Assembly (NCBI GenBank): GCA_024689485.1 | Contig: JAILDK010000098.1 | Span: forward strand, 1-49,452 | Source: Fibrobacter sp. | Lineage (GTDB): Bacteria > Fibrobacterota > Fibrobacteria > Fibrobacterales > Fibrobacteraceae | Length of the DNA stretch: 49,452 nucleotides | Direction of reading: 5' to 3' | Shown: positions 1 to 49,452 of the stretch, piece by piece | Layout of the letters: every line of letters begins with the position of its first letter | Numbering within the stretch: the first letter of the stretch is position 1 | Made by a program: the position numbers and the translations under genes | Notes under the pieces: model-generated | Told to the model about the DNA's origin: nothing | What the model saw: only the letters and a program-made list of their open reading frames with translations | The model's database searches: none

Positions 1-824
1 TTATCCGAACCCGTCACACCATCCGACCAAGCATAACCCGTAATGGTTGCACCCGTCGAAGTACAGCCAGTAACCTTCCAAGAAGCCGTAGCCGTCGCAC
101 CGGCGATATCCACCGTTTCCGCATCAGCCGTGCAAGAGCAACCCGTAATCGCAGCGCCGTTCACCTGAAGAGCCGAGCACTGAACCGTATTGCCGTCCAC
201 CACAAGGGTCGCACCATAAGAACCGCTTTCCGTATAAGTTGCGGTTGTCGTCTTCAAACCGGTACCATTTGCCGTACCTTCCGTCGAGCTCGGCATGGAC
301 CAATCATAAGCAGCCTGAGCACCAGCCGTAATGCCGGCCATACCAGCCGGGGTCACCTGGGTAAAGGTCCACGTGGTCGATTCACCCTTGTTGATCGTTG
401 CCGGAACCGGTGCGCAAGTACCGTTCACCGTACCGTCGTCCACAATTTCCACAGAAGAACTCGAAGTCACCGTCGAAGCCGAAGAGGTCGAAGCGCTCGA
501 GAAGTTGATCAACGCCGAAGAACTCGAGGTTCCCGTCGAGGCGGAACTTGCAACAGAAGAAGAGGAAGTTCCCGGTTCCGAAAGTTCCGAGCTAGAAGAA
601 GATTCTTCAATGATAACGTTATTCGCTTTTTCATTGCACTTCGCATCGTTTTCGCATGCGGCAGTTGCCGTTTCTACACGGCCAGCGTAATAAGAACTAT
701 CATAAACGAAGACGTTACCCTTGTCTTCCGAGGTTGCACCAGAAACGTCACCGCTGCCACAAGCGACAAATGCACCACCGGCAATCGCAGCGAGAGCGAG
801 TCCATACATCAACTTTTTCTGCAT
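1..824 (-). CDS. Ser-linker lipoprotein, 3' end outside window
   Basis: The gene starts at 824 and is open for 274 codons to the left edge, so the C-terminus is missing. The start has an AGAGG about 8 nt upstream. The N-terminus is a lipoprotein signal (MQKKLMYGLALAAIAGGAFV) with lipobox FVAC and acylated Cys22. A short region with an A-C-x-x-D-A-K-C cysteine pair follows, then a Ser/Thr-rich linker (about residues 72-120), then a beta-rich region with Cys residues that resembles PKD/Ig-like modules. The first ~65 residues are clearly paralogous to the lipoprotein at 3802-4818 (same Cys22, CGSGD, tyrosine pair and cysteine pair). It is probably a surface lipoprotein with a linker-displayed binding domain; the ligand is unknown. 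It is transcribed divergently from the pectate lyase. Confidence 0.85.
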   Translation of the reverse strand, partial: MQKKLMYGLALAAIAGGAFVACGSGDVSGATSEDKGNVFVYDSSYYAGRVETATAACENDAKCNEKANNVIIEESSSSSELSEPGTSSSSVASSASTGTSSSSALINFSSASTSSASTVTSSSSVEIVDDGTVNGTCAPVPATINKGESTTWTFTQVTPAGMAGITAGAQAAYDWSMPSSTEGTANGTGLKTTTATYTESGSYGATLVVDGNTVQCSALQVNGAAITGCSCTADAETVDIAGATATASWKVTGCTSTGATITGYAWSDGVTGSD

Positions 825-934
825 AAGAAAGGCCTCTTTCTTGTAAATTACAACAATCCAATGAGGAATTTAAACTTTTTTGGGCCAAACGCAACATATT
901 TATGCGGTACAAAAGTTCCTCTTTTTCGATTTCC

Positions 935-983
935 GTGAGTCAAAGCACGCAAAAAGACTCACATTCCCCTACCGGAGTCTTTT
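935..983. promoter_or_regulatory. Two mutually exclusive hairpins (attenuator-like)
   Basis: Hairpin A pairs GTGAGTC (935-941) with GACTCAC (956-962). Hairpin B pairs AAAAGACTC (952-960) with GAGTCTTTT (975-983). Both need GACTC at 956-960, so only one can form at a time. Read on the minus strand, hairpin B is followed by a run of five T, like an intrinsic terminator placed ahead of the lipoprotein gene. The arrangement is seen directly; a regulatory role is inference. Confidence 0.4.
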
Positions 984-1093
984 CACCTAAAATTTTGTTT
1001 ACAAAAAGCGTGCATCGGCGTTGTCCACGAACAACGAATAAATTGCAAAATTCCGCTATCCTATGAATCCACAATAAATTAAGAGAGGGAACT

Positions 1094-1122
1094 TTGTCTC
1101 AATTCCGAGTCAAAGTTATCGG
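1094..1122 (+). promoter_or_regulatory. Weak candidate promoter for the pectate lyase
   Basis: TTGTCT (1094-1099) and TATCGG (1117-1122) are separated by exactly 17 bp. The -10 is poor (TAT only). The start codon lies 11 nt downstream, and no well-placed Shine-Dalgarno sequence is seen. Listed because the spacing matches stronger promoters in the window. Confidence 0.25.
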
Positions 1123-1133
1123 GTTGGATTAAT

Positions 1134-3722
1134 ATGAAGCACATTCTCAATAAAAAAGGCTTTTTCATTGCAGGGATCGCCCTTTCCTGCTGTTTTGGCT
1201 TAAGCGAAGCCGCCATTTCTCCGACAGAAGTCGTGAACCTTCCCACCGATACAAAACTCGGAGGAGGCGATGCAATCGGTTCCACGTTATCCCGAGCCAC
1301 CTATAACGGTGGCGAAGGTCCGGGCATTTGGATCGTGGCAGACGGCGGTTACCGTTTGTACCATAACGGAAGCCTTCTTGCCGAAGACAACCAGGCAGGC
1401 CGCGTCCGCTTTGTGCCGATGACGTTCCTTCCTGGCGAAAACGCAATTTCCGTGATCGGCGTCGATAAAGATGGCGCCCACGGTGTGATGGTGCAGATCG
1501 ATGAGCTGCATGAATCTTATTACAGCGGCAGCGGTTGGTACGCAAAGCCGGATTACGGTATTTACAGCAGTGCATGGAAAGAAAAAGGGCGTGACCTTTC
1601 GCAGTGGGGCGGAGCGACCACTCTGAGCTATTCGAGTACATCCCTTCCGAGTGGCGGTACTCTCAGCGGTTGGCCGTCCGATTCCAAGTCCAAGTGGATT
1701 TGGACAGGTACGGATTCCGACACGACCGTTGCACTCCTTTACAATTTGAATCTCCAGGCGGAAGGTTTCGGTGCTTCGACTACCGGCGGTGACGGCGGTT
1801 CCATTGTCGTCGCAAGCGATTCCGCTACCATTCGCAAGTATTTGCAGAGCAGTAGTGCAGTCACGATTCTTGTTCCGGAAGGCACCTATGACTTTAGACA
1901 GTTCCGCGATGCCGCAACGGAAGCGACCAACGTGAACCGTACTTGGTGCAAGTCTTCTTGCAGTTCGAGCGACAAGAATTCGAGCAACACATTCTACCGC
2001 ATCGACTTTAGTGGCGCAAATACCTGTAGCAGTATATCTGGAACGACCGTTGTGCAATCCGGTGAAATCCAAAAGTGGGACAACTGGATTACCATCAAGA
2101 ACAACAAGAGCTTGATCGGTATGGGCCGTGGAGCAAACCTCCGCGGAGCCTCCTTGAACAACCGCGCAAATGAAGGCGCAGGCAATAACATTTTCCGCAA
2201 CCTCGCCATTTACGACGTGAACCCGCATCTGATCGAAGCGGCCGACGGTCTTGAAATCACCGGTAGCGCAGGCAATGAAGTTTCCAACTTCTGGTTCGAC
2301 CACATCAGTTACAAGTGGATTTCGGACGGTATGGATTTGGAATTCGTCAAAGGCCTGACAGTCTCTTACGTGGACTACGACGGTGCAAACGAATACAACT
2401 GTTACTACTACGATCCGTATATGCACCTGGTGGAAGATGCACAAGCTACCATGCACGATATGTACTGGCACAACACCTATGGTCGCGTCCCGAAGGTTTA
2501 TGGTGTAAACGGCAGCAGTGTCGCTCCCACAGTCCACATTTATAATTCCTATGTGGATTACAACCACTGGCACGTCATTGACGTGGGCGGAACTTCTTCC
2601 ATTACGTCTCAGTTGCTCTACGAAAACAATTACATCGGAACGGCGAACATCCAGGTAGCCGCTAAAGATGGTTACAGCAAGATCAACATGAAGAACAATA
2701 CCGTCAAAAAGATGAACAGTTCTAGTTACGCCTATAACAACAACGGTTCTTACACCACGACAGCATTTACCGACAACGTCTTTACACCGAGCTATACGTA
2801 CACCTTGCGCACAAACAGTACCCTTCCGGATTCCATTCCGGTTCTTACCGGCGTGGGCGGCCGTTACGGCAGCATGCCCAGCTACAACCAGAGCTTTGGC
2901 ATATCTCCGCTCGCCCCGACCACAACTGTTTCGGCAACAACGGGAACGAACTCCGTGACTTTGACGGCAACCGTTACAAGCTCTAGCGGCGCCAGCACAA
3001 AAAAGGTGGACTTCTACATTGGCACGACCCTGGTGGGTTCTGCAACGTCTAGCCCGTACACGGTAACCGTCTCCGATGTCTCCGGCGGTACCTACAGCGC
3101 CATTGCGATTGCAACGGATGCAAACGGCCTCGAAGGCGTTTCCTCTTACACCACATTTGAAGTCTCGGGCGAAGCGGTTCTCACCAAGGCGACCTTGACC
3201 AAGAACGGTGCAGGCTCTTCGAACCAGACGATTACTCTTGGCGAATCAATTGCAGACTTCAGCTATGTCTGGGGCTACTGCACCGGTGTAGAAGTGAGCG
3301 GACTTCCGGATGGCGTCTCGTACACGCTGAACACGAGCGAATCGCGTGTCAGCATTTCGGGAACCCCAACAGAAGCCGGAGAATTCGTTTATACGATTAC
3401 CACCGTGGGCGCCGACACGAACGTTTCCGTTGTCCGTACGATTACAGTGGTCGATCCGAACGCAAGCTCTTCGAGCGTTGTCGCGGCATCTTCCAGCAGT
3501 GAAACGGCGGCATCTTCGAGCAGTGCCGAAGAAACCACGGCGATTTCTGGAAACATCAACTACGTCCGAGAAGCGACCGCTTACTACCGCATCTTCGACA
3601 TGCAGGGACGCCCGCTCTTCTCCGGCGCACAAAAACCGAACCAGATGCCCGCGGACCGCGTAATCGTGATTGAATACACGAAGAGCGGCGCCATCAACCG
3701 ACGCTACATCCAGGTTCGTTAA
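1134..3722 (+). CDS. Secreted PL1-type pectate lyase with Ig-like domains and sorting-type tail
   Basis: The 862-aa protein has a signal peptide (cleavage likely after SEA, residue 26), a beta-rich N-terminal region (~30-230), and a right-handed beta-helix lyase domain (~240-580). The lyase region carries FDH..SDGMD (Asp389, Asp398/401) and YGRVPKV (Arg451), matching the PL1 pattern of calcium-binding acids and an R-x-P-K catalytic arginine. Two Ig-like modules follow (~595-677 and ~685-774), then a Ser-rich linker (~776-803). The last ~55 residues have the look of a secretion or sorting domain (IFDMQGRPLF near 820, ending RRYIQVR). It should cleave homogalacturonan by beta-elimination outside the cell. 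The exact PL subfamily is not certain, and metal and catalytic residues need a structural alignment. Confidence 0.85.
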   Translation: MKHILNKKGFFIAGIALSCCFGLSEAAISPTEVVNLPTDTKLGGGDAIGSTLSRATYNGGEGPGIWIVADGGYRLYHNGSLLAEDNQAGRVRFVPMTFLPGENAISVIGVDKDGAHGVMVQIDELHESYYSGSGWYAKPDYGIYSSAWKEKGRDLSQWGGATTLSYSSTSLPSGGTLSGWPSDSKSKWIWTGTDSDTTVALLYNLNLQAEGFGASTTGGDGGSIVVASDSATIRKYLQSSSAVTILVPEGTYDFRQFRDAATEATNVNRTWCKSSCSSSDKNSSNTFYRIDFSGANTCSSISGTTVVQSGEIQKWDNWITIKNNKSLIGMGRGANLRGASLNNRANEGAGNNIFRNLAIYDVNPHLIEAADGLEITGSAGNEVSNFWFDHISYKWISDGMDLEFVKGLTVSYVDYDGANEYNCYYYDPYMHLVEDAQATMHDMYWHNTYGRVPKVYGVNGSSVAPTVHIYNSYVDYNHWHVIDVGGTSSITSQLLYENNYIGTANIQVAAKDGYSKINMKNNTVKKMNSSSYAYNNNGSYTTTAFTDNVFTPSYTYTLRTNSTLPDSIPVLTGVGGRYGSMPSYNQSFGISPLAPTTTVSATTGTNSVTLTATVTSSSGASTKKVDFYIGTTLVGSATSSPYTVTVSDVSGGTYSAIAIATDANGLEGVSSYTTFEVSGEAVLTKATLTKNGAGSSNQTITLGESIADFSYVWGYCTGVEVSGLPDGVSYTLNTSESRVSISGTPTEAGEFVYTITTVGADTNVSVVRTITVVDPNASSSSVVAASSSSETAASSSSAEETTAISGNINYVREATAYYRIFDMQGRPLFSGAQKPNQMPADRVIVIEYTKSGAINRRYIQVR

Positions 3723-3746
3723 TTCGATTTCTCTCCTGTAAATATC

Positions 3747-3778
3747 AAAAGCGAGGCTCTTCGGAGCCTCGCTTTTTT
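3747..3778. terminator. Bidirectional terminator
   Basis: A perfect 9-bp stem GCGAGGCTC / GAGCCTCGC (3751-3759 / 3764-3772) closes a TTCG loop, flanked by AAAA on the left and TTTTTT on the right. It lies between the convergent pectate lyase and the lipoprotein at 3802, so it can end both transcripts. Confidence 0.9.
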
Positions 3779-3801
3779 GATTTCTATATCAGACTAGAGG
3801 A

Positions 3802-4818
3802 TTACCAGCAACTGGTAATTTCTATAGACGCATTGCTAGGAACCGTAATCGTGAATGGGAATTCGATAGAGACCTGACCATTACAAGCACCCCACCATGC
3901 GCTAGAATTCCATTCCACAGATCCTTCAATCCAACTCAAGCATTCTGTATTTTGACCCGAAAGCTGCATGGTTTTCGAACCCGTCGCTCCGTTACAAGTT
4001 TGAACTTCATACGTGTAGCCTCCCTCTAATTTAGCGGGAGCTGCTTCCACAACAACCACAGACTCTCCACTGCTCGAGCTTTCTTCCGCACTCGAAGAAC
4101 TTTCTTCTGCCGAGCTGGAGCTTGCGACGCTCGAAGAGCTTGCCACAGAGCTAGAGCTTGCAACACTCGAAGAACTTGCCGCAGAGCTAGAGCTTGCGAC
4201 ACTCGAAGAACTTGCCACAGAGCTAGAGCTTGCGACGCTCGAAGAGCTTGCCACAGAGCTAGAGCTTGCGACGCTCGAAGAGCTTGCCTCAGAGCTGGAG
4301 CTTACGACGCTCGAAGAACTTGCCACAGAGCTGGAGCTTGCGACACTCGAAGAACTTGCCTCGGAGCTGGAGCTTGCAACACTCGAAGAACTTGCTACAG
4401 AGCTGGAGCTTGCGACGCTCGAAGAACTTGCCTCAGAGCTAGAGCTTGCGTCGCTCGAAGAACTTGCCACAGAGCTGGAGCTTGCGACGGAGCTAGAACT
4501 AAAGACAATCTGAGCAGAGCTCGACGAAAGAGCGTTACTCGACGAAGAAACTTCCCCTGCAGACGAATTCCCTTCTGCCGATGAAGAGCTTTCTATCGAC
4601 GCAGAGCTTTCGCCGCCGAGTTTTTCAGCGCACTTGGCATCTGCCTTGCAAGCTTCCAACGCCTTTTCCACTTCCTGGGCATAATAGGCGGAGTCCTGCA
4701 AATACTGCAAGGTTTCATCGTCCGCATTCACATCGGAAATATCGCCCGAACCGCAAGCCACAAAGACACTGGCTGCGGAAAGCGCAAAAACGAGTCCCGA
4801 AAAAAGTTTTTTATTCAT
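3802..4818 (-). CDS. Lipoprotein with (VASSSS)n linker
   Basis: I place the start at 4818 (338 aa): it has AGGG about 6 nt upstream and gives a clean lipoprotein signal with lipobox FVAC and Cys22; a start 10 codons earlier would spoil it. Residues 22-70 resemble the lipoprotein at 1-824, including the A-C-x-A-D-A-K-C pair. Residues ~70-250 are a very long serine linker dominated by VASSSS/EASSSS units. The last ~85 residues form a small beta-rich domain with several Trp and Cys (ECLSWIEGSVEW, AWWGACNG), plausible for carbohydrate binding but not assignable. Such linkers are typical of Fibrobacter surface proteins. Most likely it displays the C-terminal domain away from the outer membrane near the pectate lyase. 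Confidence 0.88.
   Translation of the reverse strand: MNKKLFSGLVFALSAASVFVACGSGDISDVNADDETLQYLQDSAYYAQEVEKALEACKADAKCAEKLGGESSASIESSSSAEGNSSAGEVSSSSNALSSSSAQIVFSSSSVASSSSVASSSSDASSSSEASSSSVASSSSVASSSSVASSSSEASSSSVASSSSVASSSSVVSSSSEASSSSVASSSSVASSSSVASSSSVASSSSVASSSSAASSSSVASSSSVASSSSVASSSSAEESSSSAEESSSSGESVVVVEAAPAKLEGGYTYEVQTCNGATGSKTMQLSGQNTECLSWIEGSVEWNSSAWWGACNGQVSIEFPFTITVPSNASIEITSCW
4121..4480. repeat. Ten tandem 36-bp units encoding the Ser linker
   Basis: Ten consecutive 36-bp units begin with cttgc(g/a)ac and fill exactly 360 bp. Each encodes two six-residue blocks (x-ASSSS) of the lipoprotein at 3802-4818. Units differ at a few positions, mostly synonymous or V/E/D/A swaps. The unit is a multiple of three, so gain or loss of copies would change linker length without shifting the frame. 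Confidence 0.9.
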
Positions 4819-4852
4819 AAAATTCCCTAGATCGCTAAAGATCCTCAAGGGA

Positions 4853-4880
4853 AATGTAATAACTTTCTTCGGATTGTAAA
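4853..4880 (-). promoter_or_regulatory. Candidate promoter for the Ser-linker lipoprotein
   Basis: On the minus strand TTTACA (4875-4880) and TACATT (4853-4858) are 16 bp apart, immediately downstream of the mlaF stop codon. This would let the lipoprotein be expressed independently of the chain upstream. No terminator is seen between mlaF and this site, so read-through is also possible. Confidence 0.45.
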
Positions 4881-4882
4881 CT

Positions 4883-5674
4883 TTAGTTTGCGGTATCTTC
4901 CGGATTAATCTTGCGTTTTCCAGTAATAAACTGCTTCACGAACGGATTTGTCGTGTTTTTAATCTCATCGACCGTGCCGACTTCAATAATACGACCCTTA
5001 TACAGCATCGCAATGCGGTCCGCCACCTTGAACGCGCTGACCATGTCATGCGTCACCACGACCGACGTCACCCCGAGTTTGCTCTGCATATCGAGAATCA
5101 AATCGTTGATCACATCGCTCGTAATCGGATCCAAGCCCGTCGTCGGTTCATCATACAAAAGGATTTCAGGGCTCAAGGCAATCGCACGTGCCAAGGCGAC
5201 GCGCTTTCTCATACCGCCCGAAAGTTCACTCGGCATCTTGGAGCGGAATTCCGGTACCAGATTGATCAGCTTGAGCTTTTCCGTCACCACTTCCTGAACC
5301 TGCTTTTCAGAAAGTTCCGGATGGTGCTCGCGCAAAGCAAACGCGATATTTTCACCCGTGTCCATACTGTCGAAAAGCGCACCGCTCTGGAACAGCATGC
5401 CCATCTTTTTACGGATGGTTCGGGTATCAAAAAATTTCGGCGTACTGATCGTCACGCCATCGACCACGACTTCACCGCCATCCGGTTGCAAAAGCCCGAT
5501 CATATGCTTTAAAATCACGGACTTACCACCGCCCGACTGTCCGATGATCACCATCGTTTCGCCACGGCGAATGTTCAGATTGACATCAGCCAAAACCGTC
5601 TGCGCACCAAAAGCCTTCTGCAATCCGCGCAGCTGAATCATGATGTCGTTGGGATCAATTTTCACATTGGGCAT
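4883..5674 (-). CDS. mlaF: MlaF-type phospholipid ABC transporter ATPase
   Basis: With the start at 5674 (AATAGG 7 nt upstream, 263 aa) the protein is a standard ABC ATPase: Walker A GQSGGGKS (residues 45-52), signature LSGGMRKRVALARA and Walker B LLYDEPTTGLDP. The GGMRKR form of the signature is characteristic of the Mla/Ttg2A retrograde lipid-transport ATPases. An upstream extension of the frame runs into mlaE and is rejected. It follows mlaE by 8 nt and would pair with it in the inner membrane to move glycerophospholipids between inner and outer membranes. The usual next gene, the MCE-domain mlaD, is not here; the next gene is a Ser-linker lipoprotein. Confidence 0.9.
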   Translation of the reverse strand: MPNVKIDPNDIMIQLRGLQKAFGAQTVLADVNLNIRRGETMVIIGQSGGGKSVILKHMIGLLQPDGGEVVVDGVTISTPKFFDTRTIRKKMGMLFQSGALFDSMDTGENIAFALREHHPELSEKQVQEVVTEKLKLINLVPEFRSKMPSELSGGMRKRVALARAIALSPEILLYDEPTTGLDPITSDVINDLILDMQSKLGVTSVVVTHDMVSAFKVADRIAMLYKGRIIEVGTVDEIKNTTNPFVKQFITGKRKINPEDTAN

Positions 5675-5682
5675 AGCGAAAC

Positions 5683-6468
5683 CTATTGGAAAAGAATGGC
5701 GTCCGTGGCAAGGTCCAAAATCAAAATCATCAAGCAACACGAAACCACCGCATCCTTCGTCGCAAGGCCAACGCCTCGTGCACCCGGAGCCGCATTGATT
5801 CCGTGAAGCCAACCGATCAAAAAGATAATGACTCCAAATACAAACGATTTAATCGTACCGCCGAACAAGTCCATCGGATTGAACAAATACTGCATGCCCG
5901 TGTAGAACGTGTACGAAGAAATATCAAGAGCAAGCACAGCCACGATCCAACCACCGATCAAGGCGAGACAATTCGAAATCACGGTCAGACACGGCACCAT
6001 CGACATAAAAGCGACAAAACGCGGCATCGCCAAATAGCGATACGGATCGAGCCCAAGCACTTCATGAGCGTCGAGTTCTTCCTTTTCACGCATCGAAGCG
6101 ATTTCCGCCGCAAGAGCACTCCCCACGCGGCCCGCCAACACGAGCGCAGTCAAAAGCGGTCCAAGTTCAATCAGCACCATTTTACAAGCAGCGGTACCCA
6201 CCCACTTGTCGGCCACGAGTCCGCGGAACTGGAACGAGGCTTGCACCGTCGCCACCATGCCCGTAAAGATCGAAGTCACAAACAAAAGCGGCATCGACGA
6301 AACACCGATTGCCACCATCTGCTTCAGCACAAGTCCCCACGTGCGGAACACGTACGGCAACTGGCGCACGGTAAACCACAGAATACAGCACAATTCTCCA
6401 ACGCTTGAAATGCCGTTGGCAATCATCTTTCCCAAGAAAAAGAGTGGGGCGAGGAGAATCTTTAGCAT
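5683..6468 (-). CDS. mlaE: MlaE-type ABC permease
   Basis: The 261-aa integral membrane protein matches the MlaE/DUF140 permease family: hydrophobic N-terminal helix, the region TSIFTGMVATVQASFQF, then SALAAEIASMREKEELDAHE and GLDPYRYLAMPR, which are family hallmarks. It is the membrane subunit partner of the ATPase encoded 8 nt downstream. Its ATG lies 2 nt after the dnaB stop, with the ribosome-binding region inside the end of dnaB, so translation is probably coupled to the helicase gene. Confidence 0.92.
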   Translation of the reverse strand: MLKILLAPLFFLGKMIANGISSVGELCCILWFTVRQLPYVFRTWGLVLKQMVAIGVSSMPLLFVTSIFTGMVATVQASFQFRGLVADKWVGTAACKMVLIELGPLLTALVLAGRVGSALAAEIASMREKEELDAHEVLGLDPYRYLAMPRFVAFMSMVPCLTVISNCLALIGGWIVAVLALDISSYTFYTGMQYLFNPMDLFGGTIKSFVFGVIIFLIGWLHGINAAPGARGVGLATKDAVVSCCLMILILDLATDAILFQ

Positions 6469-6470
6469 AC

Positions 6471-7883
6471 TTAAATCCCGATGTCGTCCACCGAACCGAA
6501 GCCCATTCCGCCATCCGGACCAGCTTCTTCTTCGGGAATGTAGTTGTCGAAACGCGTGTACTGCGGAATCCAGGTCAGGTCAATGTCAGCCGTTGCACCG
6601 TTACGGTGCTTTGCCACGAGCAGCTGAGCCTTATTCTTATCCGCTTCATCATGACTGCGGTAGAACGGACGTTCAATGAACCACACCATATCAGCGTCCT
6701 GTTCGATAGAACCGGATTCACGCAAGTCGGAAAGCTGCGGTCGCGTCTTTCCACTGCGCATGGCATCCGCACGTTCTTCCGTTTTACGGGAAAGCTGGGC
6801 AAGAGCGATGACAGGAATTTTCAAATCCTTCGCAAGCACCTTCAAACCACGGGAAATCGCACCGACGGCGACCGCACGGTTTTCTTCCTTGCCCGTTTTC
6901 ATCAGCTGCAAGTAGTCCACAATCACCAGGTCCAAACCGACCTTGCGTTTTAAGCTTCGGCACTTGGAAAGAAGTTCCATAATGCCCAAATCCAGGTTGT
7001 CGTCCACATAGAGCGTGTTCGACTGCATAATACGGCTTGCCGCACCCGGGAGCTTTGCAAATTCATCCTGGTTCAAATGACCGGAACGGAACTTGGAAAG
7101 TTCAATGCCCGCCAAGGAACAGATAATACGCTGCATCAACTGTTCCGCGCCCATTTCCAAGCTGAAGAACGCCACATGCTTTCCGTAGTTCACGCTGGAG
7201 TTTGCCGCAAGCGTAAGCGCAAATGCAGACTTACCCATACCCGGACGTCCCGCGAGAATGATCAAGTCGGAAGGTTGCAAACCGTTCGTCAAACGGTCGA
7301 GATCTGTAAAGCCTGTCGGGCAGCCGGAGAAGCCATCCTTACGCGTTTCCACGGCCTTCAAAATTTCTTGAACGACTTCACTAGCCGGGCGCAGGGAGTT
7401 CTTCACCTGTTTTTCGGCAAGCGCCATCACGGAACCTTCGAGCTTCGAAATCACATCGTCCGGTTCCACGGTCGGATCCTGTGCATCGCGGATCGCGGTC
7501 GTCGATACATTGATCAGGCGGCGCATCACCGCCTTCTTCTGAATGATTTCCGCATGGTAACGCGCATTCGCGCCGCTCGCCACGGATTCGATCAGCTTCA
7601 AGAGGTATTCTCTTCCGCCAGCCGCTTCGAGCTTGTTTTCTTTTTCAAGCGCGTTGCTGAGCGTCACCACGTCGATCGGCGTGTTGAACTGGGAAAGCTT
7701 CTGAAGCGCTTCCCAAATAATCTTGTGACGTTCCTGGAAAAAGTCATCGGGATCGAGCAGCGAAACCACGTCCGAAAGGACGTTCGGGTCTTGCATCACC
7801 CCGCCGAGGAAAAACACTTCCGCTTCGACTGCCTGGGGAGCTGCCCTACCGCTGTACTCGTAATTTTCTTGTTCCTGATCCAT
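6471..7883 (-). CDS. dnaB: Replicative DNA helicase DnaB
   Basis: The 470-aa protein has the two-domain DnaB layout: an N-terminal helical domain (~15-115, starting with the PQAVEAE region that binds primase in the family), a linker, and a RecA-like motor with Walker A GRPGMGKS (212-219) and Walker B LDLVIVDYLQLM. The C-terminal LSDLRESGSIEQDADMVWFI is diagnostic. It unwinds DNA at the replication fork as a ring hexamer. AGG about 7 nt upstream supports the start. It sits 18 nt after the UDG-like gene and 2 nt before mlaE. Length is normal and no intein is seen. Confidence 0.97.
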   Translation of the reverse strand: MDQEQENYEYSGRAAPQAVEAEVFFLGGVMQDPNVLSDVVSLLDPDDFFQERHKIIWEALQKLSQFNTPIDVVTLSNALEKENKLEAAGGREYLLKLIESVASGANARYHAEIIQKKAVMRRLINVSTTAIRDAQDPTVEPDDVISKLEGSVMALAEKQVKNSLRPASEVVQEILKAVETRKDGFSGCPTGFTDLDRLTNGLQPSDLIILAGRPGMGKSAFALTLAANSSVNYGKHVAFFSLEMGAEQLMQRIICSLAGIELSKFRSGHLNQDEFAKLPGAASRIMQSNTLYVDDNLDLGIMELLSKCRSLKRKVGLDLVIVDYLQLMKTGKEENRAVAVGAISRGLKVLAKDLKIPVIALAQLSRKTEERADAMRSGKTRPQLSDLRESGSIEQDADMVWFIERPFYRSHDEADKNKAQLLVAKHRNGATADIDLTWIPQYTRFDNYIPEEEAGPDGGMGFGSVDDIGI

Positions 7884-7901
7884 TCTAAACCTATTTGGAA
7901 T

Positions 7902-8729
7902 TTAACCAAAAAATCCGCACTTCGGAATTTGAATTTTCCAAGTGACAAGCTTCAACTGGCGATTCGTGAGCATTTCTTCCGGATCGATCATAGCCGTCGC
8001 CTGGGTCTTTGCAAATTCAAGCGGTTTTCCGCCAAAGTCCACTACTTTCACGTTGTTCTGCGAAAGAGCCTGTTTTAAGAGTTTGTCGCCAAAGAAAATG
8101 ACCGTCTGCGGCTGAATGAGCGAGACTTCCTTTTCGAGCATCTTCTTGAAAACGAGAGCGACCTGCGGAAGTACCATGCGGGATACCTGCTTTTTGCAGA
8201 AGTAAGTCACGCCGATATCTTCCGGTTTCACATTCAAGCTTCCGAACATGCGAGCGACCATTTCACCCACATCGGATTTTGCATAACCGTTTTCGAGATA
8301 CTTCGGAAGCGGCGAATAGACGACGAGCAGCAAACGCGGCTTGTTCAAGTTGCCTTCACCCCGAATGAACGGAGTCTTGGCGTAAAGCTTTTCCGCCGCC
8401 ACAAGCTCGTAAAACTTTTCAAGGGAATCCGCCGTTTCGTATGCAGAAGGAATCGCGGACTTTGCCGATTCCGGAATCACGATCTTCGCTGCCGGAGTAA
8501 AAGCCGGGCGAGGCTTTGGAGCGGGAGCAGGCGCCGGGCGAGGAGCGGACGGAGCAAAGCCCGGCTTAAAGCTCGGAGCGGGCTTCGGCGCTGTGAACGT
8601 AGCCGCAGGCTGCACCGCGGGCTGTGCCGACGGCGGCGCCCAAGTCCAAGGCTCATCCGAATACAGCTGATCGGAATCCAAATCGATCTGCGCACGGAGA
8701 TAGCTTGCAAGTTCCGAAAAATCAGGCAC
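7902..8729 (-). CDS. Degenerate uracil-DNA-glycosylase-like protein
   Basis: The 275-aa protein starts with GTG at 8729, supported by GGGAGG 7 nt upstream, and overlaps the coaBC stop by 8 nt. After ~30 residues comes a Pro/Ala-rich linker (~33-85), then a C-terminal domain (~125-275) with the fold pattern of family 4/5 uracil-DNA glycosylases: a LLLVVYSP strand where the family has a GEAPG-type loop, IQPQTVIFFGDKLLKQAL, and MIDPEEMLTNRQLKLVTWK where the family reads (Y)HPxxLLxxPxLKxxxW. The catalytic loop, the catalytic HPS motif and the four Fe-S cysteines are not visible, so base excision is unlikely. A structural or DNA-binding role linked to dnaB next door is a guess. Confidence 0.6.
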   Translation of the reverse strand: MPDFSELASYLRAQIDLDSDQLYSDEPWTWAPPSAQPAVQPAATFTAPKPAPSFKPGFAPSAPRPAPAPAPKPRPAFTPAAKIVIPESAKSAIPSAYETADSLEKFYELVAAEKLYAKTPFIRGEGNLNKPRLLLVVYSPLPKYLENGYAKSDVGEMVARMFGSLNVKPEDIGVTYFCKKQVSRMVLPQVALVFKKMLEKEVSLIQPQTVIFFGDKLLKQALSQNNVKVVDFGGKPLEFAKTQATAMIDPEEMLTNRQLKLVTWKIQIPKCGFFG

Positions 8730-9930
8730 CGAGAGCCTCCCGCTTGGCAGTTACGAGCTTCACCACATCCTCGGCGAGTTCCGCCTTGGAGCGCATCAAA
8801 AGTTCCGGCACAGGCTTTCCCTTTTCGAGAATGGCGAACGGAACGCGGTCATAACCAAAACCCGCACCATCCACGACAGGCGTATTCAGCACCAAAAAGT
8901 CTGCACCGCTCTTCGAAAGTTTTTCTTCGCCATGCTTTTGCACGTCATCGGTTTCAAGTCCAAAACCGACGATCACCTGCTTTGCAGGTTTATTCTTGAC
9001 CGAGTCTCGCAAAATATTCGGATTCGGTTCGAGTTCCAAAACGAGCTGACTGCGACTGTCCTTGATCTTTGTATCCGAAACGTGTTTCGGACGGTAATCC
9101 GCTACCGCTGCGCAATGGACAATCACATCCATCTTCGACTGGGCTGCAAGTACGCGGTCATACATGTCCTGCGAACTTGTCACCGGGACATCGAAAACGC
9201 CGAACGGCACTTTCACATCCATCGGACCGTGCACAAAGAAGACGCGGTAACCCGCCTTCAAAAATTCATTTGCCAAGGCGACCGCCGTCTTTCCGCTGGA
9301 ACGGTTCGAAATGTAACGCACCGGGTCAATCGCTTCTTCGGTACGGCCCGCCGTAATCAAAACGGAACCGGTCTTTTCTTCGGATTCCGGCGTATAGAAT
9401 CTCAAAGCGTTGACGATTTCCGCAGGCTCCATAAAACGGCCAGGGCCTGTTTCACCGCAAGCGAGTTCCCCCGCCGGAGATTCCAAAATATGCGTGTCCG
9501 CAAAAGAGCGGAGCGTTTCCAAATTTTTCTGCACGGCATTCGAAAGGTACATTGCCGTATTCATCGCTGGGGCAATCCACTTGTCTCCGGTACTCGACAT
9601 GTAGCAAAGAGAAACCGGATCATCCGCAAGGCCATTCGCAAACTTTCCAATCGCATCCGCAGAAGCAGGCGCCACAATGTAAAGGTCCGCCCAACGCGGA
9701 AAATCGATATGCTGGAAAGGACGTCCTTCCGGGTTACCGTCTTTTGTGTAAACCGGACACTTGGAAAGCGAAGCAAAGGAAAGCGGAGCCACGAACTTCG
9801 TCGCCGCTTCCGACATGGCGACGCGGACTTCCGCGCCTTCCTTTTGAAGCAAGCGCAAAAGTTCACAAGCCTTGTACGCCGCAATGCTTCCCGTTACACC
9901 CAAAAGGATTTTCTTTCCCGCTAAAATCAT
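8722..9930 (-). CDS. coaBC: Bifunctional phosphopantothenoylcysteine synthetase/decarboxylase
   Basis: This 402-aa protein makes 4'-phosphopantetheine from 4'-phosphopantothenate, cysteine and a nucleotide in CoA synthesis. The N-terminal FMN decarboxylase domain (CoaC) has GVTGSIAAYKACEL, His74 in QHIDFPRW, the PAMNxxMY motif (Asn124) and Cys158 in GELACGETGPGR. The C-terminal CoaB domain begins at VLITAGRTEEAIDPVRYISN with NRSSGKTAVALA. It overlaps the reductase-like gene by ATGA and the UDG-like gene by 8 nt, so it is embedded in a translationally coupled chain. It complements panB at 36353 in the same pathway. Confidence 0.96.
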   Translation of the reverse strand: MILAGKKILLGVTGSIAAYKACELLRLLQKEGAEVRVAMSEAATKFVAPLSFASLSKCPVYTKDGNPEGRPFQHIDFPRWADLYIVAPASADAIGKFANGLADDPVSLCYMSSTGDKWIAPAMNTAMYLSNAVQKNLETLRSFADTHILESPAGELACGETGPGRFMEPAEIVNALRFYTPESEEKTGSVLITAGRTEEAIDPVRYISNRSSGKTAVALANEFLKAGYRVFFVHGPMDVKVPFGVFDVPVTSSQDMYDRVLAAQSKMDVIVHCAAVADYRPKHVSDTKIKDSRSQLVLELEPNPNILRDSVKNKPAKQVIVGFGLETDDVQKHGEEKLSKSGADFLVLNTPVVDGAGFGYDRVPFAILEKGKPVPELLMRSKAELAEDVVKLVTAKREALGA

Positions 9931-10829
9931 TTTGCGGCTCCTTCGTTTGCACGCAACTTGCGCAAATATTCCACAACGGCAAGGCCCGCCTTGGCACCTT
10001 CGCCCACAGCGACCGCCACCTGTAAAATTCCACCGAGACAGTCTCCTGCAGCAAACAGACCGGGAACCGTCGTCATCAACTTTTCATCAACAACAAGCTT
10101 GTTCGACTGCACAGCCGCGCCCGTTTTGCGGGCGAGATCCGCTGCACTTGCCGTTCCCAGAGCCACAAAAATTCCGTCCACCGGAATTTCCTTGCCACTT
10201 GCAAAACGAATTTTCTGAACGTGATCGTCTCCTTCGACAGCGACGATCTTTTCCTTTTCCACTGCGTATTCCGCCGGAATTTCCACCTTGGGTTCTTCGC
10301 CCAAAGTGCAAATCGTTACCTTGGCGGCAAGCGGCAAAAGTTCCTTGGCTTCGGAAAGGGCATAGGCGCCGCTTCCCAAGACCACCACGTTCTTTTTGCG
10401 GTAGAAGAATCCGTCGCAGACTGCGCAATAGCTAACGCCCTTGCCTTCATAAGCGTCAAGGCCCGGAACAGGCGCCTTCGCGCGCACAGAACCCGCGGCG
10501 ACCACCACGGACTTCGCCAAAAATTCCACTTCGCCATCGGTGCCTTTCACGCGCGCATGGAACTGTTCGGCAAACATCAAGTCCAAAACTTCGCCCGTAA
10601 AGATTTCGGCGCCAAGAGACTTCGCCTGTACTTCGCCACGGCGTTCGAGTTCTGCACCCGTAATCGGTTCTTCAAAACCGTAATAGTTCGCAATCGCATG
10701 TGCACGGGCAAGTGCGCCCGTATCCTTCGCCACGATCAGCACCGAAAGCCCCGAACGCAAGGCGTACAAGGCCGCGGAGATTCCCGCAGGACCTTTACCA
10801 ACGATCAACACGTCAAAGCTATTCTGCAT
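9927..10829 (-). CDS. Thioredoxin-reductase-like flavoprotein
   Basis: The 300-aa protein has an FAD Rossmann motif (GKGPAG, 11-16), a redox pair CAVC (Cys135/Cys138) in the position of CATC in thioredoxin reductases, a second nucleotide-binding glycine motif GSGAYA (152-157) and the C-terminal FAD motif AGDC. It differs from classical NADPH-dependent TrxB: the HRRxxxR stretch that grips the NADPH phosphate after the second Rossmann motif is replaced by CTLGEEPKVEI. It may therefore use NADH, ferredoxin or another donor, as some anaerobe enzymes do. It overlaps the solute-binding lipoprotein gene by 11 nt and coaBC by 4 nt. Confidence 0.8.
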   Translation of the reverse strand: MQNSFDVLIVGKGPAGISAALYALRSGLSVLIVAKDTGALARAHAIANYYGFEEPITGAELERRGEVQAKSLGAEIFTGEVLDLMFAEQFHARVKGTDGEVEFLAKSVVVAAGSVRAKAPVPGLDAYEGKGVSYCAVCDGFFYRKKNVVVLGSGAYALSEAKELLPLAAKVTICTLGEEPKVEIPAEYAVEKEKIVAVEGDDHVQKIRFASGKEIPVDGIFVALGTASAADLARKTGAAVQSNKLVVDEKLMTTVPGLFAAGDCLGGILQVAVAVGEGAKAGLAVVEYLRKLRANEGAAK

Positions 10830-12639
10830 AATGGACCTCCGCCGGTTCCAGGGTTAAAGGCTTTCCCGACTGCATCGCGGCATCGAGCTTTTGAGACTTG
10901 TCCGTCGAAAGCCACCAGTACACCGGAATGCTTTCGTCTTCACGTCCAAACTTCGCGTAAACATTCTTCGGCAAACCAAAGCGGTTCCAGTACAGAACGC
11001 GGTGGAAGTCGCACTGCCACATCAAAACGTACGGAACGATTTCCGTCAAGCGTTTGTCCAAGGCGCGAAGAATTTCATTGCGCTTCGAAAGATCGAATTC
11101 CGTCTTCTGCAATTTCACAAGACTATCGACGACAGCGTCCTGCACGCCGGTCACATTGTTCGTACCCGGATCGTTTGCCGTTTTGCTCGACCAGGAAGCT
11201 TCCGGGTCCTTTAAGCGGGAACTTCCCCACGCAATCCAGTACATGTCAAAGTCTGCATCGTCCAAACGTTTGCGGAGCGTGCTCTGCGACATCTGTTCAA
11301 TCGAAACTTGGATGCCCGCCTTCTTGAGCGCTTCCTGATAAAGCGTCAAATGGCGCATGTCTTCGCTGGCGGTGATGAACGTAATTTCAAACGGTTTGCC
11401 GTCCTTTTCCAGCATGCCTTTTTCGCCCGGAACGTAACCCGCTTCGGCAAGGAGCTTGCGCGCCGCATCCATGTCAAACGGATAATTCTGCGCCGTCGGA
11501 TTTGCGTGATTATCCCAAAGGTCCGGGTAGTAGCTGTTCAGCAAGAAGTACTGGTTGTACATGTACTTTTCGTTCATCAGCTTGCGGTCCATCAGGTAAG
11601 AGAGAGCCTTGCGAACGCGCACGTCCTTGAACTTGTCGCGGCGCAGGTTCATCGCCATGCCCTGGAAGCCGATCGGTTCGCGGTTGAAGATGCGCTGCTT
11701 CACAGCCCAGCCCTTTTGCACTGCGTCAAAATCCGTCTGCTTGATCCAAATGGAAGACGTGTAAATCGCATAAGCGTCGAGGTCGCCCTTCTTAAAGGCT
11801 TCGAGCGCCTTGGTGCGGTCTTCCATAAAGCGGTAGCGGATCTTTTCAAAGTTGTACTTGCCGCGGTTCCAGTTCTTGTGGAAGCCCCACCAGTTCGGGT
11901 TGCGGGAAAGCTCCACGTAGCGGTCTTCGCGGAATTCCGAAATCTTGTACGGACCTTCCACCACCGGGAACTTGTAACGGATCTGGTTAAAGTCCTGATC
12001 CTTCCACGCGTGCTTCGGGAATGCCACAAGGCCAGCCGCTTCCCAGAAGTTCGCCCAATGCACGTCCTTCGCCGTGATCGAAATCGTGAGGGAATCGAGA
12101 ATCTTCGGACGTTCAAAACGGGAAAGCCCCACCTTGAAAATCGGCGTCAGATTCTTCGGATCCATGATGACGTCGTAATAATACTGCACATCTTCGGCAG
12201 TGATCTGCACACCGTCGCTCCACTTCGCACGCGGATCGATGTGGAATGTGAAAGTCATGCTGTCCGCAGAAATTTCCCACTTGTCCGCGAGAATTCCCAC
12301 CGGGCGTTCTTCCGTCGTATGCAGCGACACGAGCGGTTCAAACATCAGGCTCATCAGGCCCGCGCTAAAGCTGTTGTAATCTTCCCACATGTTGAAGGAC
12401 TTCGGCATCGCCGAGCCCCACAGGCGAATCGATCCGCAAGCCACCGCAGACGTATCCGCGATCGGGTCAAATTCCCCATCCGCATCCGCCGGGTACACCG
12501 CCGCCGTCGGGCAGTTCACGGCTCCCTTCGAAGCGGACTTCTTATCCTTGGAAGATTCCCCGTTGCAGGCCGAAAGGCTAAGCGCAAGCACTGCGCCCAC
12601 GGTCAAAAGGCCAAAGCAAGCTTTCACAGAAAGTTTCAT
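10819..12639 (-). CDS. Family 5 (YejA/OppA-like) solute-binding lipoprotein
   Basis: The 606-aa protein begins with a lipoprotein signal ending LSLSAC and continues as a family 5 extracellular solute-binding protein: GILADKWEISADSMTFTFHI, KWSDGVQITAEDVQYYYD, EGPYKISEF and VRKALSYLMDRK are typical. Sequence such as SMTFTFHI and a late YWNRFGLPKN-type stretch resemble the YejA/oligopeptide branch. It should capture peptides or similar solutes in the periplasm for an ABC importer. No permease or ATPase genes lie beside it, so the rest of the transporter must be elsewhere. It overlaps rnc by ATGA and the flavoprotein gene by 11 nt, an unusual setting for such a gene. Confidence 0.88.
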   Translation of the reverse strand: MKLSVKACFGLLTVGAVLALSLSACNGESSKDKKSASKGAVNCPTAAVYPADADGEFDPIADTSAVACGSIRLWGSAMPKSFNMWEDYNSFSAGLMSLMFEPLVSLHTTEERPVGILADKWEISADSMTFTFHIDPRAKWSDGVQITAEDVQYYYDVIMDPKNLTPIFKVGLSRFERPKILDSLTISITAKDVHWANFWEAAGLVAFPKHAWKDQDFNQIRYKFPVVEGPYKISEFREDRYVELSRNPNWWGFHKNWNRGKYNFEKIRYRFMEDRTKALEAFKKGDLDAYAIYTSSIWIKQTDFDAVQKGWAVKQRIFNREPIGFQGMAMNLRRDKFKDVRVRKALSYLMDRKLMNEKYMYNQYFLLNSYYPDLWDNHANPTAQNYPFDMDAARKLLAEAGYVPGEKGMLEKDGKPFEITFITASEDMRHLTLYQEALKKAGIQVSIEQMSQSTLRKRLDDADFDMYWIAWGSSRLKDPEASWSSKTANDPGTNNVTGVQDAVVDSLVKLQKTEFDLSKRNEILRALDKRLTEIVPYVLMWQCDFHRVLYWNRFGLPKNVYAKFGREDESIPVYWWLSTDKSQKLDAAMQSGKPLTLEPAEVHYAE

Positions 12640-13493
12640 TTTTTCCCCTTCGTCCGAGCCTTCGCACGTTCCTTTTCCGCACGGGCGATCGACTTCTTCG
12701 TCACCTTCGGCGGTTTTACATTCAAAAGAGCTTCATTCGTCTTCGCGGCTTCTTCTTCCTTGAACTTTTCCAAGGCGATCTTTGCCGCTTCCTGCTCCGC
12801 CTTCTTCTTCGAAGCGCCCGTTCCACGGCCATATTCCTTGTCCTGGAACATCACCGTCATTTCAAAGACCTTGCAGTGCTCCGGGCCCGATTCCGAAACG
12901 AGTTCGTAATCCGGAGGTGGAAGCGCTCTCGCCTGCATGTATTCGAGCAAGGCGCTCTTGTAATTGATAAAGTCCGCTTCCGAAACCACTTGTTGCACAT
13001 TCGGGAAAATGTGGCGTTCCAAAAAGGCTCGGCAGTGCTTGATATCGCTATCGAGATAAATCGCGCCGAGGATCGCTTCAAAGGCGTCTTCCAAAAGACT
13101 GTCACGATCGCGACCGCCGTTCTTCGCTTCACCCTTGCCCACGCGCAAGTAGGATCCCAAATTCCAGGTACGCGCGATCTTCGTCAAAGCCTGACCCGAG
13201 ACGATCACGCTCTTCATCTTCGAAAGATCGCCTTCCGGCAAATGCGGGTAAGTCTTGTACAGGTATTCCGTCACGAGCATGTTCAGCACAGAGTCGCCCA
13301 AGAATTCCAAGCGTTCATTGTTTTCCCAATAAGGCATTTCCTTATCCGAAAGCCATGAACGGTGCACCAGGGCGTGCGCCAAAAGTTCCGGGTTCTTAAA
13401 CGTGTAACCCAGACTGTTTTCTAAATCGTTTCCCGACTTCTTGCGGAACCACAAAAAGATGCGGCGGATGACATTCTTGTCTTTCTTTTCCAT
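12636..13493 (-). CDS. rnc: Ribonuclease III
   Basis: The 285-aa protein carries the RNase III signature NERLEFLGDSVL, the downstream acidic DSLLEDAFEAILGAIYLD motif and a C-terminal double-stranded-RNA-binding domain (KSALLEYMQ..., GTGASKKKAEQEAAK). A lysine/alanine-rich tail of ~45 residues extends beyond the usual length and may add RNA contacts. It cleaves rRNA precursors and other dsRNA. rnc often follows acpP-fabF; here it follows acpP after a gap holding an inverted repeat and a terminator. No good Shine-Dalgarno sequence precedes the ATG. Its stop overlaps the solute-binding protein start (ATGA). Confidence 0.95.
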   Translation of the reverse strand: MEKKDKNVIRRIFLWFRKKSGNDLENSLGYTFKNPELLAHALVHRSWLSDKEMPYWENNERLEFLGDSVLNMLVTEYLYKTYPHLPEGDLSKMKSVIVSGQALTKIARTWNLGSYLRVGKGEAKNGGRDRDSLLEDAFEAILGAIYLDSDIKHCRAFLERHIFPNVQQVVSEADFINYKSALLEYMQARALPPPDYELVSESGPEHCKVFEMTVMFQDKEYGRGTGASKKKAEQEAAKIALEKFKEEEAAKTNEALLNVKPPKVTKKSIARAEKERAKARTKGKK

Positions 13494-13500
13494 ATAGAAG

Positions 13501-13540
13501 AAAGATAAAAAATAAGCCTCTCCCAGATGAGGGCGAGGCC
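13501..13540 (-). terminator. Terminator after acpP
   Basis: Minus-strand reading: GCCTC-G-CCC, loop TCATCT, GGG-A-GAGGC (13516-13539 with one mismatch), then TTATTTTTTATC. It lies between acpP and rnc and should end the fabD-fabG-acpP transcript just before rnc. Confidence 0.7.
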
Positions 13541-13571
13541 TTATAACTCGGGCTTTCCTTTAAAAAGCAAA

Positions 13572-13635
13572 CAGCTCTTTTGTCACGCCGCCTCATACAA
13601 GGATTTGCACAAGGACGAGTTTGACAAAAGAGCTG
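13572..13635. repeat. Perfect 14-bp inverted repeat, 36-nt spacer
   Basis: CAGCTCTTTTGTCA (13572-13585) and TGACAAAAGAGCTG (13622-13635) are exact inverse complements. Read on the minus strand downstream of acpP, the structure is followed by TTTGCTTTTT, so it may fold as a long-loop hairpin in the mRNA and act as terminator, processing or small-RNA element. The spacer contains a short direct repeat, TCCTTGTGCAAATCCTTGTAT. It fills the slot usually held by fabF. Confidence 0.7.
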
Positions 13636-13652
13636 CGCGAATAATCTAGAAC

Positions 13653-13898
13653 TTACTTGCTGAGCTTGTTCTGGATGTAGGAAAGAACGTCAGAAACCTT
13701 GATGAACTTTTCTGCATCTTCGTCGAGGATTTCGATGTCGAATTCGTCTTCGAGAGCCATCACGAGTTCAACGCGGTCGAGGGAATCAGCGCCGAGATCG
13801 TTCACGAAGGAAGCTTCGCGAGTCACATCTTCCGGCTTGACACCGAGCTTTTCAACGACAACAGCCGTAATTTTCTTGAGAAGTTCTTCTTCAGTCAT
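13653..13898 (-). CDS. acpP: Acyl carrier protein
   Basis: The 81-aa acidic protein has the DSL motif (GADSLD, Ser39) that receives 4'-phosphopantetheine, and the usual four-helix pattern. I choose the second ATG (13898) because GGAG lies 7 nt upstream; the ATG four codons earlier has no ribosome site. It carries growing acyl chains for fabD/fabG and the phospholipid acyltransferase pathway that includes plsX. It follows fabG by 51 nt in the same operon. Confidence 0.97.
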
Positions 13899-13949
13899 TT
13901 TTAACTCCATTTGAGGTTTTGTGAAAAATTAGAAACTTTTTTTAAAATA

Positions 13950-14690
13950 TCAAGCTCCAAGGCCGCCATCGACGCCAAGAACTTGTCCAGTAATATAGCT
14001 AGCTTCATCGGAAGCGAGGAAAGCGACCGCGTTTGCGACGTCCTTCGGTTCACCAATGCGCTGTACCGGAATGGCATTCTTGTACTTTTCGAGGGCTTCC
14101 GGGGCGATTTTTGCCGTCATATCGGTACCGATAAAGCCCGGGGCGACCGCATTCACGGTAATGCCACGAGCGGCAAATTCCATCGCATTCGTCTTGGTAA
14201 GGCCAATAATGCCCGCCTTGGAAGCGGCATAGTTCGCCTGACCCGCCTGAGCGCGGATGCCGTTGATGCTTGCCATGTTGATAATGCGGCCGGAACGACG
14301 TCCCATCATGTGACGGGCGACAGCGCGCGTGCAGAGGAACGCAGAGCGAAGGTTCGTGCGGATCACGTCATCGAAATCCGCATCCTTCATGCGCATCATC
14401 AAACCGTCACGGGTAATGCCCGCATTGTTCACCAGAATATCGATCTGGCCAAAAGCTTCGAGGATCGCCTTGAAGGTGGCTGCCACCTGATCGGCATCCG
14501 AGACGTCGCAAGCGTAGCTCTTTGCTTCAGAGCCCGTTTCCTGCGCAATCTGTTCTGCGATTTCCGGACGTTCCTTCGTCGAAATCACGGCGACGCGTGC
14601 ACCCTGAGCGGCGAGCGTCTTCGCAATTTCGAGACCGATGCCACGGGAAGCACCCGTAACGACTGCAACTTTACCTTTCAAATCAATCAT
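13950..14690 (-). CDS. fabG: 3-oxoacyl-ACP reductase
   Basis: The 246-aa short-chain dehydrogenase has the NADPH motif TGASRGIG (12-19), NNAG (88-91) and the catalytic Ser141, Tyr154 and Lys158 (YAASK). The sequence is close to standard FabG in length and in the C-terminal VDGGLGA. It reduces 3-ketoacyl-ACP in fatty acid elongation. It starts 8 nt after fabD with AAGGA as ribosome site, and leads into acpP. Confidence 0.96.
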   Translation of the reverse strand: MIDLKGKVAVVTGASRGIGLEIAKTLAAQGARVAVISTKERPEIAEQIAQETGSEAKSYACDVSDADQVAATFKAILEAFGQIDILVNNAGITRDGLMMRMKDADFDDVIRTNLRSAFLCTRAVARHMMGRRSGRIINMASINGIRAQAGQANYAASKAGIIGLTKTNAMEFAARGITVNAVAPGFIGTDMTAKIAPEALEKYKNAIPVQRIGEPKDVANAVAFLASDEASYITGQVLGVDGGLGA

Positions 14691-14698
14691 AGTCTTCC

Positions 14699-15622
14699 TT
14701 AAGCTTTGAGGGCCTGCACGGCTTCGACAGATTCCACCGCGGTGAACTTCACTGCGCGGTCGATCTTGCGCTGAAGACCGGCGAGGACGTGACCGACGCC
14801 CACTTCCACACCGGAAGTCACGCCGAGTTCCTGGATTGCATATGCCATCGACTGATTCCAGCGGACCGGGCTCACGAGCTGACGCACAAGGAGGTCCTTG
14901 ATTTCAGCACCGCTCGTCACGGTCTTTGCCGTCACGTTTGCAATGAGCGGCTTCTGGAGATCGTTAAACTTTGTATTCGCAATCGCATCGGCGAGACCTG
15001 CCTGAGCGCTCTGCATAAGCGGGCTGTGGAATGCGCCAGAAACAGCGAGCGGAACAGCCTTGACGCCAGCAGCGCCGCAGTTGTCCACGAGAGCCTTCAC
15101 TGCATCGACTTCACCAGACACGACGATCTGGCCCGGGCAGTTGAAGTTAGCCGGAACGACAACGCCGACATTCTTCACCGCGTCGCAGAGTTCCTGGATC
15201 TTGTCATCGGCAACGCCGATGATGGCAGCCATGGCACCCGGATGTTCCTGGCCGGCCTTCGCCATCAAGGAACCGCGGAGACGCACGAGCTTCAAACCGT
15301 CTTCAAAAGAGAAGCCGCCTGCAGCGCAGATTGCGGAATATTCACCAAGGGAGTGACCGGCAACGAGATCGAAGCCGATGCCTTCCGACTTGAGAACTTC
15401 AAGAACCATCATGGAAGCGACGAAGAGAGCCGGCTGAGTGTTAGCCGTAATCTTCAAGTCTTCTTCCGGACCTTCAAACATCACCTTCGAAATCGAAAAG
15501 CCGAGCGTATCGTCAGCCTTTTCGAGGAGCTGCTTCGCCGGAGCGAAAGATTCAGAAAGAGCCTTGCCCATGCCCACATACTGTGCGCCTTGGCCCGGGA
15601 ATACAAAAATTGTCTTAGACAT
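14699..15622 (-). CDS. fabD: Malonyl-CoA:ACP transacylase
   Basis: The 307-aa protein has the N-terminal FPGQGAQYVGMG motif, the nucleophile elbow GHSLGE (Ser91), and His199 in SGAFHSPLM. It loads malonyl units from CoA onto AcpP. GGAG 6 nt upstream supports the ATG. It is the first gene after the plsX-fabD terminator and has its own candidate promoter, so fabD-fabG-acpP probably form one transcript. Confidence 0.97.
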   Translation of the reverse strand: MSKTIFVFPGQGAQYVGMGKALSESFAPAKQLLEKADDTLGFSISKVMFEGPEEDLKITANTQPALFVASMMVLEVLKSEGIGFDLVAGHSLGEYSAICAAGGFSFEDGLKLVRLRGSLMAKAGQEHPGAMAAIIGVADDKIQELCDAVKNVGVVVPANFNCPGQIVVSGEVDAVKALVDNCGAAGVKAVPLAVSGAFHSPLMQSAQAGLADAIANTKFNDLQKPLIANVTAKTVTSGAEIKDLLVRQLVSPVRWNQSMAYAIQELGVTSGVEVGVGHVLAGLQRKIDRAVKFTAVESVEAVQALKA

Positions 15623-15637
15623 AGTTTACTCCAAGAT

Positions 15638-15665
15638 ATATTAACTAAGTGCTTTGCGACAACAA
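15638..15665 (-). promoter_or_regulatory. Candidate promoter of fabD-fabG-acpP
   Basis: On the minus strand TTGTTG (15660-15665) is followed after 16 bp by TAATAT (15638-15643). It lies directly downstream of an intrinsic terminator and 15 nt before the fabD start, with GGAG in between. Its position makes sense of the terminator inside the gene block. Confidence 0.5.
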
Positions 15666-15697
15666 AAAATCGTCCGAGAACGAGATGTTCCGGACGA
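15664..15697 (-). terminator. Terminator between plsX and fabD
   Basis: Minus-strand reading: TCGTCCG-GAAC, loop ATCTC, GTTC-T-CGGACGA (15670-15697, one bulged base), followed by TTTTTT (15664-15669). This is a strong intrinsic terminator and divides the DUF177-rpmF-plsX transcript from the fab genes. Confidence 0.85.
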
Positions 15698-15732
15698 AAT
15701 CTTAAACATTTGTTCAATAAAAATCAAACCCG

Positions 15733-15773
15733 AAGTCTGTTCAGAATGACCCAAACGGACCAAGAACAGACTT
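15733..15773. repeat. 10-bp inverted repeat downstream of plsX
   Basis: AAGTCTGTTC (15733-15742) and GAACAGACTT (15764-15773) are exact inverse complements with a 21-nt spacer. The structure starts 14 nt after the plsX stop and comes before the main terminator, so it may be a 3'-end hairpin of the plsX transcript. It is similar in layout to the inverted repeat after acpP. Confidence 0.6.
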
Positions 15774-15786
15774 GAGTTTTTCATCA

Positions 15787-16755
15787 TTAAGCTTCGATAC
15801 CTGCGAGCTTCTTGCCGATCTTTTCCGGCACATTGTTCGCAGCGAACGTATAAGCGACCTTGATCGCCTGTTCGATAGCCTTGGCATCGGAACGACCGTG
15901 GGCAATGATACCAGTGCCCTTGAGACCGAGGAGGAGAGCTCCACCCGTGTTGCGGTAGTCCCATGCTTCGTTGAACTGCTTGCCAGCCGGAGTGTCCACC
16001 ACGCCGAACGTCTTGGTGTGCAGTTCGTAGAAACCTTCGTACATCTTCAGAAGAACATTGCCGACGAAACCGGAGCAGACAACGACGTCCGCTTCACCGA
16101 GAAGAACATCACGGCCTTCGATATTGCCGATAAAGTTCACCGGGGCATTCTTCAAAAGCTGGTGCGCTTCCTGGACGGAAGCCGGACCTTTCTTTTCTTC
16201 TTCGCCCATGTTCAAGAGACCGACCTTCGGATTCTTGACACCGAGATAAGCTTCAGCAAAGACGGAACCTGCGAGAGCGAAATCTCTGAGGACGTTCGGC
16301 TTTTCATCCACGTTAGCGCCTGCGTCCACGAGAACGCTGTGGCCCTTGGCATTCGGGATAATGCAGCCGATAGGCGGACGGGCGAAATCTTCGCTCGTGC
16401 GACCGAGGATCATGAGGCAAGAAGCCATCATGGCGCCGGAGTTACCGGCAGAAACGCTAGCCTGGACGAGGCCCTTCTTCTGAAGGCCCACGCACATCAC
16501 GAGACCGGAGTGCTGCTTCTTACGGAGCACTTCAGTCGGATGTTCGTCCATAGCAACGAGTTCAGGAGCGTCTACAACCTGGATCAGCTTACCTTCGTAA
16601 CCGAATTCTTTGAGCTTTGCCTTGACCTCGGCCTCTGGACCGCACAAAACAACCGCAAACTTTCCTTCAGAACTATTGACCGCGTTGATGGCTCCCTGGA
16701 CAACGACGTCCGGAGCGTTATCACCGCCAAACGCATCAAGAGCAATGCTGATCAT
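15787..16755 (-). CDS. plsX: Phosphate acyltransferase PlsX
   Basis: The 322-aa protein opens with the PlsX hallmark ISIALDAFGGDNAP and contains SAGNSGAMMASC, GANVDEKP and the C-terminal LLGLKGTGIIAHGRSDAKA. It makes acyl-phosphate from acyl-ACP, the first step of the PlsX/PlsY route to phosphatidic acid. It lies 36 nt after rpmF, the common rpmF-plsX order; the fabH that often comes next is absent. AGGAG is present about 11 nt upstream of the ATG. Confidence 0.96.
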   Translation of the reverse strand: MISIALDAFGGDNAPDVVVQGAINAVNSSEGKFAVVLCGPEAEVKAKLKEFGYEGKLIQVVDAPELVAMDEHPTEVLRKKQHSGLVMCVGLQKKGLVQASVSAGNSGAMMASCLMILGRTSEDFARPPIGCIIPNAKGHSVLVDAGANVDEKPNVLRDFALAGSVFAEAYLGVKNPKVGLLNMGEEEKKGPASVQEAHQLLKNAPVNFIGNIEGRDVLLGEADVVVCSGFVGNVLLKMYEGFYELHTKTFGVVDTPAGKQFNEAWDYRNTGGALLLGLKGTGIIAHGRSDAKAIEQAIKVAYTFAANNVPEKIGKKLAGIEA

Positions 16756-16791
16756 GGTGTGTAAACTCCTATCTAATTCTTAATAAAAAAA

Positions 16792-16974
16792 TTAGGCTTC
16801 CTGAATGTGAACGACTTCTACGCCGTTGTAGTAACCGCAGACCGGGCAAACGCGGTGCGGACGCTTTGCAGAACCGCAATGGTCGCAAGTAGCGAGAGCC
16901 GGCATTTCGATCTTCCAGTGCGTACGACGCTTGTCACGACGAGCAGTAGAGGTTTTTCTTTTTGGTGTTGCCAT
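16792..16974 (-). CDS. rpmF: 50S ribosomal protein L32
   Basis: The 60-aa basic protein has the L32 N-terminus MATPKRKTSTARRDKRRTHW and two cysteine pairs (CDHC and CPVC) for zinc. It is a component of the large ribosomal subunit. AGGAG 8 nt upstream supports the start. The gene order DUF177 - rpmF - plsX is widely conserved and is seen here with gaps of 37 and 36 nt. Confidence 0.97.
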   Translation of the reverse strand: MATPKRKTSTARRDKRRTHWKIEMPALATCDHCGSAKRPHRVCPVCGYYNGVEVVHIQEA

Positions 16975-17011
16975 TTTTGAACTCCTAATCGTTCGGCTTA
17001 AGGTTCCGGAA

Positions 17012-17536
17012 TCATCCGTTCGGATGTTCCATCTTGGCCTTAAGCGCTTTCAATTTTTCCCAACGAGGATCTTCCTTCGGTTTTTCCGACTTTTCGCCGA
17101 TTTCCCAAACGAAGGCCTTGTCCGGATCGTCCTTAACCGGATGGAGGGGTTCCTGGAGAATCACCAGTTGCCGAACACATTCGGTCACATCTACGTGGTC
17201 CTGAACCTGCGGTACGCGGAATCCAAAGATTTCGTCGTCCGAATCGTCCAGTTCCTGCTCTGCCAGTCCCGGGGTGAGTTCCACCCAAAAGCTGATCGGC
17301 GTCTCAAACGGATAGTCGAAGAGCTCGAGCGTGCGAGAGCATTCCAAAATCTGTACCCCGGAAAGAGTCCCCGTGAGCATCCACTTGTTCGAATCTTCGG
17401 GGACGACCGTCAATTCGACTTGAAGCGGACCCTGGATACGGAGTTCTTCAAAAACGTTCGCATCGGAATCATCCTTTACGAAACTCGCCTGCAAAGAACC
17501 TTCACAGGAAGCAATTTTTGAAATCTCAATTCTCAA
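17012..17536 (-). CDS. DUF177/YceD family protein
   Basis: The 174-aa acidic protein matches the YceD/DUF177 family by position upstream of rpmF and by its pattern: a beta-rich N-terminal part with ECSRTLELFDYPFETPI, an acidic middle, VTECVRQLVILQEPLHPV, and the C-terminal DPRWEKLKALK. In several bacteria this protein is linked to 23S rRNA maturation. The start is TTG at 17536: an in-frame TAG lies six codons upstream and no ATG or GTG fits. No Shine-Dalgarno sequence is present, and a strong promoter ends 9 nt before the TTG, so the message may be leaderless. Confidence 0.85.
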   Translation of the reverse strand: MRIEISKIASCEGSLQASFVKDDSDANVFEELRIQGPLQVELTVVPEDSNKWMLTGTLSGVQILECSRTLELFDYPFETPISFWVELTPGLAEQELDDSDDEIFGFRVPQVQDHVDVTECVRQLVILQEPLHPVKDDPDKAFVWEIGEKSEKPKEDPRWEKLKALKAKMEHPNG

Positions 17537-17545
17537 GGTAGCGCA

Positions 17546-17574
17546 AATATACTAGAAAAAAATTGTTCAGTCAA
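17546..17574 (-). promoter_or_regulatory. Promoter of the DUF177-rpmF-plsX operon
   Basis: Minus strand: TTGACT (17569-17574), spacer of exactly 17 bp, TATATT (17546-17551). This is the best sigma-70-type promoter in the window. The TTG start codon lies only 9 nt beyond the -10 box, leaving almost no leader. Confidence 0.75.
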
Positions 17575-17617
17575 TAAAAGAGAGGCAAAAAACACCTTCA
17601 AAGGGGGTCTTTTCCGG

Positions 17618-18973
17618 CTATTCCTCGCTTTCAGACGCGTCGTTCGCGGTCGTCGGAGGGGTGTAGGTAATGCCCTGGTACTTTAAAGTATCTCCCGGAG
17701 GCAGATTCACCCGAACGCTCTTGACGTAATCTTCAGGGTCAAATTCGCCCGACTTGAGATTGCGGATCACCAGTTCGTCGCCCGAATAGAAGACGAGATC
17801 CTGGTAGTCGGACGGCAAATTCACCATGGTGATGGAGTTGCAAGAGCTGACCGTTTTAAAGTTACTGGTTCCGCGGAAGCCGACTCGGATGCTGTACGCC
17901 CAGCAGAGGGTGTCCTGCGTTGCCGTCGAAGCGCCTTCCGAAACGAGGAAGACCGAGCCGAGGAAGTTCGAAGCTTCTGCAAGGGTCACCGTCGGAATTT
18001 GGAGCGTGTCTTTTGCTTCTTCCAAATCGTCCTTGTCGATGTAGTCCGAAAGGCCCGTGAGAACGCCGCCCGCAGAATCCTTGCTGCGGAATTCCACGCG
18101 GAAGCTGTCGTCAATCAAGTCAAAAGCCGGAGCGGCCACACGCCAGACGCCCATCGAATCCGTGACCGCCTGCGTCACAAAAGCGGCGCTGTCCAAAACG
18201 CCAAAGCCGTAAAGATCGGTCACCACGTGGACCGAAACGCCCTTCGCCGGTTTACCGTTTGCGCTCTTGACGACACCCTGCAAAAGTTTCACCTGGGTCG
18301 GTTCACTTTCCGAAGCGTCCCAACGAAGCTTGCCGACATCCAAAGTATCCCCTGCGGAAACCGTCACCGAGAGCTTGCGAATAATCGTCGAATCCGCATA
18401 GCCCGAAGCGCGGAGCTTTGTAATCACGCTCGAATCCGCCGGGAGGATCGTCAAAGAGTAGGAGCCTTCCGGAAGAGCGATCTTAAAGGAATCCGGAGCA
18501 AAGACGTCGATCGAGAAAGTCGTCGAATCGAGCTGCACCATAAAGTGCGAGCCGGCGAGGAACGAGGCGTTGCCCGTATATTCGAGTTCGCCCACAACCA
18601 AGGCCGATTCCTGGAGCTTCACGCGCAGGCTGTCTTCACTCTTCGCAGAAACGCGGCGGATGATCTGCGTTTCGGAAAGGGTCGAATCGTTTGAATTGTA
18701 GCGGAATTCGAAATTCACCGTATCGGCCAAGGTGCTGTCGAAAGCAAAGGCACCGAACGAATCCGTTTCCGTTTCAATAAAGTCTACCGTAGAAGCGGTA
18801 CGGGCCACGACCTGACGCACGGAAATGCCGCATCTTGCCGAGCCATCGGCAAGGGTCACCGTACCGGCGATCGTGTTTTCCGTATCGGTCGCAGTTCCTG
18901 CAACCTTGTCGGAGCATGCCCAAAAAGTCAAAGCGCAAAGAAGGAGCGCGAAGATGCGCAGACTAAGCTTCAT
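17618..18973 (-). CDS. Lipoprotein with carboxypeptidase-regulatory-like repeats
   Basis: Starting at 18973 (GGAG upstream) gives a 451-aa protein with a lipoprotein signal MKLSLRIFALLLCALTFWAC. An earlier in-frame start adds eight residues and is less likely. The mature part has at least two beta-sandwich segments of the carboxypeptidase regulatory type: TIAGTVTLADGSARCGISV..TDSFGAFAF (~30-85) and LLQGVVKSANGKPAKGVSV..TDSMGVWRV (~225-285). Function is unknown; these folds usually mediate adhesion or scaffold roles on the cell surface. The start overlaps the end of the TIGR02147 regulator gene by 11 nt, so the two are translationally coupled. Confidence 0.82.
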   Translation of the reverse strand: MKLSLRIFALLLCALTFWACSDKVAGTATDTENTIAGTVTLADGSARCGISVRQVVARTASTVDFIETETDSFGAFAFDSTLADTVNFEFRYNSNDSTLSETQIIRRVSAKSEDSLRVKLQESALVVGELEYTGNASFLAGSHFMVQLDSTTFSIDVFAPDSFKIALPEGSYSLTILPADSSVITKLRASGYADSTIIRKLSVTVSAGDTLDVGKLRWDASESEPTQVKLLQGVVKSANGKPAKGVSVHVVTDLYGFGVLDSAAFVTQAVTDSMGVWRVAAPAFDLIDDSFRVEFRSKDSAGGVLTGLSDYIDKDDLEEAKDTLQIPTVTLAEASNFLGSVFLVSEGASTATQDTLCWAYSIRVGFRGTSNFKTVSSCNSITMVNLPSDYQDLVFYSGDELVIRNLKSGEFDPEDYVKSVRVNLPPGDTLKYQGITYTPPTTANDASESEE

Positions 18974-19838
18974 CGTCGGAATCTCCTTCGGTTTCATCCA
19001 TTTCTACCTCGTTCTTCGGGCGAGCTTCAAGCTCCTTCGAAAGCGGGAAGAATTGGATATTCAGTTCACAGATCATCGACTCATGATCGTCCGAGCGGAC
19101 GATGTCGACCACTTCCTTACGAAATGTATCAATTTTATGGATGATGCGTTCGAGTCCTTGCGGGGAAACGCTCATCGTGGTGCACGAAACGTTGCGGCGT
19201 TCGGTGCTGTAATGGTCCACGGCAGCCTTGCCGAGATCCATCATTTTCTTTTGGAAGTCGTGAACGATAAACGGAGGGATTTCCCGGCCGCTGGTAATCG
19301 TCTTGTTGACGGAACGCCAGAAACCGTTTTCCTTTTCGATAAGGCCGAGGTTCGAAAGCAGTTTGATTGCCTGCTTCGCCTGCGGAACCGTAATGCGCGG
19401 GTTAAGGAACAGAGCGAGGTCCTGGTAGTTGTCCGAAACGTTCAAGACGGACAAAGCTTCGCGGACGGCGACGTAATACCATTCCTTATAATATTCTACC
19501 TGCTGACGGGAAAGCGCTTTAGTCGTGCGCGGAAGGAGGGCAGACATCTTTTCGAAGATGACCTGCTTCGATTCCGGGGTTTCCGCATGGGTAAAGTCCA
19601 CCATCAGGCTGAAGTAGCGGCCTTCCTTTTCGGAAAGTCCAAGCGCATGGATGAACTTGGGAACCATCTGCGGGGTCAAAGACTTGCGGCCCTTCACCAG
19701 ATCCAGATAGAATCCACTGGACGTGTAGCCGGCGCGCTTGGCAAAAGCGCGATAGGAGAAATACCGTTGCACGGACTTACGGTACTCGTAATAGTCCTGC
19801 AGGTACTTTCGATAATTGTAATAGGCAAACACGTTCAT
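18963..19838 (-). CDS. TIGR02147/DUF4423 family putative regulator
   Basis: The 291-aa protein fits the TIGR02147 family, first noted as a large paralogous group in Fibrobacter succinogenes. It opens MNVFAYYNYRKYLQDYYEYR, followed by a helix-turn-helix-like stretch (SYRAFAKRAGYTSSGFYLDLVKGRKSLT, ~28-55), GLSEKEGRYFSLMVDF, and a C-terminal DUF4423 region including ISVSPQGL-like MSVSPQGLERI. The family is presumed to bind DNA and control neighbouring genes; direct evidence is scarce. AAGG lies 6 nt upstream of the ATG. It is coupled to the downstream lipoprotein gene and faces a repeat-rich intergenic region. Confidence 0.85.
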   Translation of the reverse strand: MNVFAYYNYRKYLQDYYEYRKSVQRYFSYRAFAKRAGYTSSGFYLDLVKGRKSLTPQMVPKFIHALGLSEKEGRYFSLMVDFTHAETPESKQVIFEKMSALLPRTTKALSRQQVEYYKEWYYVAVREALSVLNVSDNYQDLALFLNPRITVPQAKQAIKLLSNLGLIEKENGFWRSVNKTITSGREIPPFIVHDFQKKMMDLGKAAVDHYSTERRNVSCTTMSVSPQGLERIIHKIDTFRKEVVDIVRSDDHESMICELNIQFFPLSKELEARPKNEVEMDETEGDSDDEA

Positions 19839-19871
19839 CGTGCCTTAAAGATATATTTTATCCCATTTTTT

Positions 19872-20000
19872 GGGAACACCTATTTTTGCAAACATTTTAT
19901 AAGCTTTTGGCGAAATTTCGCTAAAAGAACAATTTGGGAACACTTTTGGGAACAGCCCCACTACTCTTTGAGCAATTTTTTGTCTATTTTCAAGGAACAC
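19872..20000. promoter_or_regulatory. Four GGGAACAC-like direct repeats
   Basis: GGGAACAC occurs at 19872-19879 and 19936-19943, GGGAACAG at 19948-19955 and AGGAACAC at 19993-20000, all in the same orientation within 129 bp. They lie between the TIGR02147 regulator and the divergent hydrolase gene. Repeats of this kind are typical of regulator binding sites; the TIGR02147 protein is the obvious candidate. Confidence 0.5.
19904..19927. promoter_or_regulatory. 24-bp dyad centred on GCGAAATTTCGC
   Basis: A perfect 12-bp palindrome GCGAAATTTCGC (19910-19921) is flanked by CTTTT (19904-19908) and AAAAG (19923-19927), with one unpaired base on each side. It sits among the GGGAACAC repeats and looks like an operator for a dimeric protein. 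Confidence 0.5.
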
Positions 20001-20014
20001 CCAATCCCATCCCT

Positions 20015-20053
20015 AGAATCGCGATCTTCCAAAAAGGTCGCGATTCTTTTTTT
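20015..20053 (+). terminator. Terminator-like hairpin ahead of the hydrolase gene
   Basis: AGAATCGCGA (20015-20024) pairs with TCGCGATTCT (20038-20047), followed by a run of seven T. It reads as a plus-strand intrinsic terminator but lies 14 nt upstream of the gene at 20067 with no plus-strand gene before it. It could block antisense transcription from the left or act as a leader attenuator. Confidence 0.7.
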
Positions 20054-20066
20054 ATCTTGTAGCCCG

Positions 20067-20831
20067 ATGAACGCTATCAAGAACACCTTTTTTAAGATTT
20101 TGCGCCTGATCGGCATTTTCGCCCTGGTCTACGTTTGCCTTCTCCTTTACATGGCACTGTCGGAACGCCGCTTGGCGTTCCCCCGCGCAGAAATCGACGA
20201 CTCTTCCGAATCGATGCTCCGCGATGCTGCCGTTCTTTGCCACGCCGATAACGACAAAAAGCTTCAAGGCTGGATTTTGAACGATTCCCTGCCGACGACC
20301 GTGCTGTACTTTGCCGATGGCGGCGAAGACGCAGCGACCTTCCTCGTTAACGTAAAAAAGATCCCGGGCTTTCGATACGTCGCATTCAACTACCGCGGAT
20401 CCGCCGGGAGCGAAGGCACGCCGGGTGAAAAATATTACGCCTCGGATATTCAGGCGATGGTCGGTTGCGCCCATTCCGACGACATCATCTTCATCGGCCA
20501 CGGGACGGGATCGATCGCCGCGTACAACTCTTTGACGAGCGGTTTTGGGAAAGGAGCCATTCTAGTGGACCCATCCGAGAGTTTTAGTTCCGCTTTATCG
20601 GCACGTTACCGAATTTTCTTCCCCAAATTCCTGAGCCGTTCCCACGCCAAGATGATTTTTGACAAAAGAGAATCCATTCCGGCGACCGTGATTGCGGACG
20701 ATCCGCGGCGTGGTGAACTTGTACGTAATTTATTGAACAACCATTCTAAAAACTTCACTTTGGTCGAGCGCGAAGGCAAGTCTTTACTAGACGTACTGCA
20801 ATCCGAGCTTTTAAAAATGAAAACAAAGTAA
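20067..20831 (+). CDS. Membrane-anchored alpha/beta-hydrolase-fold protein lacking the Ser nucleophile
   Basis: The 254-aa protein has an N-terminal membrane anchor (~11-30) and an alpha/beta hydrolase fold: VLYFADGGEDAATFL (~79-93), FNYRGSAGSEG (~107-117), then IFIGHGTGSIAAYN (~141-154). The nucleophile elbow is G-H-G-T-G (144-148), so the usual serine is Gly146. A late strand ATVIADDPRRG (~206-216) is where the catalytic acid would be, and no clear catalytic His follows. It is probably a non-catalytic or altered member. The frame is open far upstream, but that part is antisense to the regulator gene and not real. A terminator hairpin lies just ahead. Confidence 0.75.
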   Translation: MNAIKNTFFKILRLIGIFALVYVCLLLYMALSERRLAFPRAEIDDSSESMLRDAAVLCHADNDKKLQGWILNDSLPTTVLYFADGGEDAATFLVNVKKIPGFRYVAFNYRGSAGSEGTPGEKYYASDIQAMVGCAHSDDIIFIGHGTGSIAAYNSLTSGFGKGAILVDPSESFSSALSARYRIFFPKFLSRSHAKMIFDKRESIPATVIADDPRRGELVRNLLNNHSKNFTLVEREGKSLLDVLQSELLKMKTK

Positions 20832-20843
20832 CGCTCAGCATCT

Positions 20844-20872
20844 TGTCCCATTTCGGCGAATTTGTTAATATT
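20844..20872 (+). promoter_or_regulatory. Candidate promoter for the 20909 gene
   Basis: TTGTCC (20844-20849), 17-bp spacer, TAATAT (20867-20872). The predicted transcript would start near 20880 and include AGGTGAGG ahead of the ATG at 20909. Confidence 0.6.
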
Positions 20873-20908
20873 TGTCGCGGTGTACCTAATAAGGTGAGGT
20901 TTAGTGTT

Positions 20909-21547
20909 ATGGATAGCTTTAAAGCTAGAATGGATATCCGTGGTTTTCTTCGTTTCTCTAAAGAACTCGCGGAAAAGCTTAAACTCAAAACAGCCGTTTA
21001 TGCAGACCTGATGGTGGATAAGGTCGGCGGACGCATTGCCATTACTCCGACGAGCAAGCTCAAGGCAACGTCCTTCCGCATTCTGCCGTCTAACGGCACT
21101 TATCTTCTTTATCTGCGCGGCGCAATGAATGTCGTCGGCATGAAGGTCGTCTCGGGTGACGTCGAACTCACCAAAGAAGGCGACAAGATTATTTTCCAGA
21201 AGAAGAATTCGAAGAAGACCGGCGCATGGGAACTCTTTGCCTGCCGCAACTCCGCAGGTCTCCCGATGATTTCCATCGATTCCCGCGGAACGATGATTCT
21301 TGACAAGCGTTGCATTACCGCTTTGAACACGATTAAGAATTCGACGACGACTCCGGAATACGACGCCAAGAAAAAAACATTTAAATTTACTTTTGGCAAG
21401 AAGGGTCTGCTCAACGTCCGCACCATCGAAAGCCACGCAAGCCTTTCTATGATGGGAACGTTCCACGCCTTCGGCGTTAAGCTTCCGGAATCCCACGTGC
21501 GTTACAGCGTCCAGATTTCGGGAAATGTCATGACTTTCAAACTATAG
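20909..21547 (+). CDS. Uncharacterised basic protein
   Basis: The 212-aa protein starts at 20909, preceded by AGGTGAGG and a good promoter; an in-frame upstream start at 20843 overlaps that promoter and is rejected. I do not recognise the family. It is soluble, Lys-rich and beta-rich, with alternating hydrophobic strands (RIAITPTSKLKATSFRILPS, PMISIDSRGTMILDKR, KKTFKFTFGKKGLLNV), and has no signal peptide or membrane segment. The two halves may be a weak internal duplication. It is followed 9 nt later by a small membrane protein gene and the pair share a terminator, so they are probably one operon. Confidence 0.7.
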   Translation: MDSFKARMDIRGFLRFSKELAEKLKLKTAVYADLMVDKVGGRIAITPTSKLKATSFRILPSNGTYLLYLRGAMNVVGMKVVSGDVELTKEGDKIIFQKKNSKKTGAWELFACRNSAGLPMISIDSRGTMILDKRCITALNTIKNSTTTPEYDAKKKTFKFTFGKKGLLNVRTIESHASLSMMGTFHAFGVKLPESHVRYSVQISGNVMTFKL

Positions 21548-21556
21548 GGGATAACC

Positions 21557-21976
21557 ATGTTCGAAATTTTCAAGGCGTTTTACTCCGTCCATTACAACTT
21601 CGGCGCATTCGCCCTGTTGCTGCTTTTGCTTGTAATCTTCTTGCTGACCAAGAAGAATTTCAAGTGGGCCATTATCTTCTTCATCGTCGATATCGCCTTT
21701 AATGCGTTCATCTACCACAAGACGGCGCACCGCGTTTGGATCATTACCGACACGCCTGCCGCGCAGAATGAATGGGATACCCCGGCTCCGAAAACCTACC
21801 GTTTCTCCGCTCCGGACAACTGGGTGATCGAAGGGGAAAACGGCGAAAAGATGCACTGGTGCTGGGTGGAAACCTGGACGGAAAAGTTCCTGAGCTTCGA
21901 CTTTGTCGACAAGCTTTGGGGCACGAACAAGGCGAAGCAGCTTCGCGGTGCTTCGGAAGAACGTTTGGACCAGTAA
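21557..21976 (+). CDS. Small membrane protein of unknown function
   Basis: The 139-aa protein has two transmembrane helices (~15-32 and ~38-54) separated by a short KKNFK turn, followed by a soluble ~80-residue tail rich in Trp and acidic residues (NEWDTP, NWVIEGENGEKMHWCWVETW). GGGGATAACC precedes the ATG. It is 9 nt downstream of the uncharacterised gene at 20909 and ends at a strong terminator. No family recognised; no catalytic motif seen. Confidence 0.7.
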   Translation: MFEIFKAFYSVHYNFGAFALLLLLLVIFLLTKKNFKWAIIFFIVDIAFNAFIYHKTAHRVWIITDTPAAQNEWDTPAPKTYRFSAPDNWVIEGENGEKMHWCWVETWTEKFLSFDFVDKLWGTNKAKQLRGASEERLDQ

Positions 21977-21999
21977 GCCTTTTATTTCGAAACCATTTC

Positions 22000-22030
22000 A
22001 AAAAGTCCGGATGCAAATCCGGACTTTTTC
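22000..22030. terminator. Bidirectional terminator
   Basis: AAAAAGTCCGGAT (22000-22012) pairs with ATCCGGACTTTTT (22017-22029) around a GCAA loop. It separates the plus-strand small membrane protein gene from the convergent lpxH gene and can serve both. Confidence 0.9.
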
Positions 22031-22069
22031 TTTTGCACTTTTATTTTTTGAAGTCTTTAATTGAAGCGC

Positions 22070-22801
22070 TTACTTTTGAAACGGGACGACCGAGATTTCG
22101 CCGTTTTCAAGCTTTGCGTAATTCAAATGGAAAAGCCACTGCCCCGGGGAAACGACTTTGCCTTCTGCGTTTTCCCAAATGCCCGGAATGTGGTGATGCC
22201 CGTGAACGCAGATGTCGCAGTGATTGTCGCGCATTCTTTCGGCAGCGGCATCGAGGTACGATTGAATGTCGATGACGCGGTCCTTGCCCGCCTTGCGGCT
22301 GTTCCTGCCGACAAACGTTGCAATGTCCATGCCCAAGTCCGGATGGATTTTGCGGAAAAGAAAACGCGCCCATTTCGCATCGATCAGCTTTCTCGCGGCG
22401 CGGTAGCCTTTGTCGGCCTTGGCGACGCCGTCCCCGTGCATCAAATAAATGTTATGCCCCTGAATGTTTTTGGCGACGTAAGTGCGGTGAACTTGTACGC
22501 CAAGTTCCTTCGAAAAAAAGTCTCCCAGTGCAAAGTCATGATTGCCCATCAGATAATGCACTTCCGTTCCAGAATCCGCCAAGTCTCCTAGTACGCGGTA
22601 AAGCGGCATGTGTCCGCGGGCCACATAATGGCGGTACTCGTACCAGAATTCAAACAGGTCGCCGACAATAAAAAGGTGCGACGCAACGCCGATCATTCCT
22701 TTGAAGAATTGAACAAGCGTTTCTTCGCGGTCTTCGATGGATCCAGGAGGATTCACGCCCAGATGCGCATCCGAAATGAAGTAGGCGACTTTGTTTTCCA
22801 T
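22070..22801 (-). CDS. lpxH: UDP-2,3-diacylglucosamine diphosphatase LpxH-like
   Basis: The 243-aa metallophosphoesterase has the ordered metal motifs SDAHLG, GDLFEFW, GNHD, HGD and VHGHHHIP. The combination GDLFEFWYEY with MHGDGVAKADKGYR is characteristic of LpxH, which hydrolyses UDP-diacylglucosamine to lipid X in lipid A synthesis at the inner membrane. Length is normal. Its start lies only 32 nt from the divergent lipoprotein gene, leaving little room for two separate promoters. A distant metallophosphoesterase with another substrate cannot be excluded. Confidence 0.88.
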   Translation of the reverse strand: MENKVAYFISDAHLGVNPPGSIEDREETLVQFFKGMIGVASHLFIVGDLFEFWYEYRHYVARGHMPLYRVLGDLADSGTEVHYLMGNHDFALGDFFSKELGVQVHRTYVAKNIQGHNIYLMHGDGVAKADKGYRAARKLIDAKWARFLFRKIHPDLGMDIATFVGRNSRKAGKDRVIDIQSYLDAAAERMRDNHCDICVHGHHHIPGIWENAEGKVVSPGQWLFHLNYAKLENGEISVVPFQK

Positions 22802-22833
22802 ATTTTGAAATCTAATAATTCTAATTTTAAGAG

Positions 22834-23385
22834 GTGAAATTCTGGCTTTGCATCTTGACCGTTCTCCTCTTTTCCGCCTGCGCGCCTAAGCTTTACCACG
22901 CGGATTTTTCGGCAGATGCAAACTTTTCCCCCAAAGATTCTTCCGCGATCCGTCTTTCTGCCACGGAAAGCGGTGAAAATGTAGAGGTTCCAAAAGAATT
23001 GCGGAACGCCTATGTGCAAGGTTTGCAAGACGCCGTGCCGAGCGGCTGCACCTTGGAACTTTCTTTTGACGGAAAAGTGGAAGAACATTACGCGAGCCTC
23101 TGGTACTTGGGAATCTTTGTCCTGGCGCCGCTCTGGCCCGCGATGCCCCGCGAAGATGACATTTTCATTTCGCTGCATTCCGAACTGATCTGCGACAGCG
23201 TGAACGTTGAAAGCGCAGAGCTTTTGGAAGAAGAACATCCGCGCCTTTTTTGGTACGGTCCTTACCGCGGCGGATACATGCAGGAACGCGCCGACATGAT
23301 CCACAAAAAGCTCATTGCGCGTTTAAGACAATCCCTTTTGCAAAACACCCCGGTGGATGAATCCATCCGCTCGGACATTTACTAA
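22834..23385 (+). CDS. Small lipoprotein of unknown function
   Basis: The 183-aa protein begins with GTG at 22834 and a lipoprotein signal MKFWLCILTVLLFSAC (Cys16). No ATG or properly spaced ribosome site is available upstream; AAGAG touches the GTG, and TAATTT lies 6 nt before it, so a leaderless message is possible. The mature part contains PKELRNAYVQGLQDAVPSG, a Trp-rich stretch (YASLWYLGIFVLAPLWPAMP) and ends in a helical region. No family recognised. It leads the lipoprotein - rsmI - lnt run; lnt would finish its own acylation. Confidence 0.72.
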   Translation: MKFWLCILTVLLFSACAPKLYHADFSADANFSPKDSSAIRLSATESGENVEVPKELRNAYVQGLQDAVPSGCTLELSFDGKVEEHYASLWYLGIFVLAPLWPAMPREDDIFISLHSELICDSVNVESAELLEEEHPRLFWYGPYRGGYMQERADMIHKKLIARLRQSLLQNTPVDESIRSDIY

Positions 23386-23395
23386 AATTCAGACT

Positions 23396-24082
23396 ATGCA
23401 TACACTTTACGTTGTCGCCACTCCGATTGGAAATCTTGAAGACATGACCTACCGCGCCGTGCGCATTTTAAAAGAAGTGCCGCTCGTGCTCGCCGAAGAC
23501 ACCCGTCATTCGAGACTTCTCTTTGACCACTTCGACATTCACACGCCGATGGAAAGCTATCACGACTTCAACAAGGAAGAAGTGACGCCGAAATACGTGG
23601 AATACCTGAAGAACGAAGGCGACATCGCCATCATCAGTGACGCCGGCACCCCGGGCATCGCTGACCCGGCATTCAACCTGGTACGCGAATGCGTGCGTGA
23701 AGGGATCGACGTGAGAAGCGTCCCAGGCGCCTGCGCCATGATCAACGCTCTTGTTTCGAGCGGCCTTCCGACCGACCGTTTCCGCTTCGAGAACTTCTCT
23801 CCGAAAAAAAGCGCTCAACGTTTGCACCTGCTTGAAAAGCTCAAGGAAACCGCCGACTCGACGCTCATCTTTTATGCGAGCCCGCACAACCTGGTGAAGT
23901 TCATCGACGAAATTCGACAGGTCTTTGGCGAAACGCCGATTGCCCTGATGCGCGAACTGACCAAGAAGTTTGAAGAACACCTGGTGGCAACGCCGTCCGA
24001 ACTTTTGGAACATTACAAGAAGTGCAATCCGAAAGGCGAATACGTTCTTTTGTTCCATCCGCAGGGCAAAGGCGGACTATGA
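23396..24082 (+). CDS. rsmI: 16S rRNA (cytidine1402-2'-O)-methyltransferase
   Basis: With start at 23396 (228 aa) the protein begins MHTLYVVATPIGNLEDMTYRA, the RsmI hallmark, followed by AEDTRHSRLL, ISDAGTPGIADP and GPLP-loop equivalents such as VPGACAMINALVSSGL and the SPKK..R region. It belongs to the tetrapyrrole-methylase fold and modifies C1402 of 16S rRNA using S-adenosylmethionine. The C-terminal extra domain seen in some RsmI is absent. It overlaps lnt by ATGA. Confidence 0.95.
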   Translation: MHTLYVVATPIGNLEDMTYRAVRILKEVPLVLAEDTRHSRLLFDHFDIHTPMESYHDFNKEEVTPKYVEYLKNEGDIAIISDAGTPGIADPAFNLVRECVREGIDVRSVPGACAMINALVSSGLPTDRFRFENFSPKKSAQRLHLLEKLKETADSTLIFYASPHNLVKFIDEIRQVFGETPIALMRELTKKFEEHLVATPSELLEHYKKCNPKGEYVLLFHPQGKGGL

Positions 24083-25986
24083 TTTTTTTCCTTTTCATCC
24101 AAGCGGTCCTGAACATTGCGCTTGCGATGGCCGATCCGGACTTGGAAGGCATTTACCTTTTTAAGGCCCAGCTGATTCCGTTCCTGTGCGCGCTCCCCTT
24201 TATTTTGAAGCGCGACTTTCGAAAGAATTTTTCCAAGATGCTCTACAGCTACTGCGGCATCGGATTTCTTTCGCTCGCGATCGATTACACGCTCCGTTCC
24301 CACGTCGGCCTGCTTCAACTTGCGACGGTCTTTGGGCCTTTGGCGCTTTACGGACTGTTCCGTTTTGCCGTTTGGAATGTGCAACGTTGCAAAGAGAGAT
24401 TTTCTTTGGCGGCGCTTGCCCTGAGTTCGCTCAGTTGGATTCTTTACGCCTTCGCTTTTCCGCCGCTTCCTCTGGGTCCTGGCGCCCTCGTATTTCTTGT
24501 GCCGTGGTTCATGGTGCTGTTGCGTTCCAATATGCAGACGGCGCTTTTCGCTTCGTTCTGGTCGGGCTTCCTTTACAACGTCATCAATTACTATTGGATT
24601 TATAATGTGATGAATGTGGGGCCGGCCGTTCTGATCATGATCGGTCTCATTCTCCTGATTTCTTACTTCAGCGTTTACAATACGATTGCCGCCGCGGTTT
24701 TTGTGAAAGCCCGCGATGTGAAATTCAAGGGCGTTCCCGTTCTGCTGATTCTTTTTCCGCTCTTTTACGCGGGCCTTGAAATGACGCGGAGCATTGGAGA
24801 CTTTAGTTTTCCGTGGAGCCATCTCGGGTACGCCTTGGGAAATCAACTTCCGCTGTTGCAGGCGCTTTCGATAATCGGCATTTTTGGTTATACGGCAATC
24901 ATCATCGCGAGCAACTTGGCGGTTGCCGAAGCCTTTGTGAAGGGCAAAAAACTTTTGATTGCCGCACCGGTCGTAATTTTTGCCCTGCTCTGGGGATATG
25001 GAAGCTTTGTGCTTTCAAAACCGGAAGCGGCTCCGTTCTACATGGAAAACGAAGCGGAAGCTCCGAAGGTTGCGATTGTCCAGCCGAACATTCAACAGAC
25101 GAACAAGTGGAGCAAAGCCTATTACGATTCTGTTGTTTCCAAGACTTGGCAAATCGCAAACGACAGCATCGACTGGAAATCCGGAGACTTGGACCTGGTC
25201 GTGTTCCCAGAGACCGCCATTCCCGACTTTTTAAGACTCCGCAGCCGTGAAAAGCATTGGCTCAAAAACCGCATTCAAGGAACGCGGACAAGCCTCTTCA
25301 TTGGAGCGCTCGACTTTGACCGCGAAGGAAAACCGCCGCGTCCGGTAAACCTTTACAACAGCGGATTCCTGTTCCGCCCCGACGAAAAGAATTACACGCG
25401 TTACATCAAAACGCACCTGGTGCCGTTTAGTGAAAGGCTCCCCTTCGACGACGTGTTCCCGATTTTGAATTACGTGGACGTGGGACAGGGGAACTTTGTT
25501 CCCGGCAAGGAACGTCCGGTTTTTGAACCGTATTTCTGGAGCCCGTTCATTTGCTACGAAACGATCTACGGCGCCGAAGCGAGACGTTCCATCCGCGACG
25601 GTTCCCGTCTGATGGTGGACATCACAAACGACGGCTGGTTTGGAAAGAGCACCGCAGCCGCCCAGCATTTGAACCAGCTGCGTTACCGCGCCATCGAAAA
25701 CGGTTACCCGATTGTCCGCTGCACGAACACCGGCATTTCCGCTTTCGTCGATCAATACGGTCATGAAGATTTAAAAACAGGGCTTTACACGGAACGCGTC
25801 ATTACACGCCGCATTCCGCTCCGCTCCCGCGATACTCTTTATTTCCACATTGGCGATGCAGTCGAATATGGACTGCTCGGATTCTTCTTTGCCTATCTTG
25901 CGGCTTTGTTTATCCGATTAAAGACATTGGCCAGTGCCCAACCTTGGGGCGCACGGTCACCTGGGCACCGTTCAAAAGGGATTTAG
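24079..25986 (+). CDS. lnt: Apolipoprotein N-acyltransferase, long N-terminus
   Basis: The 635-aa membrane enzyme transfers the third acyl chain to lipoproteins. The nitrilase-like domain carries the catalytic triad Glu378 (VFPETAIP), Lys444 (KTHLVPFSE) and Cys492 (ICYETIY), with DGWFGKS downstream. The canonical membrane region starts near LSWILYAFAFPPLPLG (~119). The first ~110 residues add extra transmembrane helices, making the protein about 110 longer than the E. coli enzyme. The start overlaps the rsmI stop (ATGA). Its last 77 nt overlap the 3' end of a convergent gene on the other strand, and the final ~25 residues look like read-through tail sequence. Confidence 0.93.
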   Translation: MIFFLFIQAVLNIALAMADPDLEGIYLFKAQLIPFLCALPFILKRDFRKNFSKMLYSYCGIGFLSLAIDYTLRSHVGLLQLATVFGPLALYGLFRFAVWNVQRCKERFSLAALALSSLSWILYAFAFPPLPLGPGALVFLVPWFMVLLRSNMQTALFASFWSGFLYNVINYYWIYNVMNVGPAVLIMIGLILLISYFSVYNTIAAAVFVKARDVKFKGVPVLLILFPLFYAGLEMTRSIGDFSFPWSHLGYALGNQLPLLQALSIIGIFGYTAIIIASNLAVAEAFVKGKKLLIAAPVVIFALLWGYGSFVLSKPEAAPFYMENEAEAPKVAIVQPNIQQTNKWSKAYYDSVVSKTWQIANDSIDWKSGDLDLVVFPETAIPDFLRLRSREKHWLKNRIQGTRTSLFIGALDFDREGKPPRPVNLYNSGFLFRPDEKNYTRYIKTHLVPFSERLPFDDVFPILNYVDVGQGNFVPGKERPVFEPYFWSPFICYETIYGAEARRSIRDGSRLMVDITNDGWFGKSTAAAQHLNQLRYRAIENGYPIVRCTNTGISAFVDQYGHEDLKTGLYTERVITRRIPLRSRDTLYFHIGDAVEYGLLGFFFAYLAALFIRLKTLASAQPWGARSPGHRSKGI

Positions 25987-26542
25987 CCGCTTCGACAACC
26001 GGAGCGGTAATCCACTCGTCGTCCTTGCCAAAGCGCACTTCGCAATTCGGCACGGATACCGGTTCTTCTATTTTGGCTTCCGCCAAATATTCAAAGCCTT
26101 TAGCAATGCATTCCGGTTTGATCTTTAAAGCGGTTTCCATCCAAAGTTCCTGATTGGATTCTTCGGAAGGGCCAAAGAGATCGAGAATTCCCTGCAGAGC
26201 GACCTTCGGCATTTTCTGCACTTCTTTTGCCATCAAGAGCACCTGCTTTTGAGGCCAAGCGTCTTCTCCATGGCAAAAGTCCAAAATCGGAGCGAGCAAA
26301 ATCCACTTCTGATTCGCCGGGCGCTTCTCTAAATTTTTCAACATCACCAAAGCCGAAAAATCCATACCGACAAGCACATCGGCATTTTTCACAGCCGACA
26401 GTGAATACAGATCCTGTAAAACAGGAACCTCCTCCGCATAAGAAACAAATGTGTGTTCGGCGTCCAAATCGACCACGGAAAGTTCATCTTCCCAAACGTT
26501 CAAGTCCGAAGCCAACCCGGAAAGCCACGTCCAATTCGACAT
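25910..26542 (-). CDS. Small alpha/beta-hydrolase-like protein with Asp at the nucleophile elbow
   Basis: The 210-aa protein resembles compact alpha/beta hydrolases of the BioH/BioG kind: WLSGLASDLNVWEDEL at the N-terminus, the elbow VLVGMDFSALVML (57-69), a late acid GKDDEW (Asp174/175) and a final VGHWP (His203). The elbow reads G-M-D-F-S, putting Asp61 where esterases have Ser. Asp nucleophiles occur in haloalkane dehalogenases and epoxide hydrolases; loss of activity is the alternative. GAGG 8 nt upstream supports the start. The last 77 nt overlap lnt on the opposite strand with no terminator between them. Confidence 0.7.
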   Translation of the reverse strand: MSNWTWLSGLASDLNVWEDELSVVDLDAEHTFVSYAEEVPVLQDLYSLSAVKNADVLVGMDFSALVMLKNLEKRPANQKWILLAPILDFCHGEDAWPQKQVLLMAKEVQKMPKVALQGILDLFGPSEESNQELWMETALKIKPECIAKGFEYLAEAKIEEPVSVPNCEVRFGKDDEWITAPVVEAAKSLLNGAQVTVRPKVGHWPMSLIG

Positions 26543-26727
26543 AAGCTATCCTCGCATTAGAATCATTCTTTGAAAAAAAGATATAATCATCTTTTCCGTT
26601 GCGCAACTTTTTATACGCTGTACGTAAAAAAACGCAGAATTCAGAGTCCAAATCAGTCCATTTCGGAATAATCGTTTTGAACAAATTCTCTCGCATTTCC
26701 GAGTTTTATAAATTTTCCCTTCAAAAT

Positions 26728-27843
26728 ATGACTTCCGCGACAAACGAAAGAATCGGTTGGATTGATGAATTCAAAGGCTGCGTGCTGCTGCTCGTGTGCC
26801 TTTTCCATGTGGAGCAATCCTTTGCAAGCATCGACATGGGGCTTTCCCACGCAAGCGCCTTCCGCATGACCGCCTTCTTTTTTATTTCGGGCGTCCTTTT
26901 TAGCACGCGCCGGTTCCCGACCTTTTTTAGCTATGTGAAGCACAAGGCAAAAGTTTTGCTGTTGCCGTACGTGCTGCTTTCGCTTTTATTTTTAGCGCTC
27001 GACCCGGTGCTGTACAATTTTGAACTTTACTATCCGCGGTCTCCGAAGATGATGCTCCTCGGAATCGTTCCCGACATTCAAAATGTGTGGCAGTATATCG
27101 GTTGGAACCTGTTCAAGATTTTTGTCGTCGGAAAGTCCTCGGTCGGATCCGGGCCGATCTGGTTCGTGTTCAACCTTTTCTGTGTGAGCGTCGCCTTTTA
27201 CCTGGTTCAAAAAATCGCCCGGGGACACTTTTGGAAAACCTTTTTGCTTGCGGTCCTAAGCCTTGTCGCCGGCTGGGTGATGAACCGTTACCAAGTGCAC
27301 TTGCCGTTTGGAATGGAACGGGTCTGTACGACGCTCTTTTTCTTTGCCGGCGGATCGCTTTGCAAGAATGCGATTATCGCCCTCGGCAAGCAAAAAACTC
27401 TTGTTCTCGTTTTGATTGCCGCCGTTTCCATTTGGCATTACATCTTTTTTGAAAACGCGAGTCCGTGGTTCAGCATCATGAACAACAGTCTCGGAAAAAA
27501 CATCGGAACGTTCCTTGCAAGTTCGGGCTTTGGAATTTTATCGCTCGTTTCCGTGTTTTTGCTTGTGGACCGTTTACCCGCTTGGAAAGGCTTTGCGATT
27601 TTCAAGGGAATCCTTCGAAACATTTCCCGCAACGGTCTGATTATTCTCGCGGTACACTGGTGGATTCTGCTGGTCCTTCGAATCGTTTTCAAAGCGGAAC
27701 TCGACAAGCCTGGGCTTGCCTATGTTTCGATTCCCATCGTCACCGCAGGCGTGATCCTTGCAATTCCGCTGTTCCGTTGCAAACTGTACCGTTTGATTTC
27801 CAAAGAAAAGATCAGTGTAAAAGAAAGCCTTTCCATTCGCTGA
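26728..27843 (+). CDS. Membrane acyltransferase, OafA/fucose-4-O-acetylase-like
   Basis: I choose the ATG at 26728 (371 aa), which begins just before the family N-terminus RIGWIDEFKGCVLLLVCLFHV; longer frames use TTG and are less likely. The FHV histidine, the F-MTAFFFISGVLFSTRR region and about ten hydrophobic helices match acyltransferase family 3, which O-acylates sugars of surface polysaccharides or lipids in the inner membrane. The substrate is unknown. No Shine-Dalgarno sequence is seen. It is isolated, with a terminator stem overlapping its last codons. Confidence 0.8.
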   Translation: MTSATNERIGWIDEFKGCVLLLVCLFHVEQSFASIDMGLSHASAFRMTAFFFISGVLFSTRRFPTFFSYVKHKAKVLLLPYVLLSLLFLALDPVLYNFELYYPRSPKMMLLGIVPDIQNVWQYIGWNLFKIFVVGKSSVGSGPIWFVFNLFCVSVAFYLVQKIARGHFWKTFLLAVLSLVAGWVMNRYQVHLPFGMERVCTTLFFFAGGSLCKNAIIALGKQKTLVLVLIAAVSIWHYIFFENASPWFSIMNNSLGKNIGTFLASSGFGILSLVSVFLLVDRLPAWKGFAIFKGILRNISRNGLIILAVHWWILLVLRIVFKAELDKPGLAYVSIPIVTAGVILAIPLFRCKLYRLISKEKISVKESLSIR

Positions 27844-27854
27844 AAAGGCTTTTT
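27824..27854. terminator. Terminator embedded in the acyltransferase 3' end
   Basis: AAAGCCTTT (27824-27832) pairs with AAAGGCTTT (27844-27852), followed by T-rich sequence. The left arm encodes the last residues of the acyltransferase and the stop codon is in the loop. Read on the minus strand it is also followed by a T-rich run, so it can end nrdG transcription as well. Confidence 0.75.
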
Positions 27855-27861
27855 CTTTGAA

Positions 27862-28383
27862 CTATTCCATTTTTAGAACGACAGAGCCCGTTTTTCGGGT
27901 TTCTTTCATGTCGATGATCCGCTGATTTTCCGAGCCTCGGAAGCGGAGCATGATATTCTTTTTTTCGATCATGAACGGTCCATCGACCAAAACATCGATC
28001 GAATCCAAGATTTCATCAGTGACGTCCGTATGCTTTCGACCGCCGGCAATCAGGTCTCGGTCATAAACATAACCGGAGAACATCCAGATGTTCTTTTTCG
28101 GAAGTTCCTTTTTAATGCGACGAATCAGCTGTACAATCGTTTCTTGATTCGACGGTTCAAACGGTTCCCCGCCGAGGATCGTGATGCCCTCGTAGAAGCT
28201 CTTCGAAAGTTCGCTCAGAATGAGATCTTCGATTTTGTCGTCGTAAGGAACGCCAAAATTAAAGTCCCAAGTCCGAGAGTTGAAACAGCCTTTACAATGG
28301 ATCGTGCAACCGGAAACGAACAGCGAAACACGAATGCCCGTTCCATTTGCACAATCCGCTTTGTAAATCTGACCGACGTTCAT
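27862..28383 (-). CDS. nrdG: Anaerobic ribonucleotide reductase activating protein
   Basis: The 173-aa radical-SAM protein has the CTIHCKGCFN cluster motif (Cys26, Cys30, Cys33) and the GGEPF motif. It forms the 5'-deoxyadenosyl radical that puts the glycyl radical onto NrdD. It begins 11 nt after the nrdD stop, the standard nrdD-nrdG arrangement, and ends at a shared terminator. Confidence 0.96.
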   Translation of the reverse strand: MNVGQIYKADCANGTGIRVSLFVSGCTIHCKGCFNSRTWDFNFGVPYDDKIEDLILSELSKSFYEGITILGGEPFEPSNQETIVQLIRRIKKELPKKNIWMFSGYVYDRDLIAGGRKHTDVTDEILDSIDVLVDGPFMIEKKNIMLRFRGSENQRIIDMKETRKTGSVVLKME

Positions 28384-28394
28384 GCGAAGCGACC

Positions 28395-30707
28395 TTAGTG
28401 AGCCGCGTTCGGATTCACGGAGCCTGCATCCGGGATTTCACCGAGGCCGATGTGAAGCACACGGTCCGCAATTTCCGCTGTACGGCCCTGATTCCAGAAC
28501 TGAGTGCCGATATAGCCGCAGGTTCTGCGAGCCACGTGCATTCTTGCCTGTTCACGGTTGCCGCAGTTCGGGCATTCCCAAACGAGCTTTCCCGTAGAAT
28601 CCTTGACCACGCGGATTTCGCCCGAATAACCGCAAACGTCGCAGAGGTCGGACTTGGTGTTGAGTTCCGCGTAAAGGATCGTTTCGTAGATGTGCTTCAT
28701 GATGGCGAGAACAGCCGGGAGGTTGTCCTGCATATTCGGCACTTCCACGTAGCTGATAGCGCCACCCGGAGAAAGTCTCTGGAATTCCGCTTCCTTGGAA
28801 AGCTTCGAGAACGCATCAATTTCTTCTGTCACATGGATGTGATAGCTGTTCGTGATGTAGTTCTTGTCGGTCACGTGCGGAATCTTGCCAAAGCGCTTCT
28901 GCAGAGCCTTGGCAAACTTGTACGTGGTGCTTTCGAGCGGTGTTCCGTAAACGGAGTAGTCGATATTTTCTTCGGCCTTCCACTGAGCGCAGGAATCGTT
29001 CAAAAGCTGCATGACCTTGAGGCCAAAAGCTTCACCGGCAGAGCTCGTATGCGAAACGCCCTTCATATAGAACACGCATTCGGCAAGGCCCGCGTAGCCG
29101 AGGGAAATCGTCGAATAGCCGTCAAAGAGAAGACGGTCGATCACTTCACCCGGTTTGAGACGTGCCAAAGCACCGTCCTGCCAAAGGATCGGGGCCACGT
29201 CCGACGGCGTACCGAGAAGACGTTCGTGACGCAGACGGAGAGCTCTGTGGCAAAGGTTCAGACGGTCCTTCATGATTTCCCAGAACTTGGCTTCGTCACC
29301 GCCCGAAGAGCAGGCTGCGTCAACGAGGTTGATTGTTACCACGCCCTGGTTGAAACGGCCGTAATACTTGTGAACGCCTTCGACGTAATTCTTCGCATTG
29401 CCTAGGTTACCCTTCTGCGCGTCCGTAAAGCGGTCCGGGGTGAGGAAGGAGCGGCAACCCATGCACGGATAGCAGTCTCCCTTCATCGCAAGAGCCATCT
29501 TTTCGGAGATGTAGTCCGGGACCATGCGCTTTGCGGTGCATTCCGCGGCGAGCTTGGTCAGGTAGAAGTACTTGGTGCCTTCTTCGATGTTGTCTTCCTG
29601 GAGCACGTAGATGAGCTTCGGGAAGGCCGGGGTGATGTAGAAACCGCGGTTGTCCTTCACGCCGAGGATTCTCTGCTTGAGCATGACTTCGATAATCAAA
29701 GCCAAGTCATCGCGGATCTGTCCTTCCGGGACTTCGTGGAGGTACATGAAAACAGTCACGAACGGAGCCTGACCATTCGTCGACTGGAGCGTAATCAGCT
29801 GATACTGGATCGTCTGGCAGCCGGATTCCACTTCGCGGCGGACTTCGTCTTCCACAATCTTCTTGAGCTTTTCTTCATCGACATCGACGCCCGCTTCTGC
29901 GAATTCCGCTCTGAGGCGCTTGGAAATCTTCTGACGGCTGATGTCCACGTAGCGTGCGAGGTGGGACATGGTAATCGTCTGTCCACCGTACTGGCTCGAA
30001 GCGACCTGTGCCACGATCTGGGAAGCGACGGTGCAAGCCGTGTTGAAGCTTCTCGGCGTATCGATATGCGTTCCGCTGATGCACGTGCCGTTGTCGAGCA
30101 TGTCGCCCAGGTTCACGAGGCAGCAGTTGTGCATGTGCTGGGCAAAGTAGTCCGCATCGTGGAAGTGGATGAGGCCATCCTTGTGAGCCGTCACGATATC
30201 GTCGGTGAGCAGGTAGCGGCTCGTGTAATAGCGGCTCCATTCACCAGCCATGTAGTCGCGCTGCACGGAAAGAACGGTCGGATTCTTGTTCGAGTTTTCC
30301 TGCTTGACTTCTTCGTTATCCCGTTCGACAATGCCCGAAATCTTCTGGTCGATGTTGCTCATCTTACGAAGTTCGTTGTGCTTGTAACGGTAGGTGATGT
30401 AAAGACGTGCCACGTTGAACTTGCCCGTCGCCATCAAGGAGTTTTCCACCTTATCCTGGATTTCTTCCACGGAGAGGTCGCGGCTCGCGTTGCGGGCGTC
30501 GCGTTCAATGCCGCTCACAATCGCAGCGATCTGTTCTTCCGTTAATTTATCCGAAAGGATGCCTTCTTCCTTGTTCGCCTTACGGATTGCGTTTGCAATC
30601 TTTTCACCGTCAAAAATGACGCGTTCCCCAGAACGCTTCATGATGTAAATCTGAGGAGGTTCAATATCCATGTTGCCGTCGAGGGATTCGTCATAAATCG
30701 CCATCAT
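28395..30707 (-). CDS. nrdD: Anaerobic (class III) ribonucleoside-triphosphate reductase
   Basis: The 770-aa protein starts with an ATP-cone domain (YIMKRSGERVIFDGEKIANAIRKA, ~22-45), then the glycyl-radical reductase barrel, a zinc site (CDVCGYSGE...CPNCGN), and the C-terminal RTCGYIG..NQGR stretch where Gly731 is the likely radical site. It reduces NTPs to dNTPs and works only without oxygen. Two adjacent ATGs are possible; GAGG serves both (6 and 9 nt). It forms an operon with nrdG. The upstream region contains a small GGACCG/CGGTCC hairpin (30775-30793) of unknown role. Confidence 0.96.
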   Translation of the reverse strand: MMAIYDESLDGNMDIEPPQIYIMKRSGERVIFDGEKIANAIRKANKEEGILSDKLTEEQIAAIVSGIERDARNASRDLSVEEIQDKVENSLMATGKFNVARLYITYRYKHNELRKMSNIDQKISGIVERDNEEVKQENSNKNPTVLSVQRDYMAGEWSRYYTSRYLLTDDIVTAHKDGLIHFHDADYFAQHMHNCCLVNLGDMLDNGTCISGTHIDTPRSFNTACTVASQIVAQVASSQYGGQTITMSHLARYVDISRQKISKRLRAEFAEAGVDVDEEKLKKIVEDEVRREVESGCQTIQYQLITLQSTNGQAPFVTVFMYLHEVPEGQIRDDLALIIEVMLKQRILGVKDNRGFYITPAFPKLIYVLQEDNIEEGTKYFYLTKLAAECTAKRMVPDYISEKMALAMKGDCYPCMGCRSFLTPDRFTDAQKGNLGNAKNYVEGVHKYYGRFNQGVVTINLVDAACSSGGDEAKFWEIMKDRLNLCHRALRLRHERLLGTPSDVAPILWQDGALARLKPGEVIDRLLFDGYSTISLGYAGLAECVFYMKGVSHTSSAGEAFGLKVMQLLNDSCAQWKAEENIDYSVYGTPLESTTYKFAKALQKRFGKIPHVTDKNYITNSYHIHVTEEIDAFSKLSKEAEFQRLSPGGAISYVEVPNMQDNLPAVLAIMKHIYETILYAELNTKSDLCDVCGYSGEIRVVKDSTGKLVWECPNCGNREQARMHVARRTCGYIGTQFWNQGRTAEIADRVLHIGLGEIPDAGSVNPNAAH

Positions 30708-30774
30708 CTTTCGCCTCTTTGAAGATTTTTCTTCTGATTTTTTCTTTTAACTTGCTTCCAAATTTACCAAAATC

Positions 30775-30793
30775 GGACCGCCTCATCCGGTCC
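30775..30793. promoter_or_regulatory. Short hairpin in the nrdD upstream region
   Basis: GGACCG (30775-30780) and CGGTCC (30788-30793) form a 6-bp stem with a 7-nt loop, 68 nt upstream of nrdD. No T-tract follows closely and no recognisable NrdR box was found in 30708-30869, so its role is open. Nothing else notable is seen in this 212-nt gap apart from the tex terminator. Confidence 0.35.
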
Positions 30794-30869
30794 AATTTCG
30801 GTCTTGTCTTGTGAATTCGAAGTTCCCCCAAAACCCTTCAAAATCACGCAAAATTCGCCATTTTGGATA

Positions 30870-30895
30870 CAAAAAAGCCCGGCCGAAGCCGGGCT
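30870..30895 (-). terminator. Terminator after tex
   Basis: Minus strand: AGCCCGGC, TTCG loop, GCCGGGCT (30876-30895), then TTTTTT (30870-30875). It ends the SLC13 transporter - tex transcript ahead of nrdD. Confidence 0.9.
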
Positions 30896-30919
30896 CTTGT
30901 GAGTTTTATCACACCCGGT

Positions 30920-33262
30920 TTACAGGCCCTTCTTGAACTTTTTTAGCATCGAGGAGAGCTTGTTCTGCGGCTGGCCATTTCCCTTGCCCTGGGATGAGTT
31001 TGCACCGCCGAGACGCGCCTTCAGATCCGCAAGGGTCGCATGCGGACGGATACCGCCTTCATGACGCTGACCGCCACGCGCATTGCGCGGAGCACGGCCT
31101 GCACCGGCGACGCCATCGACCTGTTCGGACTTCATCGAAAGGGAAATGCGCTTCTGACCGGCATCCACGCCGAGGACGCGCACCTTCACCACGTCACCGA
31201 CCGTGAGAACGGTCTTCGCGTCTTCCACGAACTTGTCGCTGATTTCAGAAACGTGCACAAGGCCATCCTGGTGAACGCCGATATCGACGAATGCGCCGAA
31301 GTTTGCCACGTTCGTCACGACGCCTTCCATCCAGCTGCCCGTTACGAGGTCGTTGATGCTCTTGATCGAATCGTCGAACTTGGCATAACGGAATTCCTTA
31401 CGCGGGTCACGAGACGGCTTTTCGAGTTCGGAGAAGATGTCTTCGAGGGTATGCTTACCGACCGTATCCGAAAGGAATTCGTCCGGGGAAAGCGACTTGA
31501 TCGCGCTTGCGTTGCCGACGAGATCCTTCACGGCGACGCCAGCCTTGGCGGCCATGCGTTCGACGAGTTCATAGTTTTCCGGGTGAACGGCGCTGCAATC
31601 GAGCGGGTTTTCGGCGCCCGGGATGCGGAGGAAGCCTGCCGACTGTTCGAAAGCCTTCGGGCCAAAGCCCTTCACCTTCAAAACGTCCTGACGGCTCTTG
31701 AACGCACCGTTCTGTTCGCGGTACTTCACCACGTTTTCGGCGAGAGTTGCCGAAACGCCAGCCACATGGGTCAAAAGCGGAGCGCTTGCACTGTTCAGGT
31801 CCACGCCGACCATGTTCACGCAGCTTTCGACGACTTCGTCGAGGCGCTTCTTGAGTTCACGCTGGTTCACATCGTGCTGGTACTGTCCAACGCCGATCGA
31901 CTGCGGATCGACCTTCACCAGTTCAGCGAGCGGGTCCTGCAGACGGCGGCCGATGGAAATCGCACCACGGGTCGTCACGTCTTCATTCGGGAATTCCTGA
32001 ATGGCGAGCGGGCTTGCGGAATACACGGAAGCGCCTGCTTCGGAAACAATCACGCGGGCCGGCTTTTTGCCCTTGAACTTGTGGCTCATGGCGGCGACAA
32101 AAGCGTCCGTTTCGCGGCTAGCGGTACCGTTACCGATTGCGATCAGGTCCACTTCGTACTTTTCGGCGAGGGCGGCGATGTAATCGCCCGCTTCGGCGAC
32201 GCGCTTCTGTGGTTCGTGCGGGAAGATCACGCCGTGATCGATAAACTTGCCGTTCTTATCGAGAACTGCCACCTTACAGCCGGTGCGGAAGCCCGGGTCG
32301 AGGGCGAGAACGGCGTGGTGACCAGCCGGCGGAGCGAGGAGAACGTCCTGGAGGTTCTTGCTGAACACCTTGAACGCTTCTTCTTCTGCCTTGTCCTTCA
32401 AAATCAAGCGGACTTCGCTTTCGAGGCTCGTTTTAAGCAAACGGTCCCAAGCGTCCTTGCACATTTCTTCCAGGTACGGCTTCCAGATGCTGTCGCCCTT
32501 GATCACCTGACGCTGCAGGTATCCGACGAGAGCGTCGTCCGGCATTTCCACGGAAAGACGGAGAACCTTTTCCTTTTCGCCACGGCGAAGGGCGAGCATA
32601 CGGTGGCTCGGGATCTTCGAAACCGGTTCGGAGAAGTCGTAGTAGTTCTTGAACTTGGTGTCCTGCTTTTCGAATTCCTTGCGGACCTTCGAAGTCATGA
32701 CGCCTTCCTTTTCAATCTGCGCACGCAGATACTGACGGCAGGTCGCGTTGTCGGCGAGTTCTTCTGCAAGAATGTCGCAGGCGCCAGCGATTGCAGCCTT
32801 CGGATCGGCAAGGCCCTTTTCTTCGGAAAGGTAAATACGGCCGATTTCTTCCGGCGTATTGGAGGTTTCTTCCTGAGCCATGATGATACGGGCGAGCGGT
32901 TCGAGACCGCATTCCTTTGCGATCGTCGCACGGGTACGCTTTTTCGGCTTGTACGGAGCGTAAAGGTCTTCGAGAAGGGTCTTTTCCTTGCAGGATTCGA
33001 TCTTTGCCTTGAGTTCCGGGGTCAGCTTGCCCTGTTCTTCGATGGACTTCAAAATGGTCGACTTACGGTCTTCAACTTCTTGCAAATATTCACGGCGGTG
33101 CTGGATGTCGCGGAGTTCGATTTCATTCAACGTTCCCGTCTGGTCCTTGCGGTAACGCGCAATGAACGGGATCGTGCCGCCCTGGTCCATCAATTCCAAG
33201 GCTTTGGCCACACGCCATTCTTCTAAGTTCAGTTCTTGGGAGATGACTTGCGAAAAATTCAT
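30920..33262 (-). CDS. tex: Tex-type S1 RNA-binding protein
   Basis: The 780-aa protein shows the full Tex layout: N-terminal region with GGTIPFIARYRKDQTG, TLLEDLYAPYKPKKRTRA, a YqgF-like RNase-H fold (LALDPGFRTGCKVAVLD, IAIGNGTASRETD), helix-hairpin-helix segments (SASAPLLTHVAGVS, VKGFGPKAFEQSAGF) and a C-terminal S1 domain (GVVTNVANFGAFVDIGVHQDGLVH). It binds nucleic acid and acts in transcription-related processes. GAGGAATAGGAA upstream supports the start. It lies 53 nt after the transporter gene and before a terminator. Confidence 0.96.
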   Translation of the reverse strand: MNFSQVISQELNLEEWRVAKALELMDQGGTIPFIARYRKDQTGTLNEIELRDIQHRREYLQEVEDRKSTILKSIEEQGKLTPELKAKIESCKEKTLLEDLYAPYKPKKRTRATIAKECGLEPLARIIMAQEETSNTPEEIGRIYLSEEKGLADPKAAIAGACDILAEELADNATCRQYLRAQIEKEGVMTSKVRKEFEKQDTKFKNYYDFSEPVSKIPSHRMLALRRGEKEKVLRLSVEMPDDALVGYLQRQVIKGDSIWKPYLEEMCKDAWDRLLKTSLESEVRLILKDKAEEEAFKVFSKNLQDVLLAPPAGHHAVLALDPGFRTGCKVAVLDKNGKFIDHGVIFPHEPQKRVAEAGDYIAALAEKYEVDLIAIGNGTASRETDAFVAAMSHKFKGKKPARVIVSEAGASVYSASPLAIQEFPNEDVTTRGAISIGRRLQDPLAELVKVDPQSIGVGQYQHDVNQRELKKRLDEVVESCVNMVGVDLNSASAPLLTHVAGVSATLAENVVKYREQNGAFKSRQDVLKVKGFGPKAFEQSAGFLRIPGAENPLDCSAVHPENYELVERMAAKAGVAVKDLVGNASAIKSLSPDEFLSDTVGKHTLEDIFSELEKPSRDPRKEFRYAKFDDSIKSINDLVTGSWMEGVVTNVANFGAFVDIGVHQDGLVHVSEISDKFVEDAKTVLTVGDVVKVRVLGVDAGQKRISLSMKSEQVDGVAGAGRAPRNARGGQRHEGGIRPHATLADLKARLGGANSSQGKGNGQPQNKLSSMLKKFKKGL

Positions 33263-33315
33263 AATTCCTATTCCTCAAATGTTTAGTCGCGGGGACAATT
33301 TAACATCTTTCCCGG

Positions 33316-35157
33316 TTAAAACGGGAAAAACAAAGGTAGCACAAAGGTCATGATAAGACCCATTCCGAACTGCAAAGGACCGCCAATTTTCAGATAATCG
33401 TTGAAGGTATAGCGGCCTGCATTCATGACCAAAGCGTTCGGAGGGGTGGAAAATGGCGAAATAAAGCAGCAACTGGCCGAAACCGTCACCGCAAACAGGA
33501 ACGGATACGGGCTCACACCGAGACCCGCGGCCGCACTCATCGCAATCGGAGCCAAAAGGACCGCCGTCGCCGTATTGCTGATAAAGATCGTAACAATGGA
33601 CGTTGTATAATAGATACCGGCGAGCAGCGCATAAGGTCCGATCGCCCCCAGATATTCCACCAAGGCATTCGCAATAATGCCCGAAACGCCCGTCTTTTCA
33701 AGAGCCGTCGACATGGGGAGCATCGCCGCAATCAACACGGTACTTTCCCAGTTGATCGACTTGTAGGCGTCCTCCACATTGCGGAAGCAACCCGTCAAAA
33801 CCATGAGCAGCGCAGCGATCAGCACAGCCGCGACCGAAGACACCGCATTCGTCACCATCAAAACGACCATCAACACGAGAATCGCCGCCGCAAACGGCAT
33901 CTTGTGGTCAAGCGGGACCGCCGCAGCCGATTCGAGAGGTTCGCCAAGCACGATCCATTCCGTATTCGACGAAGAAAGCTTGCGAATGTTCTCCCAGGTT
34001 CCCTGCACCAAAAGCGTGTCGCGAGATTCGAGGTTCTTTTCTGTGAGACCGTGGATGATATATTCGCCGTTCCTCTGAATGCCGAGCAGGTTCACCCCGT
34101 ACTGGGCACGCAGATTCGTCTCCATCACATTGCGGTTGATAAAGGAAGAGTCCGGCATCACGAGCACTTCGGCAATGCCCCAGTTGCGGAAGTGGAAGGA
34201 TTCCTTTTCCGCTTCCTTTTCCGAAAGAATCGGAGCGCTCATTTCCTTGGAAAAGCGCTTGACGTCTTCGATGTCGCCCATCATATAAAGGATATCGTCC
34301 CCGTAGGCGACGCTTGTCGGGCCGGCGAGTTCCTGGCGACCTTCGCCAAAGAACTTTCCACGGGAAGGATGGTCCACTTCGATGACCGTCAAATTGTAAT
34401 GGGTCGGGAGCTTGAGTTCCGCAAAAGGACGCCCGATCAGCGGAGAATCGTACCGGACGCGGACACGGGTTACGTTACGCGAAAGGCGGTATTCGTCGGC
34501 GAGTTCGTTCAAAGACTTGTTCTTGTGCTTATCGGACTTCTTTTCTTCCGTCTTTTTGCAAAGAAAATGCGAAGCCGGGAGCAGGGCAAAAATGATGAGT
34601 AAAAGCACCACAATGCCGATCGGCGTAAACGAGAACAGCTTTAAGCTCGGAAATCCCGCCTTGATCAAAGCTTCATTGATCACCATGTTCGGAGGCGTAC
34701 CGATCAAGGTCAGCATACCGCCGATACTGCAGGCAAAGGCCATCGGCATCAGAAAGCGCTTCGGACCGGACTTTGCACCCGCCGCCACGCTCATCACAAT
34801 CGGGAGCATCAGCGCGGCCGTTCCCGTATTCCCCACAAAGGCTCCGATAAAGCCCGTCACGAGCATAATCACGACAAACAGAACGCTCTCATTCTTGCCC
34901 GCGATTTTCACAATCTTCTGACCCGCGACACGGGCAAGGCCCGTCCTAAAAATCGCACCGCCGACGACAAAAAGTCCAAGGATCATCAAAACGATCGGAT
35001 TCGAAAAGCCTTCAAGCGCTTCATCGACCGTCACCACATCAAAAATCATCAAAATCACAAGGGAACAGAGCGCCACGATATCCGAGCGAATCTTCCCCTG
35101 TACAAAGAAAAACATCGAAACTGCCAACACAAGCAGCGTTACAACGAGAGAAAACAT
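33316..35157 (-). CDS. SLC13/DASS-type transporter with two TrkA-C domains
   Basis: The 613-aa protein has two membrane halves of several helices each, separated by a soluble insert (~210-410) that contains two TrkA-C/RCK_C-like domains (RVRVRYDSPLIGRPFAELKL... and EVLVMPDSSFINRNVMETNL...). The membrane part carries paired motifs GNTGTAALMLPI / SNTATAVLLAPI and GTPPNMVINE / STPPNALVMN, as in sodium-coupled anion transporters of the SLC13 family. The substrate (sulfate, dicarboxylate or other anion) cannot be read from the sequence. GGGGCAGT precedes the ATG. A small hairpin (33308-33328) overlaps the stop codon but has no T-tract. Confidence 0.88.
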   Translation of the reverse strand: MFSLVVTLLVLAVSMFFFVQGKIRSDIVALCSLVILMIFDVVTVDEALEGFSNPIVLMILGLFVVGGAIFRTGLARVAGQKIVKIAGKNESVLFVVIMLVTGFIGAFVGNTGTAALMLPIVMSVAAGAKSGPKRFLMPMAFACSIGGMLTLIGTPPNMVINEALIKAGFPSLKLFSFTPIGIVVLLLIIFALLPASHFLCKKTEEKKSDKHKNKSLNELADEYRLSRNVTRVRVRYDSPLIGRPFAELKLPTHYNLTVIEVDHPSRGKFFGEGRQELAGPTSVAYGDDILYMMGDIEDVKRFSKEMSAPILSEKEAEKESFHFRNWGIAEVLVMPDSSFINRNVMETNLRAQYGVNLLGIQRNGEYIIHGLTEKNLESRDTLLVQGTWENIRKLSSSNTEWIVLGEPLESAAAVPLDHKMPFAAAILVLMVVLMVTNAVSSVAAVLIAALLMVLTGCFRNVEDAYKSINWESTVLIAAMLPMSTALEKTGVSGIIANALVEYLGAIGPYALLAGIYYTTSIVTIFISNTATAVLLAPIAMSAAAGLGVSPYPFLFAVTVSASCCFISPFSTPPNALVMNAGRYTFNDYLKIGGPLQFGMGLIMTFVLPLFFPF

Positions 35158-35263
35158 ACTGCCCCAAAATTAGCAAATTCAAACGGAGGCAATTTGCAGA
35201 ACCCCTGCCGAAATATTAGTTTTGAATTCAAAAATGGAAGATTCACCCCGAATAGGAATGTTT

Positions 35264-35614
35264 ATGTCTGACTGCATCTTTTGCAAAATTATCAAAGGCG
35301 AAATCCCTTCTACCAAAGTCTACGAAGATGACGAATTCTTCGCTTTCAAGGATCTGAATCCGCAGGCGCCCATCCACACGCTCGTCGTCCCGAAAAAGCA
35401 CATCACGAGCCTCATGGACATGGAAGAAGCCGATGCCCCGCTGATGGGCCGCCTTCTTTACCGCGCCCAGGAAATCGCCAAAATGCAGGGTCTCGGCGAA
35501 GGCGGAGCCCGCTTCGTATTCAACTGCAAGGGCGACGCCGGACAGACCGTTTGGCACATTCACTGCCACATTCTCGGCGGAAAGCGTCTCGACGACGGTT
35601 TCGGCGCAAAATAA
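35264..35614 (+). CDS. HIT-family purine nucleoside phosphoramidase-like protein
   Basis: The 116-aa protein (start 35264, AGGAA 6 nt upstream) has SDCIFCKIIKGEIPS at the N-terminus, IHTLVVPKKHI, and the histidine triad HIHCHILGG (His98, His100, His102). This is the Hint branch, which hydrolyses nucleoside phosphoramidates. The short frame extension upstream lacks a ribosome site. It leads a plus-strand run with recO and panB. The divergent gap to the transporter contains GCAAATT / AATTTGC (35173-35197), a possible operator. Confidence 0.93.
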   Translation: MSDCIFCKIIKGEIPSTKVYEDDEFFAFKDLNPQAPIHTLVVPKKHITSLMDMEEADAPLMGRLLYRAQEIAKMQGLGEGGARFVFNCKGDAGQTVWHIHCHILGGKRLDDGFGAK

Positions 35615-35631
35615 GCTTTTTCGATACCGTT

Positions 35632-36384
35632 TTGCTCAAACAGACCAAAGTCATTGTTCTCCATCGAATGCCCTACAGCGATTCCTCGTTGATCGTGAAG
35701 GGCTTTTGTTTTGATTTTGGAGTCCAATCCTTTTTGGTCAAGAGCGCAAAAAGCAGCAAGAACGCCTTCAAGAGCTCCCTCGATCCGCTTGCCGAAAGCG
35801 AAATCGTCTTTAACGATTCCGGAAAAAGCGATTTGCACTTTATCCGGGAGGCAACCCTGATCGACTGGTTCCCGAATCTGCGCAAGGACCTCGAAAAGAC
35901 CGCGATGGCGGAAGTCATGGCGGAAATCCTTTTGCGCTACCTGCCGACCGGGCTTTCGCAGGAACTCGAGTTCCGTTACACGGAAAAGGCTTTGCAGGTG
36001 CTCGACAGAGGAACCTGTCCGCAAGATGCGCTTGCCCGTTGGATGTGGCACATTGCCGATTGCGCGGGGTATGCGCTTTCCGTCGACGCTTGCATCCGCT
36101 GTGGAAATTCCATTTCGGGAGATCCTGCTGACTTCCTTTTTGAATCGGGCGGTGCGCTTTGCAAAGACTGCCTCGGCGTCTTTTTACCGCACTATCCCCC
36201 CGAATTCTTGAACGATATCGCCCGTTTGACCGCCCGAATGCCGCTTCGCGACCCACGCGCCCTCGAAGGGGAATTTTTCAAGTATCTTAAAACACATCTC
36301 GGCGAAAACCGGGAAATCAAATCTTACCGCTGGTTACAGGAGGTTCGTGGTTATGCTTTCAGCACAACAGATCAAAGAACGTAA
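35632..36384 (+). CDS. recO: DNA repair protein RecO
   Basis: The 250-aa protein, starting at a TTG (35632), begins LLKQTKVIVLHRMPYSDSSLIV, the RecO OB-fold N-terminus, followed by FGVQSFLVKSAKSSKN and a C-terminal domain with a zinc-type cysteine set (CIRC...CKDC). It loads RecA with RecR in recombinational repair. No ATG or GTG fits between the HIT stop and the OB fold, so TTG is the best start, though weakly supported. Its 3' end overlaps panB by 32 nt in another frame. Confidence 0.85.
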   Translation: MLKQTKVIVLHRMPYSDSSLIVKGFCFDFGVQSFLVKSAKSSKNAFKSSLDPLAESEIVFNDSGKSDLHFIREATLIDWFPNLRKDLEKTAMAEVMAEILLRYLPTGLSQELEFRYTEKALQVLDRGTCPQDALARWMWHIADCAGYALSVDACIRCGNSISGDPADFLFESGGALCKDCLGVFLPHYPPEFLNDIARLTARMPLRDPRALEGEFFKYLKTHLGENREIKSYRWLQEVRGYAFSTTDQRT

Positions 36385-37099
36385 AGGAAAACAGAAGGTA
36401 GCCCAGATTACCACTTACGACTTTGGCTTTGCCAAAATCGCAGAAGCCGCCGGCATCGACCAAATTCTCGTCGGTGACAGCCTCGCCAACACCATGCTCG
36501 GATACAAAAGCACCCAATCCGTCGGCATGACCGAAATGCTCATCTTTACCGCAGCCGTTTGCCGTGGCGCTCCGAACACGCACGTCATCGCCGATATGCC
36601 CTTCAAGAGCTATGACGACCCGAAATCGGCTCTGGAAAATGCGAAAAGGTTCATGGACGTCGGCGCAAGCTCTGTAAAACTCGAAGGCTTTATGCCCGAC
36701 GTGATCGAAACGCTCGTCCAGAACGGCGTTCCCGTCTGCGCCCACCTGGGACTTTTGCCGCAGACCGCCGTCAGCATGAAGCAGGTCGGAAAGACCGAAG
36801 AAGAAGCGGAAAGGCTCTACAAAGAAATCACCGCCATCGACCAGATCGGCGCTTACGAATGCGTACTGGAACACATTCCAGGTGACCTTGGCGAAAAGCT
36901 CACCCAAGCCGTAAGCCTAATCACCATCGGCATTGGCGGCGGTTCGCATACCGACGGTCACGTCACCGTTTTGCAGGATGCTCTTGGCATCAACAACGGC
37001 AAGATCCCGCCTTTTGCAACAAAGTATTGCAACATCTTTGACGTCGCCAAAAAAGGCATCGAAGATTACGTTTCCTTTGTCCACACCGAGGCGCTATAG
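36353..37099 (+). CDS. panB: 3-methyl-2-oxobutanoate hydroxymethyltransferase
   Basis: The 248-aa TIM-barrel enzyme adds a hydroxymethyl group to alpha-ketoisovalerate to make ketopantoate, the first committed pantothenate step. It has KVAQITTYDFGFAKIAEAAG, VGDSLANTMLGY (metal-binding Asp), DMPFKSY, VKLEG, AHLGLLPQ and a C-terminal IGIGGG. The ATG at 36353 is preceded by AGGAGG about 9 nt upstream; a GTG two codons earlier is too close to it. It overlaps recO by 32 nt. With coaBC at 8722, two parts of the CoA route are in this window. Confidence 0.96.
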   Translation: MLSAQQIKERKGKQKVAQITTYDFGFAKIAEAAGIDQILVGDSLANTMLGYKSTQSVGMTEMLIFTAAVCRGAPNTHVIADMPFKSYDDPKSALENAKRFMDVGASSVKLEGFMPDVIETLVQNGVPVCAHLGLLPQTAVSMKQVGKTEEEAERLYKEITAIDQIGAYECVLEHIPGDLGEKLTQAVSLITIGIGGGSHTDGHVTVLQDALGINNGKIPPFATKYCNIFDVAKKGIEDYVSFVHTEAL

Positions 37100-37152
37100 A
37101 ATTTTTGTTCCCGCTTGCCAAGTTGCAAAAAAATTTTTTTGGAAAATAAATG

Positions 37153-37181
37153 TTGATATTTTGTGCAAATCAAGTTATTTT
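37153..37181 (+). promoter_or_regulatory. Promoter of the histone-H1-like gene
   Basis: TTGATA (37153-37158), 17-bp spacer, TATTTT (37176-37181) within an AT-rich 120-nt gap. The transcript would start near 37188, giving a ~34-nt leader with GAGG ahead of the ATG. Confidence 0.6.
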
Positions 37182-37221
37182 ATTGACATAGTTATCAACA
37201 ATCCAAAAGAGGAACAAAAAT

Positions 37222-37548
37222 ATGGCAATCGAAAAGAAAACTACAAAGAAAGCCGCTGTGAAGAAGGCTGCTCCGAAGAAGGCTGTCGCTAAGAAGGCCG
37301 CTCCGAAGAAGACCGTCGCCAAGAAGGCTGCTCCGGCTAAGAAGGCCGCCCCGAAGAAGGCTGTCGCCAAGAAGGCCGCTCCGGCTAAGAAGGCTGCCCC
37401 GAAGAAGGCTGTCGCCAAGAAGGCCGCTCCGGCTAAGAAGGCTGCTCCGAAGAAGACCGTCGCTAAGAAGGCCGCTCCGAAGAAGGCTGTCGCCAAGAAG
37501 ACCGTTGCTAAGAAGGCTCCGGCTAAGAAAGTGACGAAGAAGAAGTAA
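37222..37548 (+). CDS. Histone H1-like lysine/alanine-rich protein
   Basis: The 108-aa protein is nearly all Lys, Ala, Pro and Val in repeats such as [18 protein letters not shown]. This is the composition of bacterial histone-H1-like DNA-binding proteins (Hc1, AlgP C-terminus). It should bind DNA and perhaps compact the nucleoid. GAGG is 9 nt before the ATG, it has its own promoter and terminator, and codon choice is narrow (aag, gct, gcc), all suggesting high expression. The repeat codons keep a long opposite-strand frame open, which is not a gene. Confidence 0.88.
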
Positions 37549-37583
37549 TTTTTTAGTTTTCTCTCTTTGCTAAAAAGATCAAC

Positions 37584-37613
37584 AAAAAGACCTGGCTTCG
37601 GCCGGGTCTTTTT
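37584..37613. terminator. Bidirectional terminator after the H1-like gene
   Basis: AAAAAGACCTGGC (37584-37596) pairs with GCCGGGTCTTTTT (37601-37613) around TTCG, with one G-T wobble. Its T-tail merges into the -35 box of the next promoter. Confidence 0.85.
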
Positions 37614-37639
37614 GCATTCATACAGCGATTTTCTAAATT
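37612..37639 (+). promoter_or_regulatory. Candidate promoter for 37646 operon
   Basis: TTGCAT (37612-37617), 16-bp spacer, TAAATT (37634-37639), then TGGAGC and the ATG at 37646. Only 6 nt separate the -10 box from the start codon, so transcription would begin at or next to the ATG. Confidence 0.5.
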
Positions 37640-37645
37640 TGGAGC

Positions 37646-37963
37646 ATGATTTCCGAAAAAGACTTGAAAGAAATTGAATCTCTCGGCCTCGAAGAAAAGG
37701 CTGCACGCGTGGAAAAGCTTCTCGAAGGCAAGGAAACGCCCCTCGCCTTTGAACTCGGACTCTATCTCGCCCTGAAGATGGCTCTTGAAATCAAGACCGG
37801 TCAGGAACTCGGCAGCACCACGGGCAAAATCGTCGCCGGTTGGATGCAGAAGTATTCTCCGGAACTCGTCGAACAGGCGATTCCGCTCGCCAAGCAGTTC
37901 TTTACCGACCCCGAAAAAATCGCAAACCGCATCCGTAGCGGACTTCTCGCAGAAAATGGCTAA
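37646..37963 (+). CDS. Small helical protein of unknown function
   Basis: The 105-aa protein is predicted mostly helical ([42 protein letters not shown]) with no signal peptide or cysteine. I do not recognise it. It overlaps the Ppx/GppA gene by 8 nt (ATGGCTAA), so the two are translationally coupled and a role as partner or regulator of that phosphatase is plausible but unproven. Its promoter lies immediately upstream. Confidence 0.75.
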
Positions 37964-38939
37964 ACTGGTTAAAACGCTCCCCGCTTCGGTCGACATCGGA
38001 AGTCATTCGACAATCCTTTTGATTGCCGACTTTGAAACCGATGCTAACGGCAAAGAAACTCTCCAACCCAAGATTCAAAAGGTGGAAGTTTGCCGCCTTG
38101 GCGAAGACGATTACAATACCGGAACCGTTTCTGCAGAACGTCTCGAAGAACTTTCGAAGATTCTTTCGAACTTCCGCGCCACGGCCCACGCCCTGGGTGC
38201 AGAAATCCAAGCTTGCGCCATGACCGAAGCCGCCCGCAAAGCGGAAAACGGCGAAGCGATTATCGCAGCAGTCGAAAAAGCGCTCTGGGTCAAGCCTCAG
38301 ATTATTTCTGGCGAAGAAGAAGCCGCCTACACGTTCCGCGCCGTCGAAGAATGGCACGGTGAAGACATTGTGACTCTTGACATCGGCGGAGGCTCGACCG
38401 AAATTTCCGACGGCAAAAAAGCGGTTTCGGTTCCGGTCGGCGCGCTCTATCTTTTTAAGCAGATGGGTGCGATTCCAGGTCCGGAATACAAGAAGTGGGA
38501 AAAGGAAATCCTCAAGGGAAATCCTTTGCGCCCGTATTCCAAAAAGCCGGTTTACCTTGTCGGCGGAACGGGTACAGCCCTCGCCATGGTATTTTTGAAC
38601 CTGCCGGAATTCGACTTCAAGTCGATCGAAGGTCTGGAGCTGAACCTCGATCAGCTCGAAAAGACGATTACCAAAATTTCCAACGTGTCGAAGGAACTCC
38701 GCGCAAGCATGCCGGGCCTTGAAAAAGGTCGTTCCGACGTCATCATCTGCGGCCTGTTCTGGCTGCGCAGCCTGCTCGCCCGTTTGCACGCGGAAAGTTT
38801 CCGCATCAGCACGGCGGGTCTCCGCTTTGGGCTTCTTTACCCGCCGAAGCCGGAAGAAAAGAAGGTCGAAGAAAAGAAGGAGCGTAAACTCCCGCCTTGG
38901 CTGCAAAAGAAAAAGGATTCTGAAGATGCGAATCAATAA
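37956..38939 (+). CDS. Ppx/GppA-family phosphatase
   Basis: The 327-aa protein has the ASKHA-fold motifs ASVDIGSHSTILLI near the N-terminus, CAMTEAARKAENG, ISGEEEAAYTF and VTLDIGGGSTEI, typical of exopolyphosphatase / pppGpp phosphohydrolase. It lacks the extra C-terminal HD-like domains of E. coli Ppx, as in short Ppx2-type enzymes. It would act on polyphosphate or (p)ppGpp. A charged KPEEKKVEEKKERK tail ends the protein. The start is fixed by the overlap with the preceding gene; the end overlaps the pseudouridine synthase by 14 nt. Confidence 0.88.
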   Translation: MAKLVKTLPASVDIGSHSTILLIADFETDANGKETLQPKIQKVEVCRLGEDDYNTGTVSAERLEELSKILSNFRATAHALGAEIQACAMTEAARKAENGEAIIAAVEKALWVKPQIISGEEEAAYTFRAVEEWHGEDIVTLDIGGGSTEISDGKKAVSVPVGALYLFKQMGAIPGPEYKKWEKEILKGNPLRPYSKKPVYLVGGTGTALAMVFLNLPEFDFKSIEGLELNLDQLEKTITKISNVSKELRASMPGLEKGRSDVIICGLFWLRSLLARLHAESFRISTAGLRFGLLYPPKPEEKKVEEKKERKLPPWLQKKKDSEDANQ

Positions 38940-39645
38940 GTTTCTTTCGCTTTGCGGTGTCGCAAGCCGCCGTGCTTCCGACGATCTGATCCGTCAGGGC
39001 CGTGTAACCGTCAACGGAGACGTTTTAGAAGGTCTCGGCCGAGAAGTCGATGAGAACCAGGACGATGTTCGCGTGGACGGCAAACGCGTTCGCCCGCCCA
39101 AGAGAAAGTCCATTTTGATGTTCCACAAGCCCGCCGGTTGCGTTTGCTCCACAAGCGATCCGCAGGGCCGCACGACCGTCTACGATTACCTCCCGGCGGA
39201 ATACCGCTCCATGAAGTATATTGGACGTTTGGACTTGCAGAGCCGCGGACTTTTGCTGTTTACCGACGACGGCGATCTGCTTTACAAGCTCACGCATCCG
39301 AAGTTTGAAGTTCCCCGCAGCTATTACGTTTGGACGACTCGCCCGCTTTCCCATGCCGATGCTCAGAAGCTCGTCGACGGCGTCGAAATCGGTGAAAATG
39401 AAAAAGGTGTGATGGAATCCGCCCACGCCGAAGAAATCTTCTTTGACCAGGGCTTCTTTGAAATGGTCCTTTGCGAAGGCAAGAACCGTGAAATCCGTCG
39501 CATGCTCGAACAGGTCGGTTACACGATTCGCGACTTGAAACGTGTGACTTATGCGGGCATCGGACTTGGAAACCTGCCGACCGGCGAATTCCGCGAACTC
39601 ACTTCGGAAGAAGAAAAGATCCTTCGCGAAGCAGTCGAGGATTAA
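38926..39645 (+). CDS. rluB: RluB/RsuA-type pseudouridine synthase
   Basis: The 239-aa protein has an N-terminal S4 RNA-binding domain (MRINKFLSLCGVASRRASDDLIRQGRVTVNG split across residues 1-30) and the synthase domain with the catalytic motif GRLDLQSRGLLLFTDDGDL (Asp in LDLQSRG). The KNREIRRMLEQVG segment is also typical. It isomerises a uridine in rRNA; RluB (23S) versus RsuA/RluE cannot be separated by eye. It overlaps the phosphatase gene by 14 nt and is followed 5 nt later by a metallophosphatase. Confidence 0.88.
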   Translation: MRINKFLSLCGVASRRASDDLIRQGRVTVNGDVLEGLGREVDENQDDVRVDGKRVRPPKRKSILMFHKPAGCVCSTSDPQGRTTVYDYLPAEYRSMKYIGRLDLQSRGLLLFTDDGDLLYKLTHPKFEVPRSYYVWTTRPLSHADAQKLVDGVEIGENEKGVMESAHAEEIFFDQGFFEMVLCEGKNREIRRMLEQVGYTIRDLKRVTYAGIGLGNLPTGEFRELTSEEEKILREAVED

Positions 39646-39650
39646 GCCCT

Positions 39651-40337
39651 ATGAAGCGCACCATTTTTATCGGAGACGTCCACGGCTGCTACGATGAAAT
39701 GATGAAAATGCTCGACGTCGTCCATTACACGCCGGGCGAAGATTCCATTTATTTTACAGGCGACCTGATCAACAAAGGTCCCGATTCCATGAAAGTCGTG
39801 CAGGAACTTCTCAAAAATCCGTTCCAGTACGTCATGGGAAATCACGAAGCCTGGCTTTTGAAATTTTTGCAGCTTCCCGAAAGCGAATGGAGCGAAAAGC
39901 AGAAGCGTTCCGCGGAACGTCTGGGCGATCCGTTCTGGATTGCTTCCATCGTCAAAAATTGGCCGCTCTGGATCGACACGCCTCACGCGCTGCTCGTCCA
40001 CGCGGGCATTGAACCGGGAAAGTCGAAGCTCGAAGAAATGGATCCGAACGTCATCTTGTCCGTGCGCACCTGGGACGGCAAGGGCGAAGATCTGAACAAC
40101 GAAAACGATCCCGCCTGGTTTGAATGCGCCAAATGGCAAAAGCGCATCGTTTTTGGGCATTGGGCCGCCAAAGGCCTGGTGGATCTTCCGGGATTCCTCG
40201 GGCTCGATTCCGGCTGTGTTTACGGCAAGGCTCTTACCGCCTACTGTGTGGAAGAACAGAAGTTCTACACGGTCCCAGCGGCACAGGTTTATTCGCCGAT
40301 CAACAAAAAGAAAAAAGTCGTGATTCCCAAGCTTTAA
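39651..40337 (+). CDS. PrpA/ApaH-like metallophosphatase
   Basis: The 228-aa protein has the PPP-family signatures GDVHGCYDE, GDLINKGPDS, GNHEAWLL and a later VFGHWAAKG and GLDSGCVYG. This arrangement matches symmetrical Ap4A hydrolases and bacterial serine/threonine phosphatases; ApaH-like activity is a reasonable guess because of the W-AAKG and LDSGCVYGKALT region. It begins 5 nt after rluB. A Lys-rich C-terminus ends the protein. Confidence 0.85.
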   Translation: MKRTIFIGDVHGCYDEMMKMLDVVHYTPGEDSIYFTGDLINKGPDSMKVVQELLKNPFQYVMGNHEAWLLKFLQLPESEWSEKQKRSAERLGDPFWIASIVKNWPLWIDTPHALLVHAGIEPGKSKLEEMDPNVILSVRTWDGKGEDLNNENDPAWFECAKWQKRIVFGHWAAKGLVDLPGFLGLDSGCVYGKALTAYCVEEQKFYTVPAAQVYSPINKKKKVVIPKL

Positions 40338-40372
40338 CTAAACTCTAAAGGGCGAATCGTCTTTTCTGCTAT

Positions 40373-40400
40373 TTGCTTTTTAAACGTCAATTTCTAAATT
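40373..40400 (+). promoter_or_regulatory. Candidate promoter of nadA
   Basis: TTGCTT (40373-40378), 16-bp spacer, TAAATT (40395-40400), then 9 nt to the nadA ATG at 40410. No Shine-Dalgarno sequence fits in the short gap, so this also looks leaderless. Confidence 0.5.
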
Positions 40401-40409
40401 TTTTGCACT

Positions 40410-41426
40410 ATGACAGCGCAAGAACTTTTCAATCGTCTCAAGAGTATTCAGCCGGGTGCCGTTCTCTGCAACTACACCATGGAATACTGCGAAAAATTGA
40501 TTCCGATCATCAACGAAATCAACGAACTCAAAAAAGAACGCAACGCGGTGATTCTCGCCCACAGTTACGTGGCACCGGAAATCGTCCTCGGTGTTGCCGA
40601 TTACGACGGTGATAGTTTCAAGCTCAGCCAGGACGCGACCAAAGTCCAGGCCGACATGATTATTTTCGCCGCGGTCCGCTTTATGGGCGAAACGGCAAAG
40701 ATTTTGAATCCGACGAAGGAAGTGATCATTCCGGGTCCGCTTTCCGGTTGCAGCCTCGCCGACAGCATTACCGGCGAAGACGTGCGCAAACTCCGCGAAA
40801 AGTATCCGGGCTACACCGTCGCCTGCTACATCAACACGACCGCTGATGTGAAAGCGGAATGCGACGTCTGCGTCACCAGTTCCAACGTTTACAAGATCAT
40901 CGCAAACCTTCCGAACGACAAGATCATCTTTGTCCCGGACCGTTTGATGGGTGCAAACCTTCAGGAAGCTCTCGAAAAGAACGGCATCCACAAAGAAATC
41001 GTTCTCTTCTCCGGTTGCTGCTACGTGCATGAAAAGTACGATCCAGAACTCATCAGCTTCTTCCGCAGCCAGAATCCGGGTCTTCGCGTGGTGAGCCATC
41101 CGGAATGCCACCCGGGCGTCGCCCTTTTGAGCGATTACGTCGGCAGTACAGGTCAGATGGTCAAGTACATCAAGGACCAGCCGGAAGGCACTCCGTTCCT
41201 GCTGCTCACGGAATGCGGTTTGAACGCGCGCATGCATTACGAATTCCCGAACAAGCAGTTCATCGGAAGTTGCAGCATGTGCAAGTACATGAAGTCGAAT
41301 TCGCTCGAAAACATTCTCGAATCCCTGCGTCACCCGGAAAAGGCATCCAAGGTAGAACTCTCCGCCGACGTGGCAGCCCGCGCCAAGCACTGCATCGACG
41401 AAATGTTCCGCTACGCAGCGATGTAA
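40410..41426 (+). CDS. nadA: Quinolinate synthase
   Basis: The 338-aa protein carries the NadA motifs ILAHSYVAPEIVLGVADYDGDSFKLS, FMGETAKILNP and GCSLAD, YINTTADVKAECD, TSSN, HPEC and a final GSCSMCKYM, with conserved Cys residues for the [4Fe-4S] cluster. It condenses iminoaspartate with dihydroxyacetone phosphate in NAD synthesis and is oxygen sensitive. nadB and nadC are not nearby. No ribosome site is visible; the promoter sits 9 nt upstream of the start. A beta-barrel gene follows 18 nt later. Confidence 0.95.
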   Translation: MTAQELFNRLKSIQPGAVLCNYTMEYCEKLIPIINEINELKKERNAVILAHSYVAPEIVLGVADYDGDSFKLSQDATKVQADMIIFAAVRFMGETAKILNPTKEVIIPGPLSGCSLADSITGEDVRKLREKYPGYTVACYINTTADVKAECDVCVTSSNVYKIIANLPNDKIIFVPDRLMGANLQEALEKNGIHKEIVLFSGCCYVHEKYDPELISFFRSQNPGLRVVSHPECHPGVALLSDYVGSTGQMVKYIKDQPEGTPFLLLTECGLNARMHYEFPNKQFIGSCSMCKYMKSNSLENILESLRHPEKASKVELSADVAARAKHCIDEMFRYAAM

Positions 41427-41444
41427 CCTTATAACGGAGGTCCG

Positions 41445-42140
41445 ATGAAATCCCTTTCGAAGCTCCTGATTCTTTTGTTGATTGTGACCGGTACAAGCTT
41501 TGCCGGTTACCGCGGAAAAGTCATTTGGCACCGCAGCTACTTCATTTCCCTCGGCGTGGATGCGCTCTTCTCCTTGGGCGGTGACTTAGACGGTGACGGA
41601 GCTATCGAAGCCGAAGGCGAAGACGCCGATGACGTCGTTTACCTTCCTCACATCGGATCGTTCCCGCTTCCGAATCTGGAACTCGGTGTAAACTTTAACC
41701 AGCACACGATTGCCGTGAACTTCGGCATTTGGCAGCCCGACGTCCGCTACGGTGAAGACTCGGATTACTTCACCGAAGACGATGCGAACTTCTGGCGCCT
41801 TGGCGTGGAATATCGCTACTACTTCTTCTGGCCGGAAGATTTTATGATCGGCCCGGGCCTCGGTTACGCCTTTGCCCGTTATTCCGTTCACGGAGCGGCT
41901 GTCGGCTTTGACAAGTACGACGGCGAATACCGCGAAGCAGCCGTCTTTGCCGCCAACTCGTTTGCCTTGTCGGCAAACATGCGTTACAAGATTCGCCCGT
42001 TCGGCATGGATGTCGCGTTGCGTTACCGCCCCACGTTCATCCGCAGTTTAAGCACCGAAACGGCTGGCTACTGCAGCCTTTCCGAAACGCTTTGGCATCA
42101 CATGATTGAAGTGAGTGCCCGCGTATTCGTCGAATTCTAA
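41445..42140 (+). CDS. Outer-membrane beta-barrel protein
   Basis: The 231-aa protein has a signal peptide (cleaved after TSFA, residue ~20) and alternating aromatic beta strands (YFISLGVDALFSLGG, LELGVNFNQHTIAVNFGIW, WRLGVEYRYYFFW, FALSANMRYKIRP, MIEVSARVFVEF) ending in Phe, as small outer-membrane barrels do. Acidic loops (DGDGAIEAEGEDADD) could bind metal. Function is unknown. GGAGG precedes the ATG. It is 18 nt from nadA and converges on the Bat operon with only 27 nt and no clear terminator between. Confidence 0.8.
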   Translation: MKSLSKLLILLLIVTGTSFAGYRGKVIWHRSYFISLGVDALFSLGGDLDGDGAIEAEGEDADDVVYLPHIGSFPLPNLELGVNFNQHTIAVNFGIWQPDVRYGEDSDYFTEDDANFWRLGVEYRYYFFWPEDFMIGPGLGYAFARYSVHGAAVGFDKYDGEYREAAVFAANSFALSANMRYKIRPFGMDVALRYRPTFIRSLSTETAGYCSLSETLWHHMIEVSARVFVEF

Positions 42141-42167
42141 GTTTCGGGTTTTTAAGAAACCAGTTCC

Positions 42168-42854
42168 TTACCAGTCCTTTTCGGGGCGAGCCTGACCGCG
42201 CACCGGTTTCCACGGCTTGCGTTCCCCGTGCTCTGCATCAAAGTCTTTGAGCAGCTGGGAAGCCTGTTGAGGCGTCATCTGTCCCGGAGGCACTTCTTCT
42301 GGATTTTCATTTCCGCCCTGCGGTTGTTCCGGTTGCTCCTGCTCGTTTGAATTGCTGGAGTTGCCGTCGCCGCCCTGCGAATTGCTGGACTGAGAATTGC
42401 TGGACTGAGAATCGCTGGAATTTGCACCCTGGGAATCGCTCGAACCGTTTTCGGAATCGTTCTCGTTTGAACTGCTGGAGCCATTTTGGTTCTGGTCCTG
42501 GTTCTGCTGATCCTGATTCTGGTTTTGCTGATTCTGCTGGTCTTGATTCTTGTCCTGATTCTGGTCTTGGTTTTGATCCTGGTTTTGGTTTTCGTTTTTC
42601 GGATTGTTCTGCTGGTTCTGCTTTTGCTGTTCGTCCTTGGACTCTTCGATACGGTCCTGGAGCATTTGCAGTTTGGCATCATCCGGGTAATACGAAAGGC
42701 CTTCCTTGCAGGTGATTTCCGCCGTCGGTAAACGGTTTTGAATATACTGGAAAGCCGCGTCCGAATAATACTGGGTAGCGCTCTTCGGGGCGTTTGCCGC
42801 AAAGGCGCAAGTGGAAGCGGCCGCAACGGAAAGGAACAGGGTAAACTTTTTCAT
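42168..42854 (-). CDS. Exported Gln/Asn-rich protein, last gene of the Bat operon
   Basis: The 228-aa protein has a signal peptide (cut near CAFA, residue ~19), a short TPR-like segment (ATQYYSDAAFQYIQNRLPTAEITCKEGLSYYPD, split over ~26-60), then a low-complexity region of ~100 residues built from QNQDQNQ and then SSNSQ blocks, and a C-terminal PQQASQLLKDFDAEHGERKPW. The tail just before the end is similar to C-termini seen in BatC/TPR proteins with GQMTPQQASQLL. The Q/N/S region is probably a flexible spacer. It is coupled to batC by TAATG. Confidence 0.78.
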   Translation of the reverse strand: MKKFTLFLSVAAASTCAFAANAPKSATQYYSDAAFQYIQNRLPTAEITCKEGLSYYPDDAKLQMLQDRIEESKDEQQKQNQQNNPKNENQNQDQNQDQNQDKNQDQQNQQNQNQDQQNQDQNQNGSSSSNENDSENGSSDSQGANSSDSQSSNSQSSNSQGGDGNSSNSNEQEQPEQPQGGNENPEEVPPGQMTPQQASQLLKDFDAEHGERKPWKPVRGQARPEKDW

Positions 42855-43585
42855 TAGATCACCCCCAGGTCGTTATCGGCATTGGACTGATCGATTTTGC
42901 TCTTGGGGGCACGTCCAGCCTTGATGTCGATGACATCTTCAATGCGTTGAATGTACGGGCCAAAGCTCGACGCGGTCGAATCCGACGCCATCGTGTTTTC
43001 GAGCAGATTCTTGGCAGGCGTATATTCGCCGTCCTTGCACATTTGCAGGGCGCGGGCAAGGATCTGTTTGGCATTTTCCGAAAGTTCGGGTTGCTTTTGA
43101 TCCTGGTTTTCGTTCTGCTGATTCTGTTCTTTTTGCTTGTCGATTTCTTCTTTGAGCTTGCGCTGCACAATTTCCACATTGCGCTTTGCATTTTCAAAAT
43201 TCGGGTCTAGGTCGATTGCCTTTTTTAAGTAGCCGACCGCTTCGCGCCATTTTGCAATGCGTTCCGAGGGTTCCGAAGATTTTTCGCCAATGCGGTAGAA
43301 CGTATTCGCCAGATTGAAAGCGGCCTTGGATGCGATCGAAGAGTCCGGCATACGCGAAGCACTTTCGAGTTCCTTCTGCGCTTCTTCATAATTGCCGAGC
43401 TTGTACTGGCACGTTCCGATGTTGTAAAAGAGAAGCGGATTCGCCGGTTCATCTTTGCGCGCATCCATGTACTTTTGAAGCGCTCCCGCGAAGTCGCCCT
43501 TACGGAAGAGTTCATTGCCATCGTTAATCGGGCGAGCGAAAGCCGCTAACGCCAAAAGGGAAATCAAAATGAAGATTCTTTTCAT
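42854..43585 (-). CDS. batC: BatC-like TPR protein
   Basis: I prefer the ATG at 43585 (243 aa), with GAAGG 9 nt upstream, because it gives the signal peptide MKRIFILISLLALAAFA; an ATG five codons earlier (43600) touches the batB stop and remains possible. The mature part is a TPR protein (NELFRKGDFAGALQKYMDA, PLLFYNIGTCQYKLGNYEEAQKEL, AAFNLANTFYRIGE, AVGYLKKAIDLDP), then a Gln/Glu-rich stretch and ALQMCKDGEYTPAKNLLENTM. It should scaffold the VWA proteins in the periplasm. Confidence 0.85.
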   Translation of the reverse strand: MKRIFILISLLALAAFARPINDGNELFRKGDFAGALQKYMDARKDEPANPLLFYNIGTCQYKLGNYEEAQKELESASRMPDSSIASKAAFNLANTFYRIGEKSSEPSERIAKWREAVGYLKKAIDLDPNFENAKRNVEIVQRKLKEEIDKQKEQNQQNENQDQKQPELSENAKQILARALQMCKDGEYTPAKNLLENTMASDSTASSFGPYIQRIEDVIDIKAGRAPKSKIDQSNADNDLGVI

Positions 43586-43599
43586 GTGCACGACCTTCA

Positions 43600-44628
43600 T
43601 CAGCTAAAACGTCCAGCGACCTGTTTGCGCTTTTTACCGCGTTCCGAAAGGAGCGCTTCTGCCAAAAAGAGGAGCGCCGCGATCGCCAAAAAGATCTGGT
43701 AGCGGTCCTGGTAATTTTCCACCTGGTCCGAAGACGTGTCCCGCTTTTCTAAGCTCTGAATTTCCGAAAGCACCTTTTGCAACTGGAATTCACCCGGGCT
43801 TGCGTAGAAATACCGCGCACCGGTAATGCCTGCGATATCCTGCAACGTCTTTTCTTCCAAATGGGTCGTCACAATATTTCCAAAGCGGTCCTTGTGATAC
43901 GAGACGTCGCCGTTTTTCGAAGGTTCCGGAATAGGAACGCCTTCCTTCGAACCGATGCCGACCGTGTAAATGCGAATGCCAGCTTCCGCCGCTTCCTTCG
44001 CCTTTTCCACCGCCTTCGCATCCTGTTCTTCGCCATCGCTCATCAGCACCATCACCGCATACTTCGACGGCACCTTGGAACGACGGAACATCTGCAAGCC
44101 CTTATCAATAGCCGCGGCAAGATCCGTTCCCGGCAAAAGCCAACCCGGTTCCAAATCACGCAAAATCAGCTGCACCGTGCCGTAGTCCAAAGTGAGCGGC
44201 ACTAAGGTCTGCGCCTCGCCCGAAAACGCGACGAGTCCCACACGGTCGCCCGAAAGCGTATCGAGGAACGCCGAAATTTCGTGACGGGAACGCACCAAGC
44301 GATTCGGCTTAACATCTTCAGCAAGCATCGAAAGGGAAATATCCTGGAGCAGCAAAATATCCAGGCCCTTGCGTTCAATGTGTTCCATCTGACGTCCCCA
44401 CTGCGGACGGGCAAGCGCCAAAATCAAAAACGCAAGACCGAGGAGCAATAGGCTCGTCTTAATTACACGGCGAAACGGTGAAAGCGACGTTGCGATCTTC
44501 GGGAGCATCGAAATGGACGCAAAGCGCGAAGCGAGCTTTTTCCGCCGATGGTACGCATAAATAAAGAGCAACAAAAAGAGCGGGAGCGTAAAGAGAGCCC
44601 ACAAAAAATTCGGTTCTGCAAATCTCAT
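43600..44628 (-). CDS. batB: BatB-like VWA membrane protein
   Basis: The 342-aa protein has two N-terminal transmembrane helices (~8-26 and ~56-74, the second ending ILALARPQWG), a von Willebrand A domain with MIDAS DISLS (in LLLQDISLSMLAED) and later TDLAAAI and MSDGEEQDAK, and a C-terminal helix (IFLAIAALLFLAEALL). This is the BatA/BatB architecture. In Bacteroides and Leptospira such genes have been linked to tolerance of oxygen or peroxide. It overlaps batA by 4 nt. Confidence 0.9.
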   Translation of the reverse strand: MRFAEPNFLWALFTLPLFLLLFIYAYHRRKKLASRFASISMLPKIATSLSPFRRVIKTSLLLLGLAFLILALARPQWGRQMEHIERKGLDILLLQDISLSMLAEDVKPNRLVRSRHEISAFLDTLSGDRVGLVAFSGEAQTLVPLTLDYGTVQLILRDLEPGWLLPGTDLAAAIDKGLQMFRRSKVPSKYAVMVLMSDGEEQDAKAVEKAKEAAEAGIRIYTVGIGSKEGVPIPEPSKNGDVSYHKDRFGNIVTTHLEEKTLQDIAGITGARYFYASPGEFQLQKVLSEIQSLEKRDTSSDQVENYQDRYQIFLAIAALLFLAEALLSERGKKRKQVAGRFS

Positions 44629-45719
44629 GGAATCCTCACAAACCGCGTATTCGCGAGCACAAGTTCAAGCAAAATCAAGAGCGCACCCACGAGGAGCCAC
44701 GGATAAAACTTTTCCTGGTAACGCGCATAGGCGATCGTCTGGATTTCGGTCTTTTCGAGTTCATCGATTTCGGAATAGATCTTTTCCAAATCTTCCTTGC
44801 TTTCTGCGCGGTAAAAACGTCCTCCCGTACTGGAAGCGATTTGATTCAACGTTTTTTCATCCAAGCTGTTTTCGGCAGGAATCGGTTGTTCTCCCCACGA
44901 GATTTCTCCCGTCCAAGGATTCTGCTGGAACGCGAGGAACGTTCCGCTCTTTTTGCCGACACCAATCGTATAAACTTTTACCCCGAGCGCCTTCGCCACT
45001 TCCGCCGCATGGAGAGGCGGCACAAGGCTCGCATTGTCAATGCCGTCCGTCAAAAGCACCACGACCTTCGACTTCGCATCGGATTTTTCTAGGCGCGCCA
45101 AGGAATTCATCAAGCCGTCACCGATCGCGGTGCCGTTGCCCGAAGCCGAGGAATCGTCTACCGCCTGCAAAATTTCAAGCAGGGCGCCGTAATCGAGAGT
45201 CAGCGGCACGAGCGTGTAAGAGTTACCCGCAAAAACAGAAAGTCCAATGCGGTCGCTTTCACGCTTTTGCACAAATTCCGCCATCACGTTTTTCGCATAG
45301 CCCAAACGGGAATAGTTCCAAAAGCGACCGCTCTTCAAAACCTTTTCCGCATTCATCACCCCGAGCTTTGCCTGATCTGCACGGGTCAGCATATCGAGAG
45401 TTCCCATGGAACCAGAAACGTCCAAGGCGAGCATAATGTCCACGCCATCCGTCGAAGTGTATTCGACTTCCGTCGCATTCTGCGGGCGCGCAAGCGCCAC
45501 CACAAAGCAGCAGAGCGCCGCAATGCGAAGCGCCGGGACAATGTAACGGGCGCGTACTTTCGAACCCTTTGCCGCCTTTTTCGCAATGGCGAGCGCCGGG
45601 AACTTGATCGTACTTTTACGCTTGTGCGCGTGCCACCACCAGTCCAAAATCAACAGGGGCACGAGCAAGAGCAAAAAGAACGCTTCGGGATTTTGAAAAT
45701 GCAAATTAGCGAGATCCAT
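44625..45719 (-). CDS. batA: BatA-like VWA membrane protein
   Basis: With start 45719 (AAGGG 8 nt upstream, 364 aa) the protein has N-terminal helices (AFFLLLLVPLLILDWWW and VPALRIAALCCFVVALARP), a VWA domain with a complete MIDAS DVSGS (LALDVSGSMGTLDM), TAIGDGL and LTDGIDN, and a C-terminal anchor (WLLVGALLILLELVL). It is the paralogue of batB; both project the VWA domain into the periplasm and probably form a complex with the TPR proteins. It overlaps the DUF4381-like gene by 14 nt and batB by 4 nt. Confidence 0.92.
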   Translation of the reverse strand: MDLANLHFQNPEAFFLLLLVPLLILDWWWHAHKRKSTIKFPALAIAKKAAKGSKVRARYIVPALRIAALCCFVVALARPQNATEVEYTSTDGVDIMLALDVSGSMGTLDMLTRADQAKLGVMNAEKVLKSGRFWNYSRLGYAKNVMAEFVQKRESDRIGLSVFAGNSYTLVPLTLDYGALLEILQAVDDSSASGNGTAIGDGLMNSLARLEKSDAKSKVVVLLTDGIDNASLVPPLHAAEVAKALGVKVYTIGVGKKSGTFLAFQQNPWTGEISWGEQPIPAENSLDEKTLNQIASSTGGRFYRAESKEDLEKIYSEIDELEKTEIQTIAYARYQEKFYPWLLVGALLILLELVLANTRFVRIP

Positions 45720-46692
45720 TTGCACCACCCTTCTTACCGTTCTTGTTCTTTTCTTCTTCCGGAACGGGCTTCGTATCTTCTAAAAGGCGACTTGCCCAAT
45801 CTTCCCAAAAGACACCGCGGTCGTCGCCGATTTTCATCTTGGCAAACTTCACCGGGTAAGTTTCTTCTTCGAGCTTCACCAAGGATTGCTTGTACGCTTC
45901 GGCAAGGCCTGCAATCTGCGAAACACGAGGCTTCAACTGCGAAAGCGTCGCGTCGAGAATACCTTCCGACGGATGTTCGCCAAGGAACCTGCGTTCCACA
46001 TAGCGACGCATAATAAAGCTCAAAGCCGTGTAGTAATCCGCCTGATTTCCCATGGCAAGAAGCTGCTTTTCACGCAGTTCCTTCAAAGCGAGAACGGCTT
46101 CTTCATACGGCGGAAGTCTCGGCGCTTCTTTGTTCTTGCGGAGCTTCTTGTGCAAGAACCAGCCGAGCACCACCAAAAGGATCGCGCCGAGCACAATCAA
46201 AAGTCCCGAAAGCCAAGCAGGGAGTCTCGGATCGTCCAAAGGTTCTTCCACATCCAAAATGTCTTCTTCCGAGCCGTCCGTCCGCGTCACGACCTTCACC
46301 GCCACCGGATCCGTTTTCGTCACCACGGTATCGGTTCCAAAAATAGCGCGAACCTCTTGCGGCGCAATCAAAAAATCGCCCGCGACAAACGTGTTGAGAG
46401 TCGCCCGCCAAACGAACTTCTTTTGACCTTTCACTCCCGCAATCGGAAGTTCTTCATGCTGCATGTCCTTGACTTCAAAGCTTCCGAGGTTTCCCACAAA
46501 GCTCGGCAAGTCCACGTAAGCGCTTTCCGGAGCGTTCACATCGATTTCATAATCAAAGCGGTCGCCCACAAAAATCTGTGAAGCGGTCGTCGAAGATTTC
46601 ACCGACAGGTTGAATGCAAATGCGGAAGCTACAGAGATTGCGCAAGTGAGCAGCGCAAGCTTCCTTGTCAAAAATCGAAATTCAAACATCAT
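45706..46692 (-). CDS. BatD/DUF4381-like membrane protein with signal peptide
   Basis: The 328-aa protein has a signal peptide (~1-27), a beta-rich periplasmic domain (~28-150, FVGDRFDYEIDVNAPESAYVD), one transmembrane helix (~158-180) and a cytoplasmic helical domain (ADYYTALSFIMRRYVERRF, EAYKQSLVKLEEETYPVKFA). This resembles BatD-type/DUF4381 proteins found in MoxR-VWA operons. Two adjacent ATGs exist; GGAG is best placed for the second (46689). A related protein without signal peptide is encoded at 48575-49366, so the operon has two. Confidence 0.8.
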   Translation of the reverse strand: MMFEFRFLTRKLALLTCAISVASAFAFNLSVKSSTTASQIFVGDRFDYEIDVNAPESAYVDLPSFVGNLGSFEVKDMQHEELPIAGVKGQKKFVWRATLNTFVAGDFLIAPQEVRAIFGTDTVVTKTDPVAVKVVTRTDGSEEDILDVEEPLDDPRLPAWLSGLLIVLGAILLVVLGWFLHKKLRKNKEAPRLPPYEEAVLALKELREKQLLAMGNQADYYTALSFIMRRYVERRFLGEHPSEGILDATLSQLKPRVSQIAGLAEAYKQSLVKLEEETYPVKFAKMKIGDDRGVFWEDWASRLLEDTKPVPEEEKNKNGKKGGANGSR

Positions 46693-47579
46693 TAACTCCG
46701 ACGTCTCTGCAACATTCTAAAATGTTCCACCAGCGGATTCACCGTATCGCGGAATTCGTCCTGAACCTGGCACTGCACATAATCCACGTTCATCTTTTGG
46801 AAAAGGCTCCGGGTCGCTTTCTGCGCCTTTTTCGCTTCATGCGCAAAGGCTTCGCGGAAGGCGGCATCGCCTGTATCCACGAGCATCGTTTCGCCCGTTT
46901 CCGGATCTTCAAATTCCACGAGTCCCACCGGCGGCAGTTCCATTTCACGCGGGTCCATCACCGAAACCGCAAGCATGTCGTGACGCTTGCAAAGGATCTT
47001 AAAGGCTTTTTCAAAGCCCGAATCCTGAAAGTCCGACATCACCACGATCATCGAACGACGGTTCAGAACGCCACCCACATATTCGAGTGCATTCTGCAAA
47101 TTCGTCCCGTGATGTTCCGGCTTAAAGTACAGGATTTCACGGATCAAACGCAAAACGTGCTTGCGCCCTTTCGCAGGCGGAATAAAAAGCTCCACCTGAT
47201 CCGTAAAAATCAAAAGTCCGACCTTGTCGTTGTTTCGCACAGCGGCAAAAGAGAGAAGCGCGGTGATCGCCGCCATCGCTTCGCCCTTCATTTCTTTTCC
47301 CGAACCGAATTCCGAACTGGAGCTCGCATCGACCATCAGCATCAAAGTCAGTTCACGTTCTTCCACGAACTTCTTGATGTAAGGAGTCCCCATACGAGCC
47401 GTCACGTTCCAATCGATCGAGCGAACGTCATCTCCCGGCACGTACTCGCGGACTTCGCTGAATTCGACGCCATTGCCCTTGAACGAGCTGTGGTAAGCGC
47501 CAGCCATCATCGAGTCGAGAGGTCCCCGCACCGAAAGTTCGATGCGGTTCACCGTTTTGAGAATATCCTTCGAAAGCAT
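46692..47579 (-). CDS. DUF58 VWA-like protein
   Basis: Starting at 47579 (295 aa), 1 nt after the moxR stop, the protein has the DUF58 core VEFSEVREYVPGDDVRSIDWNVTARMG and a degenerate VWA-type region (MLMVDASSSSEFG, VVMSDFQD). A longer frame extends into moxR and is rejected. DUF58 proteins are nearly always encoded next to moxR ATPases and are presumed clients or adaptors. No membrane helices are seen. It overlaps the next gene by one base (TAATG). Confidence 0.9.
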   Translation of the reverse strand: MLSKDILKTVNRIELSVRGPLDSMMAGAYHSSFKGNGVEFSEVREYVPGDDVRSIDWNVTARMGTPYIKKFVEERELTLMLMVDASSSSEFGSGKEMKGEAMAAITALLSFAAVRNNDKVGLLIFTDQVELFIPPAKGRKHVLRLIREILYFKPEHHGTNLQNALEYVGGVLNRRSMIVVMSDFQDSGFEKAFKILCKRHDMLAVSVMDPREMELPPVGLVEFEDPETGETMLVDTGDAAFREAFAHEAKKAQKATRSLFQKMNVDYVQCQVQDEFRDTVNPLVEHFRMLQRRRS

Positions 47580-47580
47580 A

Positions 47581-48567
47581 TTATGGCACTTCGACAGAAT
47601 CCAAGATCTTCTGGACAACGAGTTCCGCAGAAACTTCTTCCGCTTCTGCTTCATAGCTCAAAATAATGCGGTGACGGAGAACTTCCATCGCCACGGCCTT
47701 CACATCTTCCGGCGTCACGTAACCGCGACCTTCGATAAACGCGTGCGCTTTAGCCGCCTTGGCAAGGCCAATCGAAGCACGCGGAGAACCGCCGACCGAA
47801 ATAAAGCTCGTGAGTTCCGCCTTTTTAATGCTTGCCGGATCGCGCGTCGCCAAAACCAGATTCACAATGTATTCGCGAATACGTTCATCCACGTAGATTT
47901 CCTTCACCAAGGAACGCGCCTTCAAAATGTCTTCCTTGTTCGCCACGGCACTCGGAGTCTTTAAGCCCGTTCCGCTCACCGCTTCGAGGATCTTCATTTC
48001 ATCATCCTTGCCCGGATAGCCGACCTTCACCTTTAACAAGAAACGGTCCACCTGAGCTTCCGGCAGCGGATACGTACCTTCCTGCTCAATCGGGTTCTGC
48101 GTTGCGAGCACTAAGAACGGTTCGTCGAGCTTGTACGTTTCATCGCCGATCGTAATCATGCGTTCCTGCATCGCTTCAAGAAGGGCGCTCTGCACCTTGG
48201 ACGGTGCACGGTTGATTTCATCGGCGAGCACGAGGTTCGTAAAGAGAGGTCCCTTGCGGGTTTCAAAACGGGATTCCTTCGCGTTGTAAATCGTCGTACC
48301 GAGCAAGTCCGCCGGGAGAAGGTCCGGGGTAAACTGAATACGCTTAAAGTCAAGAGAAACCGCACTTGCAAAAGCGGAAACCGCAGTCGTCTTCGCAAGG
48401 CCCGGAAGACCTTCCAAAAGAATATGACCGTCGGCGAGAATACCGGTGAGAATGCTCTTCACCATGTCTTTTTGACCGATCACGGTACCTTCCACTTCGC
48501 GCAAAAGATCCACGCAAAAATGGCCCTGATCCTTAATCTTTTCCGTCAATTCTTGAACGTTTGTCAT
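47581..48567 (-). CDS. moxR: MoxR-family AAA+ ATPase
   Basis: With start 48567 (GAGG 6 nt upstream, 328 aa) the protein contains Walker A GLPGLAKT, the MoxR hallmark LPADLLGT, Walker B LVLADEINRAPSKVQSALLEAMQE, sensor ATQNPIEQEGTYPLPEAQVDRF and VGGSPRASIGL. It is a chaperone-like ATPase thought to mature or activate the co-encoded VWA proteins. It lies 7 nt after the BatD-like gene. Confidence 0.95.
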   Translation of the reverse strand: MTNVQELTEKIKDQGHFCVDLLREVEGTVIGQKDMVKSILTGILADGHILLEGLPGLAKTTAVSAFASAVSLDFKRIQFTPDLLPADLLGTTIYNAKESRFETRKGPLFTNLVLADEINRAPSKVQSALLEAMQERMITIGDETYKLDEPFLVLATQNPIEQEGTYPLPEAQVDRFLLKVKVGYPGKDDEMKILEAVSGTGLKTPSAVANKEDILKARSLVKEIYVDERIREYIVNLVLATRDPASIKKAELTSFISVGGSPRASIGLAKAAKAHAFIEGRGYVTPEDVKAVAMEVLRHRIILSYEAEAEEVSAELVVQKILDSVEVP

Positions 48568-48574
48568 CTTGACC

Positions 48575-49366
48575 TCATTCGTCTTCTTCAATGTTTAAAA
48601 GCTTTGCAGCGGTTTTCCAGGTTTCCTTATTTTGGAAAGCGTCGCGTTCGCCGCCACCGTAACGCGCATGGGCAAATTCCTCTAGCAGGGAATCAAAACC
48701 TTCCAAGGTTCCCGCCTTGGCAAGTTCCTCCAGGTTATCGCTACCATAGCGTTTCATCGCCCATGATTTACAAATTTTTTCCAGGTCGAGCAACCAAGCG
48801 CGACTATCCGCCTTGGCAATTCTCTTCTTCAAAAGCAAGAACTCTTCGGCAAGCGCAGCATCTTCCTGCTTTACCGCCTTTTTCTTCGCTTCTAAGCCTT
48901 TCTTTTTATGTAGAATGGCCAAGAGCGCGCCCAGCACGATTCCGAGCACACACACGCCGAGAATCAAAAACAGGGCTGTATTCGAAGGCTCTTCGATGCG
49001 GAACGAAACGATGTCCGTCTGGACTTCCACGGCACCTTCCGCCGACGGAATCTGAAAATGCAAAGCCGGAATCGAAACGTTTCCCGAATCGTCCGCCAAA
49101 AGCTTGTACACGAACTGCGTATTCGAAACGGACTTTCCGTTGTGCACCACTTGGGAATGTTCTTCTCGCAGCCCGATCTGCGTCACGCCCTTGGTATTGG
49201 CAGAACTCGTCGGCACCACCAGCAAGGCGTTCTGCCCCGCCGAAGCTTCCCAGGTCACATTCACCCGGTATTCAAAAGTATCGCCCTTAACGATTGTTTC
49301 CGGAAGCGCATCCGCATGGACAGAAACTCCAATCTGCGCCGGTTCTAAAACTTCTTCATTCATCAT
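48575..49366 (-). CDS. BatD/DUF4381-like membrane protein without signal peptide
   Basis: The 263-aa protein is the first gene of the Bat operon. It has a beta-rich N-terminal part (~10-125, Ig-like: TFEYRVNVTWEASAGQNALLVV), a single transmembrane helix (~130-152) followed by HKKK, and a cytoplasmic helical region (SRAWLLDLEKICKSWAMKRYG, LLEEFAHARYGGGERDAF). The layout is that of the protein at 45706, but no signal peptide is present. The positive flank after the helix predicts an N-out orientation. ATG ATG at 49366/49363 with no ribosome site; TATATT lies 4 nt upstream. Confidence 0.75.
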   Translation of the reverse strand: MMNEEVLEPAQIGVSVHADALPETIVKGDTFEYRVNVTWEASAGQNALLVVPTSSANTKGVTQIGLREEHSQVVHNGKSVSNTQFVYKLLADDSGNVSIPALHFQIPSAEGAVEVQTDIVSFRIEEPSNTALFLILGVCVLGIVLGALLAILHKKKGLEAKKKAVKQEDAALAEEFLLLKKRIAKADSRAWLLDLEKICKSWAMKRYGSDNLEELAKAGTLEGFDSLLEEFAHARYGGGERDAFQNKETWKTAAKLLNIEEDE

Positions 49367-49424
49367 TTGGAATATAACAAAGGCTTGTTTTCAAAGCGTC
49401 ACAAAAAGTTCACGGGAAAGTAAA

Positions 49425-49452
49425 AAAAAGAATCGCCCGGTTTCGCCGGGCG
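49425..49452 (-). terminator. Terminator of the gene right of the window
   Basis: Minus strand: CGCCCGG, loop CGAAA, CCGGGCG (49434-49452), then ATTCTTTTTTTT. It would end a leftward transcript arriving from beyond the edge, so the Bat operon promoter should lie in 49367-49433. Confidence 0.8.

Follow-up and report, generated by a model that had tools for sequence, protein, structure and literature searches.

What does a regulator of the TIGR02147 family read in the DNA next to its own gene, and which outputs does it control? This question is raised by a locus of Fibrobacter sp. (GenBank assembly GCA_024689485.1, contig JAILDK010000098.1), in which such a regulator gene is followed by a lipoprotein gene and is divergent from a gene on the + strand. 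The whole stretch of DNA that was analyzed, referred to as the window, comprises 49,452 nucleotides. An earlier note on this DNA described the locus as a regulator-lipoprotein module with a candidate operator array. The reading that is favored here, which we consider somewhat likely, is that of a divergent control region that has on one side the regulator and its translationally coupled lipoprotein and on the other a stand-alone small RNA of about 60 nt; the boxes would be bound by the regulator, and the RNA would act by base pairing. The features are listed in Table 1.

Table 1. Features of the regulator locus and their positions in the window.
Feature	Position	Strand	Remarks
Lipoprotein gene, translationally coupled	17618..18973	-	Lipobox, then VAGTATDTENTIAG; 11-nt overlap with the regulator gene
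TIGR02147 regulator CDS	18963..19838	-	NCBIfam 341.9 bits; Pfam DUF4423 C-terminal domain 109.1 bits
Probable regulator -10, TATCTT	19848..19853	-	9 nt before ATG; mRNA probably leaderless
Box B1, GTGTTCCCAAAA	19868..19879	-	Covers the probable regulator -35, at about -38
Box B2, core GTTC (of GTTCTTTT)	19927..19930	-	11 bp from B3, spacing kept
Box B3, GTGTTCCCAAAT	19932..19943	-	Conserved as GTGTTC[CT]CAAA
Extra box B3', CTGTTCCCAAAA	19944..19955	-	12 bp from B3
-10-like box TATTTT (inside TTTTTTGTCTATTTT)	19985..19990	+	Candidate small RNA promoter
Box B4, GGTGTTCC	19994..20001	-	Far end of the array, 5' end of the small RNA; invariant alignment core
Small-RNA-like unit	19994..20053	+	Arm 19994-20013, terminator stem-loop 20015-20047, T-run
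Probable hydrolase-like gene -10, TATCTT	20053..20058	+	Overlaps the T-run by its last T; 8 nt before ATG
Alpha/beta-hydrolase-like gene	20067..20831	+	Pfam Abhydrolase_6 26.0 bits, slightly below the 26.3-bit cut-off

The regulator is a strong member of the TIGR02147/DUF4423 family, as it matches the NCBIfam model over positions 2-271 of 272 with 341.9 bits, for which the curated cut-off is 50 bits. Its N-terminal stretch shows a weak likeness to HTH_31 and HTH_3, below the Pfam cut-off (E 0.003-0.006). The predicted fold is a poor model (pLDDT 60) that gave no significant match in Foldseek, and the PDB and fold searches on the regulator were uninformative. Orthologues with 69-98% identity are found in the genus Fibrobacter and in named genomes, including Fibrobacter intestinalis ATCC 43854. 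The genome of the window contains 13 TIGR02147 genes, i.e., the regulator and 12 further members, and the TIGR02147 genes of six genomes of the genus fall into 12 orthogroups and one singleton. In the literature searched, no paper naming TIGR02147 was found, and DUF4423 was found only in a Bdellovibrio proteome table.

The 11-nt overlap of regulator and lipoprotein genes reported earlier holds when the lipoprotein starts at 18973; an alternative ATG at 18997 would extend it to 35 nt. Each of the 12 named orthologous loci has the lipoprotein gene directly downstream of the regulator, and the lipoprotein evolves faster (33-76% identity) than the regulator (69-98%). Among the orthologues, the sequence GTATDT.NT beside the acylated cysteine is kept. 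The lipoprotein is predicted to fold into a chain of beta-sandwich domains that are Ig-like or CNA-B-like, and this model locally resembles pilin and adhesin stalks in Foldseek, which makes an exposed surface role plausible. In most TIGR02147 orthogroups of the six genomes, too, a lipoprotein gene lies downstream of the regulator gene, with an overlap or only a few bases in between, the exceptions being groups 6 and 9, which mostly have none, and group 12, which has none at all. Many of these lipoproteins carry an AG..ETxNxIAG-like motif just after the lipobox cysteine, a mature N-terminus common to otherwise different proteins.

The gap between the regulator and the + strand gene (19839-20066) is 228 nt long, and the four same-direction repeats reported in it were confirmed: GGAACA occurs on its + strand at 19873, 19937, 19949 and 19994 and never on the other strand, while dinucleotide-shuffled versions of the gap contain 0.06 copies on average and reached four in 0 of 5000 shuffles. 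A fifth, weaker copy (AGAACA) adjoins the second repeat. Read on the strand of the regulator, the repeats have the sequence GTGTTCCCAAAA. Orthologues from several genera conserve them, and the upstream alignment shows invariant blocks within otherwise diverged DNA. Over 36 loci, 155 GTTC cores lie on the regulator strand and 11 on the opposite strand; nearly all of these loci have a GTTC 34-40 nt before the regulator start and a GTTC pair 11 bp apart. Beyond the nearest relatives, box B3' occurs only in some of the other genomes. Taken by itself, GGGAACAC is no rare sequence, with 4 copies in the window versus 1.1 expected, but for the 12-mer GTGTTCCCAAAA, 17 matches with at most one mismatch were found in the genome versus 4 for the reversed control. 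The genome matches are intergenic only at the three copies in this gap, which favors a local use, and the array looks local and autoregulatory. The reading as a candidate operator array is supported because the array is under strong selection and lies where an autoregulatory operator should be; two points change, in that the repeats are private to this paralogue and the terminator hairpin is the 3' end of a conserved small-RNA-like unit, which the earlier note missed. A 24-bp dyad around GCGAAATTTCGC is present in the gap as described before, but it is not kept in the upstream alignment of the orthologues, and it is therefore probably incidental and does not deserve the weight it was given.

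As the earlier note proposed, the same repeats were looked for upstream of other TIGR02147 genes, and they were not found there. In the upstream alignments, most orthogroups have a conserved motif of their own, such as GTTGTAAATTTTTACAAC, TGGACAAAAAGTCCA, TTGCAAAATTCTTTGCAAA and TGTACTATAAA (loci L093-L152, six genomes), and the family members therefore appear to read different sequences. In the genome of the window, two near-identical TIGR02147 genes on short contigs (C47 and C25) each have a TGTACTAT array.

At the -10 position of the regulator, TATCTT, TATATT or TATAAT is present in most orthologues, with the box ending 7-9 nt before the ATG, so the regulator mRNA is probably leaderless. 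In a relative from the same genus, -10-like boxes peak 5-10 nt before the ATG, and 38 of 40 have no Shine-Dalgarno sequence; leaderless mRNAs appear common in the genus (sampled stretches L258-L277 and the window). With the -10 placed this close to the ATG, box B1 would cover the -35.

At the other end of the array, the terminator hairpin noted before the opposite gene is real and strong and points along the + strand. It is preceded by the near-invariant, C-rich arm of 20 nt, GGAACACCCAATCCCATCC, and the unit folds 5.8 standard deviations below shuffled sequences (z -5.8). Covariation, with both partners changed, is seen at 13 of 13 stem pairs, and 94.8% of the cells are paired versus 66% after shuffling; the alignment was fitted to the structure and these counts lean that way, although sliding the partners collapses them. 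RNAalifold gave no structure on the first alignment, in which the stems were misaligned; the covariance model R1, built from six well-aligned sequences, resolved them. The -10-like box before the arm is conserved as TATTTT, TATATT or TCTAAT, and no conserved -35 was found in the orthologues.

A regulator orthologue is present in 85 of 101 genomes, and R1 finds the unit adjacent to it in 81 of these, always divergent and 126-240 bp away, while none of the 16 genomes without an orthologue has a full-length match. The orthologues in G011, G015, G022 and G079 have no adjacent R1 match. At locus L049, an orthologue with boxes and terminator is accompanied by a diverged C-rich arm (CATACCCACCC), and R1 finds no match there. 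Opposing terminators occur at the orthogroup of the regulator in six of six genomes, and this is the only orthogroup of the family in which they are conserved; the others have isolated hits in the terminator scan, none of which is kept across a group. Rfam contains no match for the unit, the only hit being a chance match several hundred nucleotides away (E 0.88). The boxes and their spacing, the arm, the pairing of the terminator, the linkage and the gene overlap are all conserved, and the unit is read, from sequence comparison, as a stand-alone small RNA of about 60 nt paired with the regulator.

According to the favored reading, the direct GTGTTCCCAAA repeats are most likely sites of cooperative binding by the regulator. 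From B1, over its own -35, it would repress or tune the leaderless regulator-lipoprotein transcript and so control the lipoprotein, and from B4, at the RNA start, it would control the RNA promoter, a suggestion that is prompted by the position of this box at the RNA 5' end. With B1 over one -35 and B4 at the start of the RNA, both the transcript and the RNA would respond to one regulator; that divergent promoters have one common array likewise suggests their joint control. The RNA most likely base-pairs through its C-rich arm, possibly at translation starts.

Several other explanations of the same conservation were considered. The arm may be a DNA element, i.e., an extension of the operator or a binding site for a second protein, with a hairpin that insulates the flanking genes and no functional RNA. 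The location of B4 inside the arm, by which the conservation of the arm is partly that of the operator, is in line with this, but in length and in conservation the arm surpasses every other box. It invariably comes with a terminator in which pairing persists despite turnover of the stem sequence, and it lies at the right distance from a -10-like box, which leaves this explanation unlikely. The boxes could also be an operator for another transcription factor than the adjacent TIGR02147 protein, as the HTH call of the regulator is weak. This is rather improbable, since most TIGR02147 orthogroups have a conserved upstream motif of their own and the only intergenic copies of the box in the genome of the window are next to this regulator.

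Finally, the unit could be a terminated leader (attenuator) of the hydrolase-like gene, which lies close behind the terminator in most genomes and at every one of the 24 loci inspected. However, three loci (L049, L052 and L054) lack this gene next to the regulator, and in L052 and L054 the RNA is kept. In the window, a -10-like box belonging to the gene itself precedes its ATG by 8 nt, a spacing that is the same in the nearest relatives. No alternative antiterminator pairing was seen either, because turnover affects the sequence of the stem but not the arm. An attenuator is thus very improbable, and the hydrolase-like gene is probably not part of the module.

Returning to a base-pairing RNA, searches with 12-mers, 13-mers and 17-mers complementary to the arm gave several start-site matches in fibro-slime and GH30 genes of this genus. 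In the genome of the window, arm complements lie at the gene starts C78:19516, C75:312, C89:15455 and C118:1714, which belong to fibro-slime, fibro-slime-like and GH30 genes, among them a XynC-like one. Equally good pairing is shown by about 1% of 380 background gene starts, which scales to an estimated 20-25 per genome by chance. One orthologue set loses the complementary start site, and in three genomes of genus g2 the matches are mostly in coding sequences and the start-site pattern is not reproduced. Pairing with fibro-slime and GH30 starts, weakly above background and inconsistently conserved, is thus a weak lead. In the proteome of F. succinogenes grown on cellulose, fibro-slime proteins are up and most lipoproteins down (PMC6851124). 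Most regulator and lipoprotein starts pair with the arm no better than background, and a single lipoprotein start (L018) reaches the 5% tail; the lipoprotein starts of group 5 give raw pairing energies of -17 to -20 kcal/mol in six of six genomes. It is a doubtful extension of the model that the RNA, by pairing at the translation starts of fibro-slime, GH30 and GH9 genes, would give a TIGR02147 regulator post-transcriptional control over the secretome for cellulose adhesion and cell-wall degradation, and so couple the choice of surface lipoprotein to substrate attachment.

The arrangement resembles known systems in which a regulator is accompanied by a divergently encoded small RNA, such as GcvA-GcvB, OxyR-OxyS and SgrR-SgrS. 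In these systems as well, a transcription factor gene adjoins a divergent small RNA with an intrinsic terminator, with control sites in between. Unlike in these pairs, the regulator here belongs to the uncharacterized TIGR02147 family and has a translationally coupled lipoprotein. The RNA, whose control by the regulator is putative, measures no more than about 60 nt and has no Rfam relative. RsaE and RoxS are examples of C-rich small RNAs with ribosome-binding sites as pairing partners. With these, the unit shares a short single-stranded C-rich arm before the terminator that is able to pair with G-rich start regions; no sequence relationship to the unit was found, and its targets here are candidates only.

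TIGR02147 is a large paralogous family in Fibrobacter for which no function was found in the literature searched. At this locus, a specific candidate DNA site can be assigned to one of its members, along with a coupled surface protein and, as a further output, a putative RNA, each of them conserved. A search of titles and abstracts found no small-RNA family for the Fibrobacteraceae, which are important rumen cellulose degraders, and the unit would be an early one to be described for them. As the regulator gene also overlaps that of a surface lipoprotein, the locus may be a testable switch for the surface of this gut bacterium.
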